The translations under genes and the position numbers were made by a program. A stretch of DNA of 64,000 bases from Ophiura sarsii (lineage: Eukaryota; Echinodermata; Ophiuroidea; Amphilepidida; Ophiuridae). Positions 1 to 64,000 of the stretch are shown here, one piece after another (position 1 is the first letter of the stretch; each line of letters begins with the position of its first letter). A model generated the notes under the pieces. It saw nothing but the letters and a program-made list of their open reading frames with translations. It was not told the DNA's origin and did no database searches. The DNA lies in the NCBI GenBank assembly GCA_035610835.1, contig CM069442.1, positions 2,839,353-2,903,352 on the forward strand, in the 5' to 3' direction.

Positions 1-370
1 CATAAAATGCTGTCCGAGCCGGGGATAGACTATTTTGATATGACGTTTTATTGCACAAAGACGGCTGATTTTTCTTAATCCTTTCAGCTGTAAGTTTGTG
101 TATGTAATACAATTGTAAAAATGTAGAAATCCCGGTTTTTGACCTAATTATGGGCACAGCCTTCATCACATCTCTTAGTACCCCTTTAATTATGGTTGCT
201 ATGAATGACATTTAGAGTAACATCATAAAATTGTATCCACATTTGGGAATGTCTTGTTTGGTGTCCTGTAACTAATGTATACATTCTCAAAACTAGTGAT
301 ATGTCCAGAATTCAGAGACGTGATAGCCCCACATTCACTCATATTGTGATTTCTTTCTTCCATTTACCAG
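1..370 (+). other. 3' end of an upstream ITPR intron
   Basis: AT-rich sequence with no coding similarity. It ends in a pyrimidine-rich acceptor (tttcttccatttaccag) directly before the first exon. The preceding ITPR exon is not in this stretch. Confidence 0.7.
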
Positions 371-571
371 AACTATCTCCGCAATCAGAACAACAAAACC
401 AATTACAACCTGGTGACAGAAACCCTTCAGTTTCTGGACTGCATATGCGGCAGTACTACAGGAGGCCTTGGTCTGCTAGGCCTCTACATCAATGATCAGA
501 ATGTAGGATTGATAAATCAAACTCTAGAAACACTGTGTGAATACTGTCAAGGGCCATGCCATGAAAATCAG
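371..571 (+). CDS. ITPR: ITPR exon 1 of window: RIH-associated domain, first half
   Basis: 67 complete codons (phase 0 at both ends), from NYLRNQNNK to GPCHENQ. The [14 protein letters not shown] block is a signature of the cytosolic RIH-associated alpha-solenoid region of ITPRs, which carries ligand-induced motion towards the pore. The acceptor is cag at 368-370 and the donor gtgagt starts at 572. Two short open frames overlap this exon, but only the frame giving [11 protein letters not shown] is conserved. Confidence 0.97.
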
Positions 572-3500
572 GTGAGTTTCGGTTTCAGTTTCAGTTAATT
601 TACCACAAAACAAACATGCAATGAAATACATATATAACACTGCGGTACTGTAGCATCAAGGGAAGGAGTTCAGTGTTCCCCACCCCACCCCCTATTTTTG
701 CCAATTTGACATTCTATGCAGTGTGTGCCCATACATCACCGTTCAGTGAAAAACTACCTTTTTTACAAATTTTTACCCAAGCAAAACATTTGCATTTGAA
801 TACAGGTGGTTCCGCAGGATGAAAATATATGAATGTAAAATGTTTTCAAAAATATGGGTTTAAAAAATAAATATAAGGAACATTTTGCTTTGAAATGTCT
901 TAAAATAATGTTGATCTTATCTGATCAATACGTATCAGGGAAAATGAGAAAAATAATGTCTTGTAACAAATGTGTTGATATATTCACAATGATACTCTGG
1001 CGGAGTGACACAATGATACTCTGGCGGAGTGACAAAGTCCACATCAACATTGACTTTTATCTTTAAACAAGACATACAAATCATATTACTGTAAAAGTGC
1101 ACATTTACGCGCGTGTAATTTTTTGTGCTTTGCACATTTTGAACAATTTTGCTTGTTTTTATTTTCACGATTTTGAGCTTCATTTCATAGACCTATACAA
1201 AATGAATATATTTGCGTATTTTTATTTTTGTGCTCGCTAATTTTAGCGTGAAAATGGCGAAAATAAATGTAGCGCAAAAATGTCCACTTTTACAGTATTG
1301 AAATTTGATGCGCTGCAATTATCTACTAAATAGAATATTTCTACCTTTTTCAAATTAAAGGAATCAAGTTAAATTGATTCATTAATGATTTGACCTTTGT
1401 CAACTGATTTTGATCTGATGTAACAGAACGCCATCGCCAACCACGAGTCCAACGGTCTAGACATCATCATCGCCCTCATCCTGAATGATATCAATCCGTT
1501 GGGTAAAGAAAATATGAAATTGGTACTTGAACTCAAGAATAACGCCTCCAAGCTATTACTGGCCATCATGGAAAGCAGACATGATAGCGAGAATGCTGAG
1601 AGGATATTGTATAATATGAGTCCAAAGCAACTGGTAGGTACTTTGACCCGCTACAGGGTGACCCAAATGTTTGATACCTTTTTTTAAAGCTTTATAACTC
1701 TCTTAGAATGATTTACAGTACCAAACAGAAAACATATTTGGACAGAGAAAACTTATTTTGATTGTGATACCAAACTTGATCCCTTCTCTGAGTTCCCTTA
1801 TTATAAAACACACCCTGAAAGGTATGATCACATAACTCACAATACCATACAATTGTTCACTTTGCAGAACGCAAGTAGTACGTCGCTGTAATCACATGCT
1901 GCATGTTCCTCACATTCCATTTAAGTAGATTTTTGCAAAAAAGGCTCTCACTTGACAGCAAGGATTGAGATCAAAGGTCACTAGGGGTTTAGTTATGATG
2001 TTATTTTTTTAACATTTGTATGATACACCATTACCCAGCGTAGTGTTGTTTTCATCCAGTTGTGTAACGGTTGACTATAAGTAAGTGTCCTGAGTCCAAA
2101 AGAAGAAAAAATAGTTGACTTGCCCTTTCCGACCGACCCGAATTTTCGGAAATCTAGGGTCGCTTTTTTTTTTTTCAAAGTAAAAAAAAAAAAAAAAAAA
2201 AAACCTCTTTTTTTTGTTGAAAACATTGAAAGAAGCACATTACAATAAAGAAAGATGAAAACGTGTTATTGAGAAGTATCTGCTTGTTTAAAAATAAGAA
2301 AAAAAATCCAAAAAAAAATCCAAAAAAAAATCATCTTTAAAACGTGTTTTTGTGTAGTATCGCCGTTTCAATTTAAAAATAAAAAAAATCCGACCGTCAG
2401 ACTCGGACTCTTAGTCAACTTTGTTTGTTTTTTGGCCTTATATGTGGCTTCATTTGTACATTAGATTTTGTAAACTACCTGCTAATCTGTCTTTTGGTTT
2501 GTTTTGTGTTTGAAATGGCATGAAATTGGTGGATTGTTCTGAACTATATTGCTGCTATTTCTCACAGGTTGAAGTGATACAACAAGCCTACAAGCAAGAA
2601 GACATAGACAGGGATGATGATGATGAGGGAGGTGATGATGATGATGAATCCATATCACCAAGAGAAGTAGGACATAATATATACATCTTAGCTCATCAGG
2701 TAAGTTATGCCTTATTGGTCCGGTGGGATGGAGATGATACAATAGTGTCGTTCTCTTCTGGGCAGTGTGTGTTGCCTTTTGGAGTCTTGTCATGGAATTA
2801 TAATTCCTATCACCTTCCTTTACCTTAGGTGCATCTCTACTCTCAATCCAGGGGAGGGTACATATGTGTCGCTGATATGGATCGCATTTTTACCTTCTAC
2901 TATTATGATCGATTGTTTGCTACTGTGTGGATGAGTCTGTTTATTATCATAATTCTACTATTTACATCGGCCATTTTTTGTAATACCACTATCAGTTGGG
3001 TCAGTTTGTAGTAAGATGACCATGCCAGTTGGTCAATATTTCGGCTCCCTTGAAGCACGGAACATGAGCTTACCCGAGAGTTGACATACACTGTCTGAGA
3101 CCAAGGATTCCAGGGGAATTCACGTTTATGATGGCTTATTTTCATAGGAATTACTCAAACCCCATTTCGAAGCTTATCGGGAACGACGGACAAACATGTT
3201 TTTGGCCCATCAGTCTCTATACTGCCACCTATGAGAATCTGTCCGAGCCCCTACCCCCCCCCCCCCACACCCCTTAGGCTTGCCCCCCCCCCCTCCCCCC
3301 CCCCCCCCCCTAGGCTTGACCCTTTCTTGTAGGATACACTATCTGCCATCCATCCACCATCAACTCTCATTAGCAGACGACATTACAATCGTATCATCCA
3401 GATTGTCTCATGTTTGCCTTCTCAATTTCCAGCTTGCTCAACACAATAAAGAGTTAGCTGCACTACTAAAACCCAGTATACAGAGTGATGTACATGTTCC

Positions 3501-6500
3501 ACAACCACTGGACAAAGCATTAGAGTACTATGCAAGTCATACAGCACAGATTGAGGTAAGGAATGAAACAAAAATATGGGTTGGTCAGTTGGAGCTTTTT
3601 CATTTCTTTCTGTCTCCATCTCTTCATCAATTGTAATTAAGACCGTGATCAGTCAAGTCATTCTCCAGTGATTTCAAGCATTCAAATTTATTTGACCTCT
3701 TCTGGATAGTAACATAAACTTTACAAGTCCAGCATTTTACACATAAGGCGTGTAAAAAATGTCCCATGTGAAACATACTTGTTCTCTTATTGTCCATGAA
3801 AGATATAAAGCTTGGATATGAAATAAGAATATTGATGTTAAGCAATCTTTAATGTATCATATGATTTTTTTAAATTCATTTTGGAGTTTTTGTTATCAAA
3901 TTATGGCAAATGTACTCGGGCATGTCAAATTCAGCTTTGGCCACTTTTCATGCGCAGAGAACTCTTTTATTACAATCGTCATTGTAATTGAGCATAGTTA
4001 ATCAAATCAATAATAATTTACCTACTATACTCAATAGTAGAGGGTGTACTTCCGTATGGGTAAAACCCGAGAAATACAAAGAATGTGCAGTCGGGTGTGC
4101 AATGTAGTAGACCAACAAGGTCGATAGCAGCTGTAGACACGTCCGTCGCCACTGCTGTTATTTGCACAGCTGGATCCTGTGAGCTGCTGTGATGTTGATA
4201 GTTCAATCTGAGACAAATATATTATCATTTTATCCATGACAAACCACAGAATATTTGAATATTAGATTATTATAAACAGTATCCTATAAATAATCAATGG
4301 AATCGCAAATGTATTATTTTTTCAGTTGGAAATCCAATTATTATTTTCAACAGTGGGTTTTGGGGGTGAAATTTGGTGGGATAAAATGTATTTAATAGAG
4401 GACTAATACGACTTAGCAACAGTCTGTTTTTTTAAACAAGCAACATGGGATGTATTTTTTTAAACTTAAATTTATTTGCCCTAAGGCGACAAAAAGAACC
4501 AACCTGTTCTACGGGCAAACCAACCTCTCAGGTTCAAAAATCAAGCTCAATAACCGTCAGTATGCTGTCGGGAAATTATTTTGGATCATTTTCAAAATAT
4601 TTCTTTAAAAAAATGTGTCGGTCAGTCCCGTAGGTCCCATAGAACAGGGGGTGGGGGGTATTTCTTCGCCTAATGGGACACTTTTTTATATCCGGTATAT
4701 GTGTATGTGAATGATGCAGCAACGCCACTGTATCATGGAAGTTAAATAAACTATAGCTTTATGGTAAAAATAGCTTATAGTAAGAGGGGTTACTATATTA
4801 TATAGGGGTTATTTATGTTTGTTCATGTTGGTTTATGTCGCAACTTGGCGCTGATTTAGCTGGTGCCTGGACGTTGCATTGTTTAATAATGTATTTAATT
4901 TGTAATGTTGTTACAATTCAGTCGGTTGGCTGTGATGACAATAAAATTTAGACCTTTATTATTTTTTTAACAATTTGTTTAGACTTCCTTGGTGAATTGA
5001 TCACTATTAGGTCTAGTTGTTTACTTTTACTCTTTGGACAGAAAGTTACAATTACAGTGTTTTTCAAACCATGGTTTTAACTAGTTGTGGATCATTTTCA
5101 ACCCATCTCATTTCCTACTAATAAGATTTGATTTGATTTTGCAATTTGCTTTTTAAAATAAAAATTGATCAGAATTTTTCTCAATTTTACCATTTTTACC
5201 TCTCAATTGACTAGATTGTGCGACAAGACCGCACCATGGAACAGATAGTGTTCCCCAAACTACAGGTGTGTGAATTCCTCACCCCAATGACCAAAATCAA
5301 GGTGTACACCAAGGCAGAGCAGGATGAACAAGGGAGTAAAGTATCAGACTTCTTTGAGCGCACAGAAGAGATGCTAGAGGAGATGAAATGGCAGAAGAAA
5401 CTAAGAGGTAAGTAGACTGAGTCCTTGTAGTCCCTCTATGGTTCCATCCCTTACGCAATGTTGTGACAACTAAATTGAGGAATGGGACTATTTTAGACTT
5501 AATCTCTCAGTCCCTTGATAGGGGCCATCTTTAATAATGGCAGACCAAAACCGAGGAATTTGGAGAACATTTGAAGCTCACAAGTAAGTAGACTATATCC
5601 CATAGTCCCTCTATATACCTACCCTTGTAAGTGTTGTGACAACCAAGTTCAGGAGTGAAACTGTTTCCTTTCAAACTTGGTCTCTCAGTCCCTCTATGTA
5701 GTCGCAATCTTTAAAAATGGTAGACCAAATCAAGGGACTGGGAGAACATTTGAAGCTCAGATGTAAGTAGACTATATATCCCTGCAATAGCTGTATATTG
5801 TAGCCATCTTTAAAAGAATTGTTGGACAAATGAGTGTACTGTCCACAAGATTGTTACAATTCATTCACATTCACTATAAATGTGCCCAACAATTAACATT
5901 AATCTATTGCTCTTGTTCTCTTTCAGCCAAACCATTGCTGTCTTTAATTAGTCATAACGTGACAAGATGGAAGATGATCTGTTTCAATCTAGCCATACTC
6001 GTCAACTTCCTCGTGGCATTCTTCTATCCATTTGATAATAAGACTAGAGGTAAGAGACTGTTTCAATCTAGCCATACTCGTCAACTTCCTCGTGGCATTC
6101 TTCTATCCATTTGATAATAAGACTAGAGGTAAGAGACTGTTTCAATCTAGCCATACTCGTCAACTTCCTTGTGGCATTCTTCTATCCATTTGATAATAAG
6201 ACTAGAGGTAAGAGACTGTTTCAATCTAGCCATACTCGTCAACTTCCTCGTGGCATTCTTCTATCCATTTGATAATAAGACTAGAGGTAAGAGACTGTTT
6301 CAATCTCGCCATACTCGTCAACTTCCTCGTGGCATTCTTCTATCCATTTGATAATAAGACTAGAGGTAAGAGACTGTTTCAATCTCGCCATACTCGTCAA
6401 CTTCCTCGTGGCATTCTTCTATCCATTTGATAATAAGACTAGAGGTAAGAGACTGTTTCAATCTAGCCATACTCGTCAACTTCCTCGTGGCATTCTTCTA

Positions 6501-9500
6501 TCCATTTGATAATAAGACTAGAGGTAAGAGACTGTTTCAATCTCGCCATACTCGTCAACTTCCTCGTGGCATTCTTCTATCCATTTGATATAAGACTAGA
6601 GGTAAGAGACTGTTTCAATCTAGCCATACTCGTCAACTTCCTCGTGGCATTCTTCTATCCATTTGATAATAAGACTAGAGGTAAGAGACTGTTTCAATCT
6701 CGCCATACTCGTCAACTTCCTCGTGGCATTCTTCTATCCATTTGATAATAAGACTAGAGGTAAGAGACTGTTTCAATCTAGCCATACTCGTCAACTTCCT
6801 TGTGGCATTCTTCTATCCATTTGATAATAAGACTAGAGGTAAGAGACTGTTTCAATCTAGCCATACTCGTCAACTTCCTCGTGGCATTCTTCTATCCATT
6901 TGATAATAAGACTAGAGGTAAGAGACTGTTTCAATCTAGCCATACTCGTCAACTTCCTCGTGGCATTCTTCTATCCATTTGATAATAAGACTAGAGGTAA
7001 GAGACTGTTTCAATCTCGCCATACTCGTCAACTTCCTCGTGGCATTCTTCTATCCATTTGATAATAAGACTAGAGGTAAGAGACTGTTTCAATCTAGCCA
7101 TACTCGTCAACTTCCTCGTGGCATTCTTCTATCCATTTGATAATAAGACTAGAGGTAAGAGACTGTTTCAATCTCGCCATACTCGTCAACTTCCTCGTGG
7201 CATTCTTCTATCCATTTGATAATAAGACTAGAGGTAAGAGACTGTTTCAATCTAGCCATACTCGTCAACTTCCTCGTGGCATTCTTCTATCCATTTGATA
7301 ATAAGACTAGAGGTAAGAGACTGTTTCAATCTCGCCATACTCGTCAACTTCCTCGTGGCATTCTTCTATCCATTTGATAATAAGACTAGAGGTAAGAGAC
7401 TGTTTCAATCTCGCCATACTCGTCAACTTCCTTGTGGCATTCTTCTATCCATTTGATAATAAGACTAGAGGTAAGAGACTGTTTCAATCTAGCCATACTC
7501 GTCAACTTCCTCGTGGCATTCTTCTATCCATTTGATAATAAGACTAGAGGTAAGAGACTGTTTCAATCTAGCCATACTCGTCAACTTCCTCGTGGCATTC
7601 TTCTATCCATTTGATAATAAGACTAGAGGTAAGAGACTGTTTCAATCTCGCCATACTCGTCAACTTCCTCGTGGCATTCTTCTATCCATTTGATAATAAG
7701 ACTAGAGGTAAGAGACTGTTTCAATCTAGCCATACTCGTCAAATTCCTCGTGGCATTCTTCTATCCATTTGATAATAAGACTAGAGGTAAGAGACTGTTT
7801 CAATCTCGCCATACTCGTCAACTTCCTCGTGGCATTCTTCTATCCATTTGATAATAAGACTAGAGGTAAGAGACTGTTTCAATCTAGCCATACTCGTCAA
7901 CTTCCTCGTGGCATTCTTCTATCCATTTGATAATAAGACTAGAGGTAAGAGACTCGGTCTACTATAGTTTGATCAGCTCCAAATTGGCGAGAAATAGTCG
8001 GTTTTTATCTCTCTGCCTGCAAAAGTTATCCAAGCGTACGTGCGCAATTATGGCTACACGCACACAGTTTTGACCGCACGCATGATACACAGTGTGTGTT
8101 TGTTGCCTTCAGGTTCGCCCACGTCCTATTGTATTAATTCGCTGCTCTAATGAGGCTTTGCCAATTTGGAACTGATCAAACTATAGTTTCAAATCTATTC
8201 CACCACCCCAGTATAATTCCATCCTTGCCCAATAGTGGCCTAACATATCCTTGATTGTTTGACATGGGCACATATTTATGTAAAGCAAGGAGGTAATAAC
8301 AGTGCAAATTTTCAACAATTATTAGTTGATATTGGCGCATGTATGCAAAGTAACTGGGTGATATTGGTGCACATTTTCACCACGTAACATGCCTGGATGC
8401 AGCTGTCACACAAGAGTGTGGTTGGCACCCGGCAAGCATCAGAGGCTCAATAAACCTGCTCAAACTGGTTTATGAAGGGGATTGTAATTGGATGGAAGTC
8501 CGGAAACTGTTGTAAAATTTGAATTTCAAATTATAATTGGATCCACTAACATTTCAAATAAAAACATTGTATACAGTCTTGGGATAAGATTTTGCAACTT
8601 CTTTTATGTGTCAAAATCAAAACTTCTGTCACAAAATAATCTACCATCTATTCCTCAGTGGTAGTGGTACTGAATTCTTGTTACAAAAACACTATTTGTA
8701 TTTCTAGATATTGACCCCAAGTTATCAGGACTGATCTGGACTACCATGATATTTTCATTGGTGTCAATCATCATGCTGCCTAATCCGTCTGGTATCAGGA
8801 CGTTTGTTGTGTCCAGTGTGTTACGGATGATATTCTCTGTGGGAATCGAACTGACGCTCTTCATGCTAGGGATAATAAATGTAAGTATCTAAAGCAGTGA
8901 TCACTATTATTAATGCTGAAGAGAGGTGTTTTTGTGCCTTAATAAATCTGCCCCGACCTATCTCATCAATGAAATTAGTTTAAAACCTGCTCTCTCCAGC
9001 GGTCCTGTTACAAGATCTGCCCAGGACAAAACCCTCCTTGTTATCCCTGCTTGCAAGAAGTCCATTGGTGACAAAGCTTTTGCAGTTGCTGGACCTTCTA
9101 TCTGGAACCGCCTGCCACAAAGTGTCCGTGAAGCCACATCTGTCAACCAGTTTAAGAAGTTGCTTAAGACTCACTTATTTTAAAATATTTCTCTGTGTAT
9201 CTCATTACTATATGCTGTATACTGAATGTTGGATGATTTTTGTTTGTTTGTGGTTGTTCTGTTTTTTGTGCGTTTAGATCTTTCATTGAATAAGCGCGTT
9301 ATAAACTCTAGTATGTATATGTATGTATGTATGTGTCTACACATCCATTTTAGTATGCTGGGCATCATGGTTACTCAGCTGTCAGTACCTGTACAGGTAT
9401 TATATGCCTTAGTACCTGTATGAGAACTGTATAGTACAACCAAAGTAACCGCACAGTGGTACTATGTAGCTAGCTACTTTGCTGGTACTTCACTGGTACA

Positions 9501-12500
9501 TTAGTACCATACAGGTACTTTGCATATAGTACCCATACAGGTACTTAGCATAAAGTACCCACACAAGTACTTTGCATACAGTACCCATATATATAATTAC
9601 TTGGCATACAGTACACATACAGGTACTTTGCATACAGTACCCATACAGGTACTTTGCATACAGTACCCATATCGGTACTTTGCATATAGTACCCATACAG
9701 GTACTTTGCATACAGTACCCATACAGGTACTTTGCATACAGTACCCATACAGGTACTTTGCATACAGTACCCATACAGGTACTTTGCATACAGTACCCAT
9801 ACAGGTACTTTGCATACAGTACCCATACAGGTACTTTGCATACAGTACCCATACAGGTACTTACATACAGTACCCATACAACAGAGTAACCATAATACCA
9901 GACATAAGAAAATGGATGTGTAGTCATATTTTCAAAAGTAAAATATTGAATGTTAGGTTTCATCTTTACGCTTTCCACACGACAGAGACGTCTGCAGACG
10001 GCATTCCAAAATGTCACAAAATGTTTCAAAAATTTCAATACCATATTTGGAATCACCATGAGAAATGCATTACAATAAATACTAATATACCTAGTATTAG
10101 ATCAGTAATCCTTGAGATAGACCTTGAAAATTGTGAAAGGTTTCTGACAAATCTGTTTAATGATGGTAAAACTAATAGCCGTGTGGAAAGTGTTAAAGCT
10201 ACATTTAGCATTATGAGTTGAATCGAATGCCATAATCTTAAATTGTAGGAAAATCATGATAATAGCAGATAACATTATTTATTTGGATGTCATTTCATTA
10301 TGTGGATGTTTTTCTCCTCAGGTTGGAGTGAAGTGTACCTTCTTAGTGAGCTTCATAGGTAACCGTGGTCTATTATCCAATAGAAACATAGCCAATGTAC
10401 TGATGGACTTTGGTGTCATATATCATCTGGGCTATCTAGGCATGTGTCTACTAGGACTCTGTGTACATGAATTCTTTTATAGCATTTTGGTAAGTTTATA
10501 TCATCTGGGCTATCTAGGCATGTGTCTACTAGGACTCTGTGTACATGTCATGTATAAACAATATCATTAATTAAACTAATGTGACTCAACATGAGTAAAT
10601 GAGGCACAATGTGGCAGTAGTTAATTTGATTTTAAGAGCACAAATGTGGGACACGGTCATAATAAGTCAAATTCATAAAAAATCATATTTCTGATCTTTG
10701 ATACATCTTGTATCCAATCAGAGACTCAAATTCATGAAAATATAGAGTGAAACTACATTTTGAGTATTTAATTTTCATTTACTTCATTGATTTGTTAACA
10801 AAACCAAACACATTCATAACACATTCTTCATTTACACATTCATAACTTAGTTATAAATGTTATATAACATTGACTTTGGTACCAAAATGTCCTCTAATGT
10901 CTACATATTATCATGATATAAATAACTCAATATTCATATATATCCCTCATTGTGCCTCATTTAATCACGTTGGGCCGCACATTGTGCCTGTTTCATTATT
11001 GATCAAGGATGGTTGTGATTTTGTCCCATATTGTAGTTGCTGGACGTAGTGTACCAAGAGGATACGCTACTCAACGTCATCCACTCTGTGACACGTAACT
11101 GGCGTTCCATCGCGTTGACGGCTGTCCTGGCCATCATATTGGTCTATCTCTTCTCAATCGTGGGCTATCTGTTCCTACAAGATGACTTTGTGTTGCCGGT
11201 AACGCGCAAGTCTACTCTTAAAATACTTGGTCCGGAGGTAGAGGACATGGAGATCAATGATTGTAAGTCTTTTTATTCTTGTACACAATTGTTTATTCTG
11301 CATAAAGGGTCATCCTTAAAATAGTTGTATTCCAAAGTTTGAGTTGCATAACTCGAATGGTTCTTATTTTAGAAACACAAGGTGACATGAAGTTTGCCCA
11401 TTATTATTAGTACACAAACTGGCCGCTGCATTTTGTTCTATAACGTCTAAATGGAACATATCTTGCGCCAAACATTTTACAGAAATAATGAGAAAATATG
11501 GGATATCTTCTGATATCAAAATATGTTGATGGGCAAATAAGGCTAAGTGATCGGAACATCCACCTTTTTTAAAGTAATGAAAAAAAAATCCAAATATAAC
11601 AAATATTGTACCTACTCAGTGGAAGCTATAGATCCTTAGATGACATCACTTGTAATGGAAGGATTTTCAAGTTACAACTTGAAAGGGTAAAAATCTATTT
11701 TGTATTAAAGAATTTAATTTTCCAGATTACTGATGGCTGTATTAAAGCTAGCATTCTTTAAACAAATATCATTTTAGCATTACCAACGCTACCTCCAAAT
11801 CCAGTTGAAGAGAATTCAACAGTGTCACCTGTGAATATTACACTGACCTCGTCTGACAAGACATGTCCAGCTGATGGCTGTCCAAAGGGAGAGGAAACTG
11901 ATTTATTCAGTAGTATAATCAACAAGTTTGCAACAGGCAGTGATGGAAAGCCAGGTAAGATTGGCATTTTGTATTCGCACACATTTCCTGGCTGTTTTCC
12001 TCCAAAAGTGTGCTCATCATAATGACCTATTATAGTGGAGCCTAATCGAAGTTTTTGAGGCACTTACCAGTCCAAAATGCTGTATGTGTGTGTGTGGGAG
12101 GGGCTGTCTGTATGTTACAATTTATGTTTAAAAAGAAGAAGTTTTTTGTCTCATTTGAAAAGTTGGAAGTCCAATTGGAACCGTTATTATGTTTTGATGA
12201 ATGAATGTGGGAAAATATTGGATCCAAAACATAATAGTGATAAAATTTGATGCTTTACGCCCAATATGGTCAAAGGTCACATACCACTATTTTTTCTACT
12301 TACGTGTTTATACTACTGGATGTCAACGATTGCTAACAATACAACATGACATAAAGCATCCTTCTTTCTCTCCATGTACACAAACAACTTCTGTGACCTT
12401 CAAAGGCGCAACATGCTATCTGTGGATTGCTTATCTTCTTTATGTGCTATGCTTGTGTCAAAATGAAGCAACTACATTTTAGTTTTCAGTTCTAGTATTC

Positions 12501-15500
12501 TATAGTTCAGTCAGTTCCAAATTGGCGATCCTCCTTGCAGCAGCAAATCAATATAGAAGAGCGTGGGCGCACTTAAGACAGCATTACGCAACATATAAGA
12601 TGTCACTCTCATTCCCAGAAGCGTTAAATCTGTAGGTATAGACGATGTCACCTGTAACATTACAGCAGCCAAGCAAACAAAAGCTTGCCTGCCAGTGTGC
12701 GCGCAAATTGACAACCAAACAAAAGCTTGCCTGTCGATGTGCGCGCAAATTGACAGCCAAACAAAAGCTTGCCTGTCGATGTGCGCGCAAATTGACAGCC
12801 AAACAAAAGCTTACTTGTTGGTGTGCGCGCGCATTCAAAGGAGGTGTCCATCATAAACCATACACTAAACCAAAACCAGAAACAACAGCAGTCAATGCAT
12901 GTTCCCCCATGGAAGGAATGGAACCAGGCACTTTTCACACATGCTAGTCATACAGGTGTGTGCGAAACAGACAGGGTATCGGCACCATGTTGCTCCAATA
13001 CAACATTTCAATAGAGATAATCATCCCTCTATTAAAGATCTATGGTTAAATGTGATTCTCCCCCATCCCTCCCCAGATAACATCACAGCGAAAGTTGAAA
13101 ACAAGAAAATCCAATTTCTTCATCTATTGCTTATTTCTTATTTCACTATTACAGTTGTCGAACCCCCTAAAGTGGAGCGTAGAGCAGTGATGAGCACTGC
13201 CGACAACGATGATGATGATGATGAAGTAGAGAGAGCTTGCGAAACACTGATAATGTGTATAGTAACCACCCTGAATCATGGAATCAGAAATGGTGGCGGC
13301 ATTGGAGATGTGCTGAGAAACCCATCAAGCAAGGCGAGTTATAATTATAGTAAAACGTCAGATAAAGCCTAATCAGATCAGGATCGGTGGAAATATTCCT
13401 ATCAATGATGTACCCCACCAATAAATAACTTGGAAAATTGGCTGAAAAAGTGATTTAAATACATTAAATGAAGACTAAAATGAACAAATTCTGTAGTAGT
13501 AGCTGGCCGATATGGTCGTCATCATTGACAAGATCATCCTTACGCATGCGTGTGTGATCGTGCTTCGGCTTTATTGTATTGTTTCCGAAACCCGATACGA
13601 GTGACGTAATGCCAATAACATGTGCTCGCACTTATTGTTAAAGGCGCGGTTCAACACATGTGGATTAAGCCTCCGATTGACCAAGCTGCGCTCTCTGATA
13701 AATAATGTGGTTGTTTTTATGATTAATTAAATACCAAATACGAGGGGCATTGTTATTCAGATATGAATTATTTTGATGCTTGCGGGATTTGTCAGGCTTT
13801 CACCGGGGGGGGAATGATGCATGGTGCGGCCATGCACGCGTCGATATACATTGTATTGCAATTTGTAATGAATTGTAAGTGAATGGGGAATGTGCGGAAA
13901 ACTTGAAAAGCATGTAAAACCCATTAAAATTTATATCGTTTCTTGTCGACATCTAAAAAAAAAATTGACATGTCGAAAGTATGGAAAATATTGCAACAAT
14001 CGACACATACAACAATCGATAACAGCACTAATAATAAGTCACATTCATAAAAGGTCTTATTTTTGAGCTTGGATACATCTTGTATCCAGCCAAAGACTCA
14101 AATTTATGAAAATAAAGAACTACATTTTGAGGTATTTAATTTTCATTCGATCCATCGATTTGTTATTAGGGGGGACTCAAGGAAGTTTTTGATTTGATTT
14201 TTTGAATTTTGTGAGTGCTGTAATTATTGAACTATTAATCAAATGCGAATAAAAGTATACATTTTTGGAAAGGAAATGGATCAGAGAATCCAAATTTGGC
14301 TTCAAATTTGACCAAAAATGTTGATTTCAACATTTTTGGTCAAAATTGATGGGGACTCAAGGAAGTTTTTGATTTGATTTTTTGAATTTTGTGAGTGCTG
14401 TAATTATTGAACTATTAATCAAATGCGAATAAAAGTATAAATTTTTGGAAAGGAAATGGATCAGAGAATCCAAATTTGGCTTCAAATTTGACCAAAAATG
14501 TTGAAATTGATACCAAATTTGGATTCTATGATCCATTTCCTTTCCAAAAATGTATACTTTTATATGCATTTGAGTCATAGTTCAATAATTACAGCACTCA
14601 CAATTTTTTTTTTTAAACTTCCCCTCAACAAAACCAAAACTTTAAACGACAAAACTTGGCAATTTGTATTTGATGTTTTGAAACAAAGTGATTTAAAAAA
14701 ATCTGTAACTTTGGTTAGGAATGTGATGTGATATAACATCAAATTTGGTACAAAAATGGTCCTTAACCCTCGTCCTACTGAGCCTTTTTTGTAACACGGT
14801 TTACTAAGGGATGCACTCCCCCCCCCCCCATGATATAATCCAAACAGATGCAGAGTATGCTTAGTTTGGTACCATGGTATAGTAAGGGGTCTCCTATTTC
14901 CATTCATACCACAACAAGTACAAACATCCCACACATGACGTCATAAACATGGCTAACCTTAAAGGGCAGTTGTATTTGTAAGAACAAAATTAAAATTTTC
15001 GCCAAAAAAATTCCAAATATCGTAACTTCACCAGGTTTTTGGCTTTTAAGTGAGGGAAATAATGTTTCTAACATAAATGTCCATGTGCAAATTGGCCGAT
15101 TTGAGGTTATCAATCATTTAAAAATTGACGGTAATGACATCAAGTTATTTTTTTCTTTTTGGGCGTCCACTCCATCTCTATAGGTCCTGTATTATTTAGA
15201 GAATAAAGGTATTGTTTTTAGACCGTACCCGTGTTATATTGTCTGACATAAATGCGGACGATAGTACGACACCGCAGGCGGAGTTGTTCTACGCAAAAAA
15301 TAATACTATCGAACGCATTTATGTCAGACAATATAACACGGGTACGGTCTAAAAACAATACCTTTATTCTCATTATTAAACAATCATACTTAAGACATTT
15401 ATCAAAGAAATAGGTACATTTTATTGTCCACATTTGACAACTTTTACCCCCTGCTAGGATCGAATAGCCCACAAACATTCCATCCAATCACATGCGATGA

Positions 15501-18500
15501 GTAAACCATGCGTAAGTGTCGCAGCGCCGGCATAAACGCAGGAAAGCGCTAAAGACGCACTGCAGAAGTGCGCGTTATGGAGCAAACCACGCATTGTGAA
15601 GGTCGGGCGCACTGTTAAAACGTAAGCCCCACCTCCCTGTGTTCTATTGTCTCATCTTGATGTCGCCGATTTCTCTGAGAACCAATGAGATTGCTTAAAC
15701 TTTCTTAGCTGTTTAAGAATTATTATTATAGAGTGATGCCATCTAATAAGATTCAAGTCTTTATACTATATATTTTTCAAAATGGTGATTTTTAAATATT
15801 GTAAGGTGACAACCACCTTAAGGCCAAAATAAATCAATTGTTGTGTTGTTGCCCTTAAGTGAATTTTTTATATGGGTTGGTAGGTAGGCTTTTTTTTCTC
15901 ATAGGTAGGCAACAATTTATGGATTTAAAAGATAACTAATTGGCGCGCCTCTTTTCACAAAAAAATGAGGTTTCAGCATGTTAAGGGAATAAAGCAAAGC
16001 TTTCAAATGAGAACTCAAGCGTAGTCAATCGCGTCCCATCTAGTCCCCTGAACCAAAAATAAAAGGTCAACAAAATAATAATAAGCTTACTAAAAAAATA
16101 AAACTTGTCAGCTAAATCAATCTTATTTAACGCAAATTTATAGTGGATATTCACTTGAAATAGGTTTATTTAGTCAATCTTTGCATTTTTAACTCTTGTG
16201 CTTGCTAAAATTGTGATTTTCGCCGCGGATTTTCACTTCGGTGTTTGCCAGTCGTCCATCTTGGAAAAGGTTGGACACATTGTCAACAAAAGATGGCGCC
16301 CTTACAATCAGCCCTGGGCATGTTTGGAGAAATTTGAGAGGTATGGTATTATACCACTTACAGAACAAAATGCTGCACTCTATAGTTAAAAAGTTGTAGG
16401 ATCAATCATTAGTTGAAACCCTTTCTCTTTTTCCCCTATGCCTACAGGAACCTCTGTACGTAGCTCGTGTCATCTATGATCTACTATTCTTCTTCATAGT
16501 TATTATTATAGTCCTGAATCTCATCTTTGGTGTCATCATTGACACGTTTGCTGATCTCAGGAGTGAGAAACAACACAAAGATGAGGTGCTAAGGAACACC
16601 TGTTTTATATGTGGTATGTACACATTATTTCAAGTACTGTTCAAATTGGACATTTTCGCGTGTGTAATTTTTCGTGCTTTGCACATTTTGAACAATTTTA
16701 CTCGTGTTTATTTTCTCGATTTGAGCTTTCTTTCAAAGACCTACATACAAAAATGAATATATTTGTGTGTTTTTTATTTTTGCGCTTGCTCACTTTAGCG
16801 CGAAAATAAATGTAGCGCGAAAATTACCACTTTTACAGCTTTCAGCATTACCATTTAGCAAGACACTTTTTAACTTTATGTACAATACATTTTCTTACAT
16901 TAAAAGGAAGTGTTTTCTGGAGTGCTAATTTATCTGTGTGTTCAGAAATTGGATAATGTCAAGTGTCGCCCATACATAATATCAACTCACTGAGATATAC
17001 CAGCAACATTTTGAAGCACCAGTCAGGATTTGAACCCGGGACCTTCCGCACAAATGTTGAAGGTGCTAGCGTATAGACCAAAAGATAACTTCCAGTCAGG
17101 TCAATGACACTAACAAACATTGTCTATTTGACAGTAACAGTTCTAGACCATACAAATATTTGTCAAATAATTTCTTGCTTAATATATATATACACAATGA
17201 TATTTGAATGATTTTTAATTTAGTTAGACTCTATTCAAATCTTGTGTCTTTCTCTGTTATTGTCTGTGGTCTACATACAGCATTACAAAGATCTGCTTTT
17301 GACAACAAGTCTATTTCATTTGAGGAACACATTAAGGAAGAGCACAACATGTGGCATTATCTCTACTTCATTGTCCTGGTTAAAGAAAAAGATCCAACAG
17401 AATTCACAGGGCCAGAGAGTTATGTCTATAACATGATCAAGGTAGGTTTATCATATGATCACGGTTGGTTTATCACATGATCACGGTTGGTTTATCACAT
17501 GATCACGGTTGGTTTATCACATGATCACGGTTGGTTTATCACATGATCAAGGTTGGTTTATCACATGATCACGGTTGGTTTATCACATGATCAAGGTTGG
17601 TTTATCACATGATCAAGGTTGGTTTATCACATGATCACGGTTGGTTTATCACATGATCACGGTTGGTTTATCACATGATCAAGGTTGGTTTATCACATGA
17701 TCACGGTTGGTTTATCACATGATCAAGGTTGGTTTATCACATGATCACGGTTGGTTTATCACATGATCACGGTTGGTTTATCACATGATCACAGTTGGTT
17801 TATCACATGATCACGGTTGGTTTATCACATGATCAAGGTTGGTTTATCACATGATCACGGTTGGTTTATCACATGATCACAGTTGGTTTATCACATGATC
17901 ACGGTTGGTTTATCACATGATCAAGGTTGGTTTATCACATGATCAAGGTTGGTTTATCACATGATCACGGTTGGTTTATCACATGATCACGGTTGGTTTA
18001 TCACATGATCAAAGTTGGTTTATCACATGATCAAGGTTGGTTTATCACATGATCAAGGTTGGTTTATCACATGATCACGATTGGTTTATCACATGATCAC
18101 GGTTGGTTTATCACATGATCACGGTTGGTTTATCACATGATCAAAGTTGGTTTATCACATGATCAAGGTTGGTTTATCACATGATCACGATTGGTTTATT
18201 ACATGATCAAAGTTGGTTTATCACATGATCAAGGTTGGTTTATCACATGATCAAGGTTGGTTTATCACATGATCAAAGTTGGTTTATCACATGATCAAGG
18301 TTGGTTTATCACATGATCAAGGTTGGTTTATCACATGATCACGGTTGGTTTATCACATGATCAATGTTGGTTTATCACATGATCAAGGTTGGTTTATCAC
18401 ATGATCAAGGTTGGTTTATCACATGATCACGATTGGTTTATCACATGATCAAGGTTGGTTTATCACATGATCACGATTGGTGTATCACTTGATCAATGTG

Positions 18501-21500
18501 CACATGTTATCTTTACACAACCATTTCAATAACAAAATAGCATTTTTAGTGATGGCAATTAACAGTCAAAATGTATAGACATTTATCTGTTAAAATTAGT
18601 AATATTTAATTGCCCATATTTATTTACTTTTACCTCTGTTTGTATGGAGTAACCCACGAATATTCCATCCAATCCCATGCAGAGAGTAAACTATACTTAG
18701 GCAAACAAAAACAACAAAAAAGTTGATTTGCCCTTTCTGACCGACCCGAATTTTCGGAAATCTAGGGTCGCTATTTTTATTTTTTTTATTTTTTCAACAA
18801 CAAAAAAGAAGCAATATTGAAAGAAAGAAAAGAAAAAAATGAAAGAAGCACATAACAATAAAGAAGGATGAAAACATGTTTTTGAGTAGTATCTTCTTGT
18901 TTAAAATTTTTTAAAAAATCATCTTTAAAACGTGTTTTTGTGTAGTATCTCCCTCCTGTTAAGATTTTCGGAGTAATTCTGTTATACCCTTCACAGAGGT
19001 ATTCATAGTGCATAATTTTTAAGAACGACTCATACTACCGATGTAGGTGTGTAGGGTATAACAGAATTATGCCAGATTTTCAAAAATCAAAACAAAAAAA
19101 AATCCGACCGGCCGACCCACACTCTGGCCCTGAAACGGCAAATCAACTTCTTCTTTTTTTTGGCCTTACCACACACCAAGCATGGGTGATCTAGTTACCA
19201 CACACCAAATGTGGGTGGTCTAGTTACCACACACACACCAAGCGTGGGTGGTCAAAATGCTCAAGTTAAGCTTGGCATACCTACCTGATTTAAATTGTGT
19301 CCTATAAAAGTCACCGGTTTTTATATGAGATCGTTCAAACTGCCCTAGCTGTTCAAGAATTTGTATTAGTTAGTAGGGGAAAATGCATGTTACAATGGTT
19401 TAAATTTGTTTTTAACACCCTGTATGATTTGTCCACAATTTGCTCCCCATATCATTCCGGACTTTAACCACACCTCCATTGTATTTGTTACATATTTCAG
19501 GAAAAGAATCTAGATTGGTTTCCTCGTTTACGAGCCATGTCTCTTGCAGCTGATGAAGGAGCAGATGAGCAGAATGAGTTACGAAACCTCACCACGCAGC
19601 TAGAAAGTACCAATTCATTGGTCAAAGTCTTATCAACACAACTGTCTGAATTAAGGGATCAGGTAAGATTTGATAGCTTAATAATAATAAACCATACTTA
19701 TTAAGCGCACTCCGTCGCAAGACCCCATAGCTTAATAATAATAAACCATGCTTATTAAGCGCACTCTGTCGCAAGACCCAATAGCTTAATAATAATAAAC
19801 CATGCTTATTAAGCGCACTCTGTCGCAAGACCCCATAGCTTAATAATAATAAACCATGCTTATTAAGCGCACTCTGTCGCAAGACCCCATAGCTTAATAA
19901 TAATAAACCATGCTTATTAAGCGCACTCTGTCGCAAGACCCCAGTGATAGCTTAATAATAATAAACCATACTTATTAAGCGCACTCTGTCGCAAGACCCC
20001 ATAGCTTAATAATAATAAACCATACTTATTAAGCGCACTCTGTCGCAAGACCCCAGTGATAGCTTAATAATAATAAACCATACTTATTAAGCGCACTCCG
20101 TCGCAAGACCCCATAGCTTAATAATAATAAACCATGCTTATTAAGCGCACTCTGTCGCAAGACCCCAGTGATAGCTTAATAATAATAAACCATACTTATT
20201 AAGCGCACTCCGTCGCAAGACCCCATAGCTTAATAATAATAAACCATGCTTATTAAGCGCACTCTGTCGCAAGACCCCAGTACGCTGAAAAAGTACAAAA
20301 TATGAACAAAGATACAAAACATTATAAAGTAATTTGCTGAAAGAGGTGAGTCTTGAGCGAGCTCTTGAATTGCTGCAGTGATGTGTCATTTCTGACATGA
20401 GATGGGAGCCGGTTCCAGAGTTCAGGAGCTGCATGAGGGAATGATCTTTGGCCGTAGGTGACAGTGTTAGTTTTCCTCCGTTGTAAGATGACAGATGCAT
20501 TTGACCTAAGAGTGCGTGTGGGTTCCTTGATGGAAATAAGGTCGCATAAGTACTTTGGAGCCTGGTTATTTAGTGCTTTGTATGTTAAAAGCATAAGTTT
20601 AAAAACAATACGGCTCTCCGCAGACAACCAGTGAAGATATTTAACACTGAGCTTACCCCTCTTAATTGTACCCCACCTTTCCCTCCTTCCTTACCCTGCT
20701 CCCACTTATCTACCTCTCCTCTCTTACCCTCTCCTCCTTTTTACCTTACCCTCCCCTCCCCTTCCCCTCCCCTTCCCCTCCTTTATTACCCTCCCTCATT
20801 TCTAACCTATCCCACCTGTTTCACTAACATCATGTATTGTCTAAGCTCCCTCCTGTCATAGAAAGCAACAATTTATTGGTCAAAGACTAAATCAACACAA
20901 CTATCAGAACTAAGAGACCAGACAAGAGACCAAATTTGGCACCTTTTCATTTGTTTACCCTCTGTCTGGAAGTTCTACAGTAGAGGGTGATCAGTTTGTC
21001 ACGGACGGACATTTTTGAAAACATTTGAGAAAACTGCCTATAAAAAGTAACTACTAACATTTACAAAAATGTTTTATGTTTTATGTTGAAGAGCATCATC
21101 AACTCTATTGAAATTGATAAAAAAATTAGTAGGTGTGGTTTGTTACTAAAAATAGAATGAACAAAACATTTGCGTCACGGACGGACAAGATAGAAATAGG
21201 GTTCTTTACTTTTATCTACTCTTTTTCTGTTTCTTTCTAAGACATTAGTTACTCCACAATTCTTTTCCGGCTAAACAGTATCTAAGATATCTGAGATATA
21301 TGACTTGATTACCTGATACACAGCTGGTGAAAGCTGACCATTTTTTTAACAAGAGAGGGCTGACAATTTGTGTCACGGACGGACAATTTTGGGCGTCACG
21401 GATGGACGCAAATGTTCACCACAAGAATAACTTCAAAATCACTTTTTATTCATACTTTGCATGAAGTTTTTTGTGAAAAAATGACATCATATACTACAAA

Positions 21501-24500
21501 ATAGAGAGCAAATGCATGTTGGTTAGGTGGTGATTTATTCAGTCTGTGTAATAAAATTTGTCTTTTCCCAACATATCAAAATTCAACATAAATAAATGTA
21601 TGGCAAATCCAAGTTACCAACCTCACCATTTGGGTGGACATTTTCTCTCGATAAACTTGTATACATATCTTAGGCCATTGTTGTAGTGCATTTAAATTCA
21701 TCTGCCATCCAAGGAAAGAAGAAACACTTTAAGTTGAGTTACTTGTTCATATTTACAAGATTAGTGGATAACAAAGTACATGCTTTTCATTGTGTGTTTG
21801 GGTTTCCTTCTTATAGTAACTAGGACAACATTTATCAAAACACATGTGTGCAAAAAGACAGCTTTAATTTAAAAACTTTTTGTCTTCATCTCTTGCATAT
21901 GATAAAACACATTTACAGGCTTCAACTTGTAAGTGAGATGTCACAATTTGTTGACCTGAGGCATAGTTCAACTCAATTGAAAAGAAAACCACTTCAATCT
22001 ATCCAAAACAGGGCTGCTAGACTGATCTTTAAATCAAATTGAAGGGAACATGTTATGTGTGACATCATCAAACATACTTGCTTGATCTTATAAAAACTCA
22101 TACTCGAAAGTCTGAAGATATATCTTTGATCATGAGTCGATAACCATCTTAATTGTTTCAAACAGAACTCATGTACACTCGTCCAAAGAAGTTCCTTGCC
22201 ACTTAGTAAAGTCCAAATATTTCAAATTAATATTTAATAGAATATATATAATTGTATATCAAAATAAGCAGAAAGTAATCCTCTAACTAACGCTTAACAT
22301 GGAATTTAGACATGATCACTCATGCATGGCAGATCCCATTCACTTGACAATGGCAAGGTCTGTGGAAGAAGATTGCAAAAAATTGGATAATCTACAATCT
22401 TCTTTGGTGAATATGTAGTATAGCTTGCGCTTGTTAACCTCACAATCAGGTGGTGTGAGCTTGCACATGACGTCTTCCAACGTCTTCAGTAAATGAGGAT
22501 GACAATTATGGGCTCATGTCTACTGCCTGTACATGCTGAAATAATGCTTGTAGATAAAAGGGGTAGCATGAGATCAGAAGACACTGTTTAAAATTGCCCT
22601 AAATATTAAGTGAATGTAAAATAAAAGCAAGTAACAGCATTTAAATCAGAAAGTATCATTGGAGATGTTAGCACAAATTTAATTTTATGCTTTGCACCAT
22701 TAAAAGTTGCAGGCTTTTTCTTCATGAAACTTTGAAAAACTCAAAACACTGTTGGATGCCTATCCGATATCTCTAACCTTTAATTACACAATTAATCGAA
22801 CAAAAGTTATCAAAGAAGGATCAAAATTGTTTTTAAAAAGTTGTATCACAGCATACAGTCTATTTATATGTGGGGGCAGGATTCAGCTTGGCATTTGTAC
22901 TCAGAACTGAATAATGTCCGTCCGTGACAACTTTAATCACTGATTTAACTTATTTATTGACGCCATTGTTAAGTTTCATGTCTACATGAGAATGGGGGTA
23001 TATAGGGGAGATAGCTCACTATGTTTTTATTTTTTCTCTCTTTCCTTGAAAAAAGTGGAAAAACTTTAAAACTTTTTGTGCGTCACGGACGGACAGCTCT
23101 GCATCAAAAAGTGATCACAAGGGCAGGGTAATTACTTCCCAGAACTTTTTTTTCTGAAATATATTTCTTATTTATGGATAAATGTGCCATCTATCAAAAA
23201 CAAAAAATTGAAAATGTTTCATTAACATAAAATATGGCAAGGTCAACTTCTACTAAGAATGTCCGTCCATGACGCATCTTGTTTCTACCCCTTGGGCAAT
23301 AATGGACTGTTCCGAAAACTTTTCCGCATTTTTCTTCTTTTCGAATGCAGTTTCAGTGAGCCAAGATGTTGTCCAATATTGTGAGGTACATTTCAATATC
23401 AATATCCAAAAATATTTTTTTCACACCAATGTGAACCTTAAACCGATCACACTCTGTACCCTAATGCACTTAACATAATAAACCCTGTTCACGAGTGAAT
23501 AGACCTGTCGGGTTGGGTCGGTCAAGCTTTTATTCCCTTCAAAATGACCCCAAAATCACATGAATCTTTTTTATATTTGCCATTTTCGGACAAACTAAAG
23601 AAACCATTTCCCTAATGTTTGCTTGCCCTTGTCCGACCGCCCGTGTATTACAGTCCCGACAGAACTTTCTTTCTTTCTTTTTCTCCTTTTTTCTTTCTTA
23701 TCTAATGTTTCTTTCTTTCTTTATTTTTACTTAAAAATAAAACCTTTTCAAGTCACCTATATTAACTTGATTGACCCCACGCGGGTACGGGTGGGGTGCA
23801 TGTGTGTAGCCATATGATGGGTGTGTTCGGATGAGGGGGGGGGGGTGCGAGTGGTGTGTGTGTGGGGGTCTGCCATTTTTAATGTCCAATTTTTCTATTG
23901 TTGTGTTTTATATTTTGTACATTACTTGGTACTTTTTATCGTGTGTGTATTTTATCTCTGTACAGCCCTTTGGTCTTTTTTAGAAAAGGCGCTATATAAA
24001 TGCTGTTTAATAAATAAATAATAATGTGACCCCATACCATCTCCATGTAACCTCTATCTTAGTGGTAAACCTGTGATGCATTCAAAACCTATGTGTTATT
24101 ATATCCATCATGCATACATGACGAACATCTTTCATAATACCATCTCACATGCATATAAACTGAAACAGTAATTTTTGTGACTTGAATTTCAAAATGAATG
24201 TTAACAAACTAAGTTATACAAATATTTATAAATCTTTCTAATGTTAATAAAGGGGAAAAAGAAATCCGACCGACCGACCGCACCTTTTGGACAGCGTCTA
24301 TGGGCAAGCAAACCATTTATTTTAGCCTAAATATGGGTCGGTTTTCATCTATACATAAACAAATTGTCCCTAGTTTAAAACAAATTGTGTTGTTTGTTTC
24401 TTGTTGTTTTTGGGTGATTTTGGAGGGTGGGGTTTGTCGCCGAAGTCTAGATATGACACAATCCATTGGTCTGGTTGACCACAAAGACCATATATGATGG

Positions 24501-24947
24501 TGTCCTATCACATCATTCCTTCCTTCAATTTGCCATCATATCTTATCAATTTCAACCATCTTTCCTTCATTGGTTGACTGCTGTTTACACATAAAACCAA
24601 ACAGCTTTTTGTAATTCATCGGGACCTCATCCCTTATTTTGGGTTTTATGTAAGATTTCAAGTTTCAAGGATTTACTCTTAAAACTCAACTATTTATGTA
24701 TAAAGTGTGAACAATGGTTCTTTTCCTCATCTCATCCATTTTTGTAATTCATCGGGACCTCGTCCCTTATTTTGGGTTTTATGTAAGATTTCAAGTTTCA
24801 AGGATTTACTCTTAAAACTTGAACTATTTATGTATAAAGTGGAAACAATGGTTCTTTTTCTCATCCATTCAGATGACGGAACAGAGAAAACAAAAGCAGC
24901 GCATCGGCCTGTTAAGTACTCCCACAATGCCACAAATGGGACCTTGA
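371..24947 (+). CDS. ITPR: Inositol 1,4,5-trisphosphate receptor, C-terminal part (15 exons, overall gene model)
   Basis: ITPRs are tetrameric Ca2+-release channels of the endoplasmic reticulum opened by IP3. Fifteen exons (371-571, 1427-1633, 2568-2699, 3433-3555, 5215-5407, 5927-6049, 8708-8880, 10322-10489, 11037-11262, 11778-11954, 13155-13333, 16448-16613, 17281-17441, 19501-19662, 24873-24947) have AG acceptors and GT donors (one GC donor), and phases match at every junction. They total 2466 nt, or 821 codons plus a stop. In order they encode the RIH-associated domain, the intervening lateral domain, S1-S6 with pore filter GGGIGD, a CxxC...HxxxxH linker, and a C-terminal coiled coil. 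Similarity to vertebrate ITPRs is recognised from memory of the family. The first exon starts inside the protein, so the N-terminal two thirds lie upstream. A ryanodine receptor is excluded by the [14 protein letters not shown] block and the tail. Confidence 0.97.
572..1426 (+). other. ITPR intron with a MITE and a 23-bp direct duplication
   Basis: 855-bp intron. At 987-1032 a segment beginning caatgatactctggcgg occurs twice in tandem. A TACTGTAAAAGTG-type MITE occupies 1087-1297. The remainder shows nothing recognisable. Confidence 0.75.
1087..1297. mobile_element. TACTGTAAAAGTG-type MITE, copy 1
   Basis: Inverted ends tactgtaaaagtg... and ...cacttttacagta (about 211 bp), with GCG-rich inner arms (acgcgcgtgtaa; gcgaaaataaatgtagcgc). 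The outer TA pairs may be the target duplication of a mariner-like element. Two relatives lie at 16635-16838 and 37645-37859. It has no coding capacity. Confidence 0.8.
1427..1633 (+). CDS. ITPR: ITPR exon 2: RIH-associated domain, second half
   Basis: 69 codons, phase 0/0, from [12 protein letters not shown] to [12 protein letters not shown]. It contains [11 protein letters not shown] and [20 protein letters not shown], near-invariant in animal ITPRs. The acceptor aacag ends at 1426 and the donor gtaggt starts at 1634. The next exon continues VEVIQQAY, matching the family. Confidence 0.97.
1634..2567 (+). other. ITPR intron with a poly(A/T)-rich dispersed repeat
   Basis: 934-bp intron. A repeat spans about 2112-2424, bounded by agttgacttgccctttccga and a reverse-complement-like end (...gactcttagtcaactt). 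Inside are long T and A homopolymers. It is related to 18716-19160. Nothing else is recognised. Confidence 0.65.
2112..2424. mobile_element. Nonautonomous repeat with AGTTGAYTTGCCC ends, copy 1
   Basis: The left end and the motif ttttcggaaatctagggtcgc are shared with 18723-19150. The right end agtcaactt is the complement of the left end aagttgact, so the element has short terminal inverted repeats. The core is T/A homopolymer plus aaaaatccgaccg motifs. It has no coding capacity and its class is unknown. Confidence 0.6.
2568..2699 (+). CDS. ITPR: ITPR exon 3: acidic linker and start of intervening lateral domain
   Basis: 44 codons, phase 0/0, from [12 protein letters not shown] to [11 protein letters not shown]. 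Two acidic runs (RDDDDEGG and DDDDES) come from GAT repeats, where vertebrate receptors have a shorter Glu/Asp-rich linker. The acceptor cacag ends at 2567 and the donor gtaagt starts at 2700. The [10 protein letters not shown] block is highly conserved and fixes the frame. Confidence 0.96.
2700..3432 (+). other. ITPR intron with poly(C) tracts
   Basis: 733-bp intron. Poly(C) runs lie at about 3254-3310. Nothing else is recognised. Confidence 0.6.
3433..3555 (+). CDS. ITPR: ITPR exon 4: intervening lateral domain
   Basis: 41 codons, phase 0/0, from [14 protein letters not shown] to ASHTAQIE. It matches the family's LA(R/Q)HNKEL and KHTAQIEIVR blocks. The acceptor is ttccag at 3427-3432 and the donor gtaagg starts at 3556. 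Confidence 0.95.
3556..5214 (+). other. ITPR intron, no recognised element
   Basis: 1659-bp AT-rich intron. No coding similarity, tandem array or clear terminal repeats were found. It ends in a T-rich tract and tgactag. Confidence 0.6.
5215..5407 (+). CDS. ITPR: ITPR exon 5: end of intervening lateral domain before S1
   Basis: 64 codons plus one base (ends phase 1). Runs from [14 protein letters not shown] through [17 protein letters not shown] to MKWQKKLR, then G. The G joins CC of the next exon to give Ala (RAKPLL). These blocks are the cytosolic pre-S1 region. The donor gtaagtagact at 5408 recurs twice in the intron as the start of a tandem repeat. Confidence 0.97.
5408..5820 (+). repeat. 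About 178-bp tandem repeat beginning at the splice donor
   Basis: gtaagtagact occurs at 5408 (the real donor), 5584 and 5762. Each copy is followed by a similar segment containing gttgtgacaac, tctcagtccc, agaccaaa and gagaacatttgaagctca. The first two copies are near full length and the third is partial and diverged. The repeat phase coincides with the exon boundary. Confidence 0.8.
5927..6049 (+). CDS. ITPR: ITPR exon 6: transmembrane segment S1
   Basis: 123 nt: CC completes Ala from the previous exon, then 40 codons and a final G (phase 1). The hydrophobic stretch [17 protein letters not shown] is S1. DNKTRG follows, with an NKT sequon in the first luminal loop. The acceptor tttcag ends at 5926 and the donor gtaaga starts at 6050. 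The 3' 76 nt of this exon plus its donor are copied 24 more times in the intron. Only the first donor preserves the frame into S2. Confidence 0.97.
5974..7954 (+). repeat. 79-bp tandem array of the S1 exon end plus splice donor (25 copies)
   Basis: Unit: gtttcaatct ... ccatttgataataagactag agGTAAGAGACT (79 bp). It starts in exon 6 and ends 10 bp into the original intron. Copy 1 is the functional exon end. Copy 8 is 78 bp. Donors recur every 79 bp from 6050 to 7945. Variants are ctagcc/ctcgcc, cctcg/ccttg (units 3, 11, 19) and aaattcc (unit 23). Reading through donor 1 gives a TGA stop within the next unit. The left junction shares only CT between atCT|gttt and the intron gaCT|cggt, suggesting a microhomology-seeded duplication. 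Confidence 0.95.
7961..8190. mobile_element. Short foldback MITE with CTATAGTTTGATCAG ends
   Basis: Left end ctatagtttgatcagctcca and right end ggaactgatcaaactatag are near-perfect inverted repeats about 230 bp apart. It starts within about 10 bp of the last 79-bp unit. A solitary related end (ctatagttcagtcagttcca) lies near 12501. It is noncoding. Confidence 0.75.
8191..8707 (+). other. Rest of the S1-S2 intron
   Basis: AT-rich sequence with no recognised element, ending in the acceptor tatttctag before exon 7. Confidence 0.55.
8708..8880 (+). CDS. ITPR: ITPR exon 7: S2 and start of S3
   Basis: 173 nt: AT completes Asp from the previous G, then 57 codons ending at phase 0. [17 protein letters not shown] is S2. 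[11 protein letters not shown] follows, and [19 protein letters not shown] begins S3. It corresponds to the vertebrate LPKPHGIR...LRLIFSVG block. The donor gtaagt starts at 8881, and a LINE fragment begins within about 45 bp of it. Confidence 0.96.
8907..9310 (+). mobile_element. CR1/L2-like LINE 3' fragment (reverse transcriptase C-tail)
   Basis: In-frame residues [11 protein letters not shown] ... [20 protein letters not shown] ... LKTHLF followed by a stop (9181-9183). This is the typical C-terminus after the reverse transcriptase of CR1/L2-like non-LTR elements (WNxLPxxxR, LKTHLF). The tail contains gaataagcgcgttataaa, a common 3'-end form. All upstream domains are missing, so this is a dead 5'-truncated copy. 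Confidence 0.85.
9331..9930. mobile_element. Foldback element carrying a 26-bp minisatellite
   Basis: Inverted ends: gtctacacatccattttagt ... catggttactc on the left, and gagtaaccataat ... gaaaatggatgtgtag on the right. The interior, about 9500-9880, is a tandem repeat of 26 bp (ggtactttgcatacagtacc + cataca), about 14 copies, diverged at the left. Because 26 is not a multiple of 3 and stops are absent from the unit, long open frames appear on both strands; these are repeat artefacts. Confidence 0.85.
9931..10321 (+). other. Rest of intron before exon 8
   Basis: No recognised element. It ends in tttttctcctcag at the exon 8 acceptor. Confidence 0.5.
10322..10489 (+). CDS. ITPR: ITPR exon 8: end of S3 and S4
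   Basis: 56 codons, phase 0/0. [14 protein letters not shown] matches vertebrate [35 protein letters not shown] followed by FYSIL is S4 and the S4-S5 linker. The donor gtaagt starts at 10490. A 51-bp copy of the S4-coding part recurs just inside the intron. Confidence 0.96.
10419..10547 (+). repeat. 78-bp tandem duplication spanning the exon 8 donor
   Basis: 10419-10469 (tatatcatctgggctatcta ... gtgtacatg) is repeated identically at 10497-10547, offset 78 bp. The duplicated copy lies 7 bp after the GT donor and encodes the same S4 residues, but lacks the exon's last 20 nt and a donor, so it is noncoding. Confidence 0.93.
10580..10995. mobile_element. Foldback repeat with ATGAGGCACAATGTG ends
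   Basis: Left atgaggcacaatgtg (near 10599) and right cattgtgcctcattt (near 10947) are inverted. The interior motif gatacatcttgtatcca and flanking bases are shared with 14030-14165 in another intron, so this is an interspersed family. Noncoding. Confidence 0.6.
11037..11262 (+). CDS. ITPR: ITPR exon 9: S5 and start of luminal loop
   Basis: 75 codons plus one base (phase 1). [20 protein letters not shown] is the conserved S4-S5 region. [20 protein letters not shown] followed by [11 protein letters not shown] is S5 entering the ER lumen. The acceptor ttgtag ends at 11036 and the donor gtaagt starts at 11263. The final T joins CA to give Ser. Confidence 0.96.
11263..11777 (+). other. ITPR intron with a dispersed repeat
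   Basis: About 11308-11425 (motifs attccaaagtttgagttgca and tggttcttattttaga) is closely similar to 44490-44610, showing an interspersed family. The rest is AT-rich and unrecognised. Confidence 0.6.
11778..11954 (+). CDS. ITPR: ITPR exon 10: variable luminal loop
   Basis: 177 nt: CA, 58 codons, then G. Sequence is [20 protein letters not shown] ... GSDGKP. It is the weakly conserved S5-pore luminal loop, with NST and NIT sequons and two Cys (CPADGC). It is not recognisable by similarity alone. Support comes from the acceptor attttag, donor gtaaga and exact phase matching to both neighbours. It makes the loop longer than in vertebrate ITPRs. Confidence 0.88.
11955..13154 (+). other. ITPR intron with a 42-bp minisatellite
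   Basis: Contains the solitary MITE end at about 12498-12528 and a 42-bp tandem repeat at 12670-12835. The remainder has no recognised element. Confidence 0.6.
12670..12835 (+). repeat. 42-bp minisatellite, about 4 copies
   Basis: Unit caaacaaaagcttgcctgtc + gatgtgcgcgcaaattgacagc, 42 bp (aaaagct at 12679 and 12721 and so on). It gives repeated open frames on both strands that have no independent support. Confidence 0.85.
13155..13333 (+). CDS. ITPR: ITPR exon 11: pore helix and selectivity filter
   Basis: TT completes Val, then 59 codons ending phase 0. An acidic run ([14 protein letters not shown] repeat) precedes [19 protein letters not shown] and the selectivity filter GGGIGD (vertebrates GGGVGD), then VLRNPSSK. 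The acceptor tattacag ends at 13154. The donor is GC (AAG|gcgagt). No nearby GT gives a frame compatible with exon 12. Confidence 0.96.
13334..13339 (+). promoter_or_regulatory. GC-type 5' splice site (AAG|GCGAGT)
   Basis: Exon 11 ends ...AGCAAG and the intron starts gcgagt. Joining at this point to GAACCTCTG at 16448 gives [14 protein letters not shown], matching family KPS(K)EEPLFAARVIYD. Apart from the GC the site is a near-perfect consensus, as is typical of GC-AG introns spliced by the major spliceosome. Confidence 0.9.
14170..14640. mobile_element. Nested foldback element with duplicated left arm
   Basis: The block starting ggggactcaaggaagttttt occurs at about 14171 and again at about 14350, the copies being nearly identical for about 150 bp. 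The same sequence in reverse complement follows at about 14505-14635 (ccaaatttggattc ... tccatttcctttccaaaaat ... acagcactcaca). The structure is two left arms and one right arm. Noncoding MITE-like. Confidence 0.8.
15197..15371. repeat. Hairpin with about 58-bp perfect arms
   Basis: agagaataaaggtattgttt ... ctgacataaatgcg (15197-15255) is exactly the reverse complement of 15313-15371, with a 57-bp loop. This suggests a recent foldback transposon or a recently formed palindrome. Confidence 0.85.
16448..16613 (+). CDS. ITPR: ITPR exon 12: S6 gate and start of Zn-binding linker
   Basis: 55 codons plus one base. [11 protein letters not shown] leads into S6 ([20 protein letters not shown]), then [11 protein letters not shown] and TCFIC with the two Cys of the linker zinc site. 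[16 protein letters not shown] is nearly invariant. The acceptor ctacag ends at 16447 and the donor gtatgt starts at 16614. A MITE begins 21 bp into the intron. Confidence 0.97.
16635..16838. mobile_element. TACTGTAAAAGTG-type MITE, copy 2
   Basis: Diverged left end tactgttcaaattggac and right end ccacttttacag, with the inner arms tttcgcgtgtgtaatttttc and gcgcgaaaataaatgtagcg shared with 1087-1297. It lies 21 bp after the exon 12 donor. Confidence 0.78.
16985..17110 (-). mobile_element. tRNA-like SINE fragment (minus strand)
   Basis: On the minus strand, a B-box-like ggttcaaatcc (complement of 17026-17036) follows gtcccg, and an upstream tggtctatacgctagcacc resembles a decayed A box. This arrangement suits a tRNA-derived SINE head. 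No complete cloverleaf was found. Confidence 0.5.
17281..17441 (+). CDS. ITPR: ITPR exon 13: Zn-binding linker domain
   Basis: CA completes Ala, then 53 codons, phase 0 at the end. [20 protein letters not shown] supplies the two His that pair with CFIC of exon 12 in the C2H2-like zinc site coupling cytosol to S6. [20 protein letters not shown] follows, then SYVYNMIK. The acceptor ctacatacag ends at 17280. The donor gtaggt at 17442 is the first of a series of related 22-bp repeats. Confidence 0.97.
17431..18500 (+). repeat. 22-bp tandem array grown from the exon 13 / donor junction (about 49 copies)
   Basis: The exon end plus donor (acatgatcaaggtaggttta) is the first unit. The consensus is acatgatcacggttggttta + tc (22 bp). 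atgatc at 17433 and the last degenerate ttgatc at 18489 are exactly 48 periods apart, so no net indel has occurred. Main variants are atcacgg, atcaagg and atcaaag. In the repeats the donor gtaggt has become gttggt, a weaker site. Confidence 0.95.
18640..19255 (+). other. Intron segment with two dispersed repeats and a short tandem repeat
   Basis: 18650-18705 resembles 15445-15530 (cattccatccaatc motif). About 18716-19160 is the second copy of the AGTTGAYTTGCCC family seen at 2112. At 19179-19255, ttaccacacaccaagc...gggtggtc occurs three times. 19256-19500 shows nothing before the acceptor tttcag. Confidence 0.6.
19501..19662 (+). CDS. ITPR: ITPR exon 14: C-terminal tail and coiled coil
   Basis: 54 codons, phase 0/0. 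[20 protein letters not shown] then [18 protein letters not shown] then [16 protein letters not shown]. It matches the family's NLDWFPRMRAMSL and the heptad-patterned coiled coil that holds the tetramer together. The acceptor tttcag ends at 19500 and the donor gtaaga starts at 19663. Confidence 0.97.
19673..20279 (-). repeat. 54/58-bp tandem array, LINE 3'-end derived
   Basis: About eleven units of atagcttaataataataaac + catgcttattaagcgcactc + tgtcgcaagacccc (54 bp). Some carry an extra agtg, making 58 bp. It starts 10 bp after the exon 14 donor. It is contiguous with the 3' end of the minus-strand LINE at 20280-20648, and its gcgcttaataag motif resembles that LINE type's 3' terminus, so it is probably an expanded LINE tail. 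Confidence 0.85.
20280..20648 (-). mobile_element. CR1/L2-like LINE C-terminal fragment (minus strand)
   Basis: The minus-strand frame reads [20 protein letters not shown] ... [20 protein letters not shown] ... [11 protein letters not shown], then a stop near 20322. This is the thumb and C-tail region of a CR1/L2-like non-LTR reverse transcriptase. The 5' side runs into a CT-rich tract (20655-20810). It lies within the last ITPR intron, antisense to the gene. Confidence 0.88.
20650..20860 (+). repeat. CT-rich low-complexity tract
   Basis: Pyrimidine-rich sequence dominated by cctcccctt-like runs. It yields an open frame of Pro/Ser/Leu with no support. Confidence 0.7.
20861..20921 (+). pseudogene. 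ITPR: Decayed duplicate of ITPR exon 14 (coiled-coil end)
   Basis: Aligns with 19603-19662 of exon 14 along its whole 60 nt with one inserted base. gaaagcaacaatttattggt + caaag matches the exon's ESTNSLVK codons. The shared block tcaacacaact and the ending agagaccag correspond to agggatcag. The inserted base and an in-frame TAA destroy the frame, and a GT donor is missing. Confidence 0.82.
20990..23285. mobile_element. Candidate element with repeated GTCACGGACGGAC motif
   Basis: gtcacggacggac or its complement recurs near 20998, 21175, 21375, 21396 (one mismatch), 22916, 23083 and 23262 (gtccgtccatgac). The outermost copies are inverted and about 2.3 kb apart. A small LINE-like remnant ([18 protein letters not shown], about 21986-22040) lies inside. 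It may be one nonautonomous element or a cluster of sites. Confidence 0.45.
23500..24300. mobile_element. CCGACCG-rich repeat containing a LINE 3' tail
   Basis: Inverted motifs (gtcgggttgggtcggtc near 23507, ccgaccgaccgac near 24268) bound the segment. At about 23935-24025, ctctgtacagccctttggtc then ggcgctatataaatgctg and taataaataaata form a typical CR1/L2-like LINE 3' tail. Microsatellite ttctttcttt and G-rich runs lie between. Confidence 0.55.
24607..24871 (+). repeat. 133-bp tandem duplication abutting the last acceptor
   Basis: gtaattcatcgggacct ... tttcaaggatttactcttaa ... caatggttctttt occurs at 24611 and 24744 (offset 133 bp), nearly identical. The second copy ends in the acceptor tcatccattcag used by exon 15. 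The first ends tctcatccatt without the AG, so it lacks a functional acceptor. Confidence 0.92.
24873..24947 (+). CDS. ITPR: ITPR exon 15: C-terminus and stop
   Basis: 24 codons plus TGA (24945-24947). [20 protein letters not shown] then QMGP. The [14 protein letters not shown] start is the invariant end of the ITPR coiled coil. The short tail after it varies between species. The acceptor is cag at 24870-24872. This fixes the protein's end. Confidence 0.97.
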   Translation: MTEQRKQKQRIGLLSTPTMPQMGP

Positions 24948-25196
24948 ATTGTCTGCTGGGGAATGTCAGCCCTCCATCCATTTTACACGTGGCAACAGAG
25001 AAATATGGATCATCTCAAATGGATAGAGTTTGGATGAAGAAGTCAACTTGGTTCAGATAAAAAGGCAGTCAGTAGGTTACAAAACTTATCAATGAAATAT
25101 GGCAAATGCAACATATATGTTGTATATTTTCCTAACATTAATTTTTGGGAAAATATGCAATATTGTATTTCCACATTGTCTGTTCAAATCAATAAA
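24948..25196 (+). other. ITPR 3' UTR with first polyadenylation signal
   Basis: Follows the TGA directly. The first AATAAA is at 25191-25196 (atcaataaaacat). Further AT-rich sequence with AATAAA-like hexamers (near 25852 and 26157) could serve longer transcripts, since ITPR mRNAs often have long 3' UTRs. The true end cannot be fixed from sequence alone. Confidence 0.6.
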
Positions 25197-26158
25197 ACAT
25201 TGGTTTTTTTATATTGAATAGCACACATTCAGTACTGTGCCCAGTGAGAATATGCTTTTATTAAGTACATTGTGCCAAAAGTATAGTATACTACTATATC
25301 AATGCCTTAAAATACAAATCATTCATGCCTTTAGTTCAATATATGCCTTTAGATTGAATATGAAACCTTGAATATGTTGAGGTAAATATGCCTTAGATTG
25401 AATATGTTGTGGTGGGCTTCAAAATTGATAATCGTAAAAATCATTTATGCCTTTAGTTCAAAATATGCCTTAGATTGAATATGAAATCTTAAATATGTAA
25501 ACATGCCTTAGATTGAATATTAAATCTTGACTATGTTGAGGTAAATATGCCTTAGATTGAAAATGAAATCATGTTGAGATAGAATTCAAAGTGTATAATA
25601 ATGCATGTATAATCATTGCCTTTATAGTTCAAAGTGTCAATCCCATTTGTACTTAGTGTCAATTTCTGAAGTACATCAGATCAAAGCATTTATGTTAAGA
25701 ATAGATGCCTATTGTAAAGAGGATCTATGCCTTAAGTGGAATACATAAATGCATTTGATACAGTGTATGCCTTTATTATCTATTGGGGTATATATATATA
25801 ATTCAGTAACATGCCACAAAACAATAATCAATTCTAAAATATTTGATTTTTCAATAAATATTTCTATTGGTTTCTGTAAATCTCTATTTTTTATTTGTCG
25901 GTTTAGTAAATAGAACTTTGTCAGTATTAATAATGTGAATCTGTAGGTCACAGCTTTGGTAGTTTTATTATGTGTCTGTCCATATTGTATATCCAAAATC
26001 CACATGCTATTTTGTATTTTGTATCTCTAAAACATTAAAAGAAGTATGGTCATCACTATTTTGTATCCACTTATGCGTACATGGTATATTTTAATGAGCC
26101 AAATGTTTTGCGTGTCACATTCATGTACTGTTTATTAGTGTTAACACTTGCACATATA
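25197..26158 (+). repeat. Degenerate AT-rich tandem repeat, possible distal 3' UTR
   Basis: Between about 25310 and 25760 the phrase tatgccttagattgaatatg recurs in diverged form at least six times. No coding similarity. It may be transcribed as distal 3' UTR. Confidence 0.5.
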
Positions 26159-26690
26159 ATAAACACAACACCAAAAGTAAGTCCCCCCCTAAACAATTCA
26201 TCATAACATCGTAAGATAAAACATTTTACCAATAAAACTTAGTTAGAAATAATCCTATGACTGTTTCCTAAGTGGTGTTTGAAAATGAAAGATGTCCATG
26301 ACTTCATGGCTGAATAAGCTCAAAAATAAGACAAAAACTGCCCATCTCAAAAGTCACAACTCACTATGCTAATATCTGAGCCAAGAATGGGATTTACATG
26401 GCTGAATGATCATGAATTGATTACACATTACAGTAAATTTTGCTCAGCCACAGGTACTTTTCCATTAGTGAGAAGCAATTCATAAACTTTTGTGACTTTT
26501 GAGAAGGGCAGTTTTTGTCTTCCATTTGAGCTCATTCAGCCATGAAGTAATGGAAATCTTTCATTTTCAAACATCACTTAGGAAACAGTCATAGGATTAT
26601 TTCTAACTAAGTTTTATTGGTAAAATGTTTTATCTTACGATGTTATGACGAATTGTTTAGGGGGGGACTTACTTTTGGTGTTGTGTTTAT
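26159..26690. mobile_element. Long foldback DNA element, about 195-bp arms
   Basis: Left arm 26159-26354 starts aaacacaacaccaaaagtaa + gtcccccccta. Right arm 26490-26690 ends tagggggggacttacttttg + gtgttgtgtttat, its reverse complement with few differences. The loop is about 135 bp. Related terminal sequence (gtaagtcctccccctaaaatt) occurs alone near 57086. Nonautonomous. Confidence 0.88.
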
Positions 26691-27385
26691 ATGTAATGTT
26701 AAATAAGCTAATTACCATTGAATAATTTCATCATTTTTATCATGGATATTGTATGTCACAATGCTTCAAACTTTGAGAATTTCAACGCAATTGTGTACTT
26801 TATCAGATGTTACTCTATCAGATGTTGTCATCCTGTGTTTCAACATTTAGAAACAATATCAAAACATGCACAATAACCACTTGAATAAATGGTTTTGCAC
26901 GATCAATGAATACAGGCTTTGCTAACTAACTACTCTATCACTTATTGAATATGGTAATTATGCGTTTACCTAGATATTTAATATTTATTTCCAGTCATGT
27001 AATTTATTTGCGCAGAAAGCGTGAATATGTCTGTCCATTATAGTTTGAGGGTTTAGTGTCACAATGTTGTATACAATAGCTGCCTTTATTAGATTGTGTT
27101 TTATAAGGACACTATGGTATAGCACCAGAAGTATGAACACATGGCAGCTATAACAGATAGCACCTTCTCGCATCACAAGAGGACAGTCCAAAAGGAACAT
27201 ATCTGCAATAGCTGCTCTGAGTTACATTTAGTTCTTATTAATGGCTCAGCATAGAGGCTGCCTTAAATGTAACACCTAGCAGCTATTGGACCTTGTGGCT
27301 CTAAACCGTCAAGTTATTATGTGAAATCTAAGCATAGACAAACCTATTGTTTGTGGTTAAATCATGTTGAATAATTACAGAGTTC
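26691..27385 (+). other. Unassigned AT-rich sequence
   Basis: No open frame with recognisable similarity and no repeats were seen. 27200-27330 is not obviously repetitive. Confidence 0.4.
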
Positions 27386-27389
27386 ACTA

Positions 27390-27881
27390 TATAGGGTAAT
27401 AGGCATACCGGACCTTGTCACTCATATAGGGTAATAGGCATATACGGACCTTGTCACTCATATAGGGTAATAGGCATACCGGACCTTGTCACTCATATAG
27501 GGTAATAGGCATACCGGACCTTGTCACTCATATAGGGTAATAGGCATACCGGACCTTGTCACTCATATAGGGTAATAGGCATACCGGACCTTGTCACTCA
27601 TATAGGGTAATAGGCATACCGGACCTTGTCACTCATATAGGGTAATAGGCATACCGGACCTTGTCACTCATATAGGGTAATAGGCATACCGGACCTTGTC
27701 ACTCATATAGGGTAATAGGCATACCGGACCTTGTCACTCATATAGGGTAATAGGCATACCGGACCTTGTCACTCATATAGGGTAATAGGCATACCGGACC
27801 TTGTCACTCATATAGGGTAATAGGCATACCGGACCTTGTCACTCATATAGGGTAATAGGCATACCGGACCTTGTCACTCAT
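27390..27881 (+). repeat. 35-bp minisatellite, 14 copies
   Basis: Unit tatagggtaataggcatacc + ggaccttgtcactca, 35 bp. Copies from 27390 to 27846 are almost identical, and one (27425) is 36 bp with tatacgg. Strong homogeneity indicates recent expansion or ongoing homogenisation. Confidence 0.95.
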
Positions 27882-28800
27882 GCATAGTTTTGCTATAAAT
27901 GTACAATAACAATTTTATATTTTTACCAATGAAAAGAAATATATATATTTATAATGTGTAACATTTGAATGGATGTAATGTGACAACATTGATATTTGTT
28001 GTAGATGCTTTACATCGAGGACATAAATTGTATTGAATGCAGTGAAATGTGATGCCAATGTCAGTCAGGTGGATTTGAACAAATAGTAAATCAATGATCA
28101 TGTGATTAAAAAAATGATCATGTAACACACAAGTTATAATACTTAAAACGATCATGTTGCCAAAAAATGATTATGTAATTGACCAAAAAATTATAATACT
28201 TACAACGATCATGTGACCAAAATGGATCATGTGACCAACAGAAGTAATTAGTACATGTTACTGCTAAAAACCTTCCTACTCAACCAAATTTAATTTAATT
28301 TCAAGTTTCATCGCATACAACAGTTTGAGTTTGATATTTGGTTCATATTTTGTTTCTGGTTTTGAACAAGTTGAGAATTAAATTGCACTAAGTGTAAAAA
28401 TATATAGATATTGAACCACAGATGTAGGTATATTTAATCAGATCCAAAGCCCTTATATTCATTCAAATCTAGTTGTAATTTATGAAAATGAGAGATATCA
28501 TAGAGCGATTGCTTCATCTCTCATGACCTCTCACCCCATTTTCTTTACCATAATAATTAATGAAATGAATTAGTAAGTCTGTAGTTGAATGATTTTATAG
28601 CTAAATAGATAATATGGGAATTTTCAATATTGTTATTTGTACTAAAGAGAGGCTGGAGAGACTCATGAATCACCTTTAGGATTGCCCCCCCCCCCCCCCC
28701 CTTTGTATCCTTTGAATCAAATGAGCAAATATGTATGAACAAATGAACACCTTAATTGTATCATGTTGTGTTATATAGTGTGAAATAATGGGATATGATA
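27882..28800 (+). other. Unassigned sequence with GATCATGTGA motifs and a poly(C) run
   Basis: Between 28090 and 28240 gatcatgtgaccaa-like phrases recur loosely. A C-only run occurs at 28684-28701. No gene recognised. Confidence 0.45.
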
Positions 28801-28804
28801 AGAT

Positions 28805-29420
28805 GTTATGCACGAGGGCTGGTACCCATCAAATGTCCCTTCACCTACCTAAGATGAACCCTTCCCTCAACCAATATCTTGGCTGCTAGGCGTGGTGTGA
28901 TTCACTAGGGTCTGGTACCTCTAAATATAATAGTTGTCCCCCCTTACCTCCCCAAGATAGCCTTTGTTAACCAAATCATCCCCTCTCAATGTCTTGGTTG
29001 CTAAGAGTGATGTCATGCACTAGGGGCTGGTTCCTCACATAAGACTAAACTCCCTACCATCCCAGGTGACCTCCCTATCAAACCCCACCTGTAATAGCTC
29101 AGCTGTTAGGTGATATTGTGCTGTATGGGCAGGTACCTTTATTTAGAACAAACCCCTTACCTACCCAAGAACACCTCCCTACCATCCCAAACATTGCCAC
29201 CGACCCCTCAGTTGTTTGGTATCATGTGTGATGTTATACAGAAGGGCTGGTACCTCTTATAGACCTCTTTACCTTCCAAAGATGACCTCCTTCCTTAAGT
29301 CATCTGCTCCTTCCTAAGACCTGTACTGTTAGATGTGGTGTGATGTTATGCACTACTGGCTGGCACATTTTAATAAGTCCTACCAAGATGCCCCCCCCCC
29401 CCCCCCCCCCCCCTCTTCGA
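28805..29420 (+). repeat. Degenerate tandem repeat of about 120 bp and poly(C)
   Basis: Four to five diverged units each contain tgatgttatgcac, gggctggtacct, accta/cccaaga and ctgttagg-like words. A long C run ends the tract at about 29392-29413. Old tandem array. Confidence 0.65.
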
Positions 29421-29515
29421 TAAGCAATGCTTTCAGTCTTTCACCTAAGTTCATTATTGTCAATTAAATAGAGTTGGCAGAAACTGGACGTAAAAACTGC
29501 TGGTGTTGCTAAAGT

Positions 29516-29612
29516 ACTGTTGATATGCTGTAATTGAGACTACATACTCTGGATCCTAGCATAGATTGTTGATATGCTGTAATTGAGACTACATACTCTG
29601 GATCCTAGCACA
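29516..29612 (+). repeat. Tandem duplication of about 49 bp
   Basis: tgttgatatgctgtaattga + gactacatactctggatcct + agca occurs twice, starting at about 29518 and 29567. Confidence 0.9.
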
Positions 29613-29988
29613 ATATTTTCTTGATAAGCCATCTGGTATACCTTTAACCACAGTGTAATGTCAATGGAGACAGTAGTCAGATGGCAAACTGCTTGTGTTG
29701 CTTAACAATTGATATAACATGTCTATAACCTTGGTCAAGTTTACCCATTACCCTTTCTTGATCTTAGAAATGTGTTTTATTAAAAAGAAGTTGAGAAGTT
29801 TACATTCTTTTTTACCCTAACACACACATTTTGTAACATGCAATCTTGCTAATGATTATGGTATACACAGCATTTAATTGACTTAGCATTGCCACATATG
29901 TCATTCTCATTTTAATTTTATGATGTTGTTGTTAAATTGGACCCTGGGTATATGTCACCTTTCTAATCAAACAGCCATCATTTAATTA

Positions 29989-30127
29989 GGGGTTCAATAA
30001 GGTTTCGGAGTTGTTTATCTTGAATCGACAACGGTAAGACGGGTTTATTTTGCCTGCCCGAGCAAAATAACCCCGTCTTACCGTTGTCGATTCAAGATAA
30101 ACAACGACGAAGACCTTGTTGAACCCC
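29989..30127. repeat. Foldback hairpin with about 62-bp arms
   Basis: ggggttcaataaggttt ... atcttgaatcgacaacggta + agacggg is inverted in 30066-30127 (…gtcttaccgttgtcgattca… gaacccc) with a 15-bp loop. Likely a MITE. Confidence 0.85.
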
Positions 30128-31480
30128 GTTCAACAACGACCAAACATATTTACATCATTCAAATGTGAATATCGTTTTGGATAATTAATGAAAACAAGTA
30201 CAAAACTTGTTTTAATAGGCTTAATTTGACATAAAAAAATAGCTGCTCTTTAAAAATCGAGAAAAAAAAGTTTACGTTTATTATAATTAGGCCCTTATTT
30301 GGACATCGTCCGTTCCCCGTAAATGGGCGATGGAACTTCAGAATGGGCTGGGTTACAAAAGGTAAACATGAGAGAAGACAAATTATTTCGCAAGTAATTG
30401 TGAAATTAAAATATTTTGTATATAGCATTTTATTCACACACCACCTTTAACATTCAGAGAAAAATTAAATCAAGAATGCGTTTAATTTACACAACACATT
30501 TTGATACATGTTTATAGAATATTTGTATAAAATCAAAACACACCCCTCCGTTTCAATAGTGATACGGTCCTGGAGATCAAAGCGAACACATTTCGCCGCG
30601 ATGATGCAAAATTGGCGATTCTCTTGTGCTCAGGTAGCGACGGTTCGGCTAAAATTGTGGCTTTAGAAGTGAACCTTTACATATGGCCCTCGCCAAGAAT
30701 ATTTTCCTCAGGGGTATAGCTACATTTCGGTATATAAAGCTATTTGCTAACTTTAAGGATTGCATGGCGAAATGCATTTATACGCCGAAAAAATGAACAC
30801 ATTTTTGGGAACATTTTTGTTTGTTTACAATTTTGCGGTTTCCAAATAAGGTTCGCTATCCTAGTAATTTGCATATGAACAGTGGGTTTATCTCAAATCA
30901 ACAACGCTTTGTTACTGTACTTAAGGTATGGGGGAGTTGTTGAACAAGTATTATATAGTTTGATAAGAATTTCAAATCAAATCCACACATGTTGTATTGC
31001 GCAGTCATACTAATGATGATATAGACAACGAATACTTGTCTTAATTGCATGTTATTCCCATTTTAATATTGTGATTTTCACACTAGTTGCCTAATTAGAC
31101 TTGGCCACCATTAAATATGGTGGACCGAATCAAGAGCTCGGGAAAGGAATGTCCAGAGACTATGTGGCATTTTTTGGCATTCTACGAAACTACGTGCATC
31201 AAGCAATGATCACTTGTCAGTAAATTAGTGCACCCTATCAGATCATGTGACATTATACAAATAATGAATGTTTATGAGTGCAATGGTATGAATATTTTCA
31301 TGAGGTGAAAGATGAAATGTTCCATTCAACGAAGCGAAGATTGGTTGTTGGGAGACGCTGCGCTACATACAGGCTAGCCATAAAACAAGCGCATCGTAAT
31401 CGTGGCGCGGTTCAATATAAGCGCGTGTACAGTGACTGTTGCCTGCTGAAAAACATGAGGCATGCAATGGTACAAAACGT
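30128..31480 (+). other. Unassigned intergenic sequence
   Basis: Nothing recognisable. The short open frames show no family similarity. Confidence 0.4.
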
Positions 31481-31489
31481 ATGGAACCA

Positions 31490-31545
31490 AATTGCACGGC
31501 AAATGGAACCAAATTGCACGGCAAATGGAACCAAATTGCACGATT
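31490..31545 (+). repeat. 22-bp repeat, 2.5 copies
   Basis: Unit accaaattgcacggcaaatg + ga occurs in tandem. Confidence 0.85.
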
Positions 31546-31854
31546 AATGACGTATGATGTAAAATCAATGAAATGGGACAAATATTTCATGTCATGTGAC
31601 ATACAATCCACCAATCAAATGACAATGAAATTTCCTACTGTTATATAAACATTGCTATATGAAACCATCAACACAGTGTGGTGCAATAGTGCATGAGTTA
31701 GAGGGTTATTATTCATGAAGCAATCAGCGCACCTTTCAGAACTCACCCATTTGTTTCAGTTTTCACATTCAGCACTCAAGCAAAGGCTATTTGTAAATGA
31801 AGAAGAGGGGATATGCCTTCTAATCTTGTTTTTAAGCATTGGCAATATGAACAA

Positions 31855-32060
31855 AGGTTATCAGCCAATCACAGTGTCAAATTGACCTATCACTGTCACA
31901 AACAATTGCCCAATCACCGTCACAAACAGTCACCCAATCACAGTGTCAAATTGACCTATCACTGTCACAAACAATTGCCCTATCACCGTCACAAACAGTC
32001 GCCCAATCACAGTGTCAAAAATAATTGCCCATCACAGTGTCACAATTTGTCCATCACAAG
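31855..32060 (+). repeat. Tandem repeat of CAATCACAGTGTCAAATTGA type
   Basis: Phrases caatcacagtgtcaaattga, cctatcactgtcacaaac and aattgcccaatcaccgtcac recur two to four times in mixed order. A tatataaa lies just downstream at 32094. Confidence 0.75.
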
Positions 32061-34160
32061 ACCGTCACGTAACTGCGTCATTCACTAATTGCAGTATATA
32101 AATGTGCGCGCCTAGTCAAAGCGCTGGCATACACACCCCCACATAGAAAGGCGGAAGACACATACACTCGTGTACATGTTGCGCCTGAATAGTTTTTTAT
32201 ATGATTCAATCTTCTTTTTTTAAAGATCGTGACTCGTGTGAAATTGTTTAAATCCTGTGATGGTCCATTCCATTTATTTTATATCTCACACCATAGTATT
32301 TTGTCATCAGTTTGTATTGGACACAAAGTCTTGATAGAATTTCTTTGTAGATTATTATAACATTTTCTTGTAAAAGAAATGAAATATTAAGTTTGTCGCC
32401 ACAAACTTTTGTCAACAGGAGCAGGTCTCATGTGTGTTCCAAGATTGGCTAAATATGAAAAAGGTATGAATAATGTAAATTAATTTGTATCTAATTTATT
32501 GAATGGGAGCCTTAAATAATGAAAAACTCTTGTATCATATTTTTGTTTATGTTTGTTTACCATTATGTTTCAAAACCCCAGTCTTGGTGTTCAGCTTGAT
32601 TGATCACACACTGTCTAATCATTCAAGAAATATTATTATAGTGTTTCTGTAGAAGTATATCTTGTGATACTCCCTCTATAGTCAGCTGCAAAGCAGTTCA
32701 GCACTTTTTTCTTTTACGACCGCATTCTAAGCGCAAACACGGACGTGCGGTTGCTGTTGGTGGAATAGCACATCTTTGAGCCGAACAATGCACTCATCTA
32801 ATTGGCCTGATTGTATCAATGGTGTAAAGTGTGTTACCATTTACACGCTTATTATTTAGCATGCCAAGGGTCAGTGCTGAACATCTCTGCCGGTGACTAA
32901 TATGTATGGTTGTTATGGATCAATATTGAAATCGTTTACAATTCCTGAATAATCAACTGCTCTATGAATAATATAAATAATATATTTTTCTCCTTTTCCA
33001 TTTGTGTGGTAAACACAATAACACTGACGCATATATTTAATCAACTCCCATTTTAACTATTGTAATTAATTTAAATATAGTGAAAGTATGAGAACACATT
33101 CCTTGTGTGTGTTTGTATGGGTTTTGGGTAGCTGCAATTTAATATTACTGTTAGCTAAATGTTAGGGTCCTTCAAAAAGTGCTGTATTCTCTGTCATTAT
33201 TGTCAGATTATGTATGGACATTCATTATACAGCTGCTGAGTTGTGGCATTGAATGCAGAACTTTTTGAGTGTCCCTCAATTGTCATGGCCACAAATGATG
33301 CACAATGATTATAGGGCTATAAAGGAATATTTTTCTACTTGAAATTGAATGATCAGTAACTGATATATGTCAAAGTTATTAAGTAGGCCTATAATATACA
33401 GGGCTCAGATTAAATAGGCACCCATCATCTTATACGGTCCTCAAACTGTTGAACAATGTAATCACTGTCTGCTTCATGGTCAGGAAACGGGCGATGTTTG
33501 TGTATTTTGAGCCCTGATATATTGACATAGGATTACTGTATGCTCATAGTATTATAGCAAGATGGATTATATACAAAGTATTATACATGAAGAATGTTGT
33601 TTAATGTATTTGTTTCTAAATTTACTTACTACTTGGTCAAATTTATTGATGATCAAAATTGTATTGATACTATGAATAATGTATAGTAAATGATAGATAT
33701 TTAACTAAAAAAGGAAATACAGATGTTTTATATTGTACTGACAAGGTACTAGCACAATTAATAAACAAAAATGAATGACTAGTAGAATTGATGCGTTAAT
33801 TTTTTTTTCTCATTTTATTTTTTTAATTATTTGCCAGTTATACTTAGGGTGAAATAGAGAAGGAGAATATTTTATAACATATACGGTTGAGACGAATTAA
33901 TATAATTTTGTTATATTCATCTCAGCTTTACGGCAGCTAGATTTTTCAATTTGTTAACCGATGCAAAATTGCATCTGAAAACATACAAGCTTAACCCTAT
34001 ACCCTCCTATGGGACACAGAACCACACGGCCATTAGCACTTCTAGACGCGTACATACAACTTCTATCCATACTGCAATACACCCCAGTTTACACGCGAAT
34101 ATTTTTATTTGGCATCACAACATATACAAATAACAAATCACACGAGTATAAAATTATATT
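32061..34160 (+). other. Unassigned intergenic sequence
   Basis: AT-rich, with no recognisable gene or tandem array. A TATA-like tatataaa at 32094 followed by GC-rich sequence is the only promoter-like feature, and no gene follows it. Confidence 0.4.
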
Positions 34161-34199
34161 AACATTCAATGAATAACGCATATCACAATGCCATCCCAC

Positions 34200-34500
34200 A
34201 CTGGAACGGCAAGCACACCACAACACCAAAAGTTGCAAGGCCAGGATAGCCCATAAAAGCCAGCTACATGTGCAGGCTTATTTCCAATGGGGTCCCAAAA
34301 CAACACAAGAGGGCCATGGACGTGGAGTAACATAAACAAAATGACGTTGGACACATTGGACAATAAGCCTACACACGTATAAAATCAGCAGATTCCTGCT
34401 TCAGAGCGCAATCAGCCAGGTGTTTTTTCACAGCCTTTTTAAATTCCATCTTCCTGCGTATGGTCTGGATTTGTGGTGGCAGGACGTTCCAGTCTAAGAT
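34200..34500 (-). mobile_element. LINE C-terminal tail fragment (minus strand)
   Basis: The minus-strand frame starting near 34497 reads WNVLPPQIQTIRRKMEFKKA then VKKHLADCALKQESADFIRV and a stop. WNxLPxxI followed by FKKAVKKHL is the C-terminus of a non-LTR reverse transcriptase. The 3' UTR probably continues to lower coordinates. A 16-bp word (gatggcattgtagatg...) is locally duplicated at 34498. Confidence 0.65.
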
Positions 34501-34519
34501 GGCATTGTAGATGGCATTG

Positions 34520-35842
34520 TAGTAAACAGGTATATAATAATGGTCTGCGAATACTTAGCCTGGGAAGCCCAGCACTCGTCGTATGGTGGTCACCCCTGCT
34601 ACCCGGGTTTAATTCTTGGGTGCAAAGGACATAATTTGTATTCATGTTTCCCCCCATTTATTCCCCTCCCCCTATTCCTCAGTCCATTCCACTGAAATAC
34701 TTTTAGGGTTAGGGTTAATTCTCGTGTTTTGCAATATGATGCGCCGCCAGCGGTCGTTCTTGCCAGTTCCATTTTTGACCTCTAGGGTCGACATCACCGT
34801 TCTTAGCTACCATTGGATTGTCACACGCATTGAACACAGCTTCATGAAGGATCTCACATGAGTAATACATAGAACATGAATCTGCTATAATTGTAAATTG
34901 TGTTGGGTTATGTATTCGTGTGTATAGATGGGGGTGACGTCATACCAAACATTTGCCCGGCAGTATGCGCACGCATCATGTTTTGTTTAGGACGGTGCTT
35001 TTAAAACTCGTGCCAAAGCATTATAAAGGGCAATAAAGCATAGTGGACATGTTGTGGTCCTATGCTGTTCCCTTAAGCATGTATTGACAGTCCAGTCCCT
35101 TCGACCGTTGCGTTTGTTTATAAACATTGCTGTCACTCCGTCTATAACTAAAATATTGACATTTAAACACACAATAACATGTTTTCATGTTGTATTTGTA
35201 TTACGCAGGCATTGGATGTTTTACCATGATGCACTGCACAATCAACCACTGGCGATGCATCATATTGCAAATACCGAGAATTATAAGGATGGACAAATTT
35301 AGTAATCAAATGACATATGATATTTGAATAATTTAATTTGCTATCTGCAATTAAATGTTAATGCAAAATACAGATTTAAGCAATGTCAATATATTAATGT
35401 ATATAAAGCGGAAATGTTGAGGCTGGCCTTCGTATGATACGTGTCATTTCAGCAATCTGTTAAGTGTATAGATATGTGATACGAACCCAACCCATTAATA
35501 TGTTTTGTATTGCATTAGAACAAACGGGGGATAACAAATTTGTGATTCAGTAGGCCTAGACATGGAAGTGATTAGTTTAAGGTAAGGTCACGAGTTTACC
35601 GTGGAATTGAGGTTAAACGCGGAAAACCACATTTTGATGAAAAGAAGAAGAAAAAATGCACAAAAAACGTCCAAAACACAATCTAAAATGATGTTTTTCT
35701 GTAAAGTGTGTTTATTTTGGTTTTATAGATCGTAAATTTTAAGCTTTCTTGGGGAAAATTACATCACTGAAAAATGCAAAATTCATAAAGCGGAAAAACG
35801 CGGAATTCGACAGTTACAAAGCAGAAAATTTGTGAGCTTAGT
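34520..35842 (+). other. Unassigned intergenic sequence
   Basis: No gene recognised. 34585-34625 (tacccgggtttaattc) has weak SINE-like character only. Confidence 0.35.
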
Positions 35843-37439
35843 TTAAAGGCCCTGTCACACCATAACGCATCGCCTCAACGTATGCCAATGTATGCGAAAT
35901 ATCGAAAAATACGTTGGTGTACGTTGGTGTACGCTGATATAAGTTAGGGGTACGTTGGGGATACGTCGTTTACGTTAAGAGCACGCTGTGATACGCTGTG
36001 ACAATTTGTAACACGTCCAGCCCGCGAAAAAATATTGAGCATTCTCAAAATTTCTCGACGTACTCAACGTGTACTTAATAAGTTCTGCATAAGTTCCCGG
36101 TAAGTGTGTGGTACGTTAAATATACGTTGACATACGCTGACATACGTTAGTGGTACGTTACTCGTAAGTTGGTATACGTTGATGAACGTAGGCTGACGGG
36201 GAAACGTACAGCCAACGTAGTGATAACAAGTTGATAACGTATATGTGCAGTATGTCTAACGTATGCCTGACGTATTTCCAACGAGTTTCGACGTATTCTC
36301 ACGTATTCACCTTATGCCGGGCGATCGTGTAAGGCCCTGTCACGTATCCATAGCGTATCCATAGCGTATTGAACGTATACATAGCGTATGACTAACGTAT
36401 TGATAGCGTATCACTAACTTATAACATACTTATTACAGCGTATCACAGCGTATGACTAACGTATGCTTGACGTATACTTAGCGTAGCGTAGCGTAGCGTA
36501 GCGTAGCGTAGCGTAGCGTAGCGTAGCGTAGCGTATGATGATGGGTTGATGTGTTCAGCACGACAGACCATGAAGAAGTGAGGATGAGATACTCAAGGGA
36601 CCCATTTATATACTCAAGTTCCCAAAACGCCAAATGCTCGCTAGCTGTACGGTACATACGCTAGCTGTACGGTAGCCCTGTCACACCATGGCGTACGTTG
36701 GTGTACGCTGATACAAGTTAGGGGTAAGTTGGGGATACGTCGTTTACATTAAGAGCACGCTGTGATACGTTGAGCCCGCGAAAAATTATTGAGCATGTTC
36801 AAAATTTCTCGACATACTCAACGTGTGCTTAACTTACGTTCTGCATAAGTTCCCGATAGGTTCGTGGTGCGTTAGACATACGTTTACAAACGCTGACATA
36901 CGTTAGACATACATTGACATGCGCTAACATATGTTAGAGGTACGTTACTCGTCGTAAGTTATAGGTTGGACGTATAGATTTACCTTTCTAGATATTTTAA
37001 TAGTTATCATCTAGGCTGCGTTTACTTGAACTGGCAACACTTGTCCCGCCGTGTACGAAACTCAATTTCTGCAGCAGCATAAGTCACGTGTTCGTTGTAC
37101 GCCGAGTATACGCTGAGGATACGTCGAACACGGCAGACATACGCTTCGAATACGTTAAACATACGTTGGTATACACTTGCCGATCGCATAGGCTGTGACA
37201 CGCTGTCATAAGTTTGTTATAAGTTAGTGATACGCTATCAATATGTTAGTCATACGATATGTATACGTTTAATACGCTATGGATACGTCCATTCCATCAC
37301 CGATTTCGACTTTTCCTACGCAATTCGTTGGGAAGTTGGACGTTCTTTGACTTTGACAATTTTCGAGCTATTTTTTTAATACGTCGGCATACGTTCAGGC
37401 CACGTTCAGGCCATACGCTATGGTGTGACAGGGCCTTAA
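35843..37439. mobile_element. TTAA-flanked DNA element rich in ACGTT/AACGTA words
   Basis: Left TTAA then aggccctgtcacaccata. Right tatggtgtgacagggcc then TTAA. The interior carries dozens of tacgtt/aacgta words in both orientations, a run of about twelve gcgta units (36480-36535), and internal near-copies of the terminus at 36333 (aaggccctgtcacgta) and 36673 (gccctgtcacaccatg), suggesting nested insertions. TTAA targets fit Kolobok or piggyBac superfamilies. No transposase is present. Confidence 0.82.
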
Positions 37440-37644
37440 GGTTTTACACGAGGGAACAGGAAAAACACTGACATTTTCATTTATAATTACTTGGAAGCCG
37501 ATATAATAAAGTGATAGAATGACTCATGCGGTACTGCGCGCCGTTTTATGCTGTTGGATCTGGAGACATGGCGCGTGCGTGGAACGACTACACACAACGC
37601 GTGATACAATATATGCATTATGTGATACAACATTTCGTATCATA

Positions 37645-37859
37645 TACTGTAAAAGTCAATATTTTCGCGATAAGATATTTTCACGAAAATGGTCATAACA
37701 GGCATTTCGCAATTTTTTTTATTTTCGCGATTTTCAACATATGTGAACAAAAGTCAATGGAAGTCAATAATTTTCGCGAGTTTATATTTTCGCGGATGAG
37801 GATTGATTCGCGAAATTCACGAAAATAAAAACCTCGCGAAAATTTCTACTTTTACAGTA
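37645..37859. mobile_element. TACTGTAAAAGT-type MITE, copy 3
   Basis: Left tactgtaaaagtcaatattt + tcgcg and right cgcgaaaatttctactttta + cagta. Same terminus as 1087-1297, with a different interior rich in ttttcgcga. Confidence 0.82.
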
Positions 37860-38037
37860 GTTGGACTTCAACAGAGTGATACCAAAATATATCAAAATGC
37901 TAATATAACAAATGAAATTGAAGTATGCATGCCTACTGAATGATAAAGTCTGAGCTACAGACCACCAGGCCTTGTTAAAAACCACACGGTTTCCACACAT
38001 TTTGCCCTCCCCCATTTTTCTCTTTCCACCGTTTGCT

Positions 38038-38081
38038 TCCCCCCCCCCCCCCCCCCCCCCACCCCCCACCCCCACCCCCCG
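38038..38081 (+). repeat. Poly(C) tract
   Basis: More than 20 consecutive C followed by CA-interrupted C runs. Similar C-only runs occur at 3254-3310, 28684, 29392, 46758 and 48088. Confidence 0.9.
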
Positions 38082-38639
38082 AAATGTTGATGCTGGTCCG
38101 CCAATGATCTAACATATCTGGATTGGACTAGATTGTCTTTATCAAGTTTACTTGATATGTTTGATGACTATTCATTTGACATCTCTTAAACTGACAATTT
38201 GTCACTCACACACTGGATAATACTGCTGTAGAGTTTTCAGGTGTCCATCTCCTAGTTGTGGCCTGTTTCTGACCCCTAAACCCTCTAAATATCTTGTTAT
38301 AACCCCTATCAGAGATAGTAGAATTACTGTTTTACGATATATTCTGCCCGTTTTGTCATATCAAATTTGGGTCAAAATTCACAATTAGATTTTGATTGTA
38401 AAGGCTGTCAATAAAAGTGTTTAGTGCATATTGTTCTTAGTAAATTAATCCATACAGGGTGTCCCATACTTTTTAAAGCTTTATATCTCCAGTAAAATAT
38501 GAAACTAAACCTCACTCCCAAAGTATGATTTCTAGTTTGCCAAATCCTGTTTCTAAATTGATTTGCTCTTAGACAACAAATAAATCCTCAACAATAAATA
38601 TTTCACTTTCATAACCTACTACAGAGATGTCAAGTATGT

Positions 38640-38860
38640 AAAGGATTGTTTTTCCCTTTCACTTTTTTTAAAACAAAAGAAAGTCATACACTTTGTTTAG
38701 GTCCTTTAGAGTGACTTTCGATTATTTTTTGACCAAACAGACTAGATAGACATTTGGATGAATCTCTTTGGCACAATTTGATATCAAATATGCCACCTAA
38801 CAACAAAGATAAACCATGATTAGCACCATTTAAAGACATTTGTCAACTTATTTTTATTGT
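38640..38860. mobile_element. Half of the Harbinger-associated foldback element
   Basis: gactagatagacatttgg ... accatgattagcaccattta + aag closely matches the left arm of the foldback at 39524-40136, in the same order. Confidence 0.7.
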
Positions 38861-39057
38861 AGTTTATTCTACAAAAAAATAAGCAATTGCTTTTACTAAC
38901 TATTTACTGGAATCTTTATACATAAAAATATGCAATTTCTTATAAACAAAATCTAGAAATTGTAAGCAAAAGTAATTACTAATTCTTAATAAGTAATTGC
39001 TAGACAGATTAGTAAATCCATAAAAGGTTATTCATAAAAACTCATGAGAACGAGCAT

Positions 39058-39425
39058 TTACTTTACAAGCACCTCCATTTGAAGCTTGTCCTTTTGCCAA
39101 CAGTAATATCACTTTTGCTGACATGTTTCTACCTGTGAGAGGACAACCTAAGGTGTATAAGGACAGGTTGGACCGTACTAAAGTCAATCCTACCACCTAC
39201 AGAACATTATTTAGGTTTGACGAGGAACATGTGGATTGGCTTGCCGATACATTTATACCGGAAAATAATGAGACACACGGTGGATGTTTGACACCATTAT
39301 TTGGCTTATTTAGCTGATCAGGACTAAAACAACTTCTGTAGGCCAGCAGATCATGGGCATATCTCAGGCCATTGTTTCCAGATACGTTACAATTGCATTT
39401 ATTTGTTATATTTCCAAGCAATTGC
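39058..39425 (+). pseudogene. Broken Harbinger (PIF/HARBI1-like) transposase fragment
   Basis: The frame from ATG 39123 reads TYRTLFRFDEEHVDWLADTF then IPENNETHGGCLTPLFGLFS and a stop at 39315. After a frame change at about 39340-39410, IMGISQAIVSRYVTIAFI matches the GxSQxxVSRxV motif in the N-terminal DNA-binding half of HARBI1-like nucleases. The DDE catalytic part is absent. Confidence 0.75.
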
Positions 39426-39523
39426 TAAATTATGACAAGTAACAAGTGTTCTCATAAGTAAAAGCTTTATATGAATACATTTTTTTAGCAATTACTTATG
39501 CTAGACCTTTCACTATCTATAGT

Positions 39524-40136
39524 AAAGGGTTCAACAAAAGAAAGTATACCACTTTGTTTATGTCATTTTGAGTAACTTTCAATTTGTTTTTGTCCAAACA
39601 GACTAGATAGGCATTTAGATGAATCTTTTAGGCATAATTTGATACCAAATTTTCCCCCTAACAACAAAGAGAAACCATGATTAGCACCATTTAAAGGAAA
39701 ATATCCCATTTTCAAAAGTCGCATTTCCAATACACAGCACGAGAAGAAAGGGCCAATTGTTAACACACACATATGCCGTATTTATCCCGTACTGATCACC
39801 GCGCATATCCCTCGATGCGCGGGCTAATTCAAATGTAAACTGATGCATGGGTGAAGGATTTGAATGTAAAGGAATGTTATGGATGGGTAGAACATGGACA
39901 GATTAACCAAAGCTTCTCGTGCTATGTATTGGAAATGCGACTTTTGAAAATGGGATATTTTCCTTTAAATGGTGCTAATCATGGTTTATCTTTGTTGTTA
40001 GGGGGCAAATTTGGTATCAAATTATGCCTAAAAGATTCATCTAAATGCCTATCTAGCTTGTTTGGTCAACAACAAATTAGAAATTACTCAAAATGACATA
40101 AACAAAGTGGTATACTTTCTTTTGTTGAACCCTTTA
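39524..40136. mobile_element. Foldback element with about 223-bp arms
   Basis: Left arm 39524-39746 (aaagggttcaacaaaagaaa ... agcacgagaag) and right arm 39913-40136 are reverse complements with few mismatches. The unique loop is 166 bp. It lies next to the Harbinger fragment, and a partial copy sits at 38640-38860. Open frames in the arms appear on both strands because the arms are inverted copies. Confidence 0.9.
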
Positions 40137-40351
40137 GTTGCTTTTACTTATAGCTCTTACTAGTTAGTAATTACTTGTTTTTATGAATACGGGCTTATAT
40201 CTTGAGGTCCAGTATTTGTTGGCAAAATAAAGTATTTTATATTTAAAAGGACTCATATAATTGCAGTATATTTGGCCATCAGCTAAGTGAAAATTTAAAT
40301 CAAATTCAGATGGGTTTTAAAATTTAAATGCAGGCTTTTCTGTAACATTTA

Positions 40352-40512
40352 ACCAGTTAGTAAATTAGTTAAATGAGCACCAATTAGTAAATTAGTAAAA
40401 TGAGCACCAATTAGTAAATTAGTAAAATGAGCACCAATTAGTAAATTAGTAAAATGAGCACCAATTAGTAAATTAGTAAAATGAGCACCAATTTGTAAAT
40501 TAGTAAAATGAG
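40352..40512 (+). repeat. 27-bp tandem repeat, about 6 copies
   Basis: Unit agtaaattagtaaaatgagc + accaatt repeated in tandem. The first and last copies are diverged. Confidence 0.92.
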
Positions 40513-41035
40513 CTGATTTGAAATACAGTTACATGATATTGTTTTTTCTAATTCCATAAGCTAGTGAACCAAATCTGATCATAAATTATGATTGGTAGCA
40601 TAATAACAGTCCTTGGTTTTATTGTCACAAACAATGCGCTATTAAAATACCTTGTAGGATTACAAATCATAAGTATAAACACCTATATTCATAACAATTT
40701 CCTCCTTGTCTGGAAGGTCACAATATTCTTTCATTTCATCATCATAATACTTTATCCAGTAGTTTCAATTGATCCTATTCACCAATAAAGACATAGTTTT
40801 GCTTTTGTTTACCGGGTAATATTGACCTCCTAGTTTTGATATGCTAGTGCCAAAACAAAACTATCTTCAATGCAGTTTAGAAAAAGGTTAAATAACCGTT
40901 TTGTCTATTTAGTGATAAAGCAAAACGTGTGTTTAATTTGTCTGCAACAATTGTCCTAATTATTTTAGAAGTTTGTATTGGCAGATGGATAGGTGGGGCA
41001 GGTGGCAGGCAGGGCTGGGTGGAAAAACATTTTGA

Positions 41036-41212
41036 ACCCCAACACTACCAAATACTACGAAATACCACGACCCAGCCTATCTCCCAGCGCATGCCCCAAC
41101 ACTACCAAATACCACGAAATACCACGACCCAGCCTATCTCCCAGCGCATGCCCCAACACTACCAAATACCACCAAATACCACGACCCAGCCTATCTCCCA
41201 GCGCATGCGTGG
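41036..41212 (+). repeat. 57-bp tandem repeat, 3 copies
   Basis: Unit ccccaacactaccaaatacc + acgaaataccacgacccagc + ctatctcccagcgcatg. Being a multiple of 3, it leaves parallel open frames that have no other support. Confidence 0.92.
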
Positions 41213-41939
41213 ACAGTTTTCCATGACGTAATCACCCAAGCCTATATAGTGAGCGCAATATACTATGCGAACGTGAAGCTGATAGCCACAAATACCCAAG
41301 TTCACAGTGAAAATGACTGTTACCAGCTTCAGATTGAACTGGACAAACTAGACTTGCCTATGCGGGCCAGTGGTTGATGTGTAGAGGGTCCCAAATTCTC
41401 AGTTTTGATAAAAAACAGACTGCTCGGTTTAGGTTTAAGGGGTTGTCAAATAGTGTTTTTTTAATAATACTAATAATAATAAACCCTTTTAGTAAGGGTA
41501 TTGGATATTATGTTGTTTTTCTCTTATGTTGTTTTTCTAATTTCTATCAAATTTGTTCAAAAGTATGAAACATGCAAGTAAAAATATTTTTCTATCATCT
41601 TAGAAAAAAATAGAATATCTCAATTCAGAAAGTATAAATAATATTTGTAAATAATATTTGTTAGGTATTTCAGTAATTTGGAGTAGTATTGTTTTGCGCA
41701 TATAAAGTAAAACCTAAAGATACTTGGATTTCTAGTTGGGCAACAATAACAGTTTATGGCAACATGGGAAGTAGATGAAGTACGTAGTCTTGACGCAAAC
41801 AATGAAAAGTCATCGCAAGTAATTGGCAAAGGTCAAGCCAAAAAGTTCAGTTTAGTTCAATTAATTCATTAACATCGAGATTTTCCATTAGTTTTAGAAT
41901 GAGAAACATGTCTTCTTCCATAGACATAAATGTAAGGAT

Positions 41940-42235
41940 TAATGCATATGAAACTTCTGAAAAATGGTTCAGTTCAGTTTAGTTCAGCCCAGTCTAGTCT
42001 AGTCAGTTTATTTAGTTAGTTAGTTAGTTAGTTAGTTTAGTAGTTTAGTTTAGTTAGTTAGTTTCGTAGTTTAAATTAGTTTAGTTCAGTTTAGTTTAGT
42101 TTGGTCTAGTCTAGTTCTAGTCCAGTTCACTTCAGTTCAGCTCAGTTCAGTTTAGTTTAATTTTTATAGTTTAGTTCAGTTCACAGTTCAGTTCACAATT
42201 CAGTTCACAGTTCACTTCACAGTTCAGTTCAGTTA
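41940..42235 (+). repeat. AGTTTAGTTC / TTCAGTTCA simple-sequence tract
   Basis: Low-complexity variants of agtttagttcagtt, followed by ttcacagttcag. Just before it (41932) and after it (42283), tccatagacataaatgtaagg and tccatagacataaatatagg are copies, so the tract lies between a duplicated flank. Confidence 0.85.
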
Positions 42236-42959
42236 CATCATGATTGTCTATTTGGTTCTAGAATAAGAAGAAATGTGTTTTTCTTCCATAGACATAAATA
42301 TAGGGAGCAATGCATTTGAATATGCCATATTTGAAACTAACCCTGAACCAAAGTCCCATGAAGATAATGTCAGAACCAAAATTCACATATATTCTACTAA
42401 TTTGTTCATTGTTGAGTTTCTGTCAAACCTGAATTTATTCATATTCCAGTGTTAATGAAAATGGTGATGTTATTGCTGCGTATTAACAACGACCTGTTGC
42501 GCGCCATCGATCAACATCAAGAAGCTGTTCTAATATTGTTGGACATGACTGCGGCATTTGACACAATCGACCACTATCCTACTTGACCGATTGTCTAAAC
42601 GCTATGATATCTGTGGCACTGCCCTTTTGTGGTTTACATCTTATTTGGATGGTCAAACACAGCGTTTTGTCATCAAAGACTCAGTGTCAGATCCTGTATC
42701 ATTGAACTGTGGTGTTCCACAAGGATCAGTTGCCGGCCCAATCAAGTTTGTAATGTATAGTGCCCAAATTCAAGAAATAATTTCTTTGCATGGCGTCAAT
42801 AGTGTTTCGTATGCAGATGACACCCAGTTATATATCATGTTTCATCCAAATGAACGCTGCACTTCAATCAGCAAACTTGAGAAATGTGTGAACGATGTGA
42901 AGTCATGGTCAATCATGAACAAACTTGCGCTAAATGACAGCAAAACTGAAATAATACAT

Positions 42960-43245
42960 TGTGTATTTGTTTGTTTGTTTGTTTTGTTTGTTTATTTACA
43001 CAGTCGGTCCATAGGGACACACGCTTGGGTCCTGAAGGGACCATGCTCAAGCAAAATGCTCAGGCCAGGCTTAAAAAGCCTATATAAGCATGCTGGCTGA
43101 ATGAAATGAAAGTTAGAAAAGATGGAAGAAAAGAATGAAGTAAAAAGAGCCACTTCCAACGAATAAAGTTAACAATTTTGCTGTCAGCCTTGGACAAGAG
43201 AAAAGAATAGTCTTGATCCAATCTCATTTGCCACACAGGCTTAAT
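42960..43245 (-). mobile_element. SINE-like insertion inside the LINE
   Basis: The LINE frame breaks after TEIIH and resumes at SRFLTADP. The intervening about 285 bp begins with (TTTG)n, the complement of a CAAA tail, and contains ggaccatgctcaagcaaaat and gtcggtccatagggacac. A tail at the left end suggests a minus-strand SINE or short retroposon. No clear A/B boxes were found. Confidence 0.6.
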
Positions 43246-43577
43246 TTTTCTTCCAGATTTCTTACCGCTGATCCCCTCGATTCTGTGTCAATTGGCCAGA
43301 CAGATATTATTCCTAAGGACCATGTTCGTAATCTGCAAGTTGTCTTCGATTCTGAGCTCTGAATGTCTTGACACATTAACAATATCTGCAAATCAGCCCA
43401 TAATGCTGTTAGAAAGATCGGAAGCATAAGACAATATCTAGACAAGCCAACTACAGAGCGCCTTGTCCATGCCTTTGTAACATCAAGACTCAACTGCTGC
43501 AACAATTTGTTGTTTGGACTGCCGGATTCGGGCATCCTCAAGCTGCAACGTGTGCAAAACATTGCTGCAAGTAAAAC

Positions 43578-43805
43578 AAAATGTACACATATCACCTCAC
43601 CTTCATCGACTGGCTCCCCATATCACCTCACCTTCATCGACTGGCTCCCCATCAACAAATGGATTATCTACAAAATGTACACATATCACCTCACCTTCAT
43701 CGACTGGCTCCCCATCAACAAATGGATTATCTACAAAATGTACACATATCACCTCACCTTCATCGACTGGCTCCCCATCAACAAATGGATTATCTACAAA
43801 ATTCT
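43578..43805 (+). repeat. 63-bp tandem triplication inside the LINE frame
   Basis: Unit aaatgtacacatatcacctc + accttcatcgactggctccc + catcaacaaatggattatct + aca, 63 bp, three copies plus a part copy. It repeats the residues THLTFIDWLPIN... in frame. The expansion arose inside an already dead LINE. Confidence 0.92.
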
Positions 43806-44234
43806 TCTTCTGACTTTCAAGGCCATGCACGATCTTGCTCAATCATATATCTGCGAACTTTTGCAACACCATAATGCAAATCGCATTTTACGCTCAGCTT
43901 CACAATTCAGCCTCCACATTCCTTGATCATCTACTTCGTTATACGGTGAGAGCTTTATCGATCGCGGCGCCTATGTTATGTAATAATTTGCCTTTGACTG
44001 TTAAAAATGCCATTTCTGTCTCTTCATTCAAACATGATCTCAAGACTCACCTTTTCTCATGATCCTATTGGACTCTCTATTTTGTATCATTTTTATGTTC
44101 CTGTGTGTGCATCAATGCTCCATGTTGCTGTTATATTCGTTGCCTTTTCTTTTATGTGTATTTTTGAGTAAACCGCTCTGGGTTTTTATACATATGTTGC
44201 ACCTTATAAATCATTATCATTATTATATTATTCA

Positions 44235-44395
44235 ATGTACCAGTATCGTTCAATACTGGGACAAATCTCACTGGTATCACATGTACCGGCCAGTATCGGT
44301 CGATATGGAACAGTAAAATTATATAATTATCGACCGATACTGGCAACTTTTATGTTCCAGTAATGAATGAAACTGGTATACCAGTATCTGGGACC
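44235..44395. repeat. Foldback with ACCAGTATCG arms
   Basis: gtaccagtatcgttcaat, gccagtatcggtcgatat and the inverted atcgaccgatactggc and ctggtataccagtatc are arranged around a tataattat centre. Short palindromic element next to the LINE tail. Confidence 0.6.
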
Positions 44396-44485
44396 TAAAG
44401 AACACTTTCCCAGGTTTTGTTTCCAATGTCCACACTTTCTTTTAAAGGTATATGTTCCGATTTTCAACTTGAAGTTTTCTATTCT

Positions 44486-44610
44486 ACATGAAAGGTCATC
44501 CTCAAAAAAGTCGTATTCCAAAGTTTGAGTTGCATAACTCTAATGGTTCTTATTTTAGACGCACAAGATGCCGTGAAATGTGCCCATTGAGTTGTACACA
44601 AACTATATTG
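44486..44610 (+). repeat. Dispersed repeat shared with ITPR intron 9
   Basis: attccaaagtttgagttgca and aatggttcttattttaga match 11329-11375, in the same strand and order, with neighbouring similarity over more than 100 bp. Confidence 0.75.
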
Positions 44611-45180
44611 GTGGTTACCACTTTTCGCGGTAATTCGATGTTATTTCACCGATTTCTTCGTAATCATACTGATTTGGACCGTCAAATTTCAGTATGTTAA
44701 TCAGAAAAATATGATCTTTCATATGATATGAAAATCTCCATATGTTTGAGAAAAATCTGTGTTATGAAAATGTGATCGGGTCATCTACCTTTAATATCAG
44801 CCTGTTTTTGGCATTTTTAGCCCATTTTTACTCACTTTTTCAAGGGTTTTTTTCTTCAATTATGTTCAGTCTCATGTCTGGTGTGGAGTTTGGGCTGATT
44901 ACCACTGTGACCATTCCACTTAGCGGTCACAAACCCTTGTGCGTCATTGCTTGAGACATCATTATTATTATGCATGGTATAATTAATTATCATTGCAGCA
45001 AACTGGCTCACTTGGCACAATAATTCAATTTAAATACAGATATATACACAATATACGGTATCATTAAAAAATTCAAGAATTGTAAAAATATATTAAAAGA
45101 CACTAATTTAAACAGTAGAAAAGAGTCATGATTATGGAACTAATTACTTTGATGACAACTTTTATTACTGCTGTTTTTAA
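44611..45180 (+). other. Unassigned intergenic sequence
   Basis: No recognisable feature. Confidence 0.35.
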
Positions 45181-45186
45181 AGACTA

Positions 45187-45405
45187 GTCTTGAGGCCTAT
45201 TAAACAACTCAACAGCCTTACGGCCTGTTAAACGACTCAACAGCCTTGAGGCCTATTAAACAACTCAACAGCCTTACGGCCTGTTAAACGACTCAACAGC
45301 CTTGAGGCCTATTAAACAACTCAACAGCCTTACGGCCTGTTAAACGACTCAACAGCCTTAAGGCCTATTAAACGACTCAACAGCCTTAAGGCCCATCAAA
45401 CAGCC
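45187..45405 (+). repeat. 28/56-bp tandem repeat
   Basis: Alternating units: ttgaggcctattaaacaact + caacagcc and ttacggcctgttaaacgact + caacagcc. The pair (56 bp) repeats about four times, a two-unit higher-order structure. Confidence 0.92.
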
Positions 45406-46620
45406 AATGGCATGCTCCTACCTTACTGTATGGAACTTTTGACTCCACAAGGCTACCACAAAAACACCATGAGCAAGTAAAGAAGACACACACTGAAACT
45501 TGCAACCAGTAATTGGCTGACTAAACACACCCATAATGTTTTCATCGTTTCCAGCTGTTACAGCCAAATATCACAGAAAGCCAATATTTTTATGTAGGCC
45601 ATGCCGTGACTATCCAATTAAAATATAGCAGTTCGTGTGTAGACGGGAGATAATTCCACACAAAGATAGGCAATTTGTAAGACGGTCTGCTGTCAGAAAA
45701 GCACAACATTTGTTATTAACTTTTACCCACCATTTTAAACTATAAAGGCTTCTATTTTCTCCCTTTAATTCAGTGGTCATGCAGGTCAACTCCGTTAAAG
45801 CAAAACATGGTTATGAAATCGGCAGGAATGCTCGACGCGTATCATTCATGCTGGCTAGAGAATGAGAAATGTCACTTTGTTTGTACTTTTTATAAGATTT
45901 CCACTGAACAATATTATATAAAGCTGAAGGAGCAGTTGTCTCTCACAGAAAAAGCGGGAGAAAAAGTTGACATCTTTTAAAATAAGATCTTTTAAGTTCA
46001 AAAGAAAAAGTTGATTGAGATCTTTCAACTTTAAGATCTTTTAAGTTAAGATCTTTTAAGATAAGATCTTTTTTGTTGGTATTAAAATGCCAACAAAAAA
46101 GGAGCTTTGTGATTAAGATGAGATACTGGTTTCTGATTTGATGAAGAATAATTACTGTAAGATTTTCTTTATCATCTTTGTTTTTCCATGCCTAATGCCA
46201 TCAATATCTCAAAATGCACTTTACCAATTACAAGTGCCCCCTTGACAGTATGGCATAGTGTGATTGAGGAAGGAGTATGTTGTTGCTCTGGCTCCACTGA
46301 TGAGAGGTCACACTCACAAACACTTGTGCGTCATTGCGTGTGATATGTGCATGTGCATGTCTTCTATCTTTCCAGCTGTCAAAGCAAAATTTGACCACAA
46401 ATAATAACCTATAGGTCATGGTGCCAGGCCATGGTGTGACTATCCAATTAGATAAAAGCAGCTCATGTGAGGCCTGAAGATGAGGATGCCATGCAAGGAA
46501 GGTTATTGTACACAAATTGGCGTCTAGAAGAGCATTATACGAACGTCACATAATATCTCTGACCCCATCATTTTTCTAGTTTGCCCTTGGATGTCATCAT
46601 GGCCAGTGCAGTTATCTGTT
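45406..46620 (+). other. Unassigned intergenic sequence
   Basis: 45960-46070 has repeated agatcttttaag words. 45540-45640 and 46370-46460 share phrases (gtgactatccaatta, cagctgt) that suggest an old duplication. No gene recognised. Confidence 0.4.
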
Positions 46621-46623
46621 AAG

Positions 46624-47429
46624 GGACCGTTCATTATTTATGGTGGAGGGGGGGTTGGGACAATTTTGAGACTCGTATGTCAAAATTACCTAACCCCCCC
46701 TACAGCTGAAACTGAAAATTACATGACCCCCCCTACTAACCAATAGCTTTTTACACACCCCCCCCCCCCCTCCTCAAAATCAACTTGTCACAAACTTAGG
46801 GGGTGTATTTTTCTTTTGTCCATGGATTCGTTGGTTGGCCTCTGAACGGCCAATAATCTAATGAATATAAAATTTGTCATATATTTATACCTTTTTGGTG
46901 GATTTGTGAGTCTTTATAACCCGAAAAAAAGTTAGAGCATCCTGACAAAAACGTATGAAATATTCTACTTTTGTGAGCTTTGGTGCAGAGCTGAGAGTGA
47001 GACGAGGTGAAAAGCATGCAAGAAATTACCATTTATAATCATATTGTTGGATTTTGGAACATAGGCTAATTAACATGTTTTTATACACCCCATGGCCCCT
47101 AATGATAATATAGGTATTTTTACAACAGATCGTCCAAGCAGGGCGTGCACGAATAAGATTTGCTGTCCGAAAGTAGTCATAAGTAGCCTACATGTTTTGA
47201 AGTTGAAAGGTTGTAAGAAAATGTGCGCGAAGCGCAGAAAAAAATGGCATTTACACTCCAAAATAGCCTCTGAAATCACCACCATCTTTATAGTAAAAAA
47301 AAAGTTACACAACCCCCCCTGTTTAAGAATAAAAAGTTACATAGCCCCCCCTATTTCAACATATGAAAGTTACATGGCCCCCCCTATATTTTACCCAACC
47401 CCCCCTCCAGCATAAATAATGAACGGTCC
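46624..47429. mobile_element. GGACCGTTCATTATTTATG-type DNA element, copy 1
   Basis: Left ggaccgttcattatttatgg + tggagggggg and right ccccctccagcataaataat + gaacggtcc are inverted ends. The interior has repeated taaccccccc and acatggcccccc phrases. Same family as 55478-56367. Noncoding. Confidence 0.88.
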
Positions 47430-48226
47430 AAAGCAGAGCCAGCCTAAGAAATAAAGGTCCTTTAGATTCCACTAAAATGATTAGTCCTTGCGGATGACAA
47501 TCGGATTTTCTCTCTATTTTAGAAGCCTGTGGCCCAAGACTAACCATTAAGTAATCAGGAAAGGTACTTTTTGCCCCCAAATGATTAAAGTTGGAATAAA
47601 ATCCTGATTTTAGGTTGACAAATTCGCTTTATAATCGAGAAAAGCTACGTTTTGTAACACCCCTTTAACATTTAAAAGTATAGGGGACCTATTTAGTGGC
47701 GTAGAATCTACATTGTGAGATCGGGTTACACAATCTGCCGATAGACTTAAAAAACCACAGAAATTGTTATGTTTTACCTGCCTTGCAATACCTTTAGCTT
47801 CTTTAATGACAAACACTCAACTAAGACAACTCATGTTAGTTTTGTGCTGAACCTATGCCTTTGCATACGGTAGGGATATCAGCTAGTTGAATTGCTAAAT
47901 ATTCACAATTCAACAGTGTTGCAAGGATACACATTGCATGGGCATCGAATTTTGAAGCTTATTCTGAATTCTAGCCTAAAATAGTTTTGTGGGTGCAAGT
48001 AAGGTTATTTGGGGGACAGATTTTTCAATTGCTACACATAATAGATTCACTCGCCTGTCAAAAATTATCCCCCGATCACTGCACCACCCCCCCCCCCCCC
48101 CCAATTTATTTAGACCACATTTTAAATTATCAAAAAAGTTTTAACCATTTAATTAAAAACATTGATTTGATCAATTCACATGATCAGGTTTTACGTAACT
48201 CAGCATAATGAACATATAGGCCCAAT
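47430..48226 (+). other. Unassigned intergenic sequence with a poly(C) run
   Basis: C-only run at 48086-48102. No gene recognised. Confidence 0.4.
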
Positions 48227-48888
48227 ATATGTGTGGTGGTATGGGAAAACCCGTCGGAAGTCGCTAGTGTTAATATTGAGATATCTGGGTCATACCAAAA
48301 TATTCCTAACAAATGAGTTCCAAGTCAATTTTTCAACTTTGGTCCCAAGATAGAGATTATACCTTGAACTTTAGTCTCCAGGAGTTTTTTATGGCAAAAT
48401 TCCAGATGTTAAGTTTATTTTAGTACTTTTCTGAACCTTGTTTATCAAATTTTATGTGTAAAATGCTATGTGTAAAATGCTACGTACAATGACATTGTTA
48501 CCATGGTAACCACTTGTGAATTCCGACAATGCATTGTAAAGATTTTGAAAGTGAAGGACTTACAATTGTTAATAATATCGCAAACAACTAGGTTCATATC
48601 AAAAGTCCTTTTCATATGACAAGCTATTCTGTGTGACATAACCATGTAGTTTTATTATTAGAGCATTTAAAAAGATTTTGTGTACACCTTTGAATTATCA
48701 GTTTCAGTTTTTAGTGTTGCGTTTAAACTTGCTGACTTTAAAATACTATTACTGTAGTTCTAGATGGAATTTCTGAAAAATTTAAACAGTCCTATACTCA
48801 GTAGATTATGAAGCTCTCCGCCATAGAAAAAAATCAAGTTGCTAGAAAATGACCATGTGAAGGGTTTTCCCATGCCACCACACATATA
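48227..48888. mobile_element. DNA element with TATGTGTGGTGG ends
   Basis: Left tatatgtgtggtggtatggg + aaaaccc and right gggttttcccatgccaccac + acatata are inverted, about 660 bp apart, flanked by TA-rich sequence. No coding capacity. Confidence 0.85.
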
Positions 48889-49239
48889 TGTACAACCTAA
48901 TCATCCATGGTATTTCACACTAAAAAATTAACACAATGCTCAACTTTGTTGTAAAAAATGATATAAAAGCAAGTGAAAAGATGTAAACTAACATCATAAT
49001 GGCTAAAATGGAGCCTTTTACTTCCTCTTACCACCTGTAGTCCTAACAAGATTAATTGATGTGACCCAAAAAGCACAGGTTAGATTTTGGGTTCTACCTC
49101 CATGTAAGCCATCACGAATTATATAGGGAGTAAATAGGGAGCCATAGTAATATGCAGAATGAATATTGGATCAGGTGAATGTAGGATAATAATAAACTGA
49201 CTTGTTTCCATGTTTTATACAGGTGGACTCTCCGCTCCA

Positions 49240-49760
49240 AAACATTTCTATACCGGCGACGCAATACATTTTGTGCGAACAGACAACTTGTGACAAAAGG
49301 GGGCATATTAATTTATATTTAGCTATGCCGGCCACGCAAAATATTTTGCCTGCTATGCCGGCGACACAATACATTTTGTGCGAACTAGGCATGTGACAGA
49401 AAGGGGATATTATTAGTAGTGGCAGAAGGGGCATATTAATTCATTTTTGGCTATGCCGGACAAGCAAAATATTGTGATAGGGGGGATTTAACTTCAATAT
49501 TGCTATACCGGCGATGCAATACATTTTGTACGAACTAGGCTTGTGACAGAAAGGGGGCATGTTAGAAGTAGTGGTAGAAGGGGGGGCATATTAATTCTTT
49601 TTTGGCTATGCCGGACAAGCAAAATATTGTGCTAGGAAGGGGGGATTTAACTTCAATATTGCTATGCCGGCGACGCAATACATTTTGTGCGGACCGATAA
49701 CTTGTGACAGGAAGGTGGCATATATTAGTTCATTTTGGATATGCTGGCCACGCATTCACT
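49240..49760 (+). repeat. Diverged tandem repeat with GCCGGCGACGCAATACATT
   Basis: atgccggcgacgcaatacat + tttgtgcgaac recurs near 49250, 49357, 49510 and 49667, interleaved with tatgccggacaagcaaaata units and aaagggggcatattaattc. Old array. Confidence 0.8.
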
Positions 49761-50049
49761 TTTTATTTTAACCTTGGCACGCATTCACTTTTTATTTTAA
49801 ACTGTGCTTACAAATTGTGACAGGAAGGGGCAAGCACACTATAGTGTTAGGTATTTATTCCATGCCATTCCATTTTAATTTTGTTTCTGTGCCGGGTCCC
49901 TCAGACTCTTATTTTTTTCTCTATGCCAGCTGTGACAAGTACGCTATAGTCTTACACATTTTCATGCCACAGACTCTGTACGGTACTCACCATTTCTTTT
50001 TATGCAAGCCATCACGAAATACTTACATGATACTGTGTACTTTTAATAT

Positions 50050-51715
50050 GTTTAAGGGTACTGTTTCATCCCGACTAATGTGTGACACTGTGTCAGGTAG
50101 TGTGCCAAATGCAGCCTTTTACATGATATTTTGCCTATTGTTATCTTAATTGTTCATCCTGATTTATGTGTGACACTGTGCCAGGGTTGCCTAAATACTT
50201 TATGTACGATATGTCATTGTGCCAGATACAAAATACTTACGTGATATTTGGACTTTTTAATATGTTATATTAATTGTTCATCCCGACTTATGTGTGACAC
50301 TGTGCCAGGGCTGCCTAAATACTTTATGTACGCTATGTCAGTGTGCCAGATACAAAATACTTACATGATATGTTTACTTCTAATATGTTATCTAAAATGT
50401 TTCATTTCGACTTATGTATGACACTGTGCCAGGGCTGCCTAAATACTTCATGTAGTTATGTCAATGTGCCAGATACAAAATACATGATATTTGGACTTTT
50501 AATATGTTATCTTAATTGTTCATCCCGACTTATGGGTGACGCTGTGCCAGGGCTGCCTAAATATTTTATGACCGCTATGTGCCAGATACAAAATATTTAC
50601 ATGTAGGCCCCTACACGATATGTTTACTTCTAATATGTTATATAAACGGTTTCATCCCGACTTATGTGGGACACTGTGCCAGGGCTGCCTAAATACTTCA
50701 TGTGGTTATGTCAGTGTGCCAGATGCAAAATACTTACATGATATGTTTACTTCTAATATGTTATTTAAACTGTATCATCCGACTTATGTATGACACTGTA
50801 CCAGGGCTGCCTAAATACTTCATGTGGATATTTTGACTTTTAATATGTTATCTTAACTTGTTCATCCTGACTTGTGTGTGACACAGTGCCAGGGCTGCCT
50901 AAATACTTTATGTAACTATGTCAGTATGCCAGATACAAAATACTTACATGATATTTTTACTTCTAATATGGTACATATCGTGTTTCATCCTGACATATGT
51001 GTGACACTGTGCCAGGGCTGACTATATACTTCATGTAACTATGTCAGTGTGCCATATACAAAATACATGAAATTTTGACTTTTAATATGTTATCTTTACT
51101 GGTTTATCTTAACTTATGTGTGACACTGTGCCAGGGCTGCCTAAATACTTTATGACCGCTATGTTAGTGTGCCAGATACAAAATACTTACACGATATGTT
51201 TACTTCTAATATGTTATATAAACTGTTTCATCCTGACTTATGTGTGACACTGTGCCAGGGTTGCCTAAATACTTCATGTAATTATGTCAGTGTGCCAGAT
51301 ACAAAATACTTACATGATATGTTTACTTCTAATATGTTATATAAACTGTTTCATCCTGACTTATGTGTGACACTGTGCCAGGGCTGCCTAAATACTTCAT
51401 GTAGTTATGTCAGTGTGCCAGATACAAAATACTTACATGAAATGTTTACTTCTAAAATGTTATTTAAACTGTATCATCCCGAGTTATGTGTGACACTGTG
51501 CCAGGCTGCCTAAATACTTCATGTAGTTATGTCAGTGTGCCAGATACAAAATACATGATATTTTGACTTTTAATATGTTATCTTAATTGTTCATCCCGAC
51601 TTATGTGTGACGCTGTGCCAGGGCTGCCTAAATATTTTATGACCGCTATGTTAGTGTGCCAGATAAAAAATACTTGCATGATATGTTTACTTCTATATAA
51701 ACTCTTTAAGTAAAT
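50050..51715 (+). repeat. 124-bp tandem array, about 13 units
   Basis: tgacactgtgccagggctgc + ctaaatacttcatg ... gtgccagatacaaaatactt ... cttctaatatgttat. The tgacactgtgcc word is at 50171, 50295 and 50419 (124-bp spacing); some units are shorter. Open frames (QGCLNTSC.. repeats) are artefacts of the array. Confidence 0.92.
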
Positions 51716-53935
51716 GTTAACACTTAGGTAATGTAAAGATCTACCGTATCATATATGAGTTAGGTTTGCCTGGCACAGTGTCATTTAAGTAAAACTAAAG
51801 ACAGCCTGCCTGGCACAGTGTCACAGTGCCAGAATGAATAAAGACTTTAAAAGTAAATGTTAACACTAAGTAATGTAAAGATCTACCTTATCATATATGA
51901 GTTAGGTTTGCCTGGCACAGTGTCATATAAGTAAAACTAAAGACGGCCTGCCTGGCACAGTGTCACGGTGACAAAATGAATAAGGACTTTAAAAGTAAAT
52001 GTTAACACTAAGTAATGTAAATATCTACCTTATCATATATGAGTTAGGTTTGCCTGGCACATTGTCATATAAGTAAAACTAAAGACGGCCTGCCTGGCAC
52101 AGTGTCACAGTGCCAGAATGAATAAGGACTTTAAAAGTAAATGTTAACACTAAATAATGTAAAGACCTACCTTATCATATATGAGTTAGGTTTGCCTGGC
52201 ACAGTGTCATACAAGTAAAACTAAAGACAGCCTGCCTGGCACAGTGTCACAGTGCCAGAATGAATAAGGACTTTAAAAGTAAATGTTAACATTAAGTAAT
52301 GTAAAGATCTACCGTATCATATATGAGTTAGGTTTGCTTGGCACAGTGTCATATAAGTAAAACTAAAGACGGCCTGCCTGGCACAGTGTCACAGTGCCAG
52401 AATGAATAAGGACTCTAAAAGTAAATGTTAACACTAAGGAATGTAAAAATCTACCTTATCATATATGAGTTAGGTTTGCCTGGCACAGTGTCATACAAGT
52501 AAAACTAAAGACAGCCTGCCTGGCACAGTGTCACAGTGCCAGAATGAATAAGGACTTTAAAAGTAAATGTTAACACTAAGTAATGTAAAGATTTACCGTA
52601 TCATATATGAGTTAGGTTTTCCTGGCACAGTGTCATATTTATAAGTAAAACTAAAGATGGCCTGCCTGGCACAGTGTCACAGTGCCAGAATGAATAAGGA
52701 CTTTAAAAGTAAATGTTAACACTAAGTAATGTAAAGATCTACCGTATCATATATGAGTTAGGTTTGCTTGGCACAGTGTCATATAAGTAAAACTAAAGAT
52801 GGCCTGCCTGGCACAGTGTCACAGTGCCAGAATGAATAAGGACTCTAAAAGTAAATGTTAACACTAAGGAATGTAACAATCTACCTTATCATATATGAGT
52901 TAGGTTTGCCTGGCACAGTGTCATACAAGTAAAACTAAAGACAGCCTGCCTGGCACAGTGTCACAGTGCCAGAATGAATAAGGACTTTAAAAGTAAATGT
53001 TAACACTAAGTAATGTAAAGATTTACCGTATCATATATGAGTTAGGTTTGCCTGGCACAGTGTCATATTTATAAGTAAAACTAAAGATGGCCTGCCTGGC
53101 ACAGTGTCACAGTGCCAGAATGAATAAGGACTCTAAAAGTAAATGTTAACACTAAGTAATGTAAAGATTTACCGTATCATATATGAGTTAGGTTTGCATG
53201 GCACAGTGTCATATAAGTACAACTAAAGACGGCCTGCCTGGCACAGTGTCACAGTGCCAGAATGAATAAGGACTTTAAAAGTAAATGTTAACACTAAGTA
53301 ATGTAAAGATCTACCGTATCATATATGAGTTAGGTTTGCTTGGCACAGTGTCATATAAGTAAAACTAAAGACGGCCTGCCTGGCACAGTGTCACAGTGCC
53401 AGAATGAATAAGGACTCTAAAAGTAAATGTTAACACTAAGGAATGTAAAAATCTACCTTATCATATATGAGTTAGGTTTGCCTGGCACAGTATCATATAA
53501 GTAAAACTAAAGACGGCCTGCCTGGCACAGTGTCACAGTGACAAAATGAATAAGGACTTTAAAAATAAATATTAACACTATAAAGTAATGTAAAGGTCTA
53601 CCTTATCATATATGAGTTAGGTTTGCCTGGCACAGTGTCATATAAGTAAAACTAAAGACGGCCTGCCTGGCACAGTGTCACAGTGCCAGAATGAATAAGG
53701 ACTTTAAAAGTAAATGTTAACACTAAGTAATGTAAAGATCTACCTTATCATATATGAGTTAGGTTTGCATGGCACAGTGTCATATAAGTAAAACTAAAGA
53801 CGGCCTGCCTGGCACAGTGTCACAGTGACAGAATGAATGAGGACTTTAAAAGTACATGTTAACACTAAGTAATGTAAAGATCTACCGTATCATATATGAG
53901 TTAGGTTTGCCTGGCACAGTGTCATATAAGTAAAG
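51715..53935 (+). repeat. 142-bp tandem array, about 15 units
   Basis: taggtttgcctggcacagtg + tcatataagtaaaactaaag ... agaatgaataaggactttaa ... taccttatcatatatgagt. taggtttg is at 51761, 51903, 52045 and 52187 (142 bp). The last is near 53902. Each unit has two cctggcacagtgtca words. Confidence 0.95.
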
Positions 53936-54059
53936 TCCTCAAATCATTGCTTTGATATGCATGGGTACGTTAAAATTCGAATTTGAGTATAAGAATGAAC
54001 TTACCTATTGATGAATCTTATTGTGAAAGCTTTAAAAGGCATACCAGAAACACAAAAGC

Positions 54060-54662
54060 TAAGATAACACATTAAAAGTCAAAATATCATGTATTTTGTA
54101 TCTGGCACACTGACATAACTACATGAAGTATTTAGGCAGCCCTGGCACAGTGTCACACATAAGTCGGGATTAAACAGTTTAGAAAACATATTAGAAGTCA
54201 AAATTTCATGTATTTTGTATATGGTACACTGACATAGTTACATGAAGTTAAAGTCAGCCCTGGCACGCACATAATTCGGGATGAAACAGTTTATATAACA
54301 TATTAGAAGTAAACATATCATGTAAGTATTTTGTATCTGGCACACTAACATAGCGGTCATAAAGTATTTAGGCAGCCCTGGCACAGTGTCACACATTAGT
54401 CGGGATGAAACAGTTAAGAAAACATATTAGAAGTCAAAATATGATGTATTTTGTATCTGGCACACTGACATAACTACGTGAAGTATTTAGGCAGCCCTGG
54501 CACAGTGTCACATATAAGTCGGGATGAAATAGTTTAGATAACAGAAGTACACATATAAGTCGGGATGAAACAGTTTAGATAACATATTAGAAGTAATCAT
54601 TTCATGTAAGTATTTTGTATCTGGCACATTGACATAGAGGTCATAAAGTATTTAGGCATTAA
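54060..54662 (-). repeat. Inverted copies of the 124-bp unit, about 5 units
   Basis: catgtattttgtatctggca ... atttaggcagccctggcaca + gtgtcac ... gtcgggatgaaacagttta is the reverse complement of the 50050-51715 unit. The two blocks face each other across the 142-bp array. Confidence 0.92.
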
Positions 54663-54762
54663 CTTACAATATCACGAAATTTCGTGATGGCTTAAATAAT
54701 GTCATGAAATGAACCAAGCAGACCATCACGAAACTTCGTGATGGCTTACATAGAGGTAACAC

Positions 54763-55477
54763 CAGATTTTGACAGTTTGCTGTCTTCAGAAGATAGCACA
54801 TGTTTAACAAATAACCCTGTATTTCTGGGTTATTGGTGGTGATTTCAGTGGTCTTGAATAGAAACAGATGGAGATGTAGGGAGATTAATATTTTTCGCTG
54901 TGCATCCTTGCAATATAGGGTTACTAAGATGGGTGCGTGGCATGACAACTTTCTTGGATATGCATGTATTTTGGTGTACTTCTGGCATCGCCACCTTTCA
55001 CTGTGTCACCACTTTCTGATGCAGAAACATGCATTTAATGGTTTATTCAGGCTTTTAAGCAGTGAAAAAGTCGGAGAAAAGAAGGATATTGAGGCTAAAA
55101 CCAAGGCTGTCAACCCTTCCAGCCTAGACAATCTTTCTCCCGCCCTCCCCACAAGCAATCTCCTACATCATTAATTTATTATATAAATATTGCGCTGTGG
55201 CCGAGGACACCTATTTGAGTCGAGTAGGGTTTGATAGCACTGTTTAATTGTTAGTTATCGAGCCTCAATTTTTCGTGCAGTTTGGGGACCCCATGTCACG
55301 AGCCGCCCCCTCTAAACAGCAAATCCCAAAAGTTGACAGCCCTGCTAAAACTAGGATAAAAGTTGGATATGTGCAGGCTTTAGAAGTAATCATCATCAAT
55401 ACCAACCAGTGCTCTCATCTTATATGATACAGTTTTTCAAAGAATATTCTGTTATATTATAAAAAGATATGGGTAAT
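54763..55477 (+). other. Unassigned intergenic sequence
   Basis: An open frame at 54833-55174 has no recognisable similarity. No other feature. Confidence 0.35.
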
Positions 55478-56367
55478 GGATCGCGCTCATTATTTATGGA
55501 GGGGGAGGAGGGAGACAAATGTGAGACTTGTATTACAAAATTACCTAGATGCCCCCCCCCCCCTAAATCTGCATCTAAAATGACATAACCCCCTGCTAAC
55601 CAATAGTGTTTTACACAGCCCCACCTTGGTCCACTATACTTACAGGGGCTGCCCCAATTGATATTATGTTATGGCGAACCAGCAATGTTGGCATTATTTA
55701 GTCATTTTTGTATGATTTGTGAGTTGTGATCCATCCTATGGGAAAAGACTGCCCCTAAATAGGTGAAGAATAGGAAGAAGTATATTCAGGAGAATGAAAT
55801 CAGAAGGTGATACAATTAGCTCTGTATCTTAATTATTTATTCACCATATGTATTATGTGTGAGGGTCTTGCGTCATTAATATATCAGCCCTAAATGGTAT
55901 ACTTTTTTAAACATTTTTAACCAATGGTAGCCATGACACAATAGTGAAATGTTCTACCTTGTAAACATTGGTGCAAAGCTGAGACAACATTTTAAAATCT
56001 CAAATTACATGTTTTTCTCCATTGGCTCTAATGGCCACTGACGAGTTTCAAACATATGGTTTTCCAACGGATTGTCTGATGAGCAGGGGGCATGCAGGGA
56101 AGAGTTGTTTTGCTCTCCAAAAATTGTCCCATGTCTCATAAGTAAATGTTTTTACATAATAGGTTGTAGGCCTGTAAATGTGTGCGAAATCACTCTAATC
56201 AATACCATCTCAACAGTTCAATTGAAATCTAACATTACATAACCCCCATGTCCACCCCCTGTGTGAATATAAACAGTTACAAAGCCCCCCCCCCCACCCC
56301 CATTTCAACATTTGAACTTACATGACCCCCCCCCTCCCATCCCCCACCATAAATAATGAACAGTCCC
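55478..56367. mobile_element. GGACCGTTCATTATTTATG-type DNA element, copy 2
   Basis: Left ggatcgcgctcattatttat + gg and right ccataaataatgaacagtcc are the same ends as 46624-47429. Interior phrases (aaaattaccta, ctaaccaatag, ttttacaca) are shared in order. More diverged than copy 1. Confidence 0.85.
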
Positions 56368-58671
56368 TAAAATAGGTTTGAACCTTCTTTCAATCTCAAA
56401 AAGAAAGCTATATGTTGTGTTCTATTCACTTTAGGTTCTCATTAAAAGAGCCTTTCAGTCTTGAAATCACCTACATTTTCAATGTTTCTAAAATGAACAT
56501 AACACAACATTGATCTTTCTTTTAAAATTGAAAGAAGCTTTTAACCTATTTATACATCTCTTATTATAATAAATCCATTTTTGACACATGAAAATTATGA
56601 TAACCATAGGGTTTTCCAGCACAAATCATACCCCATGTTAAGGGAATTTGTGCAAAAAAGAGACCCATTATAGCGGTGCATATCTGTATACCTTCGGGTG
56701 GAGAAATTGCAACCTCCAACTGTTTTGCATGTAATCGCTTCATAACAAACGGTTTTGTTCTCTTATGAAATGCTATGGTATTTACAAGCATACAAAATTG
56801 TCACCATAACACAATTACATTATTATAGGGTGTGCTATCCCAGTTACAGGTCAGTTCATTCTCGTTCATGCTTACAAATCCTGAAGGAAAAAAAGCTTTA
56901 AGGTTATATGCCAAAAATGACAACAAATTGTTCTGAAATATTTCTCCAGGCAGAAGATACCTTTCAAGTAGGGACAGTTTTGTCAGGTTTAAAATAATAA
57001 TTATCATGAAAAATTCCGAAAGATTTTTAAACAATATGTTATGTTTTAAATCTTCACAATATATCTCATAAAGGGTTAAAAAAAAGTAAGTCCTCCCCCT
57101 AAAATTAGATCACATTTGTTTATATAACTCTACACACAATTGGACATTTTGAGAGATTGAAACACTTATGAAAAGGGAAAACGATTGGCTACCCACAAGT
57201 TTTTCCTTTTCAATAGCATGTTTACTTTCCCAACAAAGTCAATGATTCGAGAAAGTTATTGACGTGAATGGTGGATAGTATTGGCTAGTTATGCATGAAT
57301 TTATTTTTATTTTTTTAATTTCAAATAAAGACCAGATAAAGAGAGAAGAGACTTTCTTTTAATTGAAAATAACGATTTTTGAAATTATTATTTATTTGTT
57401 TTGTTTTTTCACATTTCTAACGCTTGTAGTTTCGTCATGCTATGCAAATGTATATATTTTCCAATGGATCTGTGATCACCTAGGCCTACTCTTTAATCAT
57501 GCACCGTTTAGTTCGATTCCAAGAGGGTCGGTGTTTCATGTGTAAAAAACTGCAAGGGGTTAACCTTTGTGTTTTTTTCGACCCAAATTTTTATATTGTG
57601 CGCCGTCCTCAGCTTTAAGGGCAATTTAAGATGATGTGATGGCGCTTCAAGATCGGTGTTTAAAAGTCAAATTTATTACGTGTTGGTGCGCACAAGGCTT
57701 TTAACCTGAAACATGTTAACAATTTTTTTTAAACATTTTCGGAAAGGATACTCGTTCAGGATGTGCGTCACATGGGTGCATAAGTGCATAGATGCACGTT
57801 TTCGCTCGCCGCCTAAAAATATAATAGATTTGTTTGTACACAAAATGCGGTCGTGTGATAATATCGTTGGAAAGGTGTTATGACTTTCAAGTAAAACACA
57901 TTTTTTCTAAAGATCGTCTAATATATCATATCGTATAGTATGAGACACAATTTGTTGTCCCAACAGACTACTAGTACGTACCCCTGTTGAATACCGGGCT
58001 TTTGAAACATGAGAGTCATACAGGTGCGAGCAAGACAGACAGCACACAATTTCTACAAATTTCAATAGAGACGATAATCCCTTTCTGATTATTGATATAA
58101 CGTACAACATTTATCTTTCTTTTTTGAGAACCTAACATGTGCCTAAGTGAACATAACACAACACTGATCTTTCTTTTGAGATTGAAAGAAGGTTCAAACA
58201 AATTAACCCATATCTTGTTATAATAAAGCTCACATCATTTAGAGACTTGTCAGAATGTCAGGATTTTATATTACCATTTTTTTGAAACGCCCAAATCCAA
58301 ACATCCAAAGGCTCCTTTTAGAGCCACTTAAAAGAACTTTTCAGAGTTATGGCACAAAAAGTCAGAAAAAGTAGGAGATATAGGCGATGTAGGCAAAAAA
58401 GTATGATAAGTAGGAGCATGGGTCAAAAAGTAATGCTAATTTCCACACACACAAAGAAATGATCAGCACTTTTCTTAACAATTTGTGTAATTTTAATGGA
58501 TTTTTTTTGTAAATAATAAAACCCTAACGAATAAACATAATAAATTAAATAAAACTAATTAAAAATGAACATATTGAATATATAATTCCTGAACAGCAGA
58601 TCTCTCTACTTACAAGGTCCTCTTCCTCTACCTATAGATATGAAAAAAATAAACGCTCCTTTTGGAGCACT
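56368..58671 (+). other. Unassigned intergenic sequence
   Basis: Similar phrases at 56470-56550 and 58140-58200 (aacataacacaacattgatctttc; attgaaagaagg) suggest a dispersed repeat. A TIR-like end (gtaagtcctccccctaaaatt) at 57086 resembles 26176. No gene recognised. Confidence 0.45.
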
Positions 58672-59341
58672 ATAAACAGTCAGCTGTAGAACGGAGCCCC
58701 GTTTCAATTGAGGGTGCTCTATTTAGTGACGCACTGCCGTCATTTTTTACACGGCTACATTCATAAAGTGACGGAAGTCCGTCGGCCGCCGGAATATGAA
58801 CAAAAACCACTTTTCAATAGAGGGCGGGCTTTGGAACGGGACAGCGTTTCCAAGGGAACGGCCTCACGTCACAGTAATTTTCAAAATTCATAAAGAGCTG
58901 ATTTTAAACAACGAAATAACTCTCTTATCACAGAGATAACCGTTACAAAGGCATCACTTCTGAATACTATTGGGCTTATATTTAATGTAAAAATTATCAC
59001 ATTTACCCTAAAAATTCTTAAAATTGGTGTAATCTCGTCTAGAAAATGGTGGTCTCATCGCAGCAAACCGGTCAATTAATACATAATTTTAGCTTGTGTC
59101 GTGTGATGTTGGGGTCAAAGGTTAAATTAAATCATCGAATTGGATATCGCAAGGAGTTCTGGTACCTTATGCTACCCTCAACTCGATGGATAGTTACTTT
59201 TTATGCTGATAATTGGAGGTAAAAGGCGAAAATTCAATAATTGGGCAAATTGACGGGTGTGCGTTACTTTGGTTGCGTACACCCGTCGTTTTAGAGCGCC
59301 CTCAATTGAAACGGGGTCCCGTTCTACAGCTGACTGATAAA
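58672..59341. mobile_element. 660-bp DNA element with CAGTCAGCTGTAGAACGG ends and ATAAA target duplication
   Basis: Left cagtcagctgtagaacggag + ccccgtttcaattgaggg (from 58677) and right ccctcaattgaaacggggtc + ccgttctacagctgactg (to 59336) are near-perfect inverted repeats. ATAAA flanks both sides (58672-58676, 59337-59341), a probable 5-bp target duplication. No transposase frame. Confidence 0.88.
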
Positions 59342-61020
59342 GGAAGAAGAAAAAAAATCGAAGAAATATTTACAGTCTTCCCTCATGCTAAGTTCAACAA
59401 GAGGAATAGCCTGCGTTGAGTAGGCCACCGTGTGGAAATCCCATTATAATACAACACCATGTGAGCTAGATGAGTATGCCATACAACGAGTAGGTTTATT
59501 CTACAACATGGATCAAACAGACGTCACAAAAGTGATACAAAATTGGCACAACATCCGAGACCTTGTGGCATCCTGTTGTCTAATGACATAGGGAAATGTT
59601 GAAATGATAAAATATGATCAAAACCAATCAACATTTGATACGCATGATTCTGTATCCTCATTGCAGGCGCCAACGAGTTGTTAAATTGATGGCCAACAAA
59701 AGGATCTATTGTTTCCTCATATTGTCAATTTTAATGATGATGATGAGCTATACGTTGGTACAATCATACTTTTACAGCTTGGAAGCCATTTCAACTTGTT
59801 TTGTAATTAAATTGTTTTAGAAGATAGTTTGGTGAATCTCTAATTACTCAACCAGCTTAATCCTATAGTCGATTCATCCAAGACCGATCTTCCAATGACA
59901 TCACCCAGCCATTCTATTGGCTGGGAGAGGAGGCTATTTTCGGACGAAAATATTGACGGAATCTATGGAATCAGTTCCAATGAAAAAGAGCCATAATATA
60001 AAATAATTATTGTTAACACATACACTTGTCATTGACATTCAGGTTGTACAATGAGATTATGTTTATTTTACTTTCCTACTGCTGATGAGTACTAAAGTAC
60101 CTGATCAATTTTATATGATATGTGATAATTTATGCAATACGAGTTCTCCACATCCAAAACATGCTTATAGCATTTTGCCAGTCTGTTTGTGAAATATAAT
60201 TTTTGCCTCATCAAATTTGTGTTAATGGATGAATAGTTGTTGTTATTTCTGGCGATGTATCCCTTGATGGTAGCCCTAATAATCTCATCCAGATTTAATG
60301 GTAGCCCTAATAATCTCATCCGGATTTAAATCCCAGTGATATGGTGGTAGCCTGATTATTTCATGTCCTTATAACTTGCAAGTCTTTATAATATTCTTGT
60401 TATTATATGATATCATAAAGTTGAGGTTTCTTTGGTGAATCAGAGTAAGACAAGTTATGTCTTGTCATGTCAGCCATCCTGCATTTGGGCCTTTAAACTA
60501 CTTGATGTTGGTATTTTTTCACTTTCAACACTATAATGTCCATGATTCCAGAGTTTTCAGGAATATATTTTTTACTATTACTTAAAATTACAAGATAGCA
60601 ATAATTGTGGCCTCCTGCGTTATGGTAAATGTTCAAAGTCCATCACTTTCAATCATTTTCAGCTTTGTGATTCTATTCATATGCCGAATTCACAGGTGAC
60701 GATTTCAAAGCCTTTTGATTTCAAATAATGTGCAAATGGTTCAATATTCGTCTCTCTTCGAATAGTACACTAAACATAGCTGCTATTTGCATGTGTGCGA
60801 TGAGAATAATAGGCCTCGGAACAGTGCTGTGTATATTGCATAAGGCAGCTTAATTGTTTCAATTCACATTATACTATTGAATACTTGTTGAGGTTGGAAT
60901 AAAATGGGATCCTTCGACAACCAGCGAATATACGCCAGAAGGTTAAAGGTTAAGTTTAAATGTACTGAAAAATGGAACCATAAATTATAAGGTATATATT
61001 TAACTGAAAAAGAATGGTTG
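59342..61020 (+). other. Unassigned sequence with one short duplication
   Basis: At 60268-60331, ggtagccctaataatctcat + cc(a/g)gattta occurs twice (31-bp offset). No gene recognised. Confidence 0.4.
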
Positions 61021-61021
61021 A

Positions 61022-61408
61022 ATATTTGTCATAACTGGAAATGTTGAAGTTAAACTTCGTTGTTTCCAATTTCGCCTTTTAAACAGAATCCTTTGTACAA
61101 ATACCCTTTTAGTTAAAATTGATAAATCGGTCAATCCAAAATGTACCTTTTGTAATGAAGTTGACGAAAACTTTGTTCATCTCTTTTGGGAATGTGAAGT
61201 TACTATTAAGTACTGGAAAGACGTTCAAAACTGGATTAATAGTAATCTGGACACAAATATTCGGTTGAAAAAAGATATGATCCTGTTTGGAAATTACCAG
61301 TACAAAGATTATGTTTTTAACAATATCTTATTAATTCTGAAATTCAATATTTACAAAAGCAGGATAAATAAAGAAAGCCTTGTTTTATCTATGGAAAGAA
61401 AGAGGTGA
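61022..61408 (+). mobile_element. Second-class LINE C-terminal fragment (zf-RVT-like)
   Basis: The frame reads VEVKLRCFQFRLLNRILCTN ... SVNPKCTFCNEVDENFVHLF + WECEVTIKYW ... and stops at TGA 61406-61408. The CxxC...HLFWEC pattern is the zinc-knuckle C-terminus found in L1/Tx1-type non-LTR elements, unlike the LKTHLF tails elsewhere in the window. Truncated and dead. Confidence 0.82.
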
Positions 61409-63920
61409 TAAATTTGTATGTCAACGAAAAAACTATTTATAATGCAGACCTGAAAAATAAAGCTTTCAATATCCGGTGGCATAAATGGACATCACTTTTT
61501 GAGAAATAAGAAAATTAAATTGTCAAAGTTATTGCATGTTTGTTTATAAGAAAGAGGAACAAATACTAACCTGTCTCTGAATAAATTGACCTGTTTATAT
61601 ACAAAATACATTCAATCAAAATAACATTTGTTCATACATGATGTATTGGATCTTTTCAGCGAAAGAAATGATAATAAAAAACTATAAATGAGAAGAAGAA
61701 AAAAGGAATATACGCCAGAGGACAGTGCCCATCCCAGCACCAAAGATCGCTCTTTAATGAATTCACTATATTGGTGCTTTTAAACGGGAGGAGGGGGACA
61801 CTCTGATGTATATCTAAGGTATATTAAAGTCCACTCTCTTTTCAGCCACAGAATCACCAATAGACCCGTATCTTTAATGTCACCCAAACACCTCATTTTG
61901 AAAAACAAAACAAAAACAAAAACTACTGTCACCAAAAAAAGCTCATGAATTTGGTGAAAATGTGTAAAAAAATCACCCAGAGCCATTAATTTTGAAAATA
62001 GTTTTTTAACTTTTTCAATCACAACCTCCTTTTTTGATGAATTTGCAAATCTGGCACCCAAAGACCCTTGTTGGGGATAATTTGACATTCGCTCACCCAA
62101 AGACTCCCCTATACTGCATGTTAGCTGTCATGAAATGTTTCCACCCATTTCCATTTCTTATTTGAAAATAATTAATGACTTTAAAAAATTAATAAAAAGT
62201 AGAAAACAGATAAAAAAGCAGGCAGCACCTACAAAGTTTTCCCAAAGGGCAAATCGCAATGACGGTAGTACCCAAATGTCAATTGCATTAAAATAAACAG
62301 TTTTACAGTGACTTGTACACCGAATCATCTCTTTATGCATACACATTCAAAGTCGAGCAGAAAATTGTGATTAACAGGAATGGCACCAGACTTGAAAAGT
62401 GAGGTGTAAATAATGAACTTAACCCCCTTCCCCTAATTTGAGAGCTTACTACAGGCACTACATTGAGCAGAGCAATTAAAGGGGCATTGAGAGATGTATC
62501 GATATACTAAATGAGCAAATAACGTAAAGATAATCATCAACATAGCCCAAATCCAAAATGTCATACAATTCCGACATCGCCTTCATGCCAAAATAAGCAA
62601 ATAACGGCACTTCCGGGTTGAGATTTGCCGCGAAAGTCTGTGAGGTAAAATGATGCATAACTTCCGAATTCAGCACCTGAGTTTCGATATCCTGAGTTTC
62701 GATATGATTATATCGAAACTAAGAAAATCATGAAATGTTATATGATAAACGGCGAATGTTGGCAAACTGTTTCAGATGGTAGTTAGTATTGCCTAAGTAT
62801 TACTTTGATGCAAAAAACCTGATTTCCAGGATAATTGAGGGTGCACTCCCATACGTATCTCTCAATGCCCCTGTAAGAATAGTAAATTGTTGATGTTGAA
62901 AAACCTTTGAATTAATTAATTCTGGCACATATCACTTTGAGTTTTATGTTAGCAAATACAACGCAACAGTCATATTAACCATACATTTTAGAATCATTGT
63001 GACCAAATAAACGCATTGTTATGCTTTGCAACTCAATTGAAGCAATTTCAATTTTGACTCCATGTTAGGCGGCCATCTTGATATTTGTATTTCTATGAAA
63101 ATGCTCAAGGTTAACAAGGCCCAATAAGGTTAAGATCTCAACTTTTTCATTTAAAGACCCACGCAAGTTAGTAAGTTAGCCTTGCTGTTTTTAACAAGCT
63201 TAAAAGCTTTTTAAAAACAGCAAGGCTACACTGCTTGTTGTCACTGAGCAGCAGGCATTCAACTCACAACACTCAATATGATGGAAGAACTATTTTGTCA
63301 TTATCAAGGAACAAAATGTTAATTATATCACTTAGAAACAGCCTATCCGGTAGTTGTGAATCAATTGTTGAATTCAAAATGCACAACACCGATTGTAAAT
63401 CTGGCAAGCTCACAAGGAGGGTGTGGCAGGAGGCCCGAGAAGGAGGTACATATATGATGGGGATTTTTGCTTTATTTTACTCTTTTCTTATAGAAAGAAG
63501 CTTCTTTATGAATAACTTTTCCAAATTCCATGGTTTTACTCTTTACTACTTTATCCTCAACCTCTCTTGAACCGCCGCCGCCGCGTAGTGCCGGCAGATT
63601 AGCTGCGTGGCAATTCACAGATGCCTATTCATATATGTAATTAAACCACAATTGCGGTTTTATTTTGCTCTCAAAAATCTCACGCTTTGGAACCAATCCC
63701 CAAGTGGATTCCCGCTCTGCATTCTGGGTAATATTAAGCTCAGGCCGTTTCTTGCGGGCATTGGTGGAACTTGTCTAGGTTATACCCGAGTAAGCTATCC
63801 CTAATTAGTCTATTGCAAAGACTTCTATGTACGAGTTATACAGATTTATTTGTAATACACTAGACTATGGGCTACCCTACCTCTTTTGTAATGTAGGATT
63901 AAAACCGCTACCTCAGCACC
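61409..63920 (+). other. Unassigned sequence
   Basis: A hairpin near 63180-63230 (gccttgctgtttttaa / aaaaacagcaaggc) and a duplicated cctgagtttcgatat (62677, 62692) were noted. No gene recognised. Confidence 0.4.
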
Positions 63921-64000
63921 GACAGCCTAGCTGGTCTAGTGGTAATGACATTCACTTTGGGACCAAAAGTTCCATGGTTTGAATCCCAGTATCATCAGAT
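63921..64000 (+). mobile_element. tRNA-derived SINE head, cut by the window edge
   Basis: A box tagctggtctagtgg (63928-63942), then ttcactttggg, and B box ggtttgaatcc (63976-63986). Spacing fits an RNA polymerase III promoter. The TGGTCTAGTGGT and CTTTGGG words suggest a tRNA-Pro-like ancestor, but acceptor-stem bases do not pair, so a SINE is likelier than a functional tRNA. Confidence 0.6.

Follow-up and report, generated by a model that had tools for sequence, protein, structure and literature searches.

A 25-copy minisatellite across an exon end and its splice donor in an echinoderm-grouping ITPR gene

When the end of a coding exon and the splice donor behind it stand in 25 tandem copies, which donor is used, and what becomes of the encoded protein? 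The question is raised by an ITPR gene in the 64,000-base stretch of DNA analyzed here (hereafter the window). The original prediction had noted the amplification and had treated the choice of the first donor as an open question. A view of the case as singular or unexplained was not supported, since boundary-spanning repeats of amphioxus, a human minisatellite with multiple donors and minigenes with identical donors of which only the upstream one is used are all known. The array described below is genuine and, although its copy number is high, it belongs to a class of structures already known.

The ITPR exons were placed by hand. On the plus strand, positions 371-19662 yielded 14 exons whose splice sites are plausible, the weakest calls being the acceptor of E10 (score −6.6) and the GC donor of E11. 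From frame and homology, E11 appears to be followed by a GC-AG intron (AAG/GCGAGT, 13334-13339). The 797-aa product of the 14 joined exons matched structures of IP3 receptor type 1, its best solved relatives, with 1029 bits. Both the channel region and the C-terminal part of the IP3 receptor are present in this product, and the earlier assignment of the amplified exon to ITPR is thus supported. PF08454 and PF00520 are Pfam domains precomputed for the homologues, not the outcome of a scan of the window protein.

Two homologue searches returned 337 proteins among 7986 scored candidates and 3304 proteins among 7981 scored candidates, and 120 matches of each set were listed, with no closely related species among them. 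Among the matches listed from the second search (best 120 of 3304), the highest identities were to the sea stars Patiria and Asterias (65%) and to the spider Stegodyphus (64%), with hemichordates at 63%, sea urchins at 62% and amphioxus at 61%; the first match by E-value among those listed was a turtle ITPR with 55% identity. These identities by themselves do not place the gene among animal groups. In a protein tree of 21 rows, built with 20 chosen relatives among which sea stars and urchins were the only echinoderms, the gene joined the sea stars and urchins with 100/99 support and an end branch of 0.49. Judged by this one protein and its 20 relatives, the DNA would come from an echinoderm whose class is not represented in the tree. 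An amphioxus origin was considered first, mirages being known from that group, and was rejected in view of the 61% identity and the grouping with echinoderms in the tree.

A tandem array with a period of 79, 25.0 copies, 98% matches and a score of 3847 was detected by TRF at 5979-7954 on the plus strand. When split at CTGTTTCAATCT, it resolved into 25 units arranged head to tail, all of which measure 79 bp except unit 8 with 78 bp. The 25-fold amplification predicted earlier was therefore recovered, as was its end at 7954; its start had been set 5 bp too early, at 5974. Each unit comprises 71 bp of exon end and 8 bp of intron start with the donor, so that the repeat crosses the exon-intron boundary as in amphioxus "mirages".

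Twelve of the 25 units are identical to the consensus. Two variants are shared between units, A/C at position 13 (C in 10 units) and C/T at position 34 (T in units 3, 11 and 19), and a C to A change is confined to unit 23. Judged by eye, the variants at positions 13 and 34 would both be synonymous (Leu) in a coding copy, unlike the unit 23 change and the unit 8 deletion. The unit variants recur at a lag of eight units, with agreement in 12 of 17 comparisons (P 0.0002 at lag 8; P 0.0008 as the best of 12 lags). Therefore, blocks of about eight units were probably copied in the past, and this order fits a real array assembled stepwise. An unstranded MITE-like element with 28-bp terminal inverted repeats, whose arms are 96% complementary, begins 6 bp past the array (7961-8187). 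An end related to it (77% over 74 bp) is present at 12500-12572 in the opposite orientation; this single end lies close to a 42-bp array at 12670-12830.

The exon concerned, E6, occupies positions 5927-6049 (plus strand, 123 nt); its designation as exon 6 stands as a number within the window and is not the true exon number of the gene. It has the acceptor ctctttcag/ and the donor GAG/GTAAGAGA, its frame is open and it aligns to ITPRs. Unit 1, whose exonic part consists of the last 71 bases of E6, would be the true 3′ end of the exon. We take the encoded segment to be S1 from the ITPR topology, which is consistent with the aligned region. The predicted 25 near-equal donors are indeed intact: GAG/GTAAGAGA is found in 25 of 25 units, from the first donor (6050-6057, plus strand), the putative authentic one, to the last (7945-7952, plus strand), and the splice signal is thus repeated in every extra copy. 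The 23-base donor context (12 exonic and 11 intronic bases) is identical in 24 of 25 units, the 25th differing at the last base only. The U1 duplex energy of these donors is −9.6 kcal/mol, inside the range of −5.4 to −12.3 kcal/mol obtained for the 14 inferred donors of the gene.

Joining donor 1 to the next exon, E7 (8708-8880, plus strand), in phase 1 gave a stop-free product without gaps relative to 8 of the 10 ITPRs compared; there is one gap relative to Limulus, and the Chelonia model has extra residues. All 24 later donors lead to a stop at codon 62 of the E6 frame, the TGA at 6112-6114 (plus strand) in unit 2, which is reached as soon as donor 1 is skipped. Both claims about the frame, that donor 1 alone keeps it and that read-through meets a TGA in the next unit, were thus correct. 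The intron upstream of E6 is 519 nt long; the downstream intron measures 2658 nt from donor 1 and 763 nt from donor 25.

How the first donor is chosen has a likely answer in work on competing donors. Where two identical strong donors were placed 52 nt apart in human minigenes whose introns measured 365 nt, only the upstream one is reported to be used, and when both donors were weakened the larger exons were mostly skipped (PMC9225289). According to the same report, the upstream site is preferred in 60% of human competing-donor events of near-equal strength, these being long-intron events, whereas over all such events the downstream site is preferred in about 60%, and short-intron events favor the downstream donor. 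Exon definition is described there as pairing the sites closest across the exon, acceptors included (PMC9225289). The short E6, with its 519- and 2658-nt introns, can be regarded as an exon-definition setting. From the identical-donor minigenes and the regular mRNA of the amphioxus cases, use of donor 1 is therefore to be expected, with the other 24 copies belonging to the intron, and donor 1 alone is probably used in the mRNA. The minigene analogy is a limited one, two donors in human cells being compared with 25 donors in the ITPR array, and IFI6 suggests that later donors could be used in principle.

We propose that the array began with a tandem duplication that by chance took in the 3′ end of the ITPR exon together with the adjoining 5′ splice site. 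Expansion to 25 copies would have followed by slippage or unequal exchange, in which blocks of about eight units were copied as well. Under exon definition the spliceosome would take the donor nearest the upstream acceptor, donor 1. Units 2-25 would then count as intron because they lie downstream of donor 1, and an existing intron would have become longer. With mRNA and receptor unchanged, the array would be a nearly neutral passenger. We infer donor 1 use, this mutational route and neutrality with good confidence.

The same features can be read differently. Since there are 25 equal donors and every later one meets the TGA, later donors might be used meaningfully, so that translation would stop just past S1, transcripts would be destroyed or the receptor truncated, and copy number would tune the receptor level; IFI6, after all, employs downstream repeat donors. 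We consider this improbable. Donors 2-25 would require exons of 202-2018 nt, compared to 123 nt with donor 1, the upstream site was exclusive in the published identical-donor minigenes, regular mRNA is reported for the amphioxus cases, and elsewhere in the gene, in the repeats at E5 and E13, the additional donors are weak and have not been kept. A milder variant, in which a minor, regulated fraction of transcripts is spliced from later donors and ends past S1, lowering or modifying ITPR output, with array-length alleles altering calcium signaling, seems to us slightly less probable still.

An array of this kind could also be an artefact of assembly, in its existence or its copy number. Tandem arrays are often mis-sized in assemblies. 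Moreover, an amphioxus "mirage" was judged to be aberrantly assembled in the genome draft (PMC3087553). However, the units hold shared and private variants in lag-8 order, and four other exons of the gene have local duplications of differing unit length and divergence, which makes an artefact about as improbable as a meaningful use of later donors. Finally, the motif CTAG/CC within the unit might act as an acceptor and create mini-exons of 57 nt, a multiple of three, each adding 19 residues of S1 in frame. Scored with a matrix built from the 14 acceptors of the gene itself, the site in unit 1 reaches 4.7, within the range of authentic acceptors (−6.6 to 10.8, leave-one-out). In the 14 other AG-bearing units it scores −0.5, a value that 41% of the remaining AGs of the locus equal or exceed, the AG is lost in 10 of 25 units, and splicing between neighboring units would need a 22-nt intron. 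We regard such cassettes as very unlikely; as a main reading they were rejected, given the ordinary score of the inner acceptor in those 14 later units and its loss from 10 of 25.

The closest counterparts of the array are the amphioxus "mirages", tandem repeats spanning boundaries in Adh3, the globins BflGb6 and BflGb9, and troponin C, which reportedly leave regular splicing undisturbed (PMC3087553, PMC3902484); the lancelet PGBD5 is described as having similar boundary repeats, two in one gene, of 60 and 108 bp (PMC3902484). Like them, the ITPR array is a minisatellite-like repeat across an exon-intron boundary that places extra splice signals in the intron. Reported mirage units measure 10-72 bp in Adh3, 150-160 bp in BflGb6, two haplotypes of which have 6 and 3 copies, and 157 bp in BflGb9, compared to 79 bp in 25 copies here. 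Mirages are described at both types of boundary, whereas the ITPR repeats are on the donor side only among 14 exons, and the ITPR gene groups with echinoderms, not with amphioxus.

The human IFI6 (6-16) minisatellite is also said to supply multiple splice donor sites, as reportedly found by Turri et al. in 1995. The array in ITPR resembles it in that repeat units carry donors; the IFI6 unit is much shorter (12 bp). Two downstream repeat units of IFI6 are reported to serve as donors, giving three mRNAs (PMC4526556; the case is also cited via PMC2572611), whereas in the ITPR array every later donor adds a stop, and the frame stays open with donor 1 alone of the 25. In human segmental duplications, variable minisatellites located at exon-intron boundaries are reported to affect gene structure, with novel introns in some cases and mostly with alternative transcripts in which the repeat stays exonic; such arrays are therefore not always silent (PMC2812944). 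Their units are given as 30 bp with 4 repeats on average, and new introns or exonic retention result, while in ITPR an existing intron would be longer (PMC2812944). Intron gain by tandem genomic duplication has been considered as well, for instance for the potato RdRp gene (PMC4974935), another within-gene duplication bearing on introns; no intron gain is inferred for ITPR. In a limited search of the literature on minisatellites at splice sites and exon-intron boundaries, no report of an echinoderm boundary-spanning minisatellite was found.

New here are the echinoderm-grouping gene and the presence of three further donors (those of E5, E13 and E14) and a stretch of E8 in local duplications. 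This points to an occurrence of mirage-like minisatellites beyond cephalochordates and to the ability of a single gene to accumulate several donor-side duplications. If donor 1 is used, the array would be well suited as a natural experiment on how donors are chosen, 25 equal sites competing within one intron compared to the two donors of published minigenes, and its copy-number alleles would form a dose series.

The other duplications were found by comparing bases 1-21200 of the window with themselves, on the same strand and with copies at most 2500 bases apart, exon positions not being used. Nine local duplications were detected at the standard setting. Donors are contained in four of them, at E5 (5397-5777), E6, E13 (17424-18499) and E14 (19601-19668, copy at 20859-20927); none of the 14 acceptors lies inside a local duplication in bases 1-21200. 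An intronic two-copy repeat at 2258-2391 appeared in the looser search only and is excluded from the nine. The donor-reaching duplications of E5, E13 and E14 were absent from the original prediction.

The duplications at E5, E8, E13 and E14 are all on the plus strand. At E5 (5215-5407), a degenerate duplication covers the donor (5397-5777; 75% over 210 bp by self-BLAST) with a spacing of about 177 bp. Its GTAAGTAGACT copies at 5408, 5584 and 5763 have U1 duplex energies of −12.3, −7.2 and −7.0 kcal/mol, the extra donors being weaker. In E8 (10322-10489), a 51-bp segment, 10419-10469, is copied into the intron at 10497-10547 with 100% identity; the segment ends 20 nt before the exon end, and the copy, which has no donor, begins 7 nt past it. 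The end of E13 (17281-17441) and its donor form the first unit of a 22-bp array detected by TRF (48.6 copies, 17427-18496), in which one of 48 pattern-matched units has a GTAGGT donor at −10.3 kcal/mol and the other 47 are at −6.5 kcal/mol or weaker. The 3′ end of E14 (19501-19662) and its donor have a decayed copy without GT at 20859-20927 (81% over 69 bp; 19601-20927 overall), and a 54-bp array (19673-20281) that starts 10 nt past the exon end lies between them. The equal donors of the E6 array, unlike the weakened extras of E5 and E13, suggest that this array is young or recently homogenized.

Whether duplications favor donors in this gene was evaluated statistically, with mixed results. 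Base-level shift tests of donor enrichment were not significant (p 0.52 and 0.25; 0.55 and 0.28 with the looser search). In an event-level simulation, devised after the pattern had been seen and with unit lengths chosen by the analyst, 0.50 donor-spanning events of 9 were expected compared to 4 (strict) or 5 (loose) observed, with P of 0.00066 for 4 and 0.000035 for 5 of 9, the fifth event (E8) having no donor. A donor-side bias is thus suggestive only, and the five donor-side duplications against no acceptor-side one may be due to chance. A claim of a donor hot spot was set aside, the shift tests being non-significant and the simulation post hoc. The closest-pair rule includes acceptors, and it therefore cannot by itself explain the absence of acceptor duplications.

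Tandem repeats make up 12713 of the 64000 bases of the window (TRF rows). One of them, an in-frame 63-bp repeat of 2.9 copies at 43588-43802, lies in a retroelement-like open frame with an RVT_1 match nearby (42549-43097); a Pfam search of the repeated frame itself (43588-43802) gave no match. Duplication is therefore possible without a splice site. A large satellite region extends over 50139-54543, where arrays with periods of 88-333 bp flank a 142/430-bp array and parts of the right side match the left side in reverse orientation.
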